Positions 1 through 64,000 of a DNA stretch of 64,000 nucleotides are shown here, piece by piece. How positions within the stretch are numbered: the stretch's first letter is position 1; every line of letters starts with the position of its first letter. The DNA is from Caldilineaceae bacterium (GTDB taxonomy: Bacteria; Chloroflexota; Anaerolineae; Caldilineales; Caldilineaceae), in assembly GCA_022823185.1 (NCBI GenBank), contig JAJDXQ010000006.1, forward strand, positions 1 through 64,000. The letters run 5' to 3'. The translations under genes and the position numbers were made by a program. A model generated the notes under the pieces. That model saw only the letters and a list, made by a program, of their open reading frames with translations, was not told the origin of the DNA and did no database searches.

Positions 1-687
1 GACCTGGGCATGAACTTCGGTCCCACAACCTTCTACGATGGCCAGGGTCTGATGGTCCGTAAGGAGGCCGGCGTCGCTACGCTCCAGGACCTCCAGGGCG
101 CCTCGGTCTGTGTGGTCACAGGCACGACCACCGAACTCAACCTTGCCGACCAGTTCGCTTCGGCCGGGGTAGACTACGAAGCCGTTGTCTTCGAAGACTT
201 CGACCAGTCCTTCACCGCTTACGACGAGGGCCGTTGTGACGCCGTCACGACCGACAAGTCCAGCCTCGTCTCACGCCAGACCACACTCTCGGCTCCCGCG
301 GACCACGTGATTCTCAACGTGACGCTCTCCAAAGAGCCGCTGGGGCCGGCGGTACGCCACGGCGATGACCAGTGGTTTGACCTCGTGAACTGGGTCGTCT
401 ACGCCACGATGCTCGCCGAGGAATACGGAATTACATCGAGCAACATTGACAGCTTTATGGGCAGCGAGGACCCCAACATCCGCAGGCTGCTGGGCCTCGA
501 AGGTGACTTCTGCTCCAAGGTTGGCATTGCCAACGCAGGTTGCTTCATGGACGTCATCACGCAGGTCGGCAACTACGCCGAGATCTATAACCGCAACCTG
601 GGCCCGGATACCGTATTCGACCTGCCCCGCGGTCTGAATAGCCTCTACACCGACGGCGGAATCCTGTACGCCCCGCCCATCAGGTAG
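1..687 (+). CDS. Amino-acid ABC transporter substrate-binding protein (5' partial, AapJ/BztA-like)
   Basis: The reading frame is already open at base 1, so the N-terminus and signal peptide lie outside the window. The remaining 228 codons resemble the C-terminal two thirds of periplasmic binding proteins of the general L-amino-acid family (AapJ/BztA). The closing segment with RGLN, YTDGG and YAPPIR is characteristic of that group, and the DKSS and VNWVVYA stretches fit the second lobe. The protein would capture polar amino acids outside the membrane and hand them to a permease pair. No permease follows; a hairpin terminator does, so any transporter partners are upstream or elsewhere. Assignment to the family is secure; the exact substrate is not. 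Confidence 0.85.
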   Translation, partial: DLGMNFGPTTFYDGQGLMVRKEAGVATLQDLQGASVCVVTGTTTELNLADQFASAGVDYEAVVFEDFDQSFTAYDEGRCDAVTTDKSSLVSRQTTLSAPADHVILNVTLSKEPLGPAVRHGDDQWFDLVNWVVYATMLAEEYGITSSNIDSFMGSEDPNIRRLLGLEGDFCSKVGIANAGCFMDVITQVGNYAEIYNRNLGPDTVFDLPRGLNSLYTDGGILYAPPIR

Positions 688-699
688 ACTCGTTTGAGC

Positions 700-743
700 A
701 GACGGACAGAGGGACCCAATCCACTGGGTCCCCTGTCTGTCTT
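700..743 (+). terminator. Imperfect hairpin terminator after the binding-protein gene
   Basis: Two arms centred on GGGACCCA and TGGGTCCC, extended by GACAGA and CTGTC with one mismatch or bulge, surround a 6-base loop 13 bases after the stop codon. The T-run behind it is weak. Confidence 0.55.
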
Positions 744-810
744 CCCGTCCACCGTATTGCCCTCCAACCAGGGCACCCATCCCCGCATCGACCGCCCGGC
801 TAAGCAAAAC

Positions 811-1149
811 ATGACACGCCAGCAACATGAGCCCCTCTCGCGCAGAAACCTGACCCTCATCCTCTACTATATCTCCGCGCTTGTCGGGCGCGACGGCGTC
901 GAAAACGGGGTCATGGTGAACTTTCTCCGATCAATGGAAGGCCTGCCGCCCCTTGAAGGTGACGCACTGACCGACGAAACCTGCAAATTCGACAGAGCCA
1001 TACAGCAACATCTACCCATTGAACCCGTGCCCGGCAGGCGTTCAGGAGGTCCGGGTCGCGACCGCGGCTGGCGGCGCACCACAGATGCAGGTAGCAATGA
1101 GGCGCGGCGTATGTTGGCGCAGATCCTTGCAACGGCTACAGAGGGCTGA
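811..1149 (+). CDS. Small hypothetical protein
   Basis: A 112-codon frame beginning at ATG 811. A longer version of the frame would start at 694 but would run through the terminator hairpin, so the inner ATG is preferred. The N-terminal half is plausibly folded (LTLILYYISALVGR then a VMVNFLRSMEGLPP stretch); the C-terminal half is arginine- and glycine-rich. No family is recognised and there is no clear Shine-Dalgarno sequence. It may be a real small gene or a chance frame in GC-rich DNA. Confidence 0.3.
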   Translation: MTRQQHEPLSRRNLTLILYYISALVGRDGVENGVMVNFLRSMEGLPPLEGDALTDETCKFDRAIQQHLPIEPVPGRRSGGPGRDRGWRRTTDAGSNEARRMLAQILATATEG

Positions 1150-1590
1150 GCTTGTCAGTTGAAGACCCGTGTACGCGCAAGGATACCGAGCCCGGTTATT
1201 TGCGTTTTCCGATTTCATATAATTGATATTTTATTGCAAATGAACGATGCCCTGCCTCTTGAGAGCTTCTTTCTCGCAAACGCTCGTAAACGCTCATCGA
1301 ACGCTCATACGAGTGTTTACCTGTTCCCATACGAGCGCCCGACCTGTGTTCAGGCAGCGTCCAGCCCGGCGCTTCGTGCAGCGACAACAAAAATGCGTCT
1401 CTTCAGCCTGCTTTGAAACACTGCCCTATCACCGAACGCAGCCGCAAGATCTTGCATTCGTGACACGCCTTGAAAATGCCTGCAAACCGATGCGAACGAG
1501 TGCATCTTGGATGAAAGAACCGTATCCGAAAGTCACCGCCAGCAGGCTGACGCGACGAATGAACGCCTGAATTAAACACGGGCGACGAAC
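1150..1590. other. Intergenic region with an AT-rich core
   Basis: No convincing gene. Positions 1200-1240 are conspicuously AT-rich and contain TATAAT at 1218-1223, a possible -10 box without a good -35. Positions 1279-1345 hold repeated CGCTC and ACGAG words (for example CGCTCGTAAACGCTC and ATACGAGTG) that could form weak alternative hairpins. Confidence 0.4.
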
Positions 1591-2055
1591 ATGTTTCGAT
1601 TCACAACCCTGTTTCTTGCGCTTGCCTTCTTGGTTGTCGGTTGCGTTGCCATTCCAACCGAAAATGAAGAAGCCGCCTACGCCAGGTCACTGGTGCAGGA
1701 TGCCATCCGCTATTATGACCGTAACGGCCAAGATTCTGCCATCGAATACTACAGTTCGCAAGATAGCGTGCATGGCCAGTGGTACGTCTTCATCGTCGAT
1801 GCCGATGGCTATACCATTGCTTCGCCCAACGCCGACATGATCGGCCGTGATCCGGCTCTGCGCGTCGATGCAAGCGGCCACTTCTACGGCGATGACCTGA
1901 TGAGCGCAACCGAAGCGGGCAACTGGATCAGCTACATTTTCCGTCATCCCGAAACAGGAGAAAATGCCCGCAAGCATACCTGGGTCGTGCGCCACGACGG
2001 TCTGCTATTCGCTTCCGGCTTCTATGAGGAGCAAAAAACTGACGAAGCAAACTGA
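1591..2055 (+). CDS. Lipoprotein with a Cache-like sensory domain
   Basis: This 154-residue protein starts with a hydrophobic signal ending in a lipobox (LVVGC, Cys18), so it is probably lipidated and anchored outside the cytoplasmic membrane. The rest resembles an extracellular single Cache domain: YARSLVQDAIRYYD, then QWYVFIVDADGYTIASP, then IGRD, and a closing strand pair around ARKHTWVVRHDGLLFASGFY. Cache domains normally sit at the front of chemoreceptors, histidine kinases or cyclases and bind small ligands. Here there is no signalling domain or transmembrane helix after it, so it is a stand-alone ligand-binding lipoprotein. The ligand cannot be read from the sequence. Confidence 0.65.
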   Translation: MFRFTTLFLALAFLVVGCVAIPTENEEAAYARSLVQDAIRYYDRNGQDSAIEYYSSQDSVHGQWYVFIVDADGYTIASPNADMIGRDPALRVDASGHFYGDDLMSATEAGNWISYIFRHPETGENARKHTWVVRHDGLLFASGFYEEQKTDEAN

Positions 2056-2507
2056 GATAGAACCTTAGGCTGCCCTCATCCCCAACCGACGTATGGCCGC
2101 CCCTGTCGCTCGCCCCGCATCAACTGCCGCTGGCGTACGGTAACCCCTCCAATGAGCGGACGGGATCGCCCTCATTGCCGCCTGAGATGCGCTGGCCCTT
2201 CGCCCCGAACCCCTCGCCCCTGCCGCTGCCCCCTGCTGTTTTGACATTTCTCCACGCAAGCCTTAGACTTGCAGAAGACGGGTCGCAGCGCACAATCGCT
2301 TACCGGCCTGCGCAAATCATATCCTTAGAACCCACTGCTGCTTCCCGAATCACGGCCCCCGCCCTCCTAGGCTGCCGCCCGCAACCTTAGCAGATACAGG
2401 CGCTCCGCTTTTGTAGGCTTTGCCGCGCGAGAACCCAAACCTTCTCGCCCCGCATCGCCGCCATCTGACGGGCGCTTTTTTGTTGCCCGCTACAGGGGAC
2501 CGACGCG
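2056..2507. other. Intergenic region, no gene seen
   Basis: GC-rich and proline/arginine-biased in all frames, with no supported gene. It precedes the terminase-like gene. CGGGC and GCCCG flank a T-run at 2469-2494, a weak hairpin just before the start. Confidence 0.4.
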
Positions 2508-3764
2508 ATGAACGACCTACCCTCAGGAAAATACTCTCAGGACATAAACGACGTCAAGCCCCAACCTTGGGAAAGGCAACCCGGCGAACCTCTCGACAAC
2601 TACCGCTGGTTCCAGATCTACATTTGCATTCCGCCTCCCCGAACCTTCAAACGCGTCAACCAGCTCATCGCCTTTAAGCCGGGAAGCAAATTGGTCTCCA
2701 GGGCCGCCAACCACTGGCGCTGGAAAGAGCGCGTCGCAGCCTCCGACGACCCGGACACCGGCGCCTCCCTGGCCCTCAAGATTGAATGGCGCGACCAGCT
2801 CCTCAGGGAGCTCGACTATATCAGTCAATTCATCGCCCTCGAAGACACCGCCCGCGCCCTCCAAAACGCCTCAATCGGCCAGTTGGGCCAGGTCGAAGCG
2901 CGCAAGCGCCTTCCCGCCCTTCTTCAATATCAGCGCGGCCTCCACCGCCTCATCGAGCCGCAGAAGAGGAACGAAGCAATCTCTTTCGAAGATCGGGAGG
3001 TGAAACATCTGATCTTTGACAGAATGATGGAAATCCGGCACGACCTTTTGGAACCGATTCTAAGCGAAGCCTATGCCAAAGTGAATGGCGAAGCGGAGAT
3101 CGGCGCCGTCACGGAATCAGCCGGCGGATTCGGTCGGCAGCCTGATTCAACATCCGTTGCCTCCGATTCAGATATGCAAGCGGAACAACAGAATGAGGAG
3201 CTCGGCCAGCGCAAAATTTGGCGCCAGTGGCCCGCAGAACCGGACGCCTTCCTCTTCCAGTTCCGCCTCTATCTCAGCCTCTCGTTTCTGCAGTCGACCG
3301 CTCAAGTCGCCAGGATGGCCAAAGTCCGCCGTAAGACCACCCTCGACAAGGTCGCCCGCAAATGGCGCTGGCAACAGCGCGCCGCCGCCTTCGAAGCCGA
3401 ACACGCCGACCAACCGTCCGCTCGCGCCGAGCTGCAAGGCCAGCTCCTCCTCGACTCAGCCTGCAACGCACAACTTCACGGCCTGATCGAGACCGACAAG
3501 GCCCTCGAGGCTGCCCAACTCGGCCAGCTGAACTGTGCCCGTGCCCGACATGCCTTCTCCGACCTCTCCCGCCATCAACTCAGCCTCCTGCGCTCCGCCC
3601 TGCGTCAGAATGGAACGGTCGCATGGAAAAACAAGAAAGAACGCCGAGGCCTGCGCATTAACGCTATGGTTGAAAAAGCTGCCCAAAAGAGGGCAATAGA
3701 CGGCCTGAGAAAACTTGGTGAAGATTTCGCACGGACCTATGGTCCAGATGATGAAATAGAGTGA
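2508..3764 (+). CDS. Internally duplicated phage terminase small-subunit-like protein
   Basis: The 418-residue protein is built from two diverged copies of one unit of about 150 residues. Each copy opens with a helix-turn-helix-like module: near residues 20-78 it carries PWERQPGEP and ends NHWRWKERVAASD; near 237-305 it carries IWRQWPAEP and ends RKWRWQQRAAAFE. Each is followed by a helical stretch of matching layout, QLLRELDYISQFI...QLGQVEARKR and QLLLDSACNAQLH...QLGQLNCARAR. Small proteins with a PWE.QPGE start and a W...RW..RA end are common as putative DNA-binding terminase small subunits in phages of high-GC bacteria; that link is from memory of the family, not a search. No large terminase, portal or capsid gene is nearby. 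The role is probably DNA binding; viral packaging function is doubtful. Confidence 0.55.
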   Translation: MNDLPSGKYSQDINDVKPQPWERQPGEPLDNYRWFQIYICIPPPRTFKRVNQLIAFKPGSKLVSRAANHWRWKERVAASDDPDTGASLALKIEWRDQLLRELDYISQFIALEDTARALQNASIGQLGQVEARKRLPALLQYQRGLHRLIEPQKRNEAISFEDREVKHLIFDRMMEIRHDLLEPILSEAYAKVNGEAEIGAVTESAGGFGRQPDSTSVASDSDMQAEQQNEELGQRKIWRQWPAEPDAFLFQFRLYLSLSFLQSTAQVARMAKVRRKTTLDKVARKWRWQQRAAAFEAEHADQPSARAELQGQLLLDSACNAQLHGLIETDKALEAAQLGQLNCARARHAFSDLSRHQLSLLRSALRQNGTVAWKNKKERRGLRINAMVEKAAQKRAIDGLRKLGEDFARTYGPDDEIE

Positions 3765-4068
3765 CGCCGCGGCCCGGCGCCCCTCCCTGATTCTGCAAAA
3801 CCTGCCTGTAGCAGTCATCTTGACCCTTGTCGATGCACCGCCTGTCCGCCTCCAGTCTAAAGCCTCGCTGGCCTGACTGCCTTCCCCCTCTGCCCTCGCC
3901 CGAAACTTGAAAGTGGGGGAACATCTACGCCAGCATTAACCAGCCCGTACCGACCGGCTGCGATCCTGGCGCCGACCGATAGATACTGCCAGGCATCTGC
4001 ACCGCCGCCCACACTGTGCCAGAGAAAGCCGGCGCCAGCCCGCCACCGTAACCTGTCAGCCCACAAAC
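3765..4068. other. Intergenic region, no gene seen
   Basis: No supported gene, RNA or repeat between the terminase-like gene and the interrupted helix-turn-helix frame. Probably decayed accessory DNA. Confidence 0.35.
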
Positions 4069-4476
4069 ATGCAATATGTCGACCCGATAACCATCCGCGA
4101 AGCCGCCAACGCCGGCGCAACCTGGCAAGATCTCGCCGCCATCGTCTGAGTATCCGACCAAGCCCTCCGCCACTGGCGTGAAGAAATCGAAGAAAAAGAG
4201 GAAGTCCCCCAGGGCTGCTTCGACGGCCTGGAAGTCAGAGATCGGCGGCCCTTGCCCGGCGACGTCTCCCAAATCCTGTACGGGATCTACGCCGGCCGCG
4301 CCGCAGGACGCCAGGAACGCATCGAAACAATCCGGCAGCAGACCGCCGAAAACCACGACTGGCATACCCTCCTCACCCTACTCCAACACACGGCCAACAC
4401 GGGCAAAAAACCTCGAATCCTCCCAATTCCGACCCCAAAAGACGCCTTAAAGCGGACAAAGCGGACATTTCGATGA
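4069..4476 (+). pseudogene. Helix-turn-helix protein interrupted by an in-frame TGA
   Basis: From ATG 4069 the frame reads through a helix-turn-helix-like start (IREAANAGATWQDLAAIV), meets TGA at 4147-4149, and continues in the same frame without another stop to TGA 4474-4476. The residues after the stop (VSDQALRHWREEIEE) complete the recognition helix expected of such a domain, so the stop falls inside one conserved unit. One base change from CGA or TGG would explain it. The C-terminal half (DVSQILYGIYAGRAAGRQERIETI...) has no recognised family. It lies just after the terminase-like gene and may derive from the same phage-like element. Confidence 0.6.
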
Positions 4477-4950
4477 AGAATCCATGGAAACGGTGCGGCC
4501 CTTGCGGTAAGGACCCAACTCCCAAGAGTATGCATCCCCTCTATCTTTCGGGCAGATCATCGTCGAGCCAAAGGTGCCCGACCAACGCCGCGGCAAGAAG
4601 GACGCCCGCCTCCAGGTCGACCTGATCTATAGCTTCGCCAGCTACGGCAAACTGGAACGCGATCGCCTCGTCAGGGAGCATCCCCAAACCCATGCGAAAT
4701 CATCGCAGACGCCCTGCAGCCCCCTGCCCTCCAAAGGACCTTGCCAACGCCGCATGCCCTGCCGCTCACCAGAATACTGACAACTGAAAAATGCCCTCAG
4801 AGACGCCAACGCGTCCCTCGCGCCCTCGCCCCGCAGCGCCCCTTGTGTGGGTGCCCTAACCCCTCCGCCTGCAACCCTCCTCCGATCAGAGACGCCAACG
4901 CGTTTCACGCGCCGCTTGGTGGACAATAAGAGGTGTCCTTCGCGTGAATT

Positions 4951-5030
4951 CGCGGACAATGAGATTTCCTCCGCGCCCTTTCGTGGATCAGGGCGGTGTT
5001 CGCCGTTGTCCGCGCCCCTCCGTGGATGAA
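4951..5030. repeat. Dispersed intergenic repeat, CGCGGACAA/TCCGCGC/CGTGGA type, copy 1
   Basis: CGCGGACAAT at 4951 is followed by TCCGCGCCCTTTCGTGGAT, and a second partial unit with GTCCGCGCCCCTCCGTGGAT ends at 5030. The same order of words recurs at 8125-8209. Non-coding. Confidence 0.55.
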
Positions 5031-5076
5031 CCAGGTTCTGCCCGCAAACATCCCGGCTCTGAAGCCGCAGGTGTTT

Positions 5077-5167
5077 CTCACTTCTCACTCCTCACTCCTC
5101 ACTCCTCTTCCCTCACTCCTCACTCCTCTTCCCTCTCTCCTCACTCCTCTTCCCTCTCTCCTCGCTC
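5077..5167 (+). repeat. Pyrimidine-rich simple tandem repeat
   Basis: About 90 bases made almost only of C and T, built from repeats of CTCACTC and CTCTTCCCT. The opposite strand is pure purine apart from a few bases. It lies about 200 bases before the FN3-protease gene. Confidence 0.8.
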
Positions 5168-5364
5168 ATACACTATCTGTCAGTGCTGAAATTGGTCACA
5201 ATGCAGAAAGCTAATGTATATTGAACACTGGCGCGACAAAGCAGCGATCACCGGAACGAATCCAGAGCCCAATCCCCACGGCCCCGTTCCTCTGCTCCAC
5301 AGACATCTCATCTGTCACCCAGAAAGCAGTCCGCGACCGTCAACCTTCCAGCTAAGGCAAAACC

Positions 5365-8109
5365 ATGACCAAAGTTTCTCAGCGAACCTATGCGATCCTG
5401 CTGGCATCCCTCCTGGCTGTCACCGCCTTCCTCACCGGCCCCGGCCCGGCCCTGGCCCAGCAGGACGCAACGCTCCCCGCCCCGCAGCTGACCGCCCAGG
5501 CCTCAGAACGCGCCATCGAACTGACCTGGACGGCGGTCGCCGGCGCCGCACGCTACGAACTCTGGTCATGGTGGGACGCCGGCGCCGGCTGGCAACAGAT
5601 CGGCGGCGACAACCTCACCGCAACCGCCTACACCCATTCCAGCCTCGTCGCCGGGATCACCTACTACTATCAGATCCGCGCCGTCGACGCCGGCGGCGAG
5701 GCCGGCGCCTGGTCCGACGAGATCTCCGCCACAACGCCCCCTGCCCTCGCCGCGCCCACGCTAACCGCCCAGGCCGCAGCCGCCGCCGTCGAACTGACCT
5801 GGACAGCAGTGGACACCGCCGAACGCTATATTCTCTGGTCCTGGTGGGATGTCGATACCGGCTGGCAGCAGCTCGGCGGCGACCACCTCACCGCAACCAG
5901 CTACACCCATGCCGACCTCACAGCAGGCACAACCTACTTCTACCAGATCCGCGCCGTAAACGCGGCCGGCGAGCTCAGCCCGCTGTCACAGCAGGTCTCC
6001 GCCACCGCCGCGGAAGCGCAACAGGCAACCTCCACCCCGACCCCGTCCGCAACGCCGACCCCGACCTCTGGCCTGACGGAAACGCCCACCCCCACCCCGG
6101 ACCCGCTTCACACCGCCACGCCAACCTCTACCCCGGGCGCAACCCTGTCGCCAACGCCCACACCGACTGCAACGCCTACCGACGCCGCCACTGCCACCGC
6201 TACACCCACCGTCGAAGCCCAAGCGCTCACCGCGCCCTCCCTCACCGCGCAGGACACCGGCGGCGCAGTCGAGCTGAGCTGGACCGCAGTCGCCGGCGCC
6301 GTTCGCTATGAACTCTTTTACTGGACCAGCGCCGAAGACTGGAAGCAGATCGGCGGCGACAACCTCACCGCGACCTCCTACACCCACTCCGATCCCGAAG
6401 TCGGCACAACCTACTACTACACCGTGCGCGGCGTGAACGCGGCCGGCCAGGGCGGCCCCTGGGCAGAAAACGTGCCCGTGACCGTCTCCGCAGGCCAGGC
6501 CGCGACAGCCACCCCAACGTCCACCGCAGATACCGCCCTGACGGCGACGCCGACGCCAACCTCCACACCCATGCCGCTCTCCGCGCCGACCCTTTCCGTG
6601 AGCCTGACCGAAAACACGGTCGAGTTGAGTTGGGACGCAGTCGCCGGAGCCGTCCGCTACGTGCTCTGGACCCATACCGCCTACAGCGGCATCCAGCGGC
6701 TCGACAATGGCAACCTCACCGCCACGACCTTTACCCACGCAGGAGTGGAGGCCGGCACAACCTATCACTACACCCTGCGCGCCGTCAGCAGCGCGGACAA
6801 CGTCAGCCCCTGGTCGCCCTGGGTTCCCGCCACCCTCCCCGGCCCTCTCACGCTAACCCCCGCCCAAATCTTCGAAAAAGTTTCACCGGCCATCGCCTAC
6901 GTAGAAGCCGGAACCGGCTCCGGCAGCGGCAGCGGCTTCCTGATCGAAGGCGGATATCTCGTCACCGCCGCCCATGTGGTCTGGCCGGAAAATGTCGTGC
7001 GCGTCGTCTTCCCCGACGGAACAGAGTTCCCAAGGGTTCCCGTCCAAAGATTGGATCTGATCGCGGACGTGGCCGTGCTTGGCCCCTTCAATGTCTCCAT
7101 CGAACCCGTTACAATGATCGACGGCGAAAGCATCCCCATCGGCTCTCGCGTCCACCTCATCGGCTACCCCGGCGAGTATGAGCTCTTCCCCGAGCCGACC
7201 ATCACCGGCGGCCTCCTTTCCCGCCTGCGCCAGTGGGAGGCCGGTCCCCTCACCTTGATTCAGACCGACTCGACTATATTCGGCGGCCAAAGCGGCGGCG
7301 CGCTTGTCTCCGATACCGGTGATGTGATCGGCATCAGCAACTTCAAGGTCTATGGCGAATTTGGGCTCGTCGTCTCCTCCACCGACATTATGCCCCGCAT
7401 CCAGCAGCTCATTGCCGGCCAGGACCCTGCCGGCCTTGGCGACCGCGTGCCGCCCCCGCCAGGAGGCGCTTTCCGTCATAGCCTGACTCTTGACAACTAC
7501 TGGGACGACCAGGCCTATATCATCCATGCGCCCCCCCGCACCGAATTCGGGTTCAGCCTGCTCGGTACCAACGACAGCGTGGTCTCGATCTACGACTTCC
7601 TCGGTATCAATGGCGAGACCTTTGACACCTTCGAAATCACAGGCTTTGAGTATGGCGCCTATGTCTTCGGCAGACTGACACCCAATTTCCTCATCATCAG
7701 ACAGAAGGCCACAACGCCCGGCAACTTCGTCATCGCCGCCAACCACAATCTCGTTCCCATAGATGACCCGGACTCAGGCAAGACGATCCAGGTGGGCCAG
7801 TCCATCCACGGAAACATGGACTATCCGTCAGACGCCGACTACTTCATCCTCAACCTGCAACGAGGACAGACGGTCGAAATTCTCGCGCAATCGCTCCTGA
7901 GAGACATGTTCCTCACCCTTAGCATCGGGGGAAGCCCCAGCCCCGCTGCCACCGTCAGTAGAGACGACGGCGCCGGCCTGCTCCTGCGCGACTCTCGGAT
8001 GGTTATCCGCGCCCCCGTCACCGCCAGCTACTACCTGATCGTGGAAACCTACGAGCCCGAACCGGCGGGCGGCTACATACTCACCGTGAATCCCGTCTCA
8101 ATCGACTGA
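5365..8109 (+). CDS. Secreted FN3-repeat trypsin-like serine protease with C-terminal PPC-like domain
   Basis: A 914-residue exported protein. Residues 1-32 are a signal peptide ending ALA-Q. Four fibronectin-III-like modules follow (about 33-124, 125-215, 285-376, 400-490), each carrying a variant of W-A-V-A-G-A-x-RYELW and a TYYYQIRAV strand; PT-rich linkers join modules 2-3 and 3-4. From about 495 to 690 is an S1-type protease domain with the full triad: His537 in TAAHVV, Asp568 in IADVAVL, Ser643 in GGQSGGAL. The tail resembles one or two pre-peptidase C-terminal (PPC) domains, including GQSIHGNMDYPSDADYF. It should be an active extracellular protease displayed or released on a long adhesive stalk. 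The next but two gene encodes a protein with the same FN3-like modules. Substrate unknown. Confidence 0.85.
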   Translation: MTKVSQRTYAILLASLLAVTAFLTGPGPALAQQDATLPAPQLTAQASERAIELTWTAVAGAARYELWSWWDAGAGWQQIGGDNLTATAYTHSSLVAGITYYYQIRAVDAGGEAGAWSDEISATTPPALAAPTLTAQAAAAAVELTWTAVDTAERYILWSWWDVDTGWQQLGGDHLTATSYTHADLTAGTTYFYQIRAVNAAGELSPLSQQVSATAAEAQQATSTPTPSATPTPTSGLTETPTPTPDPLHTATPTSTPGATLSPTPTPTATPTDAATATATPTVEAQALTAPSLTAQDTGGAVELSWTAVAGAVRYELFYWTSAEDWKQIGGDNLTATSYTHSDPEVGTTYYYTVRGVNAAGQGGPWAENVPVTVSAGQAATATPTSTADTALTATPTPTSTPMPLSAPTLSVSLTENTVELSWDAVAGAVRYVLWTHTAYSGIQRLDNGNLTATTFTHAGVEAGTTYHYTLRAVSSADNVSPWSPWVPATLPGPLTLTPAQIFEKVSPAIAYVEAGTGSGSGSGFLIEGGYLVTAAHVVWPENVVRVVFPDGTEFPRVPVQRLDLIADVAVLGPFNVSIEPVTMIDGESIPIGSRVHLIGYPGEYELFPEPTITGGLLSRLRQWEAGPLTLIQTDSTIFGGQSGGALVSDTGDVIGISNFKVYGEFGLVVSSTDIMPRIQQLIAGQDPAGLGDRVPPPPGGAFRHSLTLDNYWDDQAYIIHAPPRTEFGFSLLGTNDSVVSIYDFLGINGETFDTFEITGFEYGAYVFGRLTPNFLIIRQKATTPGNFVIAANHNLVPIDDPDSGKTIQVGQSIHGNMDYPSDADYFILNLQRGQTVEILAQSLLRDMFLTLSIGGSPSPAATVSRDDGAGLLLRDSRMVIRAPVTASYYLIVETYEPEPAGGYILTVNPVSID

Positions 8110-8124
8110 CCTCCCGCACCTCCC

Positions 8125-8209
8125 CGCGGACAAAAAAGGCCGTTCTCCGCGCTTATCCGTGCTCTTCGTGGAAAAAGGTGTCAAGCCGTTCTCCGCGCCC
8201 CTCCCCTGG
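8125..8209. repeat. Dispersed intergenic repeat, CGCGGACAA/TCCGCGC/CGTGGA type, copy 2
   Basis: CGCGGACAA at 8125, TCCGCGC at 8145 and TTCGTGGA at 8165 follow the same order as at 4951-5030; a partial second unit, GTTCTCCGCGCCCCTCCC, ends near 8206. It fills the space after the protease gene. Confidence 0.55.
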
Positions 8210-8284
8210 CAGTCCCGACAGGTTGACAGACCGATATGAATGCGGTACTTTTAGCCTGCAAAAAGTGTGAATTGGGAGAGGCCC

Positions 8285-8530
8285 GTGACACAAGTTCAAA
8301 TTGAAAGCGAACGTCTGTCTCGATTGGAGGGCGCATATGAACATCTTGCTACGAAAGCAGACGTCGAACGCGTGCGTACCGATGTCGAGCGTGTTCGTAC
8401 CGATGTCGAACGCGTTCGTACCGACGTCGAGCGTGTTCGCTCTGAATTGAAAGGGATGAAATGGATTATTGGTGTCGGCATTGCAGCCGCTGGCGCAATC
8501 GGCCCGATCGTTACCAGAATTCTTAGCTAA
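8285..8530 (+). CDS. Small coiled-coil protein with C-terminal membrane anchor
   Basis: An 81-residue protein. GTG 8285 is preferred over GTG 8267 because GGGAGAG ends 4 bases before it. After LATKADVERV comes a run of near-identical heptads (VERVRTD repeated three times, then VERVRSE), encoded by a 21-base tandem DNA repeat, which should form a rod-like coiled coil. The last 25 residues (WIIGVGIAAAGAIGPIV) form one transmembrane helix. The layout resembles small XhlA/DUF1640-like membrane-tethered coiled coils of unknown role. Its stop TAA shares a base with the pheS start ATG (TAATG), suggesting coupled translation. Confidence 0.7.
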   Translation: MTQVQIESERLSRLEGAYEHLATKADVERVRTDVERVRTDVERVRTDVERVRSELKGMKWIIGVGIAAAGAIGPIVTRILS

Positions 8531-9567
8531 TGACCGAAAACATGCCGGCGCTTGAAGAACTACAGACCCGCGCGCAAGAAGAGCTCGCCGCCTCCGAAAC
8601 CGTCGAGGCCACCGAAGCCTGGTTCCGCGACTACCTCGGCCGCAACGGCGCCGTCACCAACTTCCTCCGCGGACTCAGCGACCTGCCCCGCGCTGAACGC
8701 CCCGCCGCCGGCCGCGCCGGCAACGAGCTCAAAAAACGGCTCGAAGAGGCCCTCCACACACGCCAGGAAGCCATCCGCAACCAGGAGATGGAAGAGACCC
8801 TCGCCGCCGAAGGCGTCGACGTCACCCTGCCCGGCCGCAGACCCACGCTCGGCAAAATCCATCCCAGCAACCAGACCCTGCGCGAAATCGCCCACATCTT
8901 CGGCCAGATGGGCTTCCAGGTCTACGACTCCCCAGAAGTCGAAACCGACGACAACAACTTCGGCCTCCTCAACATCCCCGAAGGCCATCCCGCCCGCGAC
9001 ATGTGGGACACCTTCTACACCACCACCCCCGGTGTCATCCTCCGCACCCACACCAGCCCCGGCCAGATCCACGCCATGCGCGAATACTGCCCGGAGCCCA
9101 TCCGCGTCATCCTGCCCGGCAAATGCTACCGCCACGAAGACGTCAGCGCCCGCTACGACATGATGTTCCACCAGGTCGAAGGCCTCGTCGTCGGCCATAA
9201 CGTAACCTTCAGCGACCTCAAAGGAACCCTCGTCAACTTCGCCAATCAGATGTTCGGCGAAGGTCGCCCGCTCCGCTTCCGCAAAAGCTACTTCCCCTTC
9301 ACCGAGCCCAGCGTCGAAGTCGACGCCGGCTGCGTCCTCTGTGACGCCCAGGGCTGCCGCATCTGCAAACAGACCGGCTGGCTCGAAATCCTCGGCGCCG
9401 GCATGGTCCACCCCATCGTCCTCCAAAACGGCGGCTACGACCCCGCCGTCTTCAGCGGCTTCGCCTTCGGCATGGGCCCCGAACGCATCGCCATGCTCAA
9501 ATACGGCATCGACGACATCCGCTACTTCTTCACCAACGACGTCCGCTTCCTCGAACGCGTCGGCTGA
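8530..9567 (+). CDS. pheS: Phenylalanine--tRNA ligase alpha subunit
   Basis: Class II synthetase catalytic subunit that charges tRNA-Phe as an alpha2-beta2 enzyme. The 345 residues have the normal length and layout: an N-terminal coiled region, then motif 2 around GKCYRHEDVSARYDMMFHQ, the FRKSYFPFTEPSVEV strand, a C-x2-C-x4-C-x2-C knuckle (CVLCDAQGCRIC) common in PheS of many bacteria, and motif 3 at GFAFGMGPERIAMLKYGIDD. The start overlaps the stop of the coiled-coil gene. The usual partner pheT is absent: the next gene is a secreted propeller protein, so the beta subunit must be encoded elsewhere. Confidence 0.95.
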   Translation: MTENMPALEELQTRAQEELAASETVEATEAWFRDYLGRNGAVTNFLRGLSDLPRAERPAAGRAGNELKKRLEEALHTRQEAIRNQEMEETLAAEGVDVTLPGRRPTLGKIHPSNQTLREIAHIFGQMGFQVYDSPEVETDDNNFGLLNIPEGHPARDMWDTFYTTTPGVILRTHTSPGQIHAMREYCPEPIRVILPGKCYRHEDVSARYDMMFHQVEGLVVGHNVTFSDLKGTLVNFANQMFGEGRPLRFRKSYFPFTEPSVEVDAGCVLCDAQGCRICKQTGWLEILGAGMVHPIVLQNGGYDPAVFSGFAFGMGPERIAMLKYGIDDIRYFFTNDVRFLERVG

Positions 9568-9577
9568 TTCCGTCACG

Positions 9578-12500
9578 ATCCGCGAACTACGAAACACCAA
9601 CCCTCACCTATACTGGGCGGCAGCGGCGGCGTCCCTCCTGACCCTCTTCGCCGCCATTCTGGCCTGCACCGGCGTCGCCTTTGCCCAGGACGCTTCCCCG
9701 GCATCCACCCTCTCTCCCCCCCAACTGACCGCGCAGCGGGAAAACGGCGCCATCGAGCTGCGCTGGTCGGCCGTCCCCGGCGCGCTGCGTTACGAACTCT
9801 GGTCCTGGACCTCCTCCGGCGGCTGGCTACAGCTCGGCGGCGACGACCTCACCGACACCAGCTTCACCCACGCCCAAATCTCGACCAGCACCGACTACTA
9901 CTACCAGATTCGCGCCATCGGCGCGTTCGGCGATGTCAGCCAGTGGTCCCAGCCCGTCCTCGTTGCCGTACCCGGAAACCTGACCGCACCGGCGCTCTCC
10001 GCACAGGCACGGCCAGTACCGACCCCGCTTCCGGGCGCACCGCCCCGGCCCGTAGATGCACCGCCCCCGCACAACGATTACGGCGCCGCGGAGTTGACCT
10101 GGGATCCAGTAACCGGCGCCGCACGCTACGAACTCTGGACCTGGTGGGACCATACCCCTGGCTGGCAAAACCTCGGCGGCGATACCCTGACCGCAACCAG
10201 CTACACCCACATCTTCCCTTTGCCAAATACGACCTTCTTCTACCAGGCTCGCGCCGTCAGCGGCCCCGGCGAAACAAGCCCATGGTCGCAGCTGATATCC
10301 GCCACCTCATTCGATGCGTTAACACCGACCTCGACCCCAACCCCACCGACCACGCCAACCGCAACCCCAACACCGCCAAACACGACCACTGCAACGACGC
10401 CAGCGCCTACCTGGACGCCAGCTTCGACTGCTACACCGACCTCAACGCCAACCCTGACTTCAACTTCGACGCCTGCTTTCACGTCCACGCCGACAGAGAC
10501 AGCTACGCCAACGAATTCCCCCACAGTGACACCGACATCGACGATACCGGTACTGGCGGTTCCCGCCCTGACCGCACAGCCAGCAGAAAACGCGGTGATT
10601 CTGAACTGGGACGCCGTGGCCGCCGCAGTCCGCTACGAACTATGGTCGTGGACTTCAGCAGGGGGCTGGATACCGATCGGCCCCGACAACCTGACCGGCA
10701 CGAGCTATACCCACTCCGGACTGTCAGCAGGCACTGAATACTACTATTCAATACGCGCCGTCAGCGGCTCCGGCGAAACAAGTGCCTGGTCCGAACCAAT
10801 CCCCGCCATCGTAACCGGGACACATTCGACAACAACAACGCCTACCCCTACCCCTGATTCATCCACAACGCCTACCGCTACGTCCACTGTTACGCCGACC
10901 CCAACGCCGCCCGCGCTGCCAGCGCCTACCTTGACCGCACTACCAACCGCAGGCGCAGTCGATCTGACGTGGGGCGCCGTCACCGGCGCGGTCCGCTACG
11001 AACTCTGGGTATGGACCCAAGCCGACGACTGGCAGCAGATCGGCGGTAACAACCTGACCGGCACGACCTTCCGGCACGACCGGCTCGCGGTCGGCACGAC
11101 CTACTACTACGCACTAGGCGCGGTCAACGCCGCCGGCGACGCCAGCCCCTGGTCAGAGTTCGTGCCCGCGACCGTCACTGAAGCGCAGCCCGAAACGCCT
11201 TCCCTGATCCTCTTTGACGCCAACCGCGGTGGCAACTATGACATCTACCTGATGAACGACGATGGCTCCAATGTCATCCGCCTTACCGACCATCCAAGGT
11301 GGGACACAAGCCCCTCCTGGTCGCCCGACGGCAACCGAATTGCATTTGATTCCACTCGCGATGGTAATTTCGAAATCTACGTCATGAACGCCGATGGCAC
11401 GGGCCCCGTCAATCTGACCAACCACCCAGGTGGCGATGAGAGTCCCTCCTGGTCGCCCGACGGCAAGAGGATTGCCTTTGCTTCAACCCGTGACGGCAAT
11501 TCTGAAATCTACGTGATGAATGCCGACGGTGCCGGCGCCATTCGCCTGACCGACCATCCCGAACATGACGGTACGCCCGCTTGGTCCCCCGACGGCAAGA
11601 GGATTGCGTTTACCTCGTATCGAGAAGGCAATTCTGGAATCTACGTGATGAATGCCGATGGTTCGGACCCCACCCGTCTCACCAACAACTCTGAAGGGGC
11701 GTACGGCCCGGCCTGGTCTCCTGATGGTAGCAGAATTGCCTATGTGCGTACCCATGACACGGGAAGCGACATCCACATTATGAACGCCGATGGCTCCGGG
11801 AGTACGCGTCTTACCGAAACAACTGATGGTACCTCCGACCCTGCCTGGTCGCCTGACGGCAACCGGATGGCATTTGCCGCCTTCGTCAACGGCGATAGGG
11901 AGATCTTCGTCATTAACATCGACGGTTCAGGCCTCACCCGTCTGACGGAAAACCCTGCCAGCGATGTTGCCCCATCCTGGAGACCTTCCTCTGCCCCCAT
12001 TGTGAGTCTGCCGGTCCCCACCATTCCCGTACTGTCGGCCGCGGCCGAACAAGGTGGAATCCAACTCCGGTGGACCCCCGTCACCGCCGCCGTGCGCTAC
12101 GAACTCTGGTCGTGGACAACTGCAGGCGGCTGGGTGCAAATCGGCGGTTACAACCTCAGGAGCGTCACCTTCAAGCACATCGCTCCTGAGGCCGGCATCG
12201 ACTACACCTATCGTGTGCGCAGGGTGGATGCCGATGGCGCCGTAGGCGAGTGGTCGCAGCCCGTCTCCGCCTCCCTCAGCGCTGCCCAGGCTCGCGTCCC
12301 GGTCCGGATCGCATTCACCTCCGACCGCGGCGGAGACGACGAAATCTACATCATGAACGCCGATGGCACGGATCTGACCCGGCTTACCAACAGTTCATTC
12401 AACGATTGGTTTCCCGTCTGGTCGCCCGACGGCGCCAGAATTGCATTTGTCTCCGATCGCGTCGTCGATTGGGAGATCTACGTCATCAACGCCGATGGCA

Positions 12501-14203
12501 CCGGCCTCACCCAACTCACCGACCACTACCGATCGAACTTATACCCCTCTTGGTCTCCCGACGGCGCCTGGCTCGCCTTCGAATCAACCCGCGACGGCAA
12601 CGGTGAAATCTACCTGATGAAGGACGATGGTACCGAAGTTACGCGTCTGACCAACCATCCCCAATGGGATGGGTTCCCAGCCTGGTCGCCCGACGGCCGC
12701 AGAATAGCCTTCTACTCCCGCCGCGACGGAAACAATGAGATCTACCTGATGAACACTGACGGTTCAGGCCTCGTCCGTCTTACCTACTCCCCTCTCAATG
12801 ATTGGTTCGCCTCCTGGTCGCCCGACGGCAGCAAGCTTGCTTACCAATCCGGCTATAATGGCCTTCACGAAATCTTCGTGATCAAGGCAGATGGCACCGG
12901 GACAACACGTCTCACCTACAATCTCGCAGACGATCTGTATCCCACCTGGTCGGAGGACGGCAGTCGAATCTCCTTCACCTCCGATCGATCAGGCAACTGG
13001 GAGATCTACGCCATCAACGCCGACGGCTCCGGCCTCACGCGCCTCACCGACAATCCTGCCAGAGACGTCGATCCATCCTGGAGTCGCTCCCCTCGTCCCT
13101 TGGCGCAAACACCGCCTCCGACCGCGCCCCAACTCAACGTACAAGCGGCCGCCGGCGAGGTCCAACTAACCTGGACCCAAGTGTCCGGCGCAGCGCGATA
13201 TGAACTGTGGGCTTGGGACGCAGCCGAAAACCGGCTGCAGATTGGCGGCCATTACCTCACAGGCACAAGCTTCAAACACGAGGATCTGGCTGCAGGCGAA
13301 ACCTACCACTACCGGGTACGCGCCATCAACCTCGCCGGCGTATACGGCCCCTGGTCGCTGCGCCTCTCTGCCACCATAACATCACCCGCCGCCAATACGC
13401 AGTCGCGGATCGTCTTCCACGCCTCCACCGACGGCAACTATGAAATCTACGCCACCAGCGATAGCGGTCAAACCTGGAACCGGCTTACACATCACCTTGC
13501 TTCCGACCGCTATCCCGCCTGGTCGCCCGATGGCAGCAGAATCGCATTTCAGTCTCTCCGCGACGGCAACTGGGAGATCTACCTGATGAACGCCGACGGT
13601 TCCAACCTCACCCGCCTTACCAACCACCCGGCATCCGATACCCTTGCCGCCTGGTCGCCCGACAGCAGCAGGATTGCATTTCAGTCATTCCGCGGCGGCA
13701 ACTGGGACATCTATCTGATGGACGCCGATGGTTCCAACCTCACCCGCCTCACCGACAATTCCCACTCCGATCAGTTTCCCACATGGTCGCCCGATGGCAA
13801 CAGAATCGCATTCGAGTCCTTCCGTGACAACAACCTTGACCTCTACCTCATAAACGTCGACGGCACCGGTCCCGCTCGCATCACCACCCATCCCGAATCC
13901 GATGCACACCCTGATTGGTCGCCCGACGGCCGCAGCATCGCCTTTACCTCTGGCCGGGCTGGCTCTACCGACATTTATCTGATTAATATCGACGGTTCGG
14001 GCCTCACCCGCCTCACAACCTACCCTGGCTGGGATGCCGACCCATCCTGGTCGCCCGACGGCAGCAAGATCGCCTTTGAGTCGCGCCGTAATCAGATTCT
14101 TGACGTCTACGTGATGAACGCCGACGGTTCAGACCCCATCCGTCTGACTCGCCAGTCTTCAGACGAAGGGGCGCCGTCCTGGGGCCCCTACCTGCCGCGC
14201 TAA
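9578..14203 (+). CDS. Giant secreted protein: FN3-like modules and three TolB-like beta-propellers (start unresolved)
   Basis: After a hydrophobic signal ending VAFAQ, the protein has four FN3-like modules (about 9715-9975, 9980-10320, 10550-10820, 10915-11185) with PT-rich linkers, then propeller 1 (11200-12000), FN3 (12010-12280), propeller 2 (12300-13090), FN3 (13120-13385) and propeller 3 (13400-14200). Each propeller has six PD40 blades of the form RDGN-EIYVMNADG-RLT-WSPDG-RIAF, 18 in all. Such blades bind proteins or sugars in TolB-like and dipeptidyl-peptidase proteins; no catalytic domain is attached. The frame is open back into pheS, and no ATG, GTG or TTG lies between the pheS stop and the signal peptide. 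The position given is an ATC codon and only marks the likely region of initiation; the nearest in-frame standard start is GTG 9341 inside pheS. Confidence 0.8.
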   Translation: MRELRNTNPHLYWAAAAASLLTLFAAILACTGVAFAQDASPASTLSPPQLTAQRENGAIELRWSAVPGALRYELWSWTSSGGWLQLGGDDLTDTSFTHAQISTSTDYYYQIRAIGAFGDVSQWSQPVLVAVPGNLTAPALSAQARPVPTPLPGAPPRPVDAPPPHNDYGAAELTWDPVTGAARYELWTWWDHTPGWQNLGGDTLTATSYTHIFPLPNTTFFYQARAVSGPGETSPWSQLISATSFDALTPTSTPTPPTTPTATPTPPNTTTATTPAPTWTPASTATPTSTPTLTSTSTPAFTSTPTETATPTNSPTVTPTSTIPVLAVPALTAQPAENAVILNWDAVAAAVRYELWSWTSAGGWIPIGPDNLTGTSYTHSGLSAGTEYYYSIRAVSGSGETSAWSEPIPAIVTGTHSTTTTPTPTPDSSTTPTATSTVTPTPTPPALPAPTLTALPTAGAVDLTWGAVTGAVRYELWVWTQADDWQQIGGNNLTGTTFRHDRLAVGTTYYYALGAVNAAGDASPWSEFVPATVTEAQPETPSLILFDANRGGNYDIYLMNDDGSNVIRLTDHPRWDTSPSWSPDGNRIAFDSTRDGNFEIYVMNADGTGPVNLTNHPGGDESPSWSPDGKRIAFASTRDGNSEIYVMNADGAGAIRLTDHPEHDGTPAWSPDGKRIAFTSYREGNSGIYVMNADGSDPTRLTNNSEGAYGPAWSPDGSRIAYVRTHDTGSDIHIMNADGSGSTRLTETTDGTSDPAWSPDGNRMAFAAFVNGDREIFVINIDGSGLTRLTENPASDVAPSWRPSSAPIVSLPVPTIPVLSAAAEQGGIQLRWTPVTAAVRYELWSWTTAGGWVQIGGYNLRSVTFKHIAPEAGIDYTYRVRRVDADGAVGEWSQPVSASLSAAQARVPVRIAFTSDRGGDDEIYIMNADGTDLTRLTNSSFNDWFPVWSPDGARIAFVSDRVVDWEIYVINADGTGLTQLTDHYRSNLYPSWSPDGAWLAFESTRDGNGEIYLMKDDGTEVTRLTNHPQWDGFPAWSPDGRRIAFYSRRDGNNEIYLMNTDGSGLVRLTYSPLNDWFASWSPDGSKLAYQSGYNGLHEIFVIKADGTGTTRLTYNLADDLYPTWSEDGSRISFTSDRSGNWEIYAINADGSGLTRLTDNPARDVDPSWSRSPRPLAQTPPPTAPQLNVQAAAGEVQLTWTQVSGAARYELWAWDAAENRLQIGGHYLTGTSFKHEDLAAGETYHYRVRAINLAGVYGPWSLRLSATITSPAANTQSRIVFHASTDGNYEIYATSDSGQTWNRLTHHLASDRYPAWSPDGSRIAFQSLRDGNWEIYLMNADGSNLTRLTNHPASDTLAAWSPDSSRIAFQSFRGGNWDIYLMDADGSNLTRLTDNSHSDQFPTWSPDGNRIAFESFRDNNLDLYLINVDGTGPARITTHPESDAHPDWSPDGRSIAFTSGRAGSTDIYLINIDGSGLTRLTTYPGWDADPSWSPDGSKIAFESRRNQILDVYVMNADGSDPIRLTRQSSDEGAPSWGPYLPR

Positions 14204-14727
14204 CCCCGTCACCCCCCGACCCCCTCAGCCATCCCACTGCCGCCAGCAACCCTTTCTCCTCTCTCCTCCCCACACCCATCCTCAATTAATCGCCGCAGTT
14301 ACTGATCACTAACCACTGCAATTCAGGGCGGTCGTCCGCAAGCAGCCTCCCTTGTGCGGGGGGATTCCCCCCGCAACGCCCCCCTCCACTACCCTACCGT
14401 CCGGTTCCGCCGTAGCCGCTGGGGGTCCCCCCGTCCAGACTCCGTCCTCACAAATCCCCTAAAATCACACGCCATAAAACACCGTCCCGCCCAACAACCA
14501 CCTCCGCCAACAGGCAGGCGCGCAAAAGGCGGCAGTCACCTGCCGCCTTCAACAAATGCCCCGATATTAGAGCTGCGAACTCAATGTTGCAGCCGATTCA
14601 AGAATGGTGTACCCGCGCACAAGCGAAACTGGCCTTAACCAGCCTCCTTGACCGCCTGAGCCCCGTCAACGCCGTCACCAACCTTTTCCACAGCCAGAAC
14701 GAGCCGTCCCGCTCCGTCTTCTAGCCA
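14204..14727. other. Intergenic region between convergent genes
   Basis: No gene supported. It contains one copy of the CACTGACCACTG-type dispersed repeat (14294-14324) and otherwise unstructured GC-rich sequence. Confidence 0.4.
14294..14324. repeat. Dispersed CACTGACCACTG-type repeat, copy a
   Basis: Reads GCAGTTACTGATCACT then AACCACTGCAATTC, with CNCTGATCACT/AACCACTG units framed by GCAGTT and GCAATT. Similar words occur at 20667, 25234, 35545 and 38563. Confidence 0.5.
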
Positions 14728-15513
14728 CTATTCATCCAGCGCCTTCCGCATACTCTCGCCTTCCTTTTGCCACCACCCGTGCAGAATCGCGATGTCCGTG
14801 CCGATGCAGAAGTGCCGCGCCCCCATGTCCAGATAACGCTTCGCATCGTCCGCGGTCCCAATCTCAATACGCGGATGCACACCCGCCGCCAGGCAGCCAT
14901 CAATGACCTTCTGCGCCGCCGCCGCTACCTCAGCATCGCCCCGCTGTCCCGCCTTCCCAATACTCATCGAAAAATCGGACGGCCCCCACTGCAGCATCTC
15001 CACCCCGTCCACAGCCAGAATCCCATCCAGCTCATCCAGCGCCGGCTTCTTCTCCAGCATCAGCGCAACCACAATCTCGTCCAGCGCCTGCACATATGCC
15101 TCATTGCCCCCGTACCCCATGTACGAAAACCGCCGCGTCGCCACCCCGAAGGTGCCGCCCGCGTGCGGCGTATCCGCCCGTACATAGCTCACACAGTCCG
15201 CCGCGCCCGCCGCCGAACGCACGTCCGAAAACAGCACGCTGTTGAACCCGGACCCCACCGCCCGCTGCGCAACAAACTCATTGTTCGCCCAGTCGATCTT
15301 GATCATCGAGCCCAGGCCGTGCAGTTCAGCCGCCCGGCAAATGTTGTCCAAATCGTGCAGCGTATACGTTCCATACTCCGCCACAAACTCCACATAATCG
15401 TACAGCCCTGTATGACCCAGCGCCTCCACCACGTTCGGCCACACGCTGTGTATGTGCGTTGCCAGCGTCGGTTTTCCATCATCGAGCAACTTGCGAATCG
15501 GATTCGCGCGCAT
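14728..15513 (-). CDS. HpcH/HpaI-family aldolase
   Basis: A 261-residue TIM-barrel protein of the HpcH/HpaI aldolase/citrate-lyase family, which cleaves or forms C-C bonds of 2-oxo-acid adducts with a divalent metal. The family signature appears as an LMLEKKPALDELDGIL helix followed by GVEMLQWGPSDFSMSIG, which supplies the acidic metal ligands, and a C-terminal GARHFCIGTDIAILHGWW. The N-terminal segment (KPTLATHIHSVWPNVVEALG) lacks the usual early arginine-rich motif, so the substrate may differ from 2,4-dihydroxyhept-2-enedioate. It is a single gene, facing the propeller gene and separated from the next minus-strand gene by about 255 bases. Confidence 0.8.
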   Translation of the reverse strand: MRANPIRKLLDDGKPTLATHIHSVWPNVVEALGHTGLYDYVEFVAEYGTYTLHDLDNICRAAELHGLGSMIKIDWANNEFVAQRAVGSGFNSVLFSDVRSAAGAADCVSYVRADTPHAGGTFGVATRRFSYMGYGGNEAYVQALDEIVVALMLEKKPALDELDGILAVDGVEMLQWGPSDFSMSIGKAGQRGDAEVAAAAQKVIDGCLAAGVHPRIEIGTADDAKRYLDMGARHFCIGTDIAILHGWWQKEGESMRKALDE

Positions 15514-15769
15514 CGTTTATTTCTCCGCTTGGAATGGCGTGCCGGCCTCCCGCTACCTCGAAAGCCAGCCAAAGGAATGATAGATAAAGCGCTGCCCCGC
15601 CACTCTACACCTCCCGGCGGCGGTGGAAGCGCTTCGCTAAACGATCTGTGTCTTGGAAAAGAGTGCCAATGGTAGGACAGGCCGCCTCGGCCCGCCGTGG
15701 GCAGTATAGCACAACCACCAGGGGAGTAACAGTCCTGCAACGACATCTCACGCAACGATTCACTGCCAT

Positions 15770-17983
15770 TTAATCGTCCGGAGCCAATATATCCTCCGTC
15801 TGCCCGCTGTGAATCAAGAGCACCGTTCCCACCGATCTCAGCCAGCCATTCAGCTGGTTTCCATAGCTCTCCCGGGCCTCCGCCTCCGGCCGGTTCATGC
15901 CCAGCAACGTCAGGTCCGTCTCCCTGCTCCACGTCTTCACCGTATCCGGGAACCGCTCACCACGCGGGGGCACGATCACCACCGGCTCCGCATTCACCCG
16001 CACCCTATCCAACAGCGCTCGCAGATGGGCCTCCACCTGTTCCCGCCCCTCCCCGCGCGGCAGAGTCTGCAGCAGCCGGATCGAAGCCCCGTCCCATGTC
16101 GGACTCTGCGAAATAATGTGCGCCAGCAACAGCATCAGATCACCGTTCCCGCTGCGCCCGCGCCACCACACATCGATCACCTTCTGGTTGCCGAACCCCC
16201 GCTTCTCGTCAAAATGCAGGAACAACACCGACTTGCCCAGCTCAAACAGCGTCGACAGCAGCCGCAGCGAAAGCGTGCGCCCACCCTCCGTATCGCTCCA
16301 ACCCATCAGCACCGCGTTCGGCTCCAGCCCGCCCACACCATGTGACTGGCTCACCGTCACCGCGCCCGCATAGAAATTCTCCACAATGTCAGCCTCGGCA
16401 AAGGCCGTCATATTCTGTTCCTGGATGAACGAACGGATCTGCCGCCGCGCGATGCTGCGCAGCCTTCTCCTCGCCAGCTGATCAATATCCCCCACCAGCA
16501 ACTGGTAGAACGAAACAATCCCATACCCCCTGCTCAACAGATTCGCCACCTCGACCAGCGGCGCCCGGTTGTGCGGCTGCCCCGTGAATACCAGTATGTT
16601 CGGCCGCCAGTTCTTGGCATGAAAGACCGAACGCTCCAGATTCAGCAACGACCGCCGTGCCAGCGCAAACCAGATCCCGTTGCGAACATCGCCCCACGTG
16701 CGAATCGTCGACCGGCGCTCCAAATAGAAATAGATCCCGTAGCTGATCAGAATGGCCACGACCGTCGCCCCGGGATTGATCACGAACATCGCCCCGTAAC
16801 AACCCGCCGCGCCCAGCAACGAAAAACTGAAGTGGATCTTCGCCCGCGGCCGGAAACTGGGATTCCCCACCAGCTTTTCAATTCCCGCCACCAGATTCGT
16901 CATCCCGTACGTGTTCAGGAAGAACATCGTGATGATCGGCGCCACAACATTCAGATCACCGGCCCAAATCACCGTAAACGCGATTCCCGCCGTGATCAGG
17001 ACTCCCACGCGCGGCTCCGTCCTGCTCCCCAGCCGGGCCCCCAACACCCGCGGCACAATCCCATCCGACGCCATCGCCTGCAACGTGCGCGGCGCCGCCA
17101 CAATGCTGCCCAGCGCCGACGAAAGCGTCGCAGCCCACACGCCGATCAGAATCAGCGGCGGAAACAGCGCGATATCCCGCATAATCAGTGTGTTGCTCTT
17201 CAATTCATCCGGGCTGCCGTGCAACGAAAGCCAGACGACCGACAGAAAGTAGACCGCCGCCGTAAACAGCACTGAAAAAAGTGTGCCCTTGTGAATGCTC
17301 CGCCCCGGGTCCTTCAGATCGCCCGACATGCTCGCGCCCACCGCAATCCCAGTCACAGCCGGGAAAAAGACCGCGAAGACGCTCCAGAAGCTCATGCCCT
17401 CGCCATAGTTGGCCGTCAGCGTCGGCGCCTGTATCGAAAACCAGCCTCCCCCAAAGAAAGAAAGCAGCGCCGCCATCAACGCCGCCAGAATGAAATACTG
17501 GATCTTGATCGCAAAGTCCGCGCCGATAAACGCCACAATCGCGAAGACAATGGCGATCCCTGTCGAAAGCACCCTGGCATCGATCTGGCTGAAAAAGGCT
17601 ATGCCCTCCAGCGACTCGGTGAAACCGATAATGTAGAAGGCAACCGAAATCGCTTGCGACAGATAAAGCGGCACCCCAATTGCGCCGCCGATTTCACGTC
17701 CCAGCGTCCGTGAAATCAGGTAATACTTCCCCCCCGCCCGCACGTTCATCGACGTCGCGATCGCCGACAGCGACAACCCCGTCAGAAAACTGATCGAGTT
17801 GGCGATCAACACGATCAACAGCGCCCCCAGCAGACCTGCCTGGCCCACAACCCAGCCCGCCCGCAAAAACAGGATCAGCCCCAGAATCGTCAAAACGTTC
17901 GGCGTGAACACACCCCCAAACGTTCCGAACCGGGCCGACACATTCGTCGTTTGCCCCGATGCCGCTTGTGCAGATGCTGTCAT
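15770..17983 (-). CDS. SLC12-like cation-chloride cotransporter family permease
   Basis: A 737-residue integral membrane protein of the APC superfamily. The first helices match bacterial members of the cation-chloride cotransporter family (SLC12): FGGVFTPNVLTILGLILFLR, GWVVGQAG, NVRAGGKYYLISRTLGREIGGAIG and ISVAFYIIGF. About 12 helices occupy residues 20-430, followed by a soluble C-terminal region of roughly 300 residues (from SLLNLERSVFHAKNWRPNILVF), as in eukaryotic CCCs. It is expected to move cations with chloride, or possibly amino acids, across the cytoplasmic membrane. Its ATG overlaps the TGA of the upstream glycosylase gene by four bases, so the two are co-translated. Confidence 0.8.
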   Translation of the reverse strand: MTASAQAASGQTTNVSARFGTFGGVFTPNVLTILGLILFLRAGWVVGQAGLLGALLIVLIANSISFLTGLSLSAIATSMNVRAGGKYYLISRTLGREIGGAIGVPLYLSQAISVAFYIIGFTESLEGIAFFSQIDARVLSTGIAIVFAIVAFIGADFAIKIQYFILAALMAALLSFFGGGWFSIQAPTLTANYGEGMSFWSVFAVFFPAVTGIAVGASMSGDLKDPGRSIHKGTLFSVLFTAAVYFLSVVWLSLHGSPDELKSNTLIMRDIALFPPLILIGVWAATLSSALGSIVAAPRTLQAMASDGIVPRVLGARLGSRTEPRVGVLITAGIAFTVIWAGDLNVVAPIITMFFLNTYGMTNLVAGIEKLVGNPSFRPRAKIHFSFSLLGAAGCYGAMFVINPGATVVAILISYGIYFYLERRSTIRTWGDVRNGIWFALARRSLLNLERSVFHAKNWRPNILVFTGQPHNRAPLVEVANLLSRGYGIVSFYQLLVGDIDQLARRRLRSIARRQIRSFIQEQNMTAFAEADIVENFYAGAVTVSQSHGVGGLEPNAVLMGWSDTEGGRTLSLRLLSTLFELGKSVLFLHFDEKRGFGNQKVIDVWWRGRSGNGDLMLLLAHIISQSPTWDGASIRLLQTLPRGEGREQVEAHLRALLDRVRVNAEPVVIVPPRGERFPDTVKTWSRETDLTLLGMNRPEAEARESYGNQLNGWLRSVGTVLLIHSGQTEDILAPDD

Positions 17984-19239
17984 AAGCCCTGTGTGACCTC
18001 CTTGTCCAGAGCTGTGCGCCAGGCTGCAGGGATCCGGTCACCCAGTTTGACACGCTTCGCGCCGATAAACTGGGCCAGCTCCCGAATTGAGTCTGTAACA
18101 GCAGCTCCGGTCTGCGCGTCATTGCGCTCATCCTCTTCAGGATACAATGCATGGATATGGTAGATTCCAGTCTTGCGTTCGAGTTTCGAGTCCATTCTCC
18201 CGATGAAGCGGTCGCCATCCAGCAGAGGCATCACATAGTAGCCGTATTCCCGCTTGGCTTTCGGCACATAAATCTCGATTCGGTAGTAAAAGTCGAAGAG
18301 CTGCTCTGTCCGTTCCCGGTCGCAGATGAGATTGTCAAAAGGCGACAAAAAGACCGTGCGCGGCGCCCACTCCCCTGCATGGATTGATTCCAGCTGTGGC
18401 AGCGTATCCTGGTGGATGTACCAGTCGTCGTCCCAAGGCCCATCCTCGTCCATAACCTGTGCCGGCAGCACAATCCCCTCTTCCACCAGCTCCTTCAGCC
18501 GCTCGCCCAGGTTCGGGTACCTTCTGCGCATGAAATGCTCGTTGATCTGCTTCTGACTCGCCGCGCCCAGCGCCTTCAGCGAGCGCTGGCACGCCTCGCG
18601 CACAACCTCCTCCTCCGCCGGTAACGCCGTGTCCACCCACTCCGGCAGCCACGCATCCCGCAGATGCCACAGCTTCTGGTTACCCCGCCGGCCCACAGTC
18701 ATCACAAGCCCCTTGCGGTCCAGGAAGTCCAACATGCGTGAAACCGCGCTCCCCCCGGTCCAGCCCAGCGACTCCCACGGAACAGCCTCCGGCCCTGCCA
18801 GCGCCTTCGAAGGCAGCGGCCCGTCCTCCCGCAGACGCGCCAGAATATGCGCCTCCAGCTCTGCATTCAACGCCATCCACCCGCGTACCCGCTCCGACCA
18901 CTCGCTGGAATTGGTAAATGCCCGCCCAATCCACCGCCGGAAAAGAGGATAATCCTCCGTCAGAACAAAGGAAGCGGCGTGCGCCCAGGCCTCGATGATC
19001 TCCCGCTCCTCCAGCAGATCGTCCAGCCACGTCGGGTCAAACGCCCCCATCCGGCTCCACAACACCAGCAACTGCGTCCGCTCCACCGCCCGGATCGGAT
19101 CGATCTGCAGGCAGTTGATCTGCCTCAGTAGCTCGACGATGCCCGTTTTGTTTGCCTGCGCGCGCGGCCCCGCCAGCCCCTGCGCGGCAACAGCCAACCG
19201 GCGGGCTTCCTTCGGTGTTAGCGTGATCTGCTGACCCAT
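17980..19239 (-). CDS. Winged-helix DNA glycosylase, AlkX/YcaQ type
   Basis: A 419-residue member of the HTH_42 family (YcaQ/AlkZ), monofunctional DNA glycosylases that unhook interstrand crosslinks. The catalytic segment near the N-terminus reads LQIDPI with Gln45-Ile-Asp47, the QxD form reported for AlkX/YcaQ rather than the QxQ of AlkZ. Conserved stretches follow: RTQLLVLWSRMGAFDP, AWAHAASFVLTEDYPLFR, and near the C-terminus VFLSPFDNLICDRERTEQLFDFYYRIEIYVP then GYYVMPLLDGDRFIGRMD. The start is ATG 19239. It overlaps the transporter gene by ATGA, an unexpected pairing with no obvious biochemical logic. Confidence 0.85.
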   Translation of the reverse strand: MGQQITLTPKEARRLAVAAQGLAGPRAQANKTGIVELLRQINCLQIDPIRAVERTQLLVLWSRMGAFDPTWLDDLLEEREIIEAWAHAASFVLTEDYPLFRRWIGRAFTNSSEWSERVRGWMALNAELEAHILARLREDGPLPSKALAGPEAVPWESLGWTGGSAVSRMLDFLDRKGLVMTVGRRGNQKLWHLRDAWLPEWVDTALPAEEEVVREACQRSLKALGAASQKQINEHFMRRRYPNLGERLKELVEEGIVLPAQVMDEDGPWDDDWYIHQDTLPQLESIHAGEWAPRTVFLSPFDNLICDRERTEQLFDFYYRIEIYVPKAKREYGYYVMPLLDGDRFIGRMDSKLERKTGIYHIHALYPEEDERNDAQTGAAVTDSIRELAQFIGAKRVKLGDRIPAAWRTALDKEVTQGL

Positions 19240-19253
19240 GTTCTCCCTTGCCT

Positions 19254-20405
19254 TTAACCCAACGCGGCTTCGCCGATCGCCCTGTACCCGCGCGCCGCGC
19301 CAATCAAGTCATCCAGCTTCAGCTTCTCGTTGATAATGTGCGCGTCGGCTTCCGTCGCCGGGCCAAAGCCGATCGTCGGTATGCCCGCCACGCCCGCGCT
19401 GTATGCCGCATTCGTGCAGAATCGGTATGCGTTCAACCCAGCCTCGATGCCCGCGCTTTGCACCGCGCCCAGCGCCATCGTCACATACGGGTCCTCGTCA
19501 TCCGCCAGCCACGCCGGAAAGAACTTCTCCGTCGTAAACGTGTGTCCGGTATAGCTCGTGTACTCTCCAATGCCCACACGGGCGTCCAGCTGGATATCGG
19601 CCAGCTCCGGCCGTTGGCTGATGTCCGCCAGCACACGCTCGGCGTTCTCCCCTGGCAGCAGCCGGCGGTCATACGTCACCTTGCAGATGCTGGGGATCAC
19701 CGAATGTCCCGGATAGGGCGCGCTGATGATATCCGTCAGCGCAAAGATCGCCGGACCCATCTGCGGATGCTCCTCCAGCGGCAGATCCTCCACCACCGCA
19801 ATGACCCGCATCATGTCCAGCACCGCGTTGCGCCCCATCTGCGGCGCCGACGAGTGCGACGGACGCCCCGTCGTCGTCAGGTGTATCTCGGCCCGGCCGC
19901 GTCCCCCCCGCACGATCTGCAAGTCCGACGCCTCGCCAATCACAACAAAATCCGCTCCCGTCTGCCCGATCACCTTCTCCAGAGCCACCCCCTCCAGCAC
20001 CTCCTCCATCACCGACGCGCTCACCACCGCCTTGCCCTTCAGCCCGGCCCGGTCGAGCCCGCCAATGCCATGCACCATCGCCGCCAGCGCGCCCTTCATG
20101 TCCGCCGCGCCCCGCCCGTGCAGCGCGCCGCCCCGCACCTCTCCGCTGAACGGGTCCAGCTCCCACGGCACACCCGGCGAGACCCCCACCGTATCCGTAT
20201 GCGCGTCAAAAACGATCGTCGGCCCCGGCTGCGCCCCCTCAACCACCCCCACGACGTTGCCCACGCTGTCCGTCCATACCCTGTCGAACCCCAGCGCCTT
20301 CATCTCATCCTCGATACGGCGGGAAACCTGCGCCTCCTCACCGCTCAAGCTCTGAATGCGCACAATATCTCGAGCAAAGTCGATCAAGCGATCTGTATCC
20401 AGCAT
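19254..20405 (-). CDS. M20-family metallohydrolase (ArgE/DapE/YgeY-like)
   Basis: A 383-residue two-zinc amidohydrolase of peptidase family M20. Metal-site motifs are all present: FDAHTDTV (His and catalytic Asp), HGRGAADMKG (bridging Asp), VMEEVLEG (general-base Glu pair), IGEASDL and the late PATEADAHIINE (final His). The dimerisation segment with TTTGRPSHSSAP lies between. The pattern fits the YgeY/ArgE-like branch that removes acyl or carbamoyl groups from amino acids or short peptides in the cytoplasm. It ends 14 bases before the glycosylase gene start on the same strand and probably leads a three-gene transcript with the glycosylase and the transporter. Confidence 0.85.
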   Translation of the reverse strand: MLDTDRLIDFARDIVRIQSLSGEEAQVSRRIEDEMKALGFDRVWTDSVGNVVGVVEGAQPGPTIVFDAHTDTVGVSPGVPWELDPFSGEVRGGALHGRGAADMKGALAAMVHGIGGLDRAGLKGKAVVSASVMEEVLEGVALEKVIGQTGADFVVIGEASDLQIVRGGRGRAEIHLTTTGRPSHSSAPQMGRNAVLDMMRVIAVVEDLPLEEHPQMGPAIFALTDIISAPYPGHSVIPSICKVTYDRRLLPGENAERVLADISQRPELADIQLDARVGIGEYTSYTGHTFTTEKFFPAWLADDEDPYVTMALGAVQSAGIEAGLNAYRFCTNAAYSAGVAGIPTIGFGPATEADAHIINEKLKLDDLIGAARGYRAIGEAALG

Positions 20406-20834
20406 TCAACTTTCCTTATCTGACGATTTCCAAGTCCCGGCCCTCGCGGCGCCTCGCGCCTCCTGGCGCTGCCGCCCCGTCCCCTCCGCTCTGCCCCTCT
20501 CAAACCGATTTCGGTCTCTTCCTCATCGACACGGAAAAGAATATAGCTGAACTATTATGATTCGCGCAACCACTCTTTTCGCGCCGCCTCCCGCCAGACA
20601 CCCCAAACCGCCAAAAGAGACCCAGTTTCCCCCGCCCGCGGCGCATCTCCGCCCCACCCCGCCTCCCACTATCCACTATCCACTGCCGTTCCGATGCGCC
20701 TAGCGTTTCCCATGCCTTGCCAAGCGCTTGCCTGTCAGATACACTACACCGTACTGCAGCGGTCCACTGCCGGCGGCTCATCATCGAAACCTTCCCCGGC
20801 CACTGAACCACAGCCAAAGGAGCCTCCCCCACAC
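20406..20834. other. Divergent promoter region between M20 and MoxR genes
   Basis: Contains an AT-rich patch at 20540-20570 (AATATAGCTGAACTATTATGA) suited to divergent promoters and a CACTATCCACT repeat at 20667-20690. No gene seen. Confidence 0.4.
20667..20690. repeat. Dispersed CACTGACCACTG-type repeat, copy b
   Basis: CACTATCCACTATCCACTGCCGTT: two and a half 8-base units of CACTATC followed by CACTGC, related to the copy at 25234. Confidence 0.5.
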
Positions 20835-21815
20835 ATGAATACAACGCGCTCGTTCCAGTCAATCGAAGAAACGAAAGACTGTCTTGGCGGGCAGCAATAC
20901 ATTGCCAGCGATGAAATCGCCACAACCGTCTACCTGTCGCAACAACTGGGCAAACCGCTGCTCACCGAAGGCCCGGCCGGCGTCGGCAAGACCGAGCTCG
21001 CCAAGGCCATCGCCGGCTCGCTCGGCCGCAACCTCATCCGCCTGCAATGTTACGAAGGCCTCGACGAGACCAAGGCCCTCTATGAGTGGGAGTACGCCAA
21101 GCAGCTCCTGTATACGCAGCTGCTCCGCGACCAGCTCCAGCAGACCCTCGCCGGAGCCAGCTCGCTCGCCGAAGCCGCCGACCGCCTCACCGACGAAGAA
21201 GACGTCTTCTTCTCCATGCGTTTCCTCCTGCAGCGGCCCCTCCTGCGCGCAATTCTCAGCGACGAGCCCGTTGTCCTCCTCATCGACGAAATCGACCGCG
21301 CCGATGCCGAATTCGAGGCCTTCCTGCTCGAAGTCCTCAGCGACTTCCAGGTCAGCGTGCCGGAGCTCGGCACACTCGCCGCCAAACACATACCCATCGT
21401 CGTCCTCACCAGCAACAACACCCGCGAGCTGAGCGAGGCGCTCAAACGGCGTTGCCTCTATCTCTTCATCGGCTATCCCTCTCTCGAACAAGAGCTGGAC
21501 GTTGTCCGCCTCAAAGTGCCCGACCTCGCCCCCCAGATGGCCCGCCAGGCCGTAGAGCTTGTGCAAAGCCTGCGCCAGATCGACCTCCGCAAGCTGCCCA
21601 GCATCTCCGAAACCCTGGACTGGGCGCAGGCGCTTGTCACCCTCAATTCCGAAAACCTTGATCGCAAGACCCTTGAGACAACCCTCAGCGTCCTCCTGAA
21701 ACACGAGACCGACCTGCGAAAGGTGCAGCGCCAGCTGGGGCGCATGGACGGCCAGGACGATGACGACGAAACCGACTGGGACCAAGAGCTGCCCCGCCGG
21801 CGACGCATCGACTGA
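20835..21815 (+). CDS. MoxR-family AAA+ ATPase
   Basis: A 326-residue AAA+ ATPase. ATG 20835 is preferred to the frame's earlier start because AAAGGAG lies 12 bases before it and the protein then has normal MoxR length. Walker A is GPAGVGKTE, Walker B VVLLIDEIDRAD, and sensor 1 VLTSNNTRELSEALKRRC. MoxR ATPases act as chaperones that load metals or cofactors or remodel complexes, nearly always with a von Willebrand factor A partner. Exactly such a partner follows 88 bases downstream. The CoxD-like features suggest the CoxD/CoxE type pair, but no carbon monoxide dehydrogenase genes are near. Confidence 0.9.
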   Translation: MNTTRSFQSIEETKDCLGGQQYIASDEIATTVYLSQQLGKPLLTEGPAGVGKTELAKAIAGSLGRNLIRLQCYEGLDETKALYEWEYAKQLLYTQLLRDQLQQTLAGASSLAEAADRLTDEEDVFFSMRFLLQRPLLRAILSDEPVVLLIDEIDRADAEFEAFLLEVLSDFQVSVPELGTLAAKHIPIVVLTSNNTRELSEALKRRCLYLFIGYPSLEQELDVVRLKVPDLAPQMARQAVELVQSLRQIDLRKLPSISETLDWAQALVTLNSENLDRKTLETTLSVLLKHETDLRKVQRQLGRMDGQDDDDETDWDQELPRRRRID

Positions 21816-21903
21816 CCCATGCGTCACCCGACCATTCCGCCCCACCACGCTCCTGGAAACAAAGTAAAGTACGTCTCCGCCCCCCGCTGCCGAGGAGAAT
21901 CCA

Positions 21904-23286
21904 ATGGAAGAGCGAATCGTTAAATTTATCTCAGCGCTGCGTTCCGGCGGCGTGCGCGTCAGCCTGGCCGAAAGCGCCGACGCTTTCACCGCCGTGGACA
22001 ACCTGGGCGTCCAGGATCGAGAATCTTTCCGCCTCAGCCTGCGCGCCACACTGGTGAAGGACGTCGAAAGCCTGCCTACTTTCGAAGAGCTCTTTCCCCT
22101 CTTTTTCGGCAGCGGCGAGCCGCCTCCGCTCATGAATATGATGGAGGATCTGTCCGAGGAAGAGGCCAACATGCTGGCCCAGGCCCTCAAAGAGTTCGGC
22201 CAGCGGCTGCGAGAGATGCTCGAGCGACTCCTGCGCGGCGAACAAATGACCCCGCAAGAATTGGATGCCCTCGGCCAGATGGTGGGCCTGAACAACGCCG
22301 ACGATCTCCGCTACCGTGAATGGATGGCGCGCCGGATGCAGCGCGCCCTGCAGTTCGAGCAAGTGCGCGATGCAATGCAGGAGATCATGGAGCTCATGGC
22401 CCAGATGGGCATGAACAAGGAACGCCTGGATCAGATGCGCCAGCTCATCGCCCAAAACATGGACGCCCTGCGCGAGCAACTGCGCCAGCACGCCGGCCAG
22501 CGCATCGCCGAAAACATGGCCGAACAGCGGCCCGAAGACCAGCTCGACGGCCTCATGGACCGCCCGTTCCAGGCCCTCTCCGACACCGACATGCAGAAGC
22601 TGCGCCAGGAGGTGCGTCGACTGGCCGCCCTCCTCCGCAGTCGCATCGCCCTCCGCCAAAAACGCGCCAAAACCGGCCAGCTCGACGCCAAAGCCACCAT
22701 CCGCGCCAACCTCAAACACGGCGGCGTCCCGTTCCAGATCAAACACCGCGACCGCACCCTGAAGCCCAAGCTGGTCGTGATCTGCGACATCAGCACCTCC
22801 ATGCGCCACTGCACCGAACTCATGCTCTCGCTGCTCTATGAACTGCAAGACCAGGTGAGCAAGTCCCATGCCTTCGCCTTCATCGACCACCTGGAGTACA
22901 TCACGCCCGATTTTCAAGGCAACCGCGCCAATGAAGCGATCCAACAGGTCCTGATCAGGATGCCCCCGGGCTATTACAGCACCGACCTGGGCCACAGCCT
23001 CCAGAATTTCGCCGACGACTACCTCGACACCATCGACCACCGCACCACCCTCATCATCGTCGGCGACGGCCGCAACAACTATAACGATCCCCGGCTCGAT
23101 ATCTTCAGGACAATGGCCCGCCGCAGTCGCCGCACCCTGTGGCTGAATCCCGAAATGCCGATGCTCTGGGGCAGCGGCGACAGCGATATGCTCGAGTATG
23201 TGCCCCTGTGCGACAAAATCCTGCAGGTCAGTACGCTCTCCGAGTTGACGGCGGCGGTGGACCAGCTTCTCGTCGACAGGACGTAG
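21904..23286 (+). CDS. CoxE-like VWA-domain protein
   Basis: A 460-residue protein with a long helical N-terminal region (residues 60-260, rich in Met, Gln and Leu) and a C-terminal von Willebrand factor A domain. The metal-ion-dependent adhesion site is intact: DISTSM, a conserved Thr region near PPGYYSTDLGHSL, and IVGDGRNNYNDP. It fits the CoxE-like VWA family that works with MoxR ATPases as a cytoplasmic assembly module. GAGGAG lies shortly before ATG 21904. It follows the MoxR gene and precedes an M14 carboxypeptidase, which could be its client but has no proven link. Confidence 0.85.
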   Translation: MEERIVKFISALRSGGVRVSLAESADAFTAVDNLGVQDRESFRLSLRATLVKDVESLPTFEELFPLFFGSGEPPPLMNMMEDLSEEEANMLAQALKEFGQRLREMLERLLRGEQMTPQELDALGQMVGLNNADDLRYREWMARRMQRALQFEQVRDAMQEIMELMAQMGMNKERLDQMRQLIAQNMDALREQLRQHAGQRIAENMAEQRPEDQLDGLMDRPFQALSDTDMQKLRQEVRRLAALLRSRIALRQKRAKTGQLDAKATIRANLKHGGVPFQIKHRDRTLKPKLVVICDISTSMRHCTELMLSLLYELQDQVSKSHAFAFIDHLEYITPDFQGNRANEAIQQVLIRMPPGYYSTDLGHSLQNFADDYLDTIDHRTTLIIVGDGRNNYNDPRLDIFRTMARRSRRTLWLNPEMPMLWGSGDSDMLEYVPLCDKILQVSTLSELTAAVDQLLVDRT

Positions 23287-23339
23287 AGTCAGAGGCCAGT
23301 GGCAATTCTCACCCGCTTATCGTTGGCCGCCGCTGATCT

Positions 23340-25148
23340 ATGAGCGCAAAGAGAGCTTTCGTTCGCGTTGCAGGCTGGGCCGCGGGGATTGCACTGTTGG
23401 CCGTGCTGCTTTTCCTCACCCGGCAACAACACAATGTCGCGGAGCGCGCCAGGGATTTCCTGCTCAACGCCGCCGGCGTCGCCGTCTCTCCCCTCGAGGA
23501 CCCCTGCGAACCGAACCAGTCCACCGAAGCCGTCGTCGCCCGCATCAACTACACAGACGCCCACGCTCTGCACGCCCTTTTCGACCAGGTCGATGTCTGG
23601 CACGTCCGCCCGCAGCAACAGGCCGTCGTCGCCCTCGTGTCGCCCGCGCAACAACAATGGCTCGCCCGCGAAGGCTACCCCTTCTCGCAGGAACCGGATC
23701 TGACCGCCGCCTTGCCCGATCCCTGCGCCCTCCAGGCACAGGCCGCCGCCGGCCGCATTCCCGGCTACGCCTGCTACCGCACCGTCGAACAGACCCACTC
23801 CGATCTGGCGACGCTGGCCGAGCGGTACCCCGGCCTGGCCGAACGTATAGACATTGGCAACAGCTGGTACAAAATTCGCTCCTGGGGCATGGCCGGCTTC
23901 GACATCCACGCCCTCGTCCTGACCAACCGCCAGGACACAGATTTCGAGAAGGGCGACCTGGTCGTCATGGGCGCGCAACACCCCCGCGAACTGGCCACCA
24001 CCGAAGTCGCCACCCTCTTTGCCGAGCTGCTGCTCTCAAACTACGGCGTAGACCCGGACCTGACGTGGCTGCTCGACTACAACCGCATTCACATCATCCC
24101 TATCGCCAATCCCGACGGCCGCACCTGGGTAGAGGAGGGACATCTCTGGCGCAAAAACACCAACTCCACCAACGGCTGTGACTTCCCCAGCAACGGCGTC
24201 GACCTGAACCGCAACGGCAGCTTCCTGTGGAACCACTGTCAAGGCTGTTCATCCGACGATGTCTGCTCCGTCTTCTACCGCGGTGAAGCGGCTGCATCCG
24301 AACCGGAAACGCGTGCCATCGAAGCGTATCTGCAAACCGTCTTTGCCGACCAGCGCGGGGAAGGCTACAACGATCCCGCGCCCGAGGATACAAACGGTGT
24401 CTTCATCTCGCTCCATTCCTACGGCCGCCTCCTCTTCTACCCCTGGGAACACTCCTCCTCGCCGGCCCCCAACCGCGACCAACTGCGCCGCCTCGGCCGC
24501 AAGCTGGGCTATTTCCCAGACTACCGAGTCTGTAACCCCGAGCTTTGCATGTACCGCTTCGACGGCAGCGCCACCGACTTCGCCTACGGCACGCTCGGCG
24601 TCGCCGCCTACACCTATGAGCTCGGCACATCCTTCTTCCAGGACTGCCCCTACTTCGACTCCTCCATCGCCGACCCGATCCTGGACTCCCTTGTCTACGC
24701 CGCCAAAGCGGCCCGCCGTCCCTACCAGCTCCCGGCCGGGCCCGACATTGTCAACGCCAGCGCCGAACCGCCGCGCGTGCCGCAGGGAATGGCCGTCACC
24801 CTCACCGCCGCCGCCGATGATACCCGCAGCGCCGGCAGCGGCTCCGACATCGAACCATCCCAGCCAATCAGCGCGGCCCGCCTCTCCGTCAACGCGCCCT
24901 CCTGGCTCGCAACCACCTTCGAAGCCCTGCAACCGCTTGACGGAAACTTCGACGCCGCCGTTGAATCTCTGACCGGCGCGCTCGACACCGCCGACATGGC
25001 CCCCGGCGCCCACACCATCTTCATCGAAGCGCAAGACGCCGACGGCAACTGGGGCCCCCCAACCGCCGTATCCATAGAGGTCGTCGCGGTCGCCACCGAA
25101 CGGACCCCCCCACAGTTCAAGCAGTACCTCCCCCGCGTCTGGCGTTAA
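23340..25148 (+). CDS. Membrane-anchored or secreted M14 zinc carboxypeptidase
   Basis: A 602-residue protein with an N-terminal signal anchor (VAGWAAGIALLAVLLFL), so the catalytic part is outside the membrane. The M14 active site is complete: zinc ligands His214 and Glu217 in HPRE, His359 in SLHSYG, and catalytic Glu427 in YTYELGTSFF. The GVDLNRNGSFLW motif holds the substrate-binding Asn-Arg. The lid carries cysteines (CQGCSSDDVC, CNPELC) likely to form disulphides. A C-terminal region from about 475 looks like an Ig-like domain (RVPQGMAVTLTAAADDT, then a closing LPRVWR). It should trim peptides or wall material. It starts 53 bases after the VWA gene and may be in its operon. Confidence 0.85.
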   Translation: MSAKRAFVRVAGWAAGIALLAVLLFLTRQQHNVAERARDFLLNAAGVAVSPLEDPCEPNQSTEAVVARINYTDAHALHALFDQVDVWHVRPQQQAVVALVSPAQQQWLAREGYPFSQEPDLTAALPDPCALQAQAAAGRIPGYACYRTVEQTHSDLATLAERYPGLAERIDIGNSWYKIRSWGMAGFDIHALVLTNRQDTDFEKGDLVVMGAQHPRELATTEVATLFAELLLSNYGVDPDLTWLLDYNRIHIIPIANPDGRTWVEEGHLWRKNTNSTNGCDFPSNGVDLNRNGSFLWNHCQGCSSDDVCSVFYRGEAAASEPETRAIEAYLQTVFADQRGEGYNDPAPEDTNGVFISLHSYGRLLFYPWEHSSSPAPNRDQLRRLGRKLGYFPDYRVCNPELCMYRFDGSATDFAYGTLGVAAYTYELGTSFFQDCPYFDSSIADPILDSLVYAAKAARRPYQLPAGPDIVNASAEPPRVPQGMAVTLTAAADDTRSAGSGSDIEPSQPISAARLSVNAPSWLATTFEALQPLDGNFDAAVESLTGALDTADMAPGAHTIFIEAQDADGNWGPPTAVSIEVVAVATERTPPQFKQYLPRVWR

Positions 25149-25233
25149 ACCCGCAACGGCAAACTGCCGCCCCCTTCTTCCCGCCTCTCCTCCCCATGTC
25201 GCTTTACGCCCATCCCCAACCAATCGCAGCGTA

Positions 25234-25271
25234 CACTGACCACTGACCACTGACCACTGAATACTGCAGTT
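25234..25271. repeat. Dispersed CACTGACCACTG-type repeat, copy c (clearest)
   Basis: Three and a half perfect 8-base units of CACTGACC followed by ACTGAATACTGCAGTTC. This is the cleanest copy of a short intergenic repeat family found at several places in the window. Confidence 0.7.
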
Positions 25272-25304
25272 CCGACCACTCCAGTACTTCCGCGCGGTCA
25301 ATTC

Positions 25305-25334
25305 TTAGCCTATCGGATTCTTACACTGTATAAT
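25305..25334 (+). promoter_or_regulatory. Predicted sigma70-type promoter of ilvE
   Basis: TTAGCC at 25305-25310 and a perfect TATAAT at 25329-25334 with an 18-base spacer, about 115 bases before the ilvE start. Confidence 0.55.
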
Positions 25335-25392
25335 GCAAACAGGCTTGGCACTTCTGGAGGGCGGACCGCTCTCCCAGGCAACCACAACGAAG

Positions 25393-25418
25393 CCGGTTGG
25401 CCCGTCACCGCCAACCGG
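25393..25418 (+). promoter_or_regulatory. Perfect hairpin in the ilvE leader
   Basis: CCGGTTGGC and GCCAACCGG form a 9-bp perfect stem with an 8-base loop in the presumed untranslated leader, 16 bases before the AAGGAG ribosome site. There is no T-run and no leader peptide with branched-chain codons, so a classical attenuator is not supported; a translational or stability role is possible. Confidence 0.4.
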
Positions 25419-25447
25419 GCGCGCACCTGGCAAGAAGGAGTTCAGCG

Positions 25448-26371
25448 ATGGCGAAAATGCAAGCGGATTATATCTGGATGAACGGGGAGATCATCCCGTG
25501 GGAGCAGGCAACGGTGCATGTATTCACCCATGCACTGCACTATGGCAGCAGCGCATTCGAGGGGATTCGCGCCTACGAAGTGAATGACGCCGCCGCCATC
25601 TTCCGAGGCCCGGAGCACTTTGAGCGGCTTCTCTACTCCTGCAAAGTAGCCCACATCCCATCGCCCTTGACGGTCGACGAATGGATGGAAGTGGCCAAAG
25701 CCGTCCTGCTCAAGAACAGCCATCGCAGCGCCTATATCCGGCCGCTGGTATTCCGCGGCTACGAAAGCCTGGGTGTCGATGGCCGCGGCTGTCCCGTTGA
25801 CGCCATCCTCGCTTCCGTGCCGTGGGGCCGCTATCTCGGAGCGGAAGCCATCGAAGAGGGTGTGGATGTCCAGGTAAGCAGTTGGCGGCGCATGGCCTCC
25901 AACATGCTCAGCCCAATGGCCAAGATCGGCGGCCAGTACGTCAGCAGTCAGAACATCGTCATGGAGGCCAAAGACAACGGCTTCACCGAAGGCATCGCGC
26001 TCGACACCAACGGTCAGGTGAGCGAAGGCAGCGGCGAAAACATCTTCGTCATCTACAAAGGGGTTATCTATACTCCGCCACTCGGCAGCAGCATCCTTGG
26101 CGGCATCACCCGCGACGCCGCCATCACCATCGCACGCGACCTGGGCTACGACCTGCGCGAGCAGGCCATGACCCGTGAAATGCTCTACTTGGCCGACGAA
26201 ATCTTCTTCACCGGCACCGCTGCCGAAATCACTCCCGTCCGCTCCGTGGACAGGCTGCCGGTCGGCGACGGCAAACGCGGCCCCATCACCCAGGCCATCC
26301 AGGGCGTCTTCTTCGGTATCCTCGAAGACAACATGCCGGACAAATGGGGCTGGCTGACCCAAGTAAAATGA
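25448..26371 (+). CDS. ilvE: Branched-chain amino-acid aminotransferase
   Basis: A 307-residue PLP enzyme of fold type IV that catalyses the last step of valine, leucine and isoleucine synthesis. ATG 25448 follows AAGGAG by 7 bases and gives normal length; upstream in-frame starts are ignored. Family features: THALHYGSSAFEGIRAY at the N-terminus, the PLP lysine Lys159 in SPMAKIGGQYVSSQ, EGIALDTNGQVSEGSGENIF, SSILGGITRD, and EIFFTGTAAEITPVRSVD. It stands alone with its own promoter and terminator, not in an ilv/leu operon. Confidence 0.95.
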   Translation: MAKMQADYIWMNGEIIPWEQATVHVFTHALHYGSSAFEGIRAYEVNDAAAIFRGPEHFERLLYSCKVAHIPSPLTVDEWMEVAKAVLLKNSHRSAYIRPLVFRGYESLGVDGRGCPVDAILASVPWGRYLGAEAIEEGVDVQVSSWRRMASNMLSPMAKIGGQYVSSQNIVMEAKDNGFTEGIALDTNGQVSEGSGENIFVIYKGVIYTPPLGSSILGGITRDAAITIARDLGYDLREQAMTREMLYLADEIFFTGTAAEITPVRSVDRLPVGDGKRGPITQAIQGVFFGILEDNMPDKWGWLTQVK

Positions 26372-26378
26372 CCTAACT

Positions 26379-26407
26379 GTGAGGAGCGGTTTTCCTCCGC
26401 TCCTCAC
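26379..26407. terminator. Bidirectional hairpin between ilvE and the orphan binding-protein gene
   Basis: An 11-bp perfect stem (GTGAGGAGCGG / CCGCTCCTCAC) with loop TTTTCCT, 8 bases after the ilvE stop and 12 before the end of the convergent gene. There is no long T-run on either side. Confidence 0.65.
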
Positions 26408-26418
26408 CCCTTTCTCCT

Positions 26419-27351
26419 CTACTCATTCCCGCCCGCAACCTGCCCAAACCAGCGCTCCTCCAGGAGGTCCAGCCGCCTCCCCTCCTCCAGCGCCGCCATT
26501 GCCTCAAAGAGCGCGCCCCGCAACACCGGCGCCTTGACAGACACCGCGATCACATAGGGATCCTCGTCGAGCACGTCGCCCACAGCTCCTATCCGCTTGC
26601 CTTCCCCCTGCGCCAGACGCAGCGTGACGCCGTCGATCAACAAGGCGTCGCTCGCGCTGCTGACCAAAGCCTGGATCGCCTTCTCCGAAGATTCGAACGG
26701 CATCCGCTCAAATTCCGCGCCCTCCCGTTGCAGGCGGCGGGCAATCGCGTCGCCCCGGCTGCCCCACTCCACCGCCACCGTACCCCCGTCCAGGTCCGCA
26801 ATCTCCTCATACGGGGCGTCGGCGCGGGCCGCAAGCCAAACGCCGGCCTCGAAATAGGGCGGCAGGTAATATACGTCTTTCGTCATGCGGGCATTGAACG
26901 GAAACGCGCTGATCACCGCGTCTACGCGGCCGACCAGCAGCGCATCCAACAGACTGTCGAACCCGATCGCAACGATCTCGGCCTCCAGCCCCCACGTCGC
27001 CGCGATCTCCCGCGCCAGGTCCACGTCATAGCCGATCGGCGCGCCCTCCGCATCCAGCATCTCAAATGGCGGAAAACTCGGGTCCATGCCCACACGCCAG
27101 CTCCCCCTTTCCTGCATCATGAGCCAGGTCTCGTCCACCGCCGGCCCGCTTGTGCGCAGTAGGAGCCACCCGCCAACCGCCAGCGCCAGTATAAGGACAG
27201 CGATCCACAACCGCGGCCGCCGTTCGAAACTGCGCCGCACGTCAAACCCGGTCCAGCGGTTGCCATTGCTCCCTGCAACCAGCCACTGCCGGTCGGAACC
27301 GCCCGGCGCCGCCAAGGTCTCTTTCTCCCTGTCCCTGTCCTTGTCCGTCAT
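26419..27351 (-). CDS. Membrane-anchored type-3 solute-binding protein (orphan)
   Basis: A 310-residue protein. Residues 1-47 are charged and presumably cytoplasmic, 48-66 form one transmembrane helix (LWIAVLILALAVGGWLLL), and the rest is an SBP_bac_3 domain: WRVGMDPSFPPFEMLDAEG, GYDVDLAREIAATWGL, FDSLLDALLVGRVDAVIS and WGSRGDAIARRL. This family binds amino acids or similar polar ligands. No ABC permease or ATPase is adjacent, and the anchor is a helix rather than a lipid, so it may be a sensor or auxiliary protein. Its ATG overlaps the TGA of the upstream glycoside hydrolase gene (ATGA), so the two products are made together. Confidence 0.8.
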   Translation of the reverse strand: MTDKDRDREKETLAAPGGSDRQWLVAGSNGNRWTGFDVRRSFERRPRLWIAVLILALAVGGWLLLRTSGPAVDETWLMMQERGSWRVGMDPSFPPFEMLDAEGAPIGYDVDLAREIAATWGLEAEIVAIGFDSLLDALLVGRVDAVISAFPFNARMTKDVYYLPPYFEAGVWLAARADAPYEEIADLDGGTVAVEWGSRGDAIARRLQREGAEFERMPFESSEKAIQALVSSASDALLIDGVTLRLAQGEGKRIGAVGDVLDEDPYVIAVSVKAPVLRGALFEAMAALEEGRRLDLLEERWFGQVAGGNE

Positions 27352-28526
27352 GGCGCCTCGAACCGGCCCGCCGCGTAACGCTGCATCTCCAGATAGATCG
27401 CCTTGGGCTCAAAGTCGGTGTCGACAAAAGTGTAGTAGTCCTGGTAACTCTTCTGATCCCAGGGAAAGCGAAACACCCACAGACAGACGCTCTCCATCCA
27501 GGGCCATTCGCTGCCGGCAATCTCGTACGCCCGGGCCGAGTTGAGAATCCGCTGGGCCGGACGCACGGCTCTGGTCCAGCGAGGATGATCGTTCCAACCG
27601 CCTTCAGTGATCATCGCCGTCTTATCGCCATCGCCGTTCCGCACCATGATCTCTCGCAAAAGCTCGGAGCGGCGAAAATTAATGACCGATTCTCCGGCCG
27701 GCTCGTCGGCATCAAATCCCAGGCCGTATGCGTGAATAGCGAGTATGTCGAAGTAGCCGGCCGCGCCCGCGTCGTACATCGCCTGAAGGTAATCGAGATC
27801 GTTCATACTCCATTCGCTCCCCGGCGGGTCCAGCGTCGGCGCAAGCGCGCCCGCCAGCACCTGCACATCCGGGGCAGCCGCTTTCACCATCGGGTAGACC
27901 ACCTTCAACATCTTGACATAGGATGCCGGATCGACCGGAAGAAAACCCCATTCCAGGCTCAGGTTCGGCTCGTTCCAAATGATCAAATGCCGGACTTTTC
28001 CCTGATAGCGCCGCACGAATTCAACAGCATAACGCCCGAACGCCTCGTAGTTTTCCTCCGCCAGGTAGAGATGATGCGAATCTTCCGGACGCGCCCACGA
28101 CGGCACATAACCCAGGCGGGCTATCACGGTTAGCCCTTGCCGGTTGGCGTGGTCGATGACCAGGTCCGGGTGGCTCCATTCGTATTGGCCCCGTTTCGGT
28201 TCGTAATAGGCCCAGGGAAAGTACTCAACGATCCACGGCGCGCCCATCTCCCGCACCATTTCGAGGCTGCGCTTTATCTTGGCCGCGTCCGGCTCATCCG
28301 TCAGGCGCGTGTGGACACCCATTTTGAGGTTGACCGTCGTGACCGTTCGCTGTGGACCCAAGGGGACCCAGTTGCGGAAGTAGGATCGATAGGTCAATCC
28401 GACCAGGCTGCACAGCAAAAGCGCCCCAATCAGCTTTCGGGCGCGAGGCGACCAATTTGCGATCCACTGTATGAAGTTTAGTAAGTATGGTTTCCTGCGC
28501 AAATAAGAGGCGAAGCGGCCAATCAT
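27348..28526 (-). CDS. Membrane-anchored glycoside hydrolase, clan GH-A-like
   Basis: A 392-residue protein with an N-terminal signal anchor (KLIGALLLCSLVGLTY) and an extracytoplasmic TIM-barrel glycosidase domain. The acid/base Glu186 sits in IIWNEPNLS and the likely nucleophile Glu308 in AMITEGGWND, the classical clan GH-A pattern (GH5/GH39-like); family number cannot be fixed by eye. ATG 28526 is used; a TTG codon lies directly before it. It shares WNE-NL, EWG-LP-DPA-YV and SGAL/AGAL motifs with the C-terminal domain of the 1072-residue protein ending at 43655, so the two are paralogous. It is translationally coupled to the following orphan binding protein. Confidence 0.8.
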   Translation of the reverse strand: MIGRFASYLRRKPYLLNFIQWIANWSPRARKLIGALLLCSLVGLTYRSYFRNWVPLGPQRTVTTVNLKMGVHTRLTDEPDAAKIKRSLEMVREMGAPWIVEYFPWAYYEPKRGQYEWSHPDLVIDHANRQGLTVIARLGYVPSWARPEDSHHLYLAEENYEAFGRYAVEFVRRYQGKVRHLIIWNEPNLSLEWGFLPVDPASYVKMLKVVYPMVKAAAPDVQVLAGALAPTLDPPGSEWSMNDLDYLQAMYDAGAAGYFDILAIHAYGLGFDADEPAGESVINFRRSELLREIMVRNGDGDKTAMITEGGWNDHPRWTRAVRPAQRILNSARAYEIAGSEWPWMESVCLWVFRFPWDQKSYQDYYTFVDTDFEPKAIYLEMQRYAAGRFEAP

Positions 28527-28553
28527 CAACAGGAAAGGGGAGTCATGCGGTTT

Positions 28554-29108
28554 CTATAACTTTTCCCGCAACTCATCTTCATCTTCATCATCGTCGAGAG
28601 GTATTGCGGGAGAAAACTCAAGCTCCCCCTCTGTTTCTGCCGGCGCGTCCTGCTCCTGCGGCGCTTGGCTGGCTTCGATTGCCTGAATTCCATTCTCAGC
28701 CTGGTGCAGCGAATTGTTCAGTTTGTCTCGCAGCCGGTATAACACATCGAGCGCATATACTTCGGCTTCATCGACAAGCCGGATCGCCTCCGCGTGTCCA
28801 TGCGCGATGATTCTCTCCGCTTCCTCACGCGCGCGTTCGGTGATCTCGTCCTCGCTGACAATCTGGATCGCCTGCTGCTCCGCGTGCGCGACGATCTGCT
28901 CCGCCCGGGCCTGCGCATCACTCAAAATGCGGTCGCGCTCCGTTATCATCCGCTCGCTTTCTTTGATCGCGCTCGGTATGCTGATACGCATCTGATCGAT
29001 CAGCCGGAGACACTCCTCCGAATTCACGATCAAAGAGGGCGAAAAAGGCACGCGCCACCCTCTGTTCAGAGTCTGTTCAAGTTGATCCACCAGTTGTAGA
29101 ATTTCCAT
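28554..29108 (-). CDS. Coiled-coil protein next to coaD (DivIVA/ATP-synthase-b-like helix)
   Basis: A 184-residue protein from ATG 29108; a TTG start 12 codons earlier is less likely. It is mostly one long amphipathic helix (about residues 35-140) with alternating Arg/Glu/Ala, including SERMITERDRILSDAQARAE and AEQIVAHAEQQA, the style of ATP-synthase b subunits and DivIVA-like proteins. The C-terminus is acidic (DDDEDEDE). There is no membrane segment. Similar proteins sit beside coaD in several Chloroflexota from memory, but no function is established. A structural or cell-division role is conceivable; it is not an atpF duplicate. Confidence 0.6.
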   Translation of the reverse strand: MEILQLVDQLEQTLNRGWRVPFSPSLIVNSEECLRLIDQMRISIPSAIKESERMITERDRILSDAQARAEQIVAHAEQQAIQIVSEDEITERAREEAERIIAHGHAEAIRLVDEAEVYALDVLYRLRDKLNNSLHQAENGIQAIEASQAPQEQDAPAETEGELEFSPAIPLDDDEDEDELREKL

Positions 29109-29176
29109 GATCGGTTTGAACTCTCGTTTGACAGCTCCCGGCAACCGCCAGAATCCTGAAACCCAATGCCTCTCCG

Positions 29177-29665
29177 CTAGTCCCCGCCCTCCGCAAACCG
29201 TTGCCGTAACGCCCGCTCAGCATACGGCGTCACCCAGTGGGAAACATCGCCGTCCAGGCTTGCCACTTCCTTCAGAATCGTGGAGCTGAGATAGACGTAT
29301 TCCGTGCTGCACAGCAGATAACATGTCTCGATCTGGGGCGCCATCAGCCGGTTGGCCATGTCAATGCGGGATTCAAAAGAGAGATCATCCACATTTCTGA
29401 TCCCCCGTACGATCACCCGGACTCCATGCCGCAGTGCCCATTTTACCGTTAGTCCGCTATATGACACAATCGAAATATTCTTCACGTCTCCGAGGGCTTC
29501 TTCCGCCAGCCCGATGCGCTCTTCCGTTGAAAAAAGCAGCCGCTTGGCCGGCGCGTCAAAGACCGTCACCAGCAGCTCATCAAACAGCGCAGCCGCACGT
29601 CGGGCGACATCCAGGTGGCCGTTATGGAAAGGGTCAAAACTGCCCGGGTAGATGGCGCGGGTCAT
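29177..29665 (-). CDS. coaD: Phosphopantetheine adenylyltransferase
   Basis: A 162-residue enzyme that transfers AMP from ATP to 4'-phosphopantetheine, the penultimate step of coenzyme A synthesis, in the cytoplasm. ATG 29665 gives the family's usual length; the frame is open further upstream but those residues are not conserved. Signatures: PGSFDPFHNGHLD (nucleotide-binding), GLTVKWALRHGVRVIVRGIRN, the E-x10-STEYVYLSSTILKEVA segment and a C-terminal VTPYAERALRQRF. It lies between a coiled-coil gene and a HAD phosphatase on the same strand. Confidence 0.95.
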   Translation of the reverse strand: MTRAIYPGSFDPFHNGHLDVARRAAALFDELLVTVFDAPAKRLLFSTEERIGLAEEALGDVKNISIVSYSGLTVKWALRHGVRVIVRGIRNVDDLSFESRIDMANRLMAPQIETCYLLCSTEYVYLSSTILKEVASLDGDVSHWVTPYAERALRQRFAEGGD

Positions 29666-29727
29666 TGCGCGTCTTCTTTTCCACAGATTTCCGAGCGGCG
29701 GCAGGCTTGGCAGCGAAGCATCTGCGT

Positions 29728-30411
29728 TCAAGTTTCCGTTCGGTCAGCGTCAGAACGATCAAAACAGGCGATCAGTTCATCCGGCGCCATGCTGGCAATC
29801 GAATCCAGAAAGAGATCCGCGCCCGAAAAGTCGGAAACGCGGGTAATCTGGTTCGGCACGGAAACGCAGCGCAGACCCGCCCGTTGCGCGCCAATCATGC
29901 CGTTGTAAGAGTCTTCGATCGCGACCGCCCGCCGGGGCGAAACAGCCAGCTTCTGCGCCGCCAGCCGGTAGAGGGCCGGGTCCGGCTTAACCCGCTCCAC
30001 ATCATCCGCAGTGACGACCGCCGCAAAACGCTCGCGCAGCCCCAGTCGTTTCAAATGCGACTCAACCCATTCGCGGTCAGAGCTTGACGCCACTGCCAGC
30101 CGTAAGCCTCGCTGCTCGGCTGCCGCCATTAACTCCAGCACGCCAGGCATTATCGGTTGGGACTGAACCAGGGCCATATAACGTTTCCGCCGCTCTCTTC
30201 GTAACCTCTCCCGGTCGATTTCTCTGCCCAGTAAACTCTCCAGATGGTCATGTGGCGCAAACTCACCGGTGCCGCCCCCGACCGCTTGCAGCCACAGCTC
30301 CAGCCGCAACTCGACCCCATATCCGCTGAAAATCTCCTGCCAAGTCTGGAAATCAGGCGTCTCAGTGTCCAGAATCGTTCCATCAAAATCAAAAACTATC
30401 GCCTGCAGCAC
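29728..30411 (-). CDS. HAD-superfamily phosphatase / beta-phosphoglucomutase-like
   Basis: A 227-residue cytoplasmic HAD hydrolase of subfamily I. Motif I is FDFDGTILDTET (nucleophile first Asp), motif II VASSSDREW, motif III with KPDPALYRLA and motif IV AVAIEDSYNGMIGAQRAG. The cap between motifs I and II is the helical type of beta-phosphoglucomutases and sugar-phosphate phosphatases. The start is GTG 30411 with GGGGAGT upstream. It lies 62 bases before coaD on the same strand and is probably co-transcribed. The substrate is not predictable. Confidence 0.85.
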   Translation of the reverse strand: MLQAIVFDFDGTILDTETPDFQTWQEIFSGYGVELRLELWLQAVGGGTGEFAPHDHLESLLGREIDRERLRRERRKRYMALVQSQPIMPGVLELMAAAEQRGLRLAVASSSDREWVESHLKRLGLRERFAAVVTADDVERVKPDPALYRLAAQKLAVSPRRAVAIEDSYNGMIGAQRAGLRCVSVPNQITRVSDFSGADLFLDSIASMAPDELIACFDRSDADRTET

Positions 30412-30507
30412 AGGTAGACTCCCCCTTGTTTTGGCCGCGGATTTCGCGCTGCAATTTCACCCCGCAAACGCGGCCAACATTCGATTTGGCGTTCGTTCGC
30501 CCAGACC

Positions 30508-31959
30508 TCAGGCGATGAACTCGCTGAAGACGCGGTCCCCCACGAGCAGCCCTCTGGAGGTCAAACGCACTCGTTCCCCGTCCGATTCCAGCAAACCGTT
30601 ATCCTGCAATCGATCGAGAGCGGGCCCAAATGCAGCCCCCAATGGCTGTCCATGCATCGCCTCAAAACGGGAGTGCGAGACCCCCTCCTCCACCAAACGC
30701 AGTCCCAACATCATCGTTTCGCCCATCGATACCTCGGCCGGCAACGCCTCCTGAAAATCAACGGGACTCTCCCCCTTCTCAACGCGCCGGATGTAGCTCT
30801 GTACACCCTTGCGATTGGCCCATCGGATGGCGGCCGCCGGCGAATCCGCTTCCTCGCCTTCCTGGCTGACGCCGCCGGACAGGAATGAAAGGCCCTGCAT
30901 GGTCTCGTCTCGCAACGAAACAGGGCAGCGCATATGACTGTGCGCCCCAGGTCCAACGCCGATCCACTCCTGATTGCGCCAGTACAGGAGATTGTGTCGG
31001 CAGGCATATCCCGCGCCCCGTGACCAGTTGGACACCTCGTACTGGTCGTAACCCGCCGACCGCAGACCGGCCATCGCAGTCTCGTACATCTCAGCGGCTA
31101 CGTCATCGTCAGGCGCAGGCGTCTTTCCGGTCTCTACCCAGTGCGCCAAGGGCGTAGCTGGCTCGACGATCAGGCTGTACAGGCTGAGGTGCCGGGGAGC
31201 CAGCGTCAGGGCCTTTTCCAACGTGTCGGTCCAGGCCTGGACCGACTGCCCGGGCAGTCCAAACATGAAATCCAGATTGATGTTGGCAAAGCCCGCCCCA
31301 ACTGCCGCGTCATAGGCGCGCAGCGCCTCGTCCGCGTCGTGGATGCGCCCCAGAAACGCCAGCTCGTCCGCCTGAAAACTCTGCACGCCCATGCTCAGGC
31401 GGTTCACGCCCAAACGACGCAGCAAAGAAAACTGCCCCCGATCCTCGATCCCAGGATTGGCTTCACTGCTTACCTCAGCGTCGGCTGCCAGCGAGAAACG
31501 GTCGTGTACCAAAGACAGAATCTGCTCCAGCTGGCTCGAGCCAAGCGCTGTTGGCGTACCCCCGCCCAGAAAAACCGTATCCACCCTCCGCCCGTCGAGG
31601 CGCGTCGCCCACCAGCCCATCTCCCGGCACAGAGCCTCGGTATAGGCTTCATAGAGCGGTTCCAGCCCGGCGTACGTATTGAAGTCGCAGTAGGGACACT
31701 TCCGGGCGCAAAAGGGAATGTGGATGTAGAGCCCAAGCGGTCCCGCGCCAGATGGCGGATTCGCTGCGGCCGTCGACAGGCCGGCAACCTGACCCGCTCC
31801 GCTCCTGACCGTGACGCCGTTCACGGATTCGTGAGCCAAACCCGCGGTGGCCTTCCTCCCTGTCGCCCCCGGCGCGCCGCCGCCCTCAGAACTTGCCCCC
31901 GCCCCTTCCCGCACGAGGCCCTCTCTCTCTTTCGGAGTCAATGCAGCCAAGCCACTCAT
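30508..31959 (-). CDS. hemW: HemW-like radical SAM protein
   Basis: A 483-residue radical SAM protein of the HemN/HemW family. The [4Fe-4S] site is CARKCPYC within LGLYIHIPF; GGGTPTALGSSQLEQIL, SMGVQSFQADELAFLGRIH and DFMFGLPGQSVQAWTDTLE follow in family order. HemW proteins are haem chaperones rather than true coproporphyrinogen oxidases; the single CxxxCxxC without the HemN-specific extra cysteine supports HemW. ATG 31959 leaves about 75 low-complexity Gly/Ala-rich residues before the conserved domain, longer than usual, so the real start may be further in. Confidence 0.85.
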   Translation of the reverse strand: MSGLAALTPKEREGLVREGAGASSEGGGAPGATGRKATAGLAHESVNGVTVRSGAGQVAGLSTAAANPPSGAGPLGLYIHIPFCARKCPYCDFNTYAGLEPLYEAYTEALCREMGWWATRLDGRRVDTVFLGGGTPTALGSSQLEQILSLVHDRFSLAADAEVSSEANPGIEDRGQFSLLRRLGVNRLSMGVQSFQADELAFLGRIHDADEALRAYDAAVGAGFANINLDFMFGLPGQSVQAWTDTLEKALTLAPRHLSLYSLIVEPATPLAHWVETGKTPAPDDDVAAEMYETAMAGLRSAGYDQYEVSNWSRGAGYACRHNLLYWRNQEWIGVGPGAHSHMRCPVSLRDETMQGLSFLSGGVSQEGEEADSPAAAIRWANRKGVQSYIRRVEKGESPVDFQEALPAEVSMGETMMLGLRLVEEGVSHSRFEAMHGQPLGAAFGPALDRLQDNGLLESDGERVRLTSRGLLVGDRVFSEFIA

Positions 31960-32046
31960 CAACCTTAATGCCTCGTTCGTTGGGCGCGCAAAGAGAAGCG
32001 GGTATCGAAAAGGGAGGACGCCTTGCCCTTCACCCCGCCTCTGCGG

Positions 32047-32775
32047 TCAGGGGTTCTCCAACCGGAACCCGTGACCGCGCACAGTTACAATGAAGTTGGA
32101 TCTCGCGTCGTGCTCGGAAAGCCGCTCCCGCAGCCGGCGCACAAGAGCGTCTATTGCCTGCTTGCTCACCCCTGCGCCGCTCGTCTCAGGCCAGACCGCC
32201 TGTACGATCTGTTCCCGAGTCATCACCCCGCCCCCCTCATGCCAGAGCGCGCTCAACAGCCGGTATTGATGCAAACTCAAAGGGGGCTCAAGCAGCGAGC
32301 CGTTCAGCCACACCTGCCGAGTCTCCTCCTCAATCCGCAATCCGGTCTCAGACTGCGCATCGTTTTCCGAAGAGTCCAGCGTCAAAGGCGTAGTCGCTTC
32401 ATCATCGACAAAGGACATTTTGAATCGCAGGGCAATCTGCACCTCGTCGCCGTCCGAAAGGCTACGCGACCCGTCGGCAATATCCACACCATTGACATGT
32501 GTCCCGTTCTTGCTGCCCAGGTCCTCAATCGAATAACCATATCCGTCCCAGAATATACGGGCGTGGTTGCGGCTCACCTGGCGGTCTGGCAGCGTAACGT
32601 GGCATTCATCGTGGCGGCCTATGATCAAGGGCGTGGTACGGCTGAGGGGCCAGCCCTGACCGGTCTGATTGCCATGGCGGAGGATCAGCATTGCCGTCTC
32701 ACGTTGTCTGTCGACGGGCCGCGCGCCCCGAGAATCTATCAAACGTTGTTCAGCGTTGTCGCCCTCTTGCGTCAT
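32047..32775 (-). CDS. FHA domain fused to an OmpR-type winged-helix DNA-binding domain
   Basis: A 242-residue protein. Residues 28-125 form a forkhead-associated domain with the phosphothreonine-binding core: [23 protein letters not shown] and [11 protein letters not shown]. Residues 140-242 are an OmpR/PhoB-type winged helix ([49 protein letters not shown]). There is no receiver domain, so control would come from phosphopeptide binding rather than Asp phosphorylation. The start ATG 32775 has AGAGGGA upstream. It is divergent from a Ser/Thr kinase gene 383 bases away, the obvious candidate partner. Confidence 0.85.
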
Positions 32776-33158
32776 TTCCGTCCCTCTTGAGACTACCTTG
32801 CAAGGACAACTATTTTTGTCGCTTGCACATTTTGCCTTCTTGTATTTATAGTGTGGTTCCTAGCACCTTGGCCTTCAATATACGACGGCAACAGAAAGCC
32901 TGAATGCCTCATGTAGCGATGTCAGGGGGGAAATTCATTATAACGAACCGAGTTTGATCCGTCAACAGATTTTCTGGAATGGGAGCGCAATCCGGCTCCG
33001 GCATGGCCCGAATCGTATCGTCCTATGCCCCAAAAACCTGTCAACCGCAGCATACCTTGTGTGTCTGAACTCCCTCCAATGCGCACAAAAAGCCGCGACC
33101 TTTCGCCCTGCATTAACGGCCCGGTTCCAACGTCCCGTCAGTCTCTCCGAGGTGTCTT
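32776..33158. promoter_or_regulatory. Divergent control region between the FHA regulator and the kinase
   Basis: AT-rich patches at 32808-32860 and 32930-32955 (TTCATTATAACG) would suit promoters in each direction; no repeat or operator can be named. No gene seen. Confidence 0.35.
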
Positions 33159-34163
33159 TTGGCCACAGTCTTAGATTCAGATTCAATCTTGCGCGGGCGC
33201 TATGAAATCGTCCGCCTGGTCGGACAGGGCGGAATGGGCGCCGTCTACCAGGCCAACGATCTGCGCCTGGACGGGCGGGTTTGCGCCATTAAGGAAATCC
33301 TGCCAGCCCTCCTGATCGACCACCGTGGTCCCGACCTGGACCTGGGCCAGACGATCGAACAGTTCTACCAGGAGGCAAGTGTCCTGGCACGGCTCGATCA
33401 TCCCAACCTTCCCAAAGTGTCCGACTACTTCTCCGTGGACGGCCGCGAGTATCTGGTCATGGACTTTATCGAAGGCCGCGACCTGCAGGAAATCGTCAAC
33501 GAAGCGCTGCGACAGAACAAGCACCTGTCGGAAGCCCAAGTGCTCCTGTGGGCGGCGCAGCTTCTGGATGCTCTGGAGTACCTGCACGGCCAGGACCCGC
33601 CCGTGCTCCACCGCGACATCAAACCGGGCAACATCAAAATCACGCCCGAAAACAGACTGAAACTGGTTGACTTCGGCCTGGTCAAAGTCTTGCAACCGGA
33701 CGACGCACGCACGGTGACAGTCGTCCAGGGACGGGGCACCGTTGCTTACACCCCTCTTGAGCAGTATGGCGGCGATACCGGTCATACCGATGTGCGCTCA
33801 GATATTTACAGCGTCGGAGCCACCCTCTATCACCTCCTGGCGGGGGCGCCGCCCCAGGATGCCAGGGAGCGATTCCTCAAGTCCGGTCTGCTGGACCCAC
33901 TGCGCCAGCTCAACCCGGCCATCTCGACGAGAACGGAACGAGCCGTCTTCCAGGCGTTAGCCATGCACCCTGACGAGCGCCCACCCAGTATCGAAGCCCT
34001 GCGCCATTCGCTTTTCGGCGTCGAAAGCGCCAGAAAAGATCCCACCACAGATCTGCTGCCGCCTCCTACGTGGAACGAAATCTTGCACAGAAACCGTATG
34101 CTGATAGGCACGACCGTTTTCCTCTTCATCATCGCCGCCTTTATCAGCATCTATGAACTTTGA
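33159..34163 (+). CDS. Tail-anchored PknB-like Ser/Thr protein kinase
   Basis: A 334-residue Hanks-type kinase. Glycine loop GQGGMG (22-27), ATP lysine Lys45 in AIKEIL, catalytic Asp153 in HRDIKPGN, magnesium Asp171 in DFGLVK, activation segment ending [12 protein letters not shown], and [14 protein letters not shown]. All catalytic residues are present, so it should be active. A single hydrophobic helix at the extreme C-terminus ([15 protein letters not shown]) anchors it with the kinase in the cytoplasm and essentially nothing outside; PASTA or sensor repeats are absent. The start is TTG 33159 with GAGG upstream. Likely target or reader: the divergent FHA-winged-helix protein. Confidence 0.9.
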
Positions 34164-34532
34164 CAATCTGACGCAATCTGCCCATCCAGTGGCAGCTGAC
34201 CAGCAGCCTCCTGCCCCGGCGCTGGCGTCTGCTTCTTGCCAGCAAGGGCGCGCCCGATTCGCGTAGCCAACCTCGGCCAGAAATCATCCCCACAATAGAA
34301 ACAAATGCCAAAACAACGCTGTGAAAATTTGCGCAATCCAACCGCGCTCGCGTATACTGAAGATGGACTTTTCAAGAATTATAGCGACCCCACTGTTACG
34401 CCTCCCCCGAACAAGAAATACAGCGGGCCGTCGCGATCTTGCAGGACTGGCTGGAGAACGCCGCTCGTCCCGTAATCTGCGCAAACAACAGCGGCCTATC
34501 GCCAATAACGGCCCTTTACAGGAGGATAGATC
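34164..34532 (+). other. Leader region of the ATP synthase operon
   Basis: No atpI or other gene is present. It holds the predicted operon promoter (34329-34358) and a leader of about 165 bases without an evident structured element. Confidence 0.45.
34329..34358 (+). promoter_or_regulatory. Predicted promoter of the atp operon
   Basis: TTGCGC (34329-34334) and TATACT (34353-34358) with an 18-base spacer. The same arrangement, TTGCCG-18-TATACT, precedes proB. Confidence 0.55.
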
Positions 34533-35483
34533 TTGTTCAAGAATCTTCTCCAGGCTTTTGTCTTGAATGCACGCATTCGCAATGCGACCATCGGCGTCAT
34601 TGTGCTGCTCGTCTTGAGCGTGGTGCCGTTCTTCAATGCCCCCCCTCCCCATGTCGAATTAGCGGCCGAAGCGCTGCTGGAACAGGGACCAAAGTGGTTC
34701 ACGAACGGCCTCCTGACAACCATCCTGGTCGACCTGATCATTATCCTGATGGCCGTCTTTGCCGTATCCAGAATGAAGGAAATCCCCGGCGCCTGGCAGA
34801 ATATCGTCGAAATGCTCGTCGAAGGAATGTGGAACCTGACCCAGAGCATCGCCGGCCATGGCTCCGCCAACAGCCGCAAGTTTTTCCCCTGGGTCATCAC
34901 CATCTTCATCTTCGTTCTGGTCAGCAACTACATAGGCCTCCTGCCCGGCTTTGGCTCGATCGGCATCTACCATAGTGGCGCCGAAAGCCACGCCCAGGCC
35001 GCGCTCGACAACCAGATCGCGATGGCCGGCGCAGAAACCGTCGCCGTCGCAGCCGCAGCCGAAGAAGGCAAGCCGGTCCTTGTCCCCCTGTTTCGCAGCC
35101 CCTCCGCCGACCTGAACATGACCCTTGCCCTGGCCCTCATCTCAGTCTTCATGACCCAATTCTTCGGCGTCCAGGCATTGGGAATCCGCTATTTCACCAA
35201 GTTCTTCAAGAACCCTTTCAAAGACGGAATGGGGGCCGTGGTCGGCTTCTTCGAGCTGATCGCCGAAATCTCCAAAATAATCAGCTTCTCTTTTCGTCTC
35301 TTCGGCAATATCTTCGCCGGTGAAGTCGTTTTGCTGGTTATGGCCTTTCTCGTCACCTTTCTCCTGCCCAGTATTTTCTACGGGCTGGAGTTGTTCATCG
35401 GATTCATCCAGGCGCTTGTATTCATGTTGCTGACCTTGGCATTCTTCACCATGGCCACCGTCAGCCACGACGATCACCATTAA
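34533..35483 (+). CDS. atpB: F-type ATP synthase subunit a
   Basis: A 316-residue membrane subunit that forms the ion half-channels facing the c-ring. The start is TTG 34533, 8 bases after GGAGGA. The essential stator arginine is Arg255 in SFSFRLFGNIFAGEV, and the late helices (LFIGFIQALVFMLLTLAFF) are canonical. Between the GFGSIG and NMTLALAL helices there is a loop of about 60 residues rich in Ala, Glu and Gln (residues 145-195), longer than in E. coli. First gene of the operon atpBEFHAGDC; atpI is absent. Confidence 0.95.
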   Translation: MFKNLLQAFVLNARIRNATIGVIVLLVLSVVPFFNAPPPHVELAAEALLEQGPKWFTNGLLTTILVDLIIILMAVFAVSRMKEIPGAWQNIVEMLVEGMWNLTQSIAGHGSANSRKFFPWVITIFIFVLVSNYIGLLPGFGSIGIYHSGAESHAQAALDNQIAMAGAETVAVAAAAEEGKPVLVPLFRSPSADLNMTLALALISVFMTQFFGVQALGIRYFTKFFKNPFKDGMGAVVGFFELIAEISKIISFSFRLFGNIFAGEVVLLVMAFLVTFLLPSIFYGLELFIGFIQALVFMLLTLAFFTMATVSHDDHH

Positions 35484-35512
35484 AGCCGGTTGCCAGTGGC
35501 AGGCTGCGCTAG

Positions 35513-35812
<300 letters not shown>

Positions 35813-35926
35813 ACCTGTTCTCAGTGGCCGCAGTTCAGTCGCCCGTGACCAATGTTCACGCCCGGGGGCCAGTGCCCTGACCGACCGCGAAAAACGAGCC
35901 ACTGCAGTTAATCCAGGAGGTTGGCC

Positions 35927-36436
35927 TTGGACGCTCTCGATAAATTAGGCATCAGTTGGCAGTTACTGCTCTCGCAAATCGTCAACTTCGGACTGTTGAT
36001 GATTATTCTGCAACAGCTACTTTACAAGCCCGTTCTGAACATGCTCGAGCAGCGCAGACAGCGCATCGCCGAGGGTCTGGAGCAGGCAGATAAGGCATCG
36101 CACGCGGCCGCTGAAGCCGAAGCGGAAAAACAGGCCATCCTCGAAGAGGCCCGCCGCGAAGCCCAGGAAGTGCGCGCCCAGGCAACCCGCGATGCCGAAC
36201 GCATCGCGCAAGACGTACGCAGCCGCGCCGACCAGGAAGCCCAGGATATCCGCATGAAGGCCCAGGCCGACGCCGAAGCGCAAACCGCCGCCGTCATGGC
36301 CGACGCCAGAAAACAGATCGCAGACCTGGCCATCGCCGCCACCGAGCAAATCCTCGGAAGAGAACTGGCAAACAAAGATGAACAGGAACGCTTTGTCGCC
36401 GATTACCTGGCACAGCAAAACGGGAGCGGTTCATGA
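35927..36436 (+). CDS. atpF: F-type ATP synthase subunit b
   Basis: A 169-residue peripheral-stalk subunit. TTG 35927 is favoured over TTG 35921, which would abut the AGGAGG ribosome site; the later codon has 6-base spacing. One N-terminal membrane helix ([19 protein letters not shown]) is followed by a long charged helix ([19 protein letters not shown] onward) that dimerises and reaches F1. The C-terminal [16 protein letters not shown] is the delta-binding motif. Its TGA overlaps the ATG of atpH. Confidence 0.93.
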
Positions 36437-36930
36437 GCGAGCGCGCAACGGCCGAACGATATGCCCAGGCCATCCTTGAGGCGATCGTAGAGCAGTGGCA
36501 AACGACACTCTCCCAGGTCGCCGACGCTCTTGTGCAGGACCCTAAACTGGGCGCCAATGTCGATTCCATCCAAAACGCGATTCCCGACGACGCCCCGCCC
36601 GAACTGCAGAATTTCGTCAAAATGCTCGCGCAAGAAGGGGATGCAGCCCTTCTCCCTCGCGTCATCGCCGCACTGGGCGCAAGCCTCCGCGGCGAAACCG
36701 GGCCGCAGGAAGCCGACATAACAAGCGCCATCGAGTTGGGTGACGAAGCCCAAGAGCAGATTCGCCAGCGGCTCACCCAACAGTACGGGGAAGGCCTCGT
36801 CTTCAGCTTCGACGTAGACCCCTCCCTGATGGGCGGCCTTCGCATCCGCGTCGGAGACCAGCTAATCGACAACACCGTCGCAAATCGGCTCATGGCCTTG
36901 CGCGAAATGGTCGCAGCTTCCGTACGGTAA
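36433..36930 (+). CDS. atpH: F-type ATP synthase subunit delta
   Basis: A 165-residue stator subunit joining the b dimer to the top of the alpha3-beta3 head. It begins ATG 36433, overlapping the atpF stop by four bases (ATGA). The N-terminal helical domain starts [19 protein letters not shown]; the C-terminal domain has [26 protein letters not shown], the most conserved delta signature. The middle is divergent, as usual. Confidence 0.93.
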
Positions 36931-37025
36931 TCTTGGATTTGGCAATCAGTTTCGGATCCTGACTTTCCGTGACAGCGCACCGCCAGGAACCCAGAACTGG
37001 TAACCTACAATAAAGGACAGCGCAT

Positions 37026-38555
37026 ATGGCAGTTCAGACAGAAGAACTGACCCAGGAATTTACCGACCGGCTCAAACAGCAGATCCTCAGCTTCCAGCCG
37101 GCCCCCAGCCGCGTTGACGTCGGCGAAGTCGTCGAAGTCGGTGATGGCATCGCCATCATCTCCGGCCTCCAGGGGGTCATGGCCAGCGAGCTGGTCGAGT
37201 TCACCAAGACCGGCGTGCTCGGCATCGCCCAGAACCTGAACGACGATTCCGTCGGTATCATTATCATGGGCGAATACACCGATATCGAAGAGGGCGACCT
37301 GGTGAGCAGCACCGGCCGCCTGGCTTCCGTCCCCGTCGGAGACCCACTGATCGGCCGCGTCGTCAATGCCGTCGGTCAGCCGCTGGATGGCAAGGGCCCA
37401 ATCGACTCAAACGCAACCCGTCCCGTTGAGCGGATCGCCCCTGGCGTCGTGCTGCGAAAGGGTGTCGACACCCCCGTCGAAACCGGCGTCACCGTCGTTG
37501 ACGCGCTCATCCCCATCGGCCGCGGCCAGCGAGAACTGATCATCGGCGACCGCCAGACTGGCAAAACCGCCCTCGCCATCGACACGATTATCAACCAGAA
37601 GGGCAAAGACCTGATCTGCATCTACGTCGCCATCGGTCAGAAGCAGTCAACCGTGGCGCAGGTCGTCGGTACTTTGGAGAATCACGGCGCCATGGATCAC
37701 ACGATCGTTGTGACCGCCTCCGCCGCAGACCCGGCCGCCCTGCAGTTCCTGGCGCCCTACGCCGGTTGCGCAATGGGCGAAGAGTTCATGGAGCAGGGCC
37801 GCGACGCCCTGATCGTCTACGACGATCTCTCCAAACATGCCCAGGCCTACCGCCAGGTTTCACTGCTGCTGCGGCGCCCGCCCGGCCGCGAGGCCTATCC
37901 CGGCGATGTCTTCTATCTGCACAGCCGTCTGCTGGAACGGGCTGCCCGCCTCGACGAGGAGTTCGGCGGCGGCAGCCTGACCGCACTGCCGGTCATCGAA
38001 ACCCAGGCCGGCGACGTCTCGGCATACATTCCCACCAACGTCATTTCCATCACCGACGGCCAGATCTTCCTGGAAAGCGACCTGTTTTATGCCGGCATTC
38101 GGCCCGCCATGAACGTCGGCCTTTCCGTCAGCCGCGTAGGCAGTTCCGCACAGACCAGAGCGATGAAAGACGTTGCCGGCCGCCTGAAACTGGAATTCAG
38201 CCAGTTCCGCGAACTGGCCGCCTTCGCTCAGTTCGGCTCCGACCTGGACGCAGCAACACAGCGCCAGCTCAACCGCGGCCAGCGCATTCAGGAAACGCTC
38301 AAACAACCCCAGTACGAGCCCCTGCAGCTGGACAAGCAGGTGATGAGCCTCTTCGCAGTCACGAACGGCTATGTCGACGAAGTTGATGTCACTGATGTGA
38401 AGCGTTGGGAACTGGAGATGCACGCCTACATGGATGCCAACCATCCCGAAATCGGGCAGACCATCCTGCGATCCCAGGACCTGCCTGACGAGTCGCTCGA
38501 TTCCCTGCGCCTGGCCCTCGAGACCTTCAACAGCACCTGGACGGGGTCTGAATAG
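37026..38555 (+). CDS. atpA: F-type ATP synthase subunit alpha
   Basis: A 509-residue non-catalytic nucleotide-binding subunit of F1. The P-loop is GDRQTGKT (174-181); [20 protein letters not shown] and the [17 protein letters not shown] signature containing the arginine finger region are intact. Length and domain order (N-terminal beta barrel, nucleotide-binding domain, C-terminal helices ending near TFNSTWTG) are normal. AAAGGA precedes ATG 37026 after a 95-base spacer. Confidence 0.97.
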
Positions 38556-38562
38556 ACCGTAG

Positions 38563-38590
38563 ATCAGTTATCAGCGACCAGCGCAGTAAC
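38563..38590. repeat. Dispersed CACTGACCACTG-type repeat, degenerate copy e
   Basis: ATCAGTTATCAGCGACCAGCGCAGTAAC between atpA and atpG reads as the complement of the CACTGACC words (CAGTTATCAG, GACCAG, CAGTAAC); GCAGTTCACTGC follows at 38604. Confidence 0.4.
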
Positions 38591-38631
38591 CCGGCATCCG
38601 GCCGCAGTTCACTGCGTCTGAGGAGGCATTG

Positions 38632-39501
38632 GTGGCAAGCACACGTGAAATTCGCCGTCGCATCCGCTCGGTCAGAAACATCTCTCAGGTCACGCGAGCG
38701 ATGGAAGCGGTGGCTGCATCCAAAATGCGCCGCGCCCAGCAACAGGTAATGGCGACCCGCCCCTACGCCGAAAAAGCCCTTGAAGTGCTCAGCCACATCG
38801 CCCGCCTGCACGGCAGCGGAGACGCATTGGACGCGCTCATCACCGCCAGAGACGACATTAAGAGGGTCGGGATTGTCCTGATCACCGCCGACCGCGGGCT
38901 GGCCGGCGGCTTCAATGCCAATGTGCTGCGGCAGAACGCCGTCTTCATCAAAGAGCAACGTGACCAGGGAAGGGAAGTCGAAGTCGTTGCCGTCGGCAGA
39001 AAAGGCCGTGACTGGCTTCTGCGTTACGATCCGGTTATTCGGGCAGAGTTCACCAATATGCCCGACACCCTCGCCACCGCCGACATCGCCCCAATCTCCC
39101 GGACCGTGATCGACGACTTTCGCTCGGCGCGGTTCGACGAAGTCCATATCATCTTCACCGACTTCGTCAACACGCTTATCCAGCGGCCCACCGTCCAACA
39201 GATCCTTCCCGTTCTCCCGGACGAGGCAACCGTTGCCATGCCTCCCGATTATATCTTCGAGCCAAGCATGGAGGCTGTGTTGGAGCAGGTCCTGATCGGC
39301 TTCACCGAGGTGCAGATTCTGCAAGCATTGTACGAGAGCATTGCCAGCGAACACTCGGCGCGCATGGTTGCCATGCGCAACGCAACCGAAGCCGCCAATG
39401 AGCTCGTGGACGAGCTGACGTTGACCTACAACAAGGCGCGCCAGGAAGGCATCACCCGCGAGTTGATGGACATTATCGGCGGGTCAATCGGCCTCGAATA
39501 G
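38632..39501 (+). CDS. atpG: F-type ATP synthase subunit gamma
   Basis: A 289-residue central rotor shaft. GTG 38632 has AGGAGG at 5-base spacing; TTG 38629 is too close. The N-terminal helix [24 protein letters not shown] and the C-terminal helix ([30 protein letters not shown]) are the two conserved coiled-coil arms; [15 protein letters not shown] is the Rossmann-like signature. Normal length. Confidence 0.95.
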
Positions 39502-39507
39502 ATTTGA

Positions 39508-41405
<1,898 letters not shown>

Positions 41406-41427
41406 CGCCCACTTTACACCAAGAAAA

Positions 41428-41465
41428 AAAGGCCGGGTCTTGCACAAGACCCGGCCTTTCCGTTT
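41428..41465. terminator. Strong bidirectional terminator at the end of the atp operon
   Basis: AAAGGCCGGGTCTTG and CAAGACCCGGCCTTT make a 15-bp perfect inverted repeat with a two-base centre; T-rich sequence follows on the plus strand and AAGAAAAAAA precedes it, giving a T-run on the minus strand. It serves both atpC and the convergent sialidase-like gene. Confidence 0.9.
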
Positions 41466-41480
41466 CAACAAGTACTGAGC

Positions 41481-42542
41481 CTACCCCCCGTAAAACCAAT
41501 CGATCCCGATTCGCGCCACATAGATGCCATCTCGCTTGTGATAGCTGATCAGCGCCAAACCATCAACGAAGGTCAGACTCGGATAGCCGTAGTCGTCATC
41601 GGGATCAGAGCCAATCGGCCGTTCGTGGATCCACGTAACGCCCTCGTCTCTTGAAACCGCGGAAACAAAAGGTGTCCGCAGCCTGTCCTTTGTGCCGGTC
41701 GAGCGCAGCAGGAGCAGATCGCCCGTATCGGGAATCCGCTTAACGTTGAGCGCCGATGAGTTGGCGGAGAGCTTCAGACCGCGCATCTCCTCGCCCGGCG
41801 ACCAGGTGACCCCCTCATCGTCCGAGTATGATCTGACCACACAGCCGCTGTACGTCCGGCACAGCATCATCACCCGGCCGTTGCGCAAAGGGACGACGTG
41901 CGGCTCCTGCGCCTCCACCGGCAGCGTATCGACGACATTTTCCGACTGATGCCAGGAGTAACCGTCGTCATCGGAGTAGAAGGCCGTGCTCACATAGCCG
42001 CGGTGGTCCCCGCCTTCCTCCCTGATCTCCCTCTCGCACGGAGCAAGAATCCGACCCGAGGGCAGTTGGACCAGCTTGTCATTGAAAACATGATTGGCGC
42101 CGGCGTGCGGCGTGACGATGAACTGGTCGCCCCATGTACCGCCGTCGTCTGTCGACCGCCGGTAGTAGGAGTGCGCGAAACGCGGCAGAGATCCGGCAAA
42201 GTAGATGTAAGTCAACAGCAGTTGGCCGTTTGCCAGCCGCAAAAAACCTGGATGCCGGTACTCTTCACTTTCGCGAAAGGGTTGCGGGCAGGGGATCAGC
42301 TGGAAAGGCTCGCCCCAACTCTTGCCCAGATCATGGGAGAGGCGTCCTGCGATGTCGCCAACCACTGTGCCATCCCCGGAGCTCTCCCTGATACTGGAGT
42401 AAGATAGCAGCAGCCGGCCGTCGCTCAGCGCCGCGATGTCACCCACGTTGCCCCGGTAACCGAACCTCCGCCTGGGCATCGCCGCGGCATGCACATCTTC
42501 GAAGAGGGCGCTGGAGGAATCCGTCGCTCGACTTTCAAGCAT
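41481..42542 (-). CDS. BNR-repeat exo-alpha-sialidase-like protein
   Basis: A 353-residue six-bladed propeller protein of the sialidase/neuraminidase superfamily. Five Asp-box repeats of the S-x-D-x-G-x-x-W type are visible: SHDLGKSW, STDDGGTW, SDDDGYSW, SDDEGVTW and SRDEGVTW. An arginine in the first strand (FGYRGNVGDI) and RIPDTGDLLLLRS fit the family, but the full catalytic triad of arginines, Asp and Tyr cannot be confirmed by eye. There is no signal peptide, so it may act in the cytoplasm on imported sugars. ATG 42542. Convergent with atpC. Confidence 0.75.
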   Translation of the reverse strand: MLESRATDSSSALFEDVHAAAMPRRRFGYRGNVGDIAALSDGRLLLSYSSIRESSGDGTVVGDIAGRLSHDLGKSWGEPFQLIPCPQPFRESEEYRHPGFLRLANGQLLLTYIYFAGSLPRFAHSYYRRSTDDGGTWGDQFIVTPHAGANHVFNDKLVQLPSGRILAPCEREIREEGGDHRGYVSTAFYSDDDGYSWHQSENVVDTLPVEAQEPHVVPLRNGRVMMLCRTYSGCVVRSYSDDEGVTWSPGEEMRGLKLSANSSALNVKRIPDTGDLLLLRSTGTKDRLRTPFVSAVSRDEGVTWIHERPIGSDPDDDYGYPSLTFVDGLALISYHKRDGIYVARIGIDWFYGG

Positions 42543-42758
42543 TATGACTCACATCAACTCTTGGAACTGTCCACTGTCAAAGCAACAACGAACAGACGAC
42601 GGCCCAGGGGCGAAAAAGGGGATCCACATCGGAAAACATGTGATATGCCCGGCTTCTTCGGGCGCGAATCACAGTTTCGAGTGGTCCCCGCATCCTGCTG
42701 AAGCTTTCTATTGGGGTCCCCGTGTCGCGAGAAGCTCTCCGGAATGCCTTCCCAAAGC

Positions 42759-43619
42759 TCAATCTGTCGGATCTGCCGCTTCTCTATCGGTGTCTGACGA
42801 ATCCCCGGGAGGAAGGCCCAACTCTTCCCGAAGCAATCGAAACAGTAGCTTGCGTTCCGAATCAGTCAGCCCTTCGAGCCTGTCCTGTGGCCCAAGTCCG
42901 GCCAGCTTTTCTTCAGGGGTTGCCGTTTCGAGGATACGTTGTCGTATCTCTTCCCCGATCTCCATGATTCTGTCTGGGGTCAATAGTTCGGCCATATCAC
43001 CCTCTCCCTTCAATTCCAATGTCTGTTGCAGGCCCATCAGGTAGGCGTGCAACGGGACCGACTCGGTTATGGTCGGCGAATCCAGCGCAGCATAGGCAGC
43101 CGCACGCTCCGGTCCTCGGCTGGCGAAGAGTTTCACAAATGCATTATTCGGACTGGGCGGCAAATCGTTCAAAACCAACAACCAGATTCGCCGCAGCAGT
43201 GGCAACGGGCTCCGATAGACACCATCTTGCCGTTCCCTATATCCCCACTCTGCCAGTCGTGACTTCTGCGGCGTTCTCGCGCTCAGCGCCACGGTGAGCA
43301 CCTGCTCTTCGCGCAATCTCTGTGCCTGGCGGTAAAAGTAGTCGTAAGCAACCGCTTGGGCAAGCCCGTTTTCGTTTATCGACTCCGTATACTTGAATTC
43401 CAGCAAGACATGCCCCGCAGGGCTGTCGCGCACACCGTCAGGCAATCGCGCCCTTTGCGCTGCATTCCACGCATCCCCCTCCCTCCGGAGGAGCAGTACA
43501 TCGGCCTTGGGAGACTCCCCAAGGAGATCCACCTCAACGTGGACCGCGATCTCCACCGGCGCCAGCGACAACTGCAAGAGTCTGCCCAGAACCTGATGAG
43601 ACTGAAAGCGAACCAGCAC
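42759..43619 (-). CDS. PD-(D/E)XK nuclease-like protein (Rpn/DUF4351-like)
   Basis: A 286-residue protein with a restriction-endonuclease-like core: Asp40 in PKADVLLL and Glu74-Phe-Lys76 in HVLLEFKYT, so the catalytic D...ExK set is intact. The helical remainder and acidic C-terminus resemble Rpn-like recombination-promoting nucleases and putative transposase-associated proteins common in cyanobacteria and Chloroflexota. It begins at GTG 43619 and lacks the N-terminal segment of 30-50 residues usual before the core, so it could be N-terminally shortened. It lies 35 bases downstream of the large envelope glycosidase-like gene on the same strand. Confidence 0.55.
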   Translation of the reverse strand: MLVRFQSHQVLGRLLQLSLAPVEIAVHVEVDLLGESPKADVLLLRREGDAWNAAQRARLPDGVRDSPAGHVLLEFKYTESINENGLAQAVAYDYFYRQAQRLREEQVLTVALSARTPQKSRLAEWGYRERQDGVYRSPLPLLRRIWLLVLNDLPPSPNNAFVKLFASRGPERAAAYAALDSPTITESVPLHAYLMGLQQTLELKGEGDMAELLTPDRIMEIGEEIRQRILETATPEEKLAGLGPQDRLEGLTDSERKLLFRLLREELGLPPGDSSDTDREAADPTD

Positions 43620-43654
43620 AGAGCTAAGACCTGCAGGAATTCATGTAAGAGTCC

Positions 43655-46600
43655 CTACTTCGGCATATCCCGCAGCGCATTAAACACCGGCAGGTTGCTC
43701 CAATCATTTCTCACAATCCCCCACTGCGCCTTCTCCGTGCCGTCGGCAACCACGCGGAAATTCAGATTCCACAGAATCGCCGGACCCACCCAGCCCCACC
43801 GCTTCATCATTTGGAAGGCCTCAACCGTCCACGCCGCCTGCTCACTAAAGTCGTTGTCGTTCGCGTACCCATAGCGAGGGTCAAACGCGCCGCCCGCTGC
43901 CCACCCGAACTCAGTCGGCCAGATGAGCTTATTGGCCGCGTTGTACTTAACCGCAATGTTTCGATAGCCCTCCATCGTGCTGCGGAAGCTCCAGGAGTGG
44001 TGCGGGCTGTCGCACGCGCCGTTGAAGCCGCTGTTGCCGTGGATCTGAATCGCCTCGCAGCCCTGCTGCCACGTGTATTGGGGCGGTACGTTGTACCCGC
44101 TTGGATGCGCGCCGATGCCGTCCATGTAGCTGTTCAGCCCGGCCTGGAACATCTTCTCCAGATACTCGAAATCATCCATCGCCGCGATGCCGCCGCGGCT
44201 CTGCGGCGCGCCGTTGCTGGCCGCCGGGGTCAGCGCGCCGCTGATCACCAGCATCGACGGGCACGCCCGCTTGATCTCCGTATAGGCAGGTCTCAGCAGC
44301 GCCACATATTTGGCCGGATCCAAGGGCAGGTTGCCCCACTCGTAATGCAGGTTCTGCTCGTTCCATACTTCAATCGCCTTCAGTGAAGTGCCGCAATACT
44401 TGCCGGCCATCGCTCCCAGGAACCTGGCGAACGTATTCGGATCCGCCGGAGGACCACCTACGTTCGGCTCGAATCCTCCTTCGCGCGCCCAGGGCGGCGC
44501 GTTGACGACGCTGAACAGCAGGCTGATGCCGGCGTTGTTGGCCGCGTCGATGATGCCTTGCATCGAGCCCCAATCATACTGCCCCTGCGTATGCTCGAAG
44601 ACCTTCCATTCAATCTGCTGCTTCACCCAGCCAAAGCCCAGCTCCCGCGTCTTCTGCATTACTTGGCCGGCGTAGTTGTTGTGCACCATATGGGCCTGAA
44701 CCCCGTAACCGAAACTGCCGCCCCCGCCCGGCGCCGGCGCCGCTGCAGCAGGCGCAGCTGGCGGATCCGGTATGTCGGTGATCACACCAATCGTGTTCAG
44801 AGGACCGCTGGCGGTCGTTAATTCCGCAAAAACCCAACCCTTCTTGCCATTGCCAATATCGATCTGCCACCAGGTTCCAGCCTCATTCTTTCCAAAAATG
44901 AGGTATGGCTGGCCCGCGTTGAGCTGGCTCAAGATGTCATAATTGGTTCCCGGCCCTTCGCGCACGTTTGTGTTCTGCGTACTGACCAGCCTCGAAACTT
45001 CAGGTGTCGGCGTCGGCACCGGCGTCGGCGTCGCAACCGGCGTCGGCGTCGCCAGGCTCAATGCCACCTTGTTCTGCGGGCTGGCCGCCTGCTGACTTCC
45101 TAAATTCGAGAACTGCACAACCTGCGCCTCGACATGGATATTGCCTTCGCCAACCGGAGCCATAAATGTGTGGACCGGATTCTCGATCGGAACCGTTACC
45201 TCCTCGAGCACCCCGCCGTCAGGGTGGAAAATCCTGAAGGATACCTTCAACATCGCCGGCGCTGGATTAACGCCCCCGCCCGTTTGGAATTGGCGGGCGA
45301 CCTCCCACAAGTCCGGATCGACATCACCGGAATCCACATCCCGCACCATCACCTGGGTCACCTGGTGACGCTCCAGCAAGTTCAGCTTGCGGGCAAAGCT
45401 GCTGCTGTTCTCAATCGTGACCGTCCGCTCCATCTGCTGGTCGTCAAGATATGCATAGACATATGCGCCTAACGCATCATCCCAGGCCAGGGGTCGCGTG
45501 ATCCGCGGGTTGACTGCCGCCACCTCGACATCCGCGCCAGGCAGAATTACGCCACCCTCTCCCCCCAGGCGAATCTGCGCGACCAAGGGCTGCAGCGACT
45601 GCTGGAAACCTTTCAGCCACCACTGGTTTCCGCTCCGTTCTACCGACATGCCCGGCAACTCCACCTGCACCTTGCCCCGGTCGATCTGGTCTGTGGCATA
45701 GGTCAGCATGGATCCCATCTGCCCGCCTAGCTGATACGCGGCAGGGTCGGTCGGGCCCGGAATCAGGATGCGGTCAGCCGCGCTGCCCAGCGCCTTCCAA
45801 TCATAGCCGCGTGTGTTCCACTCCACCGCCGAAATCTGTTGCGGCGATTCCACCCGCACAGCCAGCCACCGGTTCATGTCCGGCGCATGCAGCCGTTCCG
45901 CCAGGCGTTCAATGAAGTAGGTAAACTCTGCCCCGCCGGCCAGTGTCGCTTCCAGCCCGCGATAGTCGATGATCACGCCTGGGTAGCTGTATTGCGTCAG
46001 GAGATTGGCGATCGCGGTGAGTTGGTTCTGCATCTGCCCCGATTCCACCAACATGTTGTGGAGCAGGTCGCTGCGGGGAGCCTCGCCGCCGCGCCAGTTG
46101 CGTATCACCGGCACAATCGCATAGTTGCCCGCGGGCGCATTGGGCCGAACGATATCCAGCGCCCCGTCCCCCCGCAGATAGTAGCCGGCCGCGGCAAGGG
46201 TTGTGATGGCAGCGTTGGACAAACTGGGCGGAACCTGTTCGCCGACGCCAATGTTGGCCCCCACCCTCGCCGGCGGCGCACTCGTCTGCATGACCACGAA
46301 ATTCGATGGCGGCGGGCCGCCAACACGCGCCTCAATCTTCTCCTCTGCGGCCAAAATGGAACTGGCAACAAACTCCCAGCTATCCCCATCCCAACTATAC
46401 AGTTCCAGCGTCTCATAGGGCTGGCTATCATTTGGAATCGGGATCTGCACGATGCTCTGCTCCAAACGACCGCCGCGCACCTCCACTTCGTATATCGGGC
46501 TCTTGGCCTCAAGACCCGTGCCCGCCAGCAAATCGCGGGCGGTCCTCCACGCATCACCTGCATTCCCGTTCAGGAATTCTGCTCGCGGAATGCTGTCCAG

Positions 46601-46873
46601 GCTGACGCGAAACGTCTCAAGTACGCTTTCAGGAGGAAATATGATCGTCGTCCCGTCCGGATCCATAAGCGAACCGCCGTTCGTGTCTATCGTTGTGTAG
46701 GACAGAAACTGAATCCGCTCGAGCAGACTGATCGGCGGCAACAGGAGCGCCGCAACGATCAGTACAGGAATCAGTACAAGCGAAAGAATGGCCGTCGCAA
46801 TCCTCCGCATCCCGGAGGCCGGCCTCGTCCCAGGTCGGCGCGGCTCATCATAGTCAAAAGAAGACCTTCCCAT
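43655..46873 (-). CDS. Large envelope protein: degenerate GH18-like domain, SH3b and clan GH-A glycosidase
   Basis: A 1072-residue protein starting at ATG 46873 after GGAGGAG. One membrane helix near residues 26-48 (IATAILSLVLIPVLIVAALLL) anchors it, with the rest outside. Residues about 180-560 resemble spore-germination YaaH/GH18 barrels, including YPGVIIDYRGLE where family members have a D-x-D-x-E motif; here it looks degenerate. Residues about 626-690 are a bacterial SH3 domain (NVREGPGTNYD, WWQIDIGNGKKGWV). Residues 724-1072 are a clan GH-A glycosidase with acid/base Glu839 in EVWNEQN and nucleophile Glu988 in WPTEFGWA. A PT-rich linker precedes the SH3b. A role in cell-surface polysaccharide or wall turnover is likely. 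The last domain is paralogous to the glycosidase at 27348-28526. Confidence 0.8.
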   Translation of the reverse strand: MGRSSFDYDEPRRPGTRPASGMRRIATAILSLVLIPVLIVAALLLPPISLLERIQFLSYTTIDTNGGSLMDPDGTTIIFPPESVLETFRVSLDSIPRAEFLNGNAGDAWRTARDLLAGTGLEAKSPIYEVEVRGGRLEQSIVQIPIPNDSQPYETLELYSWDGDSWEFVASSILAAEEKIEARVGGPPPSNFVVMQTSAPPARVGANIGVGEQVPPSLSNAAITTLAAAGYYLRGDGALDIVRPNAPAGNYAIVPVIRNWRGGEAPRSDLLHNMLVESGQMQNQLTAIANLLTQYSYPGVIIDYRGLEATLAGGAEFTYFIERLAERLHAPDMNRWLAVRVESPQQISAVEWNTRGYDWKALGSAADRILIPGPTDPAAYQLGGQMGSMLTYATDQIDRGKVQVELPGMSVERSGNQWWLKGFQQSLQPLVAQIRLGGEGGVILPGADVEVAAVNPRITRPLAWDDALGAYVYAYLDDQQMERTVTIENSSSFARKLNLLERHQVTQVMVRDVDSGDVDPDLWEVARQFQTGGGVNPAPAMLKVSFRIFHPDGGVLEEVTVPIENPVHTFMAPVGEGNIHVEAQVVQFSNLGSQQAASPQNKVALSLATPTPVATPTPVPTPTPEVSRLVSTQNTNVREGPGTNYDILSQLNAGQPYLIFGKNEAGTWWQIDIGNGKKGWVFAELTTASGPLNTIGVITDIPDPPAAPAAAAPAPGGGGSFGYGVQAHMVHNNYAGQVMQKTRELGFGWVKQQIEWKVFEHTQGQYDWGSMQGIIDAANNAGISLLFSVVNAPPWAREGGFEPNVGGPPADPNTFARFLGAMAGKYCGTSLKAIEVWNEQNLHYEWGNLPLDPAKYVALLRPAYTEIKRACPSMLVISGALTPAASNGAPQSRGGIAAMDDFEYLEKMFQAGLNSYMDGIGAHPSGYNVPPQYTWQQGCEAIQIHGNSGFNGACDSPHHSWSFRSTMEGYRNIAVKYNAANKLIWPTEFGWAAGGAFDPRYGYANDNDFSEQAAWTVEAFQMMKRWGWVGPAILWNLNFRVVADGTEKAQWGIVRNDWSNLPVFNALRDMPK

Positions 46874-47548
46874 TTCCGTTCTCCTCCATTCTGCGCCGCT
46901 CTCGGGCAGGGGCGCTATGTACCTGAATCCTGTCTGCTGGCGTATTCCTGTCTGTAACGGTCGTTTCGCATCCACCCGCCGAGACGGCCGCCTATTCGCA
47001 TATGTCTGCTCTGCGCTGTCGCATGCGGTCGGGTCCGGGGAATCCTGCCGGGTCGCCCGTTCCTTAAGTCCACAAGCTGCCGTTTTTCGTCACAGCGGCG
47101 GAAAACGGCAGCAAGAGTACGCGGCGCCCTGTCGGCCGCGACAGATGCGAGAAGCCTGCGACCGGGCAGGGAAAACTTCCTCCTGCGTGTGCGCAGTACT
47201 CCAACTATCTTAGCACATGCAAAAATCGGGACAAAAACGACTCCTTTTGGGCGGCTTAGCCCTTTCGCGTCCCTTCGCGAATCACCCGCCGTTCGCAGTC
47301 CGCCGGCCTCCGCGCCATATCGCATCCCCCACCAACGGCCACTGCGGTGCAGGCTGCAGGTTTCAGCGTAATCCTCCAGAAGTAGCCCAAAGCTCGTCCC
47401 CATTCTGCACCGCGCCTGACCAGGAAATGATTGCCGAAACCTCATTCACTGCATTATACTGTTAGCGTTATTTGCGCGAGCGGGAACTGTCAATTGAGCA
47501 TCCGGCAGCCTGTCAGTAACCGCTCTTTTATCTGGCAGGACGGGTAGA
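46874..47548. other. Divergent region upstream of proB
   Basis: No gene supported in 675 bases. It contains the ribosome site of the minus-strand envelope gene at its left edge and the proB promoter at 47431-47460; the rest is featureless. Confidence 0.4.
47431..47460 (+). promoter_or_regulatory. Predicted promoter of proBA
   Basis: TTGCCG (47431-47436) and TATACT (47455-47460), spacer 18 bases, 88 bases before ATG of proB. Confidence 0.6.
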
Positions 47549-48652
47549 ATGTATCGGAAAATCGTCGTCAAGTTGGGAACAGGTGTCCTGACCAAAGGCA
47601 CACGCTTCCTCAACCAACCACAGATGGTAGAGTTGACCCGCCAGATCGCGTCGCTCCACCATCAGGACAAGCAGATCATCGTCTGTTCCTCCGGCGCTCA
47701 GGCCGCGGGCAGGGCGCGCTTGCAGTTCCCCGAACTTCCCGATACGCTTTCCAGCCGCCAGATGCTGGCCGCAGTAGGCCAGAGCCGGCTTATGCTCATG
47801 TGGGAGAGATTTTTCGAAATCTATGGCATCCATGTCGGCCAGATCCTGCTGACCAGGGCCGACACGGAAAACCGCCAGCGATTTCTCAACGCCCGCGATA
47901 CCTTCAGCGCCCTGCTCAAACACAACATCGTACCAGTTGTCAACGAAAACGACGCTGTCGTTGTCGAGGAAATTAAGGTCGGCGACAATGACAATCTCTC
48001 GGCCCTGGTCTCAGTATTGACCAACGCTGATCTGCTGCTGATGCTGACCGACCAGGCAGGCCTCTTTACCGCAGACCCGCGCATCGATCCAGACGCTGAG
48101 CTGATTCCTGAAGTCCATGCGATCGACGACTCCCTGCGAGCCCTCGCCGGCAACACACGCACCAACCTGGGAATCGGCGGCATGAGTACCAAACTGCAGG
48201 CCGCGGACCTCGCCTGCCGGGCAGGAACCGATGTCGTGATCGCCGACGGCAGCGCCCCCGATGTCATCTCGCGCGTGGTCTCCGGTCAGCCTGTGGGAAC
48301 CCGATTCCCCGCACAGGAAGCGCCCCTGGAAAACCGCAAACGCTGGATCCTGGCCGGCCCCGCGCCCTCGGGCCGTCTACTCGTGGATGCCGGCGCGGCC
48401 AGAGCTCTGCGCCATCACGGCAACAGCCTCCTTCCCGTTGGCATTACTTCCGTGGAGGGCGAATTCGAGCGCGGCGACGCCGTCTTTGTAAAGGAGAAAG
48501 ACGGCCCGGATCTGGCACGCGGCATCTCCCGCTATAGCAGCGCCGACCTGAAACGTATTCGCGGCTGCCAGTCCCATGAAATCAGCCGGCGGCTGGGCTA
48601 TGGCTACGGGCCGGTCGCCCTCCACCGCAATGACCTGATCCTATTGGAATAG
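47549..48652 (+). CDS. proB: Glutamate 5-kinase
   Basis: A 367-residue enzyme that phosphorylates glutamate, the first step of proline synthesis. The amino-acid kinase domain has [68 protein letters not shown] and [21 protein letters not shown]-terminal PUA domain from about residue 270 is present, as in E. coli, where it affects feedback inhibition. proA follows 17 bases later. Confidence 0.95.
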
Positions 48653-48669
48653 GTGTCTGGAGAAGACTT

Positions 48670-50037
48670 ATGACCATCGCTGTGAAAAAACCTGGCGCGC
48701 ACGAGGAGAGTTCCCCCCGGAATGATCGGGAGACAGGACACCCAGCGCAGATTCGACCTACCCAGGCTCCAGGGCAGAAAGTGGATTTGGAGGCAATGGG
48801 GAAAGAGGCACGGCAGGCAAGCCGCAAACTGGCGGCACTGTCATCGACGCGCAAGAACGACGCTCTCCTTGCCATTGCCGACGCCTTGGAAGACAGAAGC
48901 GCCGAGGTCCTGGCGCAAAACGAACTGGATATCGCCGACGGCCGCGCCAATGGTCTCAGCGAATCTCTCCTGGATCGGCTGCTTCTCACCCCGGAACGAA
49001 TTCGAGGGCTGGCGGACGACACGCGCAAGGTGGCTGCCCTCCCCGACCCGGTCGGCGCCGAGCTCGAAAGCCGTCTGTTGCCCAACGGGATACGTCTCAG
49101 CCGCCGCCGCATCCCGATCGGCGTCCTCGGCGTCATCTACGAGGCCCGCCCCAACACCACCATCGACATCGCCGTCCTCAGCCTGAAAACCGGCAACGCC
49201 GTCATCCTGCGCGGCGGCAAAGAGACCCTGCGCAGCAACCTTGCGCTCGTCGCCGTAATCGCCGACGCGCTCCAGGCCCAGGATCTGCCTCGTGAGGCCA
49301 TCCAATACATCGGCAATCCGGACAGAGCGCTCGTTTCCCAATTTCTGCGCATGGACGAATACGTTGACATGCTCATCCCCCGCGGCGGCAACTCGCTGCA
49401 CAGACTCTGCCGCGACCAAAGCACCATCCCGGTTATCACCGGCGGCATCGGCATCTGCCATTTCTACGTCGACATCACCGCTGATCAGGAACGAGGCATG
49501 GACGTCATCGTCAACGCCCGTACCCAGCGCCCCTCCGTCTGCAATGCTCTCGATACGCTGCTCGTCAACCGGCAGATCGCCGCCGAGTTCCTCCCCAAGC
49601 TGGCGCGGCGCATGGCCGACTGCGGCGTCGAAATACGCGCAACGCCCGATGCCATGCCATATCTCACAGACCAGGGGGCAACTGTCGTCCCGGCGGGGCC
49701 GGACGACTGGGATACCGAGTGGATGACGCTGATCCTCGGCGTCAAATTGGTCGACTCGCTCGACGAGGCCATCTCCCACATTCAAGAGCACAGCCAGGAC
49801 CACTCCGACGGCATCCTCACCCAGGACTGGAACAACGCCCAACGCTTTGTCGACGCCGTCAACTCCTCAGCCGTCTTCGTCAACGCCAGCACCCGCTTCA
49901 ACGACGGCGGCCAGTTCGGCCTCGGCGCCGAAGTCGCAATCAGCACACAGAAGCTCCACGCCCGCGGGCCAATGGGCCTGGAGGAGCTCACTACCTACAA
50001 GTGGATTGTCCTGGGCGATATGCATGTGCGGGAGTAG
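48670..50037 (+). CDS. proA: Gamma-glutamyl phosphate reductase
   Basis: A 455-residue NADPH-dependent enzyme making glutamate semialdehyde, second step of proline synthesis. Catalytic Cys291 lies in [33 protein letters not shown] and [30 protein letters not shown] are family signatures. About 35 extra residues at the N-terminus ([14 protein letters not shown] and onward) precede the conserved start [20 protein letters not shown] lies just before ATG 48670, so the extension is probably real. Second gene of proBA. Confidence 0.95.
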
Positions 50038-50059
50038 CTTCTTCGCGATCATTCCATCA

Positions 50060-50082
50060 ACCGGGGGCCGCGAGCCCCCGGT
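50060..50082. terminator. Bidirectional hairpin between proA and the FGGY kinase gene
   Basis: ACCGGGGGC and GCCCCCGGT form a 9-bp perfect stem around a 5-base loop, 22 bases after the proA stop and facing the convergent kinase end. No T-run follows. Confidence 0.6.
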
Positions 50083-50107
50083 CTAGGCCCTCCCCGTACA
50101 CCTCCAC

Positions 50108-51550
50108 CTAAGGATCGACACTGTCCGCGTAGTCCAGCAACGCAGCTGCTGCCGTCTCCAGCTCCCCGAAGATACCCAGACCGACCGCCGCGGCCACAGC
50201 CGCGCCGACCGCCGCCTCTTCCGCATGGCTCGGAATCAGCAGCGTCTTGCCGAAACGACCTGCCAGGATCCGTGCCAGCAGCCGGTTCTGGCGCACGCCG
50301 TTCCCCGCGCCAACCAGCAACGGCGGCGTTCCCGCCACCGGTCTCATCTGTTCAAAAAAGGCAAAGAAGCCATCGGCCATCCCTTCCAGCAGAGCGCGAG
50401 CGAAATGCCCGGGCGTGAAATTGTCCGGTGAAAGCCCACTGAACGAAGCGCGCAACCCCGGGTCGGTGCGGCTGCCTGTAAAGAACGGTTCGCAGCGCAG
50501 CCCGTCGCTCCCGGCCGGCGCCGCCGCCGCCAACTCTGTCATCCGGGCATAAAGGTCGTCTGGCGATTCCGCCTCCAGGAGTTGGGCGCCCACCTGATGG
50601 TAGAAGCTCTGCAGGTAGGCATAGGAACGACCCCCGAACAGCCCTCCCCCTATCAGCAGATACTGTCCACCGGGAAAGGGACGGTTTTCCAGTCCCGGTA
50701 TGAAATGAAACTCGTCCGAGCGCGCCGAAATCTGGCCTCCGGTCCCTACGTTCACGAGCAGACTGCGACCCGGCTCCGGCGCGCTGCCGATGAAACTGGC
50801 CTGATTGTCCCCAAGCGCCACCGTCACCGGCGTGCCCTCCGCCAAGCCAACGGCCTCTGCCAGCTCCCTGCGCAGGCCCCCCGCTACATCTCCGGCGTCC
50901 CCAATGGGCGGGAAAAGTCGCGCCGGCAGCGCCAGCCGCTCCAGCAGCGTCGAATCCCAGCAGTTCGCGCGAATGTCGAAGATCCCCGAGCTGGCAGCCA
51001 GCGTCGGTTCGCAAACGACCGTCGCTCCGGTGAGGAACGAGACCACCGCATCCGGGACAAAGCAGGCCGTCACGGGGGCAGCCGGCAGGGCATCCTGCAA
51101 CCCGAGCCAGTAGAGGCTGGGTCCAAGAAATCCCGCCGCCGGCAGGCAACCGGTGTTGCGGAAAGCTTCCCGGCCTCCCGCAGCCGAGATAAACCGCTCC
51201 AACACCGGCCTGTCCGAACCGGGAAGCGGCTCCTGCACACGCAAATCCTGCCAGGTAATTGCAGGCCCTGCCGGCGAACCGGCAGGGCCAATCAGGGCAA
51301 CCCCGTGTTGCTGGCCCGTAACGCCGATCCCTTGGATGGCAGTCGGCGCCAAATCGGCCTGCGCCACCAGTTCGGCCAGGCACTGCGCCGTCAATTCATA
51401 CAATCGCGACAGGTCCAGCTCAGCCCGCCCAGCCCCGGGAAACGAACCCGCGCGATTGGCAACCGTCCGGTGCGCCGCCTGCCTGCCGCTCTCCGGATCC
51501 AGCGCCACCGCGCTCAATGAAGTGGTGCCAATGTCGAGTCCGATCAGCAT
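50108..51550 (-). CDS. FGGY-family carbohydrate kinase (sedoheptulokinase/xylulokinase-like)
   Basis: A 480-residue sugar kinase of the actin/hexokinase fold. Phosphate 1 is LIGLDIGTTSLSAVALD, followed by GIGVTGQQHGVALI, an AITWQDLR substrate motif, phosphate 2 around LLVNVGTGGQIS, and the adenosine motif LLVGAGNGVRQNRLLARIL. The GQQHG and TWQD pattern is closest to sedoheptulokinase and xylulokinase. It phosphorylates a ketose in the cytoplasm; the sugar is uncertain. Single gene, ATG 51550. Confidence 0.85.
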   Translation of the reverse strand: MLIGLDIGTTSLSAVALDPESGRQAAHRTVANRAGSFPGAGRAELDLSRLYELTAQCLAELVAQADLAPTAIQGIGVTGQQHGVALIGPAGSPAGPAITWQDLRVQEPLPGSDRPVLERFISAAGGREAFRNTGCLPAAGFLGPSLYWLGLQDALPAAPVTACFVPDAVVSFLTGATVVCEPTLAASSGIFDIRANCWDSTLLERLALPARLFPPIGDAGDVAGGLRRELAEAVGLAEGTPVTVALGDNQASFIGSAPEPGRSLLVNVGTGGQISARSDEFHFIPGLENRPFPGGQYLLIGGGLFGGRSYAYLQSFYHQVGAQLLEAESPDDLYARMTELAAAAPAGSDGLRCEPFFTGSRTDPGLRASFSGLSPDNFTPGHFARALLEGMADGFFAFFEQMRPVAGTPPLLVGAGNGVRQNRLLARILAGRFGKTLLIPSHAEEAAVGAAVAAAVGLGIFGELETAAAALLDYADSVDP

Positions 51551-51798
51551 GTTTCAATCCTTCTGAATGCCCTTGGAAAACGCTCCGCAATTGTATCCCA
51601 TAACACCTGCTGCCAGCATTCTCGCATCGCGCTGGCAGTATGCCAAGACCCTTGTCTCTCTGTTACAATAGGGACATTCTCGCAAGGGACCCCCGCGTCG
51701 CACTGCTCTATTCGTAAACATGGCAGTGCACGACCATCCGCACCCTCGCATCTCCACTCTTGCTCGAATTTCGCGTTCCATTACGCAGGGGAGACATC

Positions 51799-52644
51799 AT
51801 GACGACAACAACAATTGCCCACGACAAGAGCGCCCAGTTGATTCAGGACGGCTACTGCGTCTTCGAGCAGGTGCTTTCACCGGACATGCTGGCCCGCGTG
51901 CGCGCCGCCAGCGACGGCCTCATTGCAGCCCAATCCGCCGAGCACTTCGAGGAGCAAAAATCCACCGGCAGCATGATTAGCGTCTATGATGATCCCTTCT
52001 TCGCCGAGCTGGTGGCCTACCAACCGGCCCTGGATGCGCTGACCGCTCTCGGCTATCCGAAGCCGCGCTGGTCATCCGGCTTCGTCATCAGCAAGCCCGG
52101 CCACTCGCCGCCCCTCTTCTGGCATCAGGATTGGTGGGGATGGAACGATCCCGTCAGCTACACCGACATTCCCATGCAGCTCTTTCTGATGTACTACCTG
52201 GTGGATACGCGCGTCGAGAACGGCTGTTTGCGCGTCATCTCCGGTTCCCATCGCAAGCGCCACCGCATGCACGACGCCGTACCCACCGCCCATACCGATG
52301 AACTGCGCCGCGCCACCGACCCCACACATCCTGCCTATCAACCGATGCCGGAGGATCAGGCCGTACCCGTGCGCGCCGGCGATCTGGTGATCGGTGATTC
52401 CCGGCTGCTCCATGGCTCCTACGCCAACCAGACCGATGAGCGACGAACGGTCATCACGATCTGGTACCATCCCAATTTCGACATCTCCTCGCCCCGCATC
52501 CAGTCCAATCTGAGCCGTACCCAGACCCGAGTCGTCGACTGGCCCCCGCAGGCGCAGAAGCTCGTTCAGAGGCTTGTTCCCACCTATGACGGTGACGAAG
52601 AGCCGCTGGAGTGGAACCGTGTGCCTGGTCCTGAACTGAAGTAA
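51799..52644 (+). CDS. Phytanoyl-CoA dioxygenase (PhyH) family protein
   Basis: A 281-residue Fe(II)/2-oxoglutarate oxygenase with a double-stranded beta-helix fold. Iron ligands are His109 and Asp111 in FWHQDWW and His205 in RLLHGSYAN; Arg215/Arg216 ten residues later fits the 2-oxoglutarate anchor. ATG 51799 has GGGGAGA just upstream; an earlier ATG at 51760 is not preferred. PhyH-like proteins hydroxylate varied small molecules; the substrate cannot be told. It is followed at 90 bases by an aldehyde dehydrogenase, so the pair may work on one catabolic route. Confidence 0.85.
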   Translation: MTTTTIAHDKSAQLIQDGYCVFEQVLSPDMLARVRAASDGLIAAQSAEHFEEQKSTGSMISVYDDPFFAELVAYQPALDALTALGYPKPRWSSGFVISKPGHSPPLFWHQDWWGWNDPVSYTDIPMQLFLMYYLVDTRVENGCLRVISGSHRKRHRMHDAVPTAHTDELRRATDPTHPAYQPMPEDQAVPVRAGDLVIGDSRLLHGSYANQTDERRTVITIWYHPNFDISSPRIQSNLSRTQTRVVDWPPQAQKLVQRLVPTYDGDEEPLEWNRVPGPELK

Positions 52645-52734
52645 TATTCGCTGACGCAAATTCCGCGATGAAAATACATACATACGGCTAGCCAACCATT
52701 CTGAAAAGATTCTGACAACAAGGAGAAGATCTCG

Positions 52735-54150
52735 ATGAAGATGCACATTGGCGGACAGTGGGTAGACAAGTCCGAAAAGATCGAAGTGTTGCACCCGTTC
52801 GACGGCTCCGTCGTCGACACCATTCCCAGGGGCGATGCAGCCGATGTGGAGCTGGCCCTCGCAACCGCCGAACGGGGCGCCAAAGTCATGGCCAGTCTGA
52901 CCGGCTACGAACGCTACGAGATCCTGCACAAAGCCGCCCATCTGATGGAGGAGCGCAACGAAGATCTGGCCCATACCATTACCATGGAAGAGGGCAAAAT
53001 AATCGCCGAGGGCCGGATCGAAGCCGCACGCGCGGTTGAGATCATCGCTCTTTCCGCCGAAGAGGCCAAGCGCCTCGGCGGCGAAGTCGTCCCTCTTGAC
53101 GGCGCGCCCGGCGCAGCCGGCAAGTTCGGCTTCACCGTACGCGTTCCCTGCGGCGTCATCGTCGGCATCAGCCCGTTCAACTTCCCTCTCCATCTCGTCT
53201 GCCACAAGATTGGACCGGCTCTGGCCGCCGGCAACGCCATCATCCTCAAGCCGGCCACCGACACGCCTCTTTCGGCGCTCAAGCTCGTCGAAATCTTCCT
53301 CGAAGCCGGCACGCCCCCAGAGGCGCTCCAGTGTCTCACCGGTTCCGGCGGCGTCATCGGCGACGCCCTCTGCGCCGATCCCCGCGTCCGCAAAATCACC
53401 TTCACCGGCAGCCGCGACATCGGCGAACATATCTGCCGCACCGCCGGCCTGAAGCGCGTGACCATGGAGCTTGGCTCCAACGCGCCCCTGATCGTCATGC
53501 CCGACGCCGACCCCGAACGTGTAGCCCAGGCCGCAGCCGCCTCCGGTTACTCCAACGCCGGCCAGGTCTGCATCTCCACCCAGCGCGTCGTCACCCACGA
53601 AAAGATCTACGGCGACTTCCTCGACGCCTTCAAAGCCACCGTTGAAAACATCACCACCGGTGACCCGCTGGCCGAAGCGACAAAAATGGGCCCGATGATC
53701 CGCGAAGACGATGCCGTGCGCGTCAACCAGTGGGTAGAGGAAGCCGTCAGCGGCGGCGCCGAACTCGTCCTCGGCGGAGAGCGCAACGGCCAGATGTATC
53801 AGCCGACCATCGTCTCCAATGTGAGCCCGGAAATGAAGATCTCCTGCGACGAGGTCTTCGGCCCGGTCGTCGGCGTTACCCCGGTCAGCGATATCGACGA
53901 GGCCATCGCGCTCGCCAATGACACCAACTACGGCCTCAGCGCGGCCATCTTTACGCAGAATATCGATTGGGCAATGAGATTTGTCCAGGAGGTGGAGTCC
54001 GGCAACCTGCACGTCAATTGGGGCACCCAGTGGCGCGCCGACCTGATGCCCTACGGTGGCGTCAAAGAAAGCGGCATGGGCAAGGAAGGGCCCAAGTACG
54101 CCATCGAAGAGATGACCGAAACCAAGATGGCCGTCTTCCACCTGAGTTGA
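52735..54150 (+). CDS. NAD(P)-dependent aldehyde dehydrogenase
   Basis: A 471-residue ALDH-superfamily enzyme. Catalytic Cys279 is in NAGQVCISTQR, the general base Glu245 in MELGSNAP, and Asn149 in SPFNFPLHL. KPATDTPLSALKLVEIF and FTGSRDIGEHI are the cofactor-binding elements. The close PFNFPL/ELGSNAPLIV pattern resembles lactaldehyde, glyceraldehyde-3-phosphate or sulfolactaldehyde dehydrogenases. AAGGAGAAGA precedes ATG 52735. Probably co-transcribed with the PhyH gene; a terminator follows. Confidence 0.9.
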   Translation: MKMHIGGQWVDKSEKIEVLHPFDGSVVDTIPRGDAADVELALATAERGAKVMASLTGYERYEILHKAAHLMEERNEDLAHTITMEEGKIIAEGRIEAARAVEIIALSAEEAKRLGGEVVPLDGAPGAAGKFGFTVRVPCGVIVGISPFNFPLHLVCHKIGPALAAGNAIILKPATDTPLSALKLVEIFLEAGTPPEALQCLTGSGGVIGDALCADPRVRKITFTGSRDIGEHICRTAGLKRVTMELGSNAPLIVMPDADPERVAQAAAASGYSNAGQVCISTQRVVTHEKIYGDFLDAFKATVENITTGDPLAEATKMGPMIREDDAVRVNQWVEEAVSGGAELVLGGERNGQMYQPTIVSNVSPEMKISCDEVFGPVVGVTPVSDIDEAIALANDTNYGLSAAIFTQNIDWAMRFVQEVESGNLHVNWGTQWRADLMPYGGVKESGMGKEGPKYAIEEMTETKMAVFHLS

Positions 54151-54198
54151 TCGCCTGGCCTCGACATTCTGCTGTCGAGAACCTCTGCTAGAGACCCC

Positions 54199-54242
54199 AA
54201 AAAGGCATCGGCGCGGGAACACGCCCGTGTCGGTGCCTTTTT
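54199..54242. terminator. Bidirectional terminator after the aldehyde dehydrogenase
   Basis: AAAAAGGCA and TGCCTTTTT are complementary and the stem continues inward to GGG/CCC with three G-U pairs, loop AACAC. The flanking A-run and T-run let it work in both directions, also for the convergent methyltransferase. Confidence 0.85.
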
Positions 54243-54255
54243 CCTGTCTTCTCCT

Positions 54256-55146
54256 CTAGCCGCCGCTTTCAAATACCGCCAGCCGGAACTCGTGGTTCAT
54301 CCCTTCTTCCTGAAGGGTCAGCCAAGATTCATCTGCGATCCGCTCCGTACACGGGCCGAATGAGCAGATAGTCAGCCGCCTTACGCAAGCCTCCCCCCGC
54401 AGCCGGTTGAGAACCGTCTGGAGCATCTGCCCTCGGAAAGGCGAGAACATGAAATAGACCGTGCCCCCGCAAAGGTCCGCGAAGCGGGCGTCCCCCTCTC
54501 TGAATGTAACCCTGTCAACGCCCAGTCTTTCCGCCTCGCCGCGGGCCCGCGCCACATACGACGGCACGACCTCCAGCCCGGTCGCCTCCACGCCCGTAAG
54601 CAGATGCACGAGCAACACAACCTGTCCCAGCCCCGAGCCGACATCGACGAACCTGTCCCCGCCAGTCAGCCGCGCCCGGTCCACCAGCTCGAGCACCGCG
54701 CTCACCGGCGTCGACTCGTAGTGGATCATCTCACTGTCGCCGCCATCCCACGGCCCAGGTAGGCAGTCACTGCGAAAAATCCCCGCCGCCAGAGCGTCCG
54801 CGGCTTCCGCCCCCCAGTGCATGCACGCGCGATCGCCTTGGTGATAGCGGCTAACGCTTTCAAGCAGCGTCCGTAACTGGCGCCGGGTCACCGTTCCAGT
54901 CCGAATGCCCGAACGCAGTTTCCGAAATAGGGTCTCGTTGCGCCGATCCAGTTCGTCCTGCAACGCGCGCGCCCGCCGCACTGCCGCCGCGGCCAACTGA
55001 TGCTCGGCGTGAACCTGAAACGCCTCACCAAGAAAGTCGAGGGTTCTCAGCGCATCGTAGCGCGCTGCCAGATTGTTATCGTTTAAGAGTGTGGGTTCAT
55101 GCTCCAGCGCGGCCAGATCCCGTTCCAACTTCAGAAGATCGACCAT
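54256..55146 (-). CDS. DOT1-like SAM-dependent methyltransferase
   Basis: A 296-residue protein. The first 150 residues are helical and charged; the second half is a Rossmann methyltransferase with motif I VDVGSGLGQVVLLVHLLTG, then GLEVVPSYVARAR and a Y-F-M-FSPF motif, resembling the DOT1/histone-methylation protein fold. The target in a bacterium is unknown. ATG 55146 has GGAG upstream and avoids overlap with rimO, which ends 31 bases before on the same strand; a start at 55191 would overlap it. Co-transcription with rimO is likely. Confidence 0.75.
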   Translation of the reverse strand: MVDLLKLERDLAALEHEPTLLNDNNLAARYDALRTLDFLGEAFQVHAEHQLAAAAVRRARALQDELDRRNETLFRKLRSGIRTGTVTRRQLRTLLESVSRYHQGDRACMHWGAEAADALAAGIFRSDCLPGPWDGGDSEMIHYESTPVSAVLELVDRARLTGGDRFVDVGSGLGQVVLLVHLLTGVEATGLEVVPSYVARARGEAERLGVDRVTFREGDARFADLCGGTVYFMFSPFRGQMLQTVLNRLRGEACVRRLTICSFGPCTERIADESWLTLQEEGMNHEFRLAVFESGG

Positions 55147-55177
55147 ATTGGTCTCCGCGCTGAGCGAGGGAAACCTA

Positions 55178-56578
55178 CTAGAGGTCTGCAAGCAGTTCCG
55201 TGCGGCTGGAAAATGTCTCAGCGATCAGCGGTTCACCGACCAGGTCATATTCCAGTGCCCCGTTGATATGCACTTCTAGAATCGTACCCGCCGGCGCGTC
55301 GGCGATGCCCGGCACAAGCACCAGGCCGTCCACCTCCGGCGCGTCGCGGTAGCTGCGGCCCATCAGCAGCGGCGCGCCGCTATCGGCGATTTCGCCCTGG
55401 CCCTCGACGAGGATGTCAAGTACCTTACCAACCTGCGCCTGATTCTTGCGCAGACTGATCGGCTGCTGGACTTCCATCAACCGGCCGTAGCGCTCCTCTT
55501 TCTCTTCCTCCGGTACCGGGTCGGGCAACGCCGCGGCCGGCGTTCCCGGCTCCGGGCTGAACGGAAATGCGCCCACCTTGTCGAATTCCATCGCCTGCGC
55601 GAACTTCAACAGTCCTTGGAACTCCTCTTCGGTCTCGCCCGGGTAGCCGACAATGAAGGTCGTGCGTAGCGCAATATCAGGCATCGCCGCGCGTAGCTTG
55701 TCCACGTGGTCGTAGACCGTCTCCAACCGCGAAGGCCGGCGCATACGGCGCAGCGTGCGCGGGTCCCCATGCTGCAGTGGCATATCCAGATAGGGCACGA
55801 CCTTTTCCTGGCTCGCCATCACTTCGATCAGGCCGTCGCTGACGTGCCCCGGGTAGGCATACATCAGCCGCACCCACTTCAGCGCGTCGCCTGTCCGGTT
55901 GCAGAGTGCGCTTAACAGACGCGGCAGGCTGTCCGGCTCACCCTGATCCCGCCCAAAATCGGTCGTGTCCTGCGCGACGATCACCAGCTCCTTCGCCCCC
56001 GCCTCCACCAGCCCATTGGCTTCGTCTACCAGGGCCTCTACAGGCCTGCTGCGCAGCTTGCCCTTAAAGCTGGGGATCGTACAGAACGCGCACGGCGCAT
56101 TGCAACCGTCAGAGATCTTGAGGTAGGCGCTGCCCCCGGATACCGGCGGCCGCGGCACCGCCTGCACGAAAGTTTCGTCCGGCTCACCCAACAGGCTGTA
56201 TCGCTGCAGTCGGCGCTGCTCCGGCCCGCCCCGCACCTGCTTGATCAGCTCCACCACATCCATCCACCGCCGCGTTCCCAGCAAACCATCCACCTTCGGT
56301 ACCCGCTCCAACACCTCCTGGCCGTTGCGCTGCGCCAGACAGCCGGCCGCGATCAGCATCTGATCCCGCCGCTTCCCGTCCGCCAGCCCCTGCAAAACGC
56401 CAATCGACTCCTCTTTGGCCGCTTCAAGAAAGCCGCAGGTATTTACAATCAACACATCCGCCCCGCCCGCATCGGCGCTGACGCCAAAGTCGGCCTGCCT
56501 CAACAGCATCTCCATGCCGTCACTGTCGACCTCATTCTTCGGACACCCGAGCGTAACCAGGTGATAAGTCTGTCTCAT
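55178..56578 (-). CDS. rimO: Ribosomal protein S12 methylthiotransferase
   Basis: A 466-residue radical SAM enzyme that methylthiolates Asp89 of S12. The N-terminal UPF0004 domain carries three cluster cysteines (LGCPKNEVDSD, NTCGF, AAGCLAQR); the radical SAM motif is CNAPCAFC in KISDGCNAPCAFCTIPSFKG; a C-terminal TRAM domain begins near GKVLDILVEGQG. VDSD after the first cysteine is typical of RimO rather than MiaB. Normal length, ATG 56578. Confidence 0.93.
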   Translation of the reverse strand: MRQTYHLVTLGCPKNEVDSDGMEMLLRQADFGVSADAGGADVLIVNTCGFLEAAKEESIGVLQGLADGKRRDQMLIAAGCLAQRNGQEVLERVPKVDGLLGTRRWMDVVELIKQVRGGPEQRRLQRYSLLGEPDETFVQAVPRPPVSGGSAYLKISDGCNAPCAFCTIPSFKGKLRSRPVEALVDEANGLVEAGAKELVIVAQDTTDFGRDQGEPDSLPRLLSALCNRTGDALKWVRLMYAYPGHVSDGLIEVMASQEKVVPYLDMPLQHGDPRTLRRMRRPSRLETVYDHVDKLRAAMPDIALRTTFIVGYPGETEEEFQGLLKFAQAMEFDKVGAFPFSPEPGTPAAALPDPVPEEEKEERYGRLMEVQQPISLRKNQAQVGKVLDILVEGQGEIADSGAPLLMGRSYRDAPEVDGLVLVPGIADAPAGTILEVHINGALEYDLVGEPLIAETFSSRTELLADL

Positions 56579-56935
56579 CTCCTTCGACCAACCTCCTGTT
56601 CAAACTCACAGGCGTTCATATAACACCAGGCCTTCTTGAAGAATGCGGCTCTTGAGCAGTCCGTAGCTGCTTTGCATATTGATTGGGGGAGAACCTCTAT
56701 CTGGACTGTTCTCACAAGGTTAGCTACTCCTTTATCAATCGCTGTACAAAGCCCGGCCCCGCACGATTCAGAAGTGATTCGATTCACATCAATCGAACCG
56801 GGAGTGCGAACCCCCCGATCACGGCCAACGAGGCCCCGCGCAACCAACCCATTTTAGCACAAATTTCCGTGAAATTGGATTCAGCCGCCGGGGAAAACCC
56901 GTTCACATCAATGGCGGACGCGAGGTTGCGTACAA
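56579..56935. other. Gap between rimO and the ccmG-like gene
   Basis: A 90-codon minus-strand frame (56575-56847) ends overlapping the rimO ATG but has no recognisable protein features. Positions 56640-56740 are relatively AT-rich and likely carry the rimO promoter. No tRNA fold was found. Confidence 0.35.
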
Positions 56936-57556
56936 TCAGGGTCGAATCCGGTCCAACAACGCGTCCAACTCCTGCTGGCTCGCGATCGGCCCGACAATCG
57001 TTTCGACGATTCTGCCTTCAGGGCTGATGAAAAAGGTCTCCGGCACACCCTGAATCCGATAGCGACGGGCTGCCTGACTGCGCAGGTCCGGCCCGTTGGG
57101 ATACGTGATATCAAACTCCGCAAGATAGGCGAGCGCGGCCGGCTCCTGGTCCAGGTAGTCCAGCCCGAGAAAGACGATACCGTTCTCCTTTTCCCTGCGC
57201 CACGTCTGTTCCAGCAACTCCGCCTCATCGCGGCACGGCGTACACCAGCTGGCCCAGAAATTGATGACGACACCGTTTCCCCGCAGCTCGTCCAAATCGA
57301 TTTCCACGCCATCGAAAGTCGTGAAGCGCAGTTCCGGCGCCTCACCTGCCGCCCGCTGTCCCTGAACATTCGTCTGCCACAGCCGCACGCCCAACAGAAC
57401 AATAAACGCCGCGCCCGCGCCAAGAAACAAGAAACGCCAGAGCTTCACAGAGCGGCTGGATGGCGCTTTCCGCAGCTGTTCCGTCTCCAGACTCTGTGGA
57501 ACACCACTGTCCTCTGGAGCTGGAGCGCCGCGACCCGATTCAGTCAAATCAGTCAT
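56936..57556 (-). CDS. Membrane-anchored thioredoxin-like protein (ResA/CcmG/TlpA type)
   Basis: A 206-residue protein with an N-terminal membrane helix ([18 protein letters not shown]) and an extracytoplasmic thioredoxin fold. The redox centre is CTPC (Cys105, Cys108) in [10 protein letters not shown], and the cis-Pro loop is [15 protein letters not shown], typical of proteins that reduce apocytochrome c haem-binding cysteines. ATG 57556 lies within the last codons of the preceding ccmH-like gene (8-base overlap), so the two are coupled and fit a cytochrome c maturation role. Confidence 0.88.
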
Positions 57557-58085
57557 AACGGGCCAGTTCCTCTTCCAGCCGCCGCTCCCGCTCGTCAAGC
57601 CCTGCGTCCGTTGCCCGGGCCGGCGCTGCAGTCGGCGGGCGGCTCATCTCCCGAAGGCGCAACCAGAGAAAAACAGCGCCGCCCGCAACCGCAACCACAG
57701 GCAATATCCACGCTAGCCAGTTGAGCCCCTGCCGCGGCGGCTCGCCCAGCACCTGCGGTCCGTACTGCTCCAGAAAATACGCCTGGATCGACTCCGCGTC
57801 CTCACCTTCCGCCAGTTTGAGGGCGATGACTTCCCTCATCTGCGAGCATGCTTTCAGTTCACAACTGTCCAGCCGCAATCTGCCCCCGCAAAGCGGGCAC
57901 CACAAATCCCGCGCAACATGATTCACTTCGTCGGCTGTGATCTCAACGGGCTCGTCCTGAGCCAGCAGCGACGGGCTGCTGACAATGGAAATGAGCAGAA
58001 GACTAAAGACTGAAAGGACGATAAGCAGAGGGGAGGAAAGCGCAGCAGTTTCGCTATATTTGCACGCTTTCTTGGGAGAGGTCAT
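57549..58085 (-). CDS. CcmH-like cytochrome c biogenesis protein
   Basis: A 178-residue protein from ATG 58085. A TTG start at 58115 would overlap the preceding stop as TTGA and add ten residues. A signal sequence ([24 protein letters not shown]) precedes the CcmH domain, whose signature LRCPxC appears as LWCPLC, followed by [21 protein letters not shown] and [13 protein letters not shown]-terminal helix ([20 protein letters not shown]) anchors it. Two extra cysteines follow the CPLC pair. CcmH reduces or presents apocytochrome c outside the membrane. It sits between a DtxR-type regulator and a ccmG-like gene; ccmE/F are not in this window. Confidence 0.85.
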
Positions 58086-58111
58086 GCGTGTACGATACAG
58101 AACGGTACGGC

Positions 58112-58825
58112 TCAAGCGGCTGGCTGCTCAGTCAACTTCACAAAAAGGCACTTCGCCAGCGAACGGCCGATAATCTTCACCAGTCCCCCCGGATCGCCCT
58201 GTGGGGAACTATCTTCGACCTGCACAATGCTCGGCCCGTCAAAAGGTTCAACATTCAAGACTTTGACCCGATATCCCGGTACCAGGTTCATCTGAGACAG
58301 ATACCGCAACATCGGCGCGTTATGGTTGGCCACGCGCCGCAATTCACCCGACTGCCCCGGTTCAAGATCGGCGAGTCTGACTAGATTCTCGCTCAGTATC
58401 CGGCCGTCCTCGCTCGGCACAGGATCGCCATGCGGACAGTGGGTCGGGAAGTTGCACAATACCTCCATGCGCTTCTCGAACTCCGCGCTGATGGCATGCT
58501 CCAACCGCATCGCTTCCGCCTTCACCTGATCCCAGGTAAAGCCCATCACCTCAATCAAAAACACCTCCAGCAGCCGGTGTCTTCGAAGCAACTGCAACGC
58601 GGCCAGGCGACCCTGATCGGTCAACTGTATGCCCGTCCGCGTCGAGCGCACGACATGGCCGGTCTCCGTCAGCCGTTTCGCCATGCTGCTCGCGGCAGCC
58701 GACGATACGTCCATCTTCTGCGCCAGCACAGAGGTGGAGATTCTGTCGTGCGTCTCGCTCAGTTCGTAAATCGCCACCAGATAGTCGAGCATCCCATCGG
58801 TGATGATGTTGCAGAAAGTGCGCAT
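58112..58825 (-). CDS. DtxR/MntR-family metal-dependent transcriptional repressor
   Basis: A 237-residue regulator. The N-terminal winged helix is [20 protein letters not shown] then [19 protein letters not shown]; the metal-binding dimerisation domain has [17 protein letters not shown] and HCPHGDPVP, and the C-terminal part is an SH3/FeoA-like domain ([20 protein letters not shown]). It is expected to bind Fe(II) or Mn(II) and repress target promoters. Its stop touches the start region of the ccmH-like gene, giving a regulator-ccmH-ccmG transcript. The AT-rich sequence before its start (58826-58895) may hold its own operator. Confidence 0.88.
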
Positions 58826-59047
58826 GATCGCTATAGTTCAACCGTTGGGAGACATAAAGGCAGTACAGTCAATTGCTAAATTATAGTATGTTGTCCGCCC
58901 CCTGTCAATGCGCCAACGATCCAGTTTTTGGCCATTGACCTGCGGGTTCCCGCATTCTTTGCGCTGGCGCGGATGTTGCGCGATGCAGTGCGCCATTCTG
59001 TCTCGCCTACCGGCCCTCCCGTTTCCGGCTTCCATGGAGAGACGCCC
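58826..59047. promoter_or_regulatory. Divergent promoter region of the metal regulator
   Basis: An AT-rich segment at 58855-58892 (AATTGCTAAATTATAGTATG) stands out from GC-rich surroundings and would suit the regulator's promoter; no palindrome fits a DtxR box with confidence. No gene seen. Confidence 0.35.
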
Positions 59048-59713
59048 ATGCAGCGCCGAATCATCGACTTGAGCTACCCTCTCGCTCCTTCGACACCACC
59101 GTTTCCCGGTGATTCTCCGGTGGCAGTCCAGATCCAGACTTCCATCCCTGCAGGCATTCCTCCCGGAACGCCAGGATACATGAATACCAGCGCCCTGCGC
59201 ACTTCCCTCCATACCGGGACGCACATGGATGCCTTCTTCCACTTTTATCATGGGCGGTCAACCATCGACCAGATCCCTCTACAACAGTGTCTGGGTCCGG
59301 CCCTGTTGCTCGATCTCTCCAAGAGACGAGCAAGCGAGGTGATCGCCGAGGAGGATCTGGCTCCCCACCGGCAGGCCATCCACCGAACCCCTAAAGTCAT
59401 TCTCAACACCGGTTGGTCGCAAAACTGGGGCAATTCGCTTTATTTCACCGAATATCCAGCACTGACCGCGAACGCCGCCCGCTTCCTCGTAAACTGCGGC
59501 ATAGAACTGGTTGGAGTCGATACTCCCTCGGTAGACTATGCGCCCAACGACGCACACTTCATACTCTTGGGCAATGAAGTTCTCATCGTTGAAAACCTGA
59601 CCAACCTCGATCAGATCGGCCAGTCGCTATTTGATTTCGCGGCGCTGCCTCTCAAGATCACAGGCCGGGACGGATCCCCCGTGCGGGCGATCGCCATCGC
59701 CGGGGAGACGTAG
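59048..59713 (+). CDS. Cyclase-family (kynurenine formamidase-like) metal hydrolase
   Basis: A 221-residue protein of the putative cyclase family (PF04199). ATG 59048 with GGAGAG upstream gives normal length; the frame is open earlier. The divalent-metal motif is LHTGTHMDAFFHF (family HxGTHxDAPxH, here with Phe where Pro is usual), and GVDTPSVDYAPNDAHFILL then IVENLTNLDQI complete the site. Members hydrolyse formamides, lactones or cyclic imides; the substrate is unknown. Divergent from the metal regulator. Confidence 0.85.
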   Translation: MQRRIIDLSYPLAPSTPPFPGDSPVAVQIQTSIPAGIPPGTPGYMNTSALRTSLHTGTHMDAFFHFYHGRSTIDQIPLQQCLGPALLLDLSKRRASEVIAEEDLAPHRQAIHRTPKVILNTGWSQNWGNSLYFTEYPALTANAARFLVNCGIELVGVDTPSVDYAPNDAHFILLGNEVLIVENLTNLDQIGQSLFDFAALPLKITGRDGSPVRAIAIAGET

Positions 59714-59975
59714 TATGCCTGGCCCCACGCCCCCACTCGCATGCGCCGCGCCGTACGTGGCAAAGCCCCACAAAAGCACAAACGTAAGCCGAGAAAAACC
59801 CGGAGGCGAACCGCGTAACGCGCCTGTTTCAGACCCCTCTGCAATTTCTATGACCCGCAAAACTGGACTGACCAACAGCTGTGCTGGTAGGATGATCTCT
59901 CTTGCGCCTGGTCTCAGTCTTGCCGCCGCGCTGGCGCGCATTCACCGCGGTCGCGTTCCCACGGAGCAACAGAAC
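59714..59975 (+). other. Leader of the sugar-dehydrogenase gene
   Basis: No gene in 262 bases; a GGAG-containing ribosome site lies at 59962-59966. Nothing else is seen. Confidence 0.35.
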
Positions 59976-61283
59976 ATGAAAGTTAAAGCCTACAGGAGTA
60001 TCTGCGCACTGCTCGCCGCAGTCGTCTTCGCCGCGTGCGCCTCGCCCTCTTCTCCCAGTCCTCAGCAGTCGGCTGCCAACGGGGCAGATGTCTCTACACC
60101 TACCTCGGCGCCAGCCCAAACACCGGCCGAGACTCCGTCAAACGCTGCTGCAGAAACCAGCACGCCGGTGCCCGCACCCGATTCCCAACCGGCGCCTGTT
60201 TGGCCTGATATTGTTCTTGTCGAGACACTTTCCGGCCTGAGAAATCCTGTTGACTTCGCCCACGCCCGCGATGGCTCCGGACGAGTCTATGTGGTTGAGC
60301 AAATAGGGTTGGTACAGGAGTTCACCAATGGCTCCCAAGGCGAAACCCCGTTCATGGATATCCGCGACCGGGTCAACTGTTGCGGAGAAAGGGGTCTGCT
60401 TGGCATCGCTTTCCCCGCCGACTTTTCCAGCAGCCGAACCCTTTACGTCAACTACACGACCACCGATCCCGGCAGTCTGCATACCCGTGTTTCCCGCTTC
60501 CGTCTCCGCCCAGACTTCCACCAGGTCGATCCTGATTCCGAAGAAATCCTCATGCAGTTCCACCAGCCCTGGCGCAATCACAACGGCGGTCAGATCGCGT
60601 TCGGGCCTGACGGCTATCTCTGGATAGGGACCGGTGACGGCGGCAGCGCAGCCGACCCCCAGGACAACGGGCAGAAGGGCCAGACTCTCCTCGGCAAACT
60701 CCTCCGCATCGACGTCTCTGCTGGCTCCAGTGCCCCTTACTCCGTCCCTGTGGACAACCCTTTTGTCGGAAACGACGACTTTCTCGATGAAATCTGGGCC
60801 TACGGCTTGCGCAACCCCTGGCGCTTCTCCTTCGACCGCGAGACCGGTGACCTCTACATCGCTGATGTAGGCCAGAATGCCTGGGAAGAAGTGAACTTCC
60901 AACCAGCCGATAGCCGCGGCGGCGAAAACTACGGCTGGCGCATCATGGAGGGGCTTCACTGCTTCAATCCCTCTTCCGGTTGCTCCACAGCCGGGCTAAC
61001 CATGCCCGTGGCTGAGTATGACCGCGTCGCCGGACTGTCCATTACCGGCGGGTATGTCTACAGAGGTCAGGACTACTCCTCCCTCCAGGGCATCTACTTT
61101 TTCGCCGACTATGTCACCGGCAATATCTGGGGTCTTAGGCAAGTGAACGGCCTATGGGAGTCCGAACTGCTCCTGGACAGCCCCTACAGCATCAGCAGCT
61201 TCGGTGAAGACGAGGCCGGCAATCTCTACCTCGTTGACTACAGCGGCGCCATCTATCACATTCAGGCCGCCGACCGAAACTGA
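59976..61283 (+). CDS. Lipoprotein glucose/sorbosone dehydrogenase (PQQ-type six-bladed propeller)
   Basis: A 435-residue lipoprotein. ATG 59976 opens a signal ending in a lipobox (VVFAAC) with a Ser/Pro/Thr-rich tether to about residue 75. The catalytic part is a GSDH beta-propeller: GLRNPVDFAHARDGSGRVYVVEQ, GERGLLGIAFPADF, NHNGGQIAFGPDGYLWIGTGDGG, YGLRNPWRFSFDRETGDLYIADVGQNAWEEVN and YRGQDYSSLQGIYFFADYV. The conserved His in NHNGG and Arg of GLRNPW fit PQQ and calcium binding. It would oxidise sugars or aldehydes outside the membrane and feed electrons to the respiratory chain. No PQQ synthesis genes lie nearby. Confidence 0.88.
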   Translation: MKVKAYRSICALLAAVVFAACASPSSPSPQQSAANGADVSTPTSAPAQTPAETPSNAAAETSTPVPAPDSQPAPVWPDIVLVETLSGLRNPVDFAHARDGSGRVYVVEQIGLVQEFTNGSQGETPFMDIRDRVNCCGERGLLGIAFPADFSSSRTLYVNYTTTDPGSLHTRVSRFRLRPDFHQVDPDSEEILMQFHQPWRNHNGGQIAFGPDGYLWIGTGDGGSAADPQDNGQKGQTLLGKLLRIDVSAGSSAPYSVPVDNPFVGNDDFLDEIWAYGLRNPWRFSFDRETGDLYIADVGQNAWEEVNFQPADSRGGENYGWRIMEGLHCFNPSSGCSTAGLTMPVAEYDRVAGLSITGGYVYRGQDYSSLQGIYFFADYVTGNIWGLRQVNGLWESELLLDSPYSISSFGEDEAGNLYLVDYSGAIYHIQAADRN

Positions 61284-61378
61284 GGCACTTCCGTCACAAT
61301 TTTCGTGCGTAGTAACGCCGCGCATGAGTCCCTTCCAATCTGTTTCTGGGAAACCCGGCGTCACCTGGAGGACCCGCT

Positions 61379-62533
61379 ATGGACTATGACCTGATCGTTA
61401 TTGGCGGCGGAATCGTCGGCGCCGCCGCCGCATACCGCGCCGGACAACTGGGCGCCCGCACGCTATTATGCGACCGGCATGACGCTGGCCGCGCCACCGA
61501 CGCAGGCGCAGGCATCCTCGCCCCTGAGAGCAGCACCCGCGACGGGCGCCTCTGGTACGACTTCGCTCTCGATGCCGTCGACTACTATGCCGAACTGATC
61601 GAAAGCCTTGCCGCCGACGGCGTTCCTGACGAAGAGCTCTCCCAAGCCTACAGCCGCTGCTCCAAGTTGACCGTCGCCCTCGATGACGACGAAGCCGCCG
61701 GCCTGGCTGATATGGAGCTTGAGATCTACGCTCGCCAGGAAGAACGCTGCCCGCCCGCCGCGGAGCGCATCCGCCGCATCTCTTCCGCTGAGGCCCGTGA
61801 CGCCTACTTCCCCCTTCTGGCCGACGCCAGCGCAGTCCTGCTCCAGCCGGTCGCCCGCCGGGTCGACGGCCGCCTCATGACCACGGCTCTTGCGCACGGC
61901 CTCCGCCGCCGCGGCGTCCAGACAGTCGACGCTGACGTATCCGCTCTGCTGCTGGAAAACAACCAGGCGCTCGGCGTCCGCACAGCTGGCGGGGATGAAT
62001 TTACGGCCAGCGCCGTACTCATTGCCGGCGGCGCCTGGTCGGATGCCTTCGGCGCCCAGCTCAACGCCCGGATTCCCGTTGCCCCCCAGCGGGGTCAGAT
62101 CATCCACCTCCGTCTCCCCGGGCAGGACAGCAGTTCCTGGTCGATCCTGAGTGGATTCAGCGGCCACTATCAGGTGCCTTGGCCCGACAGTCGCGTCGTC
62201 GTCGGCGCCACCCGCGAGACCGGCAGCGGCTATGTTCCCCACGCAACTGTCGACGGCGTCCAGGAGGTCCTGCGCGAGGCGCTGCGCCTCGCCCCCGGCC
62301 TGCGCAACGCCGCCGTTCATGAAATTCGCGTCGGCCTGCGGCCTTACACCGTCGACCATCTTCCCCTTCTGGGTCCCATCCCCCGTGTGTGCGGCGTCTA
62401 CCTCGCAACCGGCCACGGGCCTACCGGACTTACGCTCGGCCCATACAGCGCAAAGCTGGTGGTCGAGCAAGCTCTGGACCAACCCGTCGCCTGGGATCTG
62501 ACTCCTTTTTCTACATCCCGTTTCGCCCGTTGA
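61379..62533 (+). CDS. FAD-dependent oxidoreductase (ThiO/DadA-like)
   Basis: A 384-residue DAO-superfamily flavoprotein. ADP-binding motif IVIGGGIVGAAAAYRAGQLGA, then TDAGAGILAPESS, and a C-terminal RVGLRPYTVDHLPLLGPIP...LATGHGPTGLTLGPYSAKLV, typical of glycine oxidase and D-amino-acid dehydrogenases. RGQIIHLRLPG is the family's substrate-side strand. GGAGGA precedes ATG 61379. Whether it serves thiamin synthesis or amino-acid breakdown is open; no thi genes are near. Confidence 0.88.
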   Translation: MDYDLIVIGGGIVGAAAAYRAGQLGARTLLCDRHDAGRATDAGAGILAPESSTRDGRLWYDFALDAVDYYAELIESLAADGVPDEELSQAYSRCSKLTVALDDDEAAGLADMELEIYARQEERCPPAAERIRRISSAEARDAYFPLLADASAVLLQPVARRVDGRLMTTALAHGLRRRGVQTVDADVSALLLENNQALGVRTAGGDEFTASAVLIAGGAWSDAFGAQLNARIPVAPQRGQIIHLRLPGQDSSSWSILSGFSGHYQVPWPDSRVVVGATRETGSGYVPHATVDGVQEVLREALRLAPGLRNAAVHEIRVGLRPYTVDHLPLLGPIPRVCGVYLATGHGPTGLTLGPYSAKLVVEQALDQPVAWDLTPFSTSRFAR

Positions 62534-62663
62534 GTCGAAGACGATGCCCTCTCTCGGGCGATCCCCGACCGGATACCGCCACGCTAAACCCGCGTTGCAA
62601 TCCGTCCGCCGCTGACTCCGGCTTTTGCGAACACCTGTAGAAAGGCGTATTCGTGGTATACTC

Positions 62664-63485
62664 ATGAGCATTATGGAAACGACTGAATCAATGGACGCTC
62701 AGCCGCTGACAACTGAGCAACTGGAACAGGCCAAACGATACATCCTGAAAAGCCTGCCGCAGATTCTGGAGCAGTCGCCCGAGTTTGTTGTATTTGTTGA
62801 AGGGGTGGTTGCCGAAAAATTCCCGCGTCGGGATGAATTTGCGCGCCTCCTGGATCAAGTGGAGGCCCATCGGCGGGAAACGCAGGAATACAAGAGAGAA
62901 ACTGATGAGCGCTTCGACAGGATAGACAATCGCTTCGACAAGGTCGACGAACGACTCGACAGGATGGACGATCGCTTCGACAAGGTCGACGAACGACTCG
63001 ACAGGATGGACGATCGCTTCGACAAGATGGACGATCGCTTCGACAAGATGGACGATCGCTTCGACAAGATGGACGATCGCTTCGACAAGATGGACGATCG
63101 CTTTGACGCCCTGGAACTGACTCTGGCGCGCCTTGGCTCACGCTGGGGAATCCACAGCGAAGACCTCTTCCGCAAGACCATGAAGTCCGTCCTTGAGGAG
63201 TCCTTCGAAGCCACAGTGGAGGAGAAGAACCTCCAAGGGGAGCAGTTCGATCTCGTCGTGATGAAGAACGGCGACCACATTCTGATCGAAATCGCTGCCA
63301 GTGTCCGGCGCAATATCCTCGAACGATTGGAACGCAAGAAGAACATCTATACTTCTGAAGTGGGGATAGCGCCGGCGCGGATCATCCTCGCCGTCGGCAC
63401 AATCAACAGCCGCAGCGCGCAGATCATTCGCGATGCTGGATTCGACGTGGTTGAACCCGATGATGATTTCTATGGCGAAGAGTAA
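62664..63485 (+). CDS. Coiled-coil protein with a degenerate PD-(D/E)XK-like domain (DUF3782-like)
   Basis: A 273-residue protein. Residues 80-150 form a long heptad array (DRFDKM/DERLDRM repeated about ten times) predicted to make a coiled coil. The C-terminal 120 residues resemble DUF3782 restriction-fold proteins: RWGIHSEDLFRKTMKSVL, then FDLVVMKNGDHILIEIAAS. The nuclease core would be Asp196 and Glu209-x-Lys, but position 211 is Ala, so the catalytic lysine is missing. TATACT at 62657-62662 lies directly before ATG 62664, leaving the start slightly uncertain (ATG 62673 is an alternative). Confidence 0.65.
   Translation: MSIMETTESMDAQPLTTEQLEQAKRYILKSLPQILEQSPEFVVFVEGVVAEKFPRRDEFARLLDQVEAHRRETQEYKRETDERFDRIDNRFDKVDERLDRMDDRFDKVDERLDRMDDRFDKMDDRFDKMDDRFDKMDDRFDKMDDRFDALELTLARLGSRWGIHSEDLFRKTMKSVLEESFEATVEEKNLQGEQFDLVVMKNGDHILIEIAASVRRNILERLERKKNIYTSEVGIAPARIILAVGTINSRSAQIIRDAGFDVVEPDDDFYGEE
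62904..63110 (+). repeat. In-frame 21-base tandem repeat encoding DDRFDKM heptads
   Basis: Units of the type GACGATCGCTTCGACAAGATG recur about ten times; the last four are identical, which points to recent expansion by slippage or unequal exchange. The unit is a whole number of codons and of coiled-coil heptads. Confidence 0.85.
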
Positions 63486-63649
63486 GTCCCTCCGCTGCTA
63501 AGACAGACCTCGGGCGCACGGCATCGGGCGCGAAACCAGTGCAAGGCTGGACCCGCAGGCCCTGGCCTCAGTGAACTGCCCCACCTTCCACCCCGGATTC
63601 GTAACCTCGTATCAGAATCCATCCACAATGGGCAACCTTTCATACCCCA

Positions 63650-64000
63650 ATGCAACTGAATCCCATAGACGACTCTCTCCCCGCCTCGCCCACGCGTACA
63701 GATTACACAATCAAAGAGATGCCCGAAGACCTGCGCCCCAGAGAAAGACTGGAGTATGTCGGCGCCGGCGCACTGAGCGTCTCCGAACTCCTCGCAATTG
63801 TGCTCCGTACAGGGGGCAAAGGCGAAAACGTCATCCGTCAGTCCGAGCGTCTGCTGACCGAGTTCAACGGGCTGCCCGGCCTGGCGCACGCCAGTTTCGA
63901 AGAGCTGACCAGAGCCCGCGGCGTAGGCAAGGCCAAGGTGACGCAGATCAAAGCCGCCCTTGAATTAGGACGCCGGCTTCTGCTTGCCGCCCCCCAGGAA
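63650..64000 (+). CDS. radC: DNA repair protein RadC homologue (3' partial)
   Basis: The frame from ATG 63650 is open to the window edge and gives 117 residues of the RadC/UPF0758 N-terminal region: [36 protein letters not shown] and a helix-hairpin-helix [21 protein letters not shown]. The metalloprotease-like JAB/MPN domain should lie beyond the window. The function of RadC proteins is uncertain despite the name; in many genomes they are linked to mobile elements. Confidence 0.9.

Follow-up and report, generated by a model that had tools for sequence, protein, structure and literature searches.

A divergently encoded Ser/Thr kinase and FHA-winged-helix regulator in Chloroflexota as a candidate phosphothreonine transcription switch

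In a 64,000-nucleotide stretch of a Caldilineaceae genome (the start of contig JAJDXQ010000006.1; hereafter, the window), a Ser/Thr protein kinase is encoded back to back with a transcription regulator that carries an FHA domain ahead of a winged helix. The nearest named relatives of the contig are Caldilineaceae MAGs of the Chloroflexota (76-98% identity), and the source genome is 99% complete. The neighbourhood of kinase and regulator goes beyond chance, because both the adjacency and the co-occurrence of the two genes are conserved across the class. On the basis of sequence comparison, we moderately favour the view that they form a dedicated kinase-reader pair acting as a phosphothreonine transcription switch, in which Thr128, an invariant threonine in the linker of the regulator, is probably the switch residue. 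A previous interpretation of the window from its letters (the sequence-only reading) had proposed such a switch. Its expectation that the pair would be conserved is borne out, but it overlooked the invariant Thr128 beside the FHA domain, as well as another, sensor-bearing version of the pair that this genome contains.

Architecture of the two proteins and their locus

Both open reading frames lie exactly where the sequence-only reading had placed them (Table 1). A Pfam search of the kinase returned one complete catalytic domain (Pkinase, residues 15-286, E 1e-38). The catalytic Lys, the HRD Asp and the DFG Asp are invariant across 25 divergent orthologues, as is characteristic of Hanks-type kinases, and it is from these intact catalytic residues that we infer an active enzyme. 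T185 and T187 of the activation loop are both invariant in the aligned orthologues, and the T185-V-T187 motif is similar to the T-x-T that is phosphorylated in PknB. The C-terminus is a 23-residue hydrophobic stretch, and a hydrophobic C-terminal segment is present in 59 of the 63 adjacent kinases of clade I, the window's type. The protein stops a few residues past this membrane segment, and Pfam shows no further domain, neither PASTA nor a PknH-type extracellular sensor such as PknH/PknB-type receptors possess. The earlier description of a sensorless, tail-anchored kinase thus holds. The TTG start is preceded by a genus-conserved Shine-Dalgarno sequence, AGAGGTG.

Pfam recognised only two domains in the regulator, FHA (residues 51-114, E 8e-21) and Trans_reg_C (residues 166-239, E 9e-16), the latter an OmpR/PhoB-type winged helix, in agreement with the earlier claim that the FHA domain is its only regulatory domain. 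No receiver domain was detected by Pfam, and the FHA domain occupies the receiver position. The residues of the phosphothreonine-contacting FHA signature (G53, R54, S68, R69, H71, N90, G91 and N95) are present in 33/33 representatives. The predicted FHA fold resembles the FHA structures 3poa, GarA, OdhI and DgcB, with the DgcB complex 6hc1 and MDC1 (3uot and 3unn) as further entries in the fold comparison; GarA and OdhI are the best PDB matches by sequence and near the top by fold. Across divergent regulators, the recognition-helix region of the winged helix is near-invariant and the N-terminus is poorly conserved.

Table 1. Features of the kinase-regulator locus (window positions)
Feature	Position	Strand	Basis
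FHA-winged-helix regulator, 242 aa	32047..32775	-	Pfam domains; orthologues found in most genomes of the class
OmpR/PhoB-type winged-helix DNA-binding domain (Trans_reg_C, residues 166-239)	32059..32280	-	Pfam
Linker residues 127-142, predicted disordered (pLDDT below 50)	32350..32397	-	AlphaFold2
Thr128 codon, invariant; candidate phosphorylation site and FHA ligand	32392..32394	-	Alignments
FHA domain with all phosphothreonine-contact residues (G53 R54 ... S68 R69 H71 ... N90 ... N95)	32434..32625	-	Pfam, alignment, fold match
Intergenic region between both start codons, 383 bp	32776..33158	.	ORF coordinates
Predicted kinase promoter TGCACA-17-TATAGT, conserved blocks in genus	32824..32852	+	Promoter prediction, alignment
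Predicted regulator promoter TTGACG-17-TATAAT, genus-conserved	32937..32965	-	Promoter prediction, alignment
Hanks-type Ser/Thr protein kinase, 334 aa, TTG start	33159..34163	+	Pfam; genus-conserved Shine-Dalgarno
Kinase catalytic domain	33201..34016	+	Pfam
Activation-loop T185-V-T187; candidate autophosphorylation and FHA docking site	33711..33719	+	Alignment
C-terminal transmembrane tail anchor (approximate limits)	34098..34154	+	Orthologue comparison

In the window's genus the promoters predicted for the two genes are convergent, with overlapping transcripts. A class-wide operator was sought between the genes by spaced-word enrichment, which recovered only a near-consensus promoter of the TTGACA-17-TATAAT type, mostly kinase-facing and matched at 10 or more of 12 positions in 25 of 59 loci by our own count; no regulator binding site can therefore be named. 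An inverted repeat, TGCAAG-N-CTTGCA, lies at about 32800-32830, at the -35 region of the predicted kinase promoter. It is found in most, not all, genomes of the genus and is possibly an operator or an RNA hairpin. One member of the genus (G004, loci L022/L054) has about 4.5 kb of extra sequence between the divergent genes. Downstream of the regulator and on the same strand, a HemW-like gene (30508-31962) adjoins it, but hemW occupies this place in 30/93 clade I loci and in 0 of clade II, and was ruled out as a defining partner. Some 370 bp past the kinase begin ATP synthase genes (34533-38555, plus strand), and atpB lies 3' of the kinase in further Caldilineaceae genomes too.

Conservation, co-inheritance and a second pair

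A profile built from 25 divergent regulators matched 208 of the 248 class genomes and 51 of the 201 that were sampled across the phylum. The profile score divided the regulators into clade I and clade II, a division with which the tree later agreed. For clade I we sampled 86 loci with flanks from 38 Chloroflexota families, 37 of them in the window's class. An orthologous kinase was found within 2 kb in divergent orientation in 59 loci and co-directionally in 4, whereas in the remainder the kinase was elsewhere in the genome (11), no orthologue was present (9) or a contig edge cut off the locus (3); the genes are apart in about a quarter of the sampled loci. The sequence-only reading had staked its proposal on conservation of the pair, and with the divergent arrangement seen in 29 of the 38 families this conservation is strong. 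Both clade I genes occur in 169 of the 248 class genomes, the regulator alone in 25, the kinase alone in 8 and neither in 46 (Fisher p about 1e-23, with kinship among the genomes ignored).

Of 28 clade II loci, which extend to other lineages of the phylum, 22 carry a divergent pair. The regulator tree (support 0.96) and the tree of adjacent kinases (0.99) show an identical clade split, with 63/63 and 21/21 pairs assigned alike; no kinase adjoins one outlier regulator (L160). Since regulators and adjacent kinases split into matching clades, the pairs appear to be inherited as units, and the two clades look like the product of an old duplication of the whole pair, with no exchange of partners between them.

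The source genome contains two such pairs. Its FHA domains, at E 1e-5, number only two, both in FHA-winged-helix regulators, and each of these regulators is divergent from one of the three complete Pkinase-family kinases found in the genome. The second pair (G000:C7:62826-64917; locus L073:2738-7998) consists of an FHA-winged-helix regulator and, divergent from it, a membrane kinase of 683 aa that has, besides its membrane segment, a C-terminal extracytoplasmic-type region of about 230 residues. Most clade II kinases extend 140-540 residues beyond the membrane segment; in most of clade I the protein ends soon after it. An ECF-type sigma factor gene lies directly 3' of the second regulator. A dedicated neighbouring phosphatase was ruled out: the genome's only PP2C_2 match sits in another cluster (L178, G000:C23), followed by a kinase-like gene of its own with overlapping ends. 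Other members of the class, such as G055, G038 and G047, are rich in FHA domains and kinases, G055 having 41 FHA and 29 kinase matches.

The linker threonine and a possible mechanism

AlphaFold2 modelled the FHA domain of the regulator with high confidence and residues 127-142 with pLDDT <50, a value that may also stem from the shallow alignment (19 sequences). A short linker with many gaps follows the FHA domain, and Thr128 is the exception to its poor conservation. Position 128 is Thr in 93/93 clade I and 27/27 alignable clade II regulators, a set containing a few duplicate genomes, and among representatives it is Thr in 72/72 at a 70% identity cut-off, 46/46 at 60% and 22/22 at 50%. In the neighbouring linker columns the entropy ranges from about 1 to 3.8 bits. 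The context is F-V-D-A-G-A-T-A-P-L in clade I and F-x-D-P-x-A-T in clade II; clade II does not retain the +3 Leu of clade I. At position 128 itself Ser never occurs, as expected of an FHA ligand. A general feature of FHA tails was rejected as the main cause, a similar A-T following the FHA domain in only 2 of 15 control FHA proteins of the same class that have no winged helix. An invariant threonine in a predicted-disordered stretch beside a phosphothreonine reader has the look of a built-in FHA ligand. Genomes without an orthologous kinase retain Thr128 too, and there its phosphorylation would fall to a different kinase.

In the mechanism that we propose, the kinase would autophosphorylate at T185/T187, the FHA domain would dock on the phosphorylated loop, and the kinase would then phosphorylate Thr128. 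The pThr128 would be bound by an FHA domain, probably in trans between two regulators; from general fold geometry, the position of Thr128 about five residues past the last FHA strand favours such binding. Contact in trans would produce a head-to-tail dimer and place two winged helices on the DNA, the alternative outcome being an autoinhibited closed form. Lacking an outside sensor, the kinase probably takes its input from the cytoplasm, the state of the membrane or a partner protein. The FHA domains of GarA and OdhI bind phosphothreonines of their own proteins, and MDC1 (3uot, 3unn) is a further precedent. Phosphorylation of EmbR by PknH requires the FHA domain of EmbR (PMC4601284), and in DgcB the FHA domain binds Thr14, a conserved residue of the protein's own tail (PMC6733907).

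Thr128 may have a structural role, and a different reading, which we regard as rather unlikely, includes such a role: the FHA domain would serve only to recruit the regulator to the phosphorylated kinase, the phosphosite would be in the winged helix or the N-terminus, and Thr128 would cap the end of the FHA domain. The requirement for the EmbR FHA domain, with mapped sites in EmbR that are uncertain (PMC4601284), and the invariance of T185/T187 are consistent with recruitment of this kind, but a residue in a predicted-disordered stretch that never changes to Ser, and an N-terminus that is poorly conserved, argue against it. It is also unlikely that the FHA domain holds pThr128 in cis, as in GarA and OdhI, turning the regulator off or freeing it from a target. 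These two proteins, among the closest solved FHA domains in sequence and fold, do close on their own pThr, but their threonine is in a long N-terminal tail, whereas Thr128, so near the last strand, would have little reach to the binding loops. Closure in cis is a sub-variant of the switch we favour, with Thr128 still the switch and only the geometry changed. It is very improbable that the two genes are functionally unrelated neighbours, with the kinase acting on other proteins and the regulator reading other phosphoproteins: loci with a distant or missing kinase (11 and 9 of 86) would fit, but adjacency over 29 families, co-occurrence, the identical clade split and the fact that the genome's sole other FHA protein is a paralogue all speak against it.

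Relation to known systems

The closest known system is PknH-EmbR of Mycobacterium tuberculosis, which likewise combines a membrane Ser/Thr kinase with an OmpR-type winged-helix regulator bearing an FHA domain, and from which the idea of such a kinase-regulator couple is already known (PMC4601284). EmbR, of the SARP family, has the order winged helix-BTAD-FHA, whereas in the regulator described here the FHA domain precedes the winged helix, Pfam gives no BTAD and an invariant threonine marks the linker; PknH has an extracellular sensor domain and the present kinase has none. These differences in domain order, BTAD, sensor and linker Thr set the family apart from PknH-EmbR. What is new here, from the alignments and the model, is the invariant Thr128 just after the FHA domain in a predicted-disordered linker. 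Bdellovibrio DgcB also has its FHA domain ahead of an output domain and a conserved disordered-tail Thr bound by the FHA cleft (PMC6733907), but the output is a diguanylate cyclase and the Thr is in the N-terminal tail. GarA and OdhI have a very similar FHA domain, are phosphorylated by Ser/Thr kinases and bind their own pThr; they consist of the FHA domain and an N-terminal tail with the Thr, without a DNA-binding domain, whereas the regulator has a winged helix and its Thr is C-terminal to the FHA domain. A literature search on FHA regulators of Chloroflexi/Anaerolineae, within the library covered, found nothing specific to these proteins.

With OmpR/PhoB response regulators the family shares a C-terminal winged helix of the same family and dedicated pairs that are inherited together. 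The N-terminal receiver with its phosphoacceptor Asp is absent, an FHA domain standing in for it and a Ser/Thr kinase for the histidine kinase. Bacterial Ser/Thr kinases are usually viewed as few and promiscuous, while histidine kinases have dedicated regulators. Here, a class of bacteria apparently retains Ser/Thr kinases in stable one-to-one partnership with transcription regulators, and in the source genome no FHA domain was found outside the two kinase-regulator pairs. With the invariant Thr128 as target, a single peptide and a single point mutant suffice to test the mechanism. Tentatively, these pairs may represent a Chloroflexota-wide architecture parallel to two-component systems, co-inherited and duplicated as pairs, in which an FHA domain and an invariant linker phosphothreonine would replace the receiver and its Asp, and phosphorylation would lead to reciprocal FHA-pThr dimerisation.
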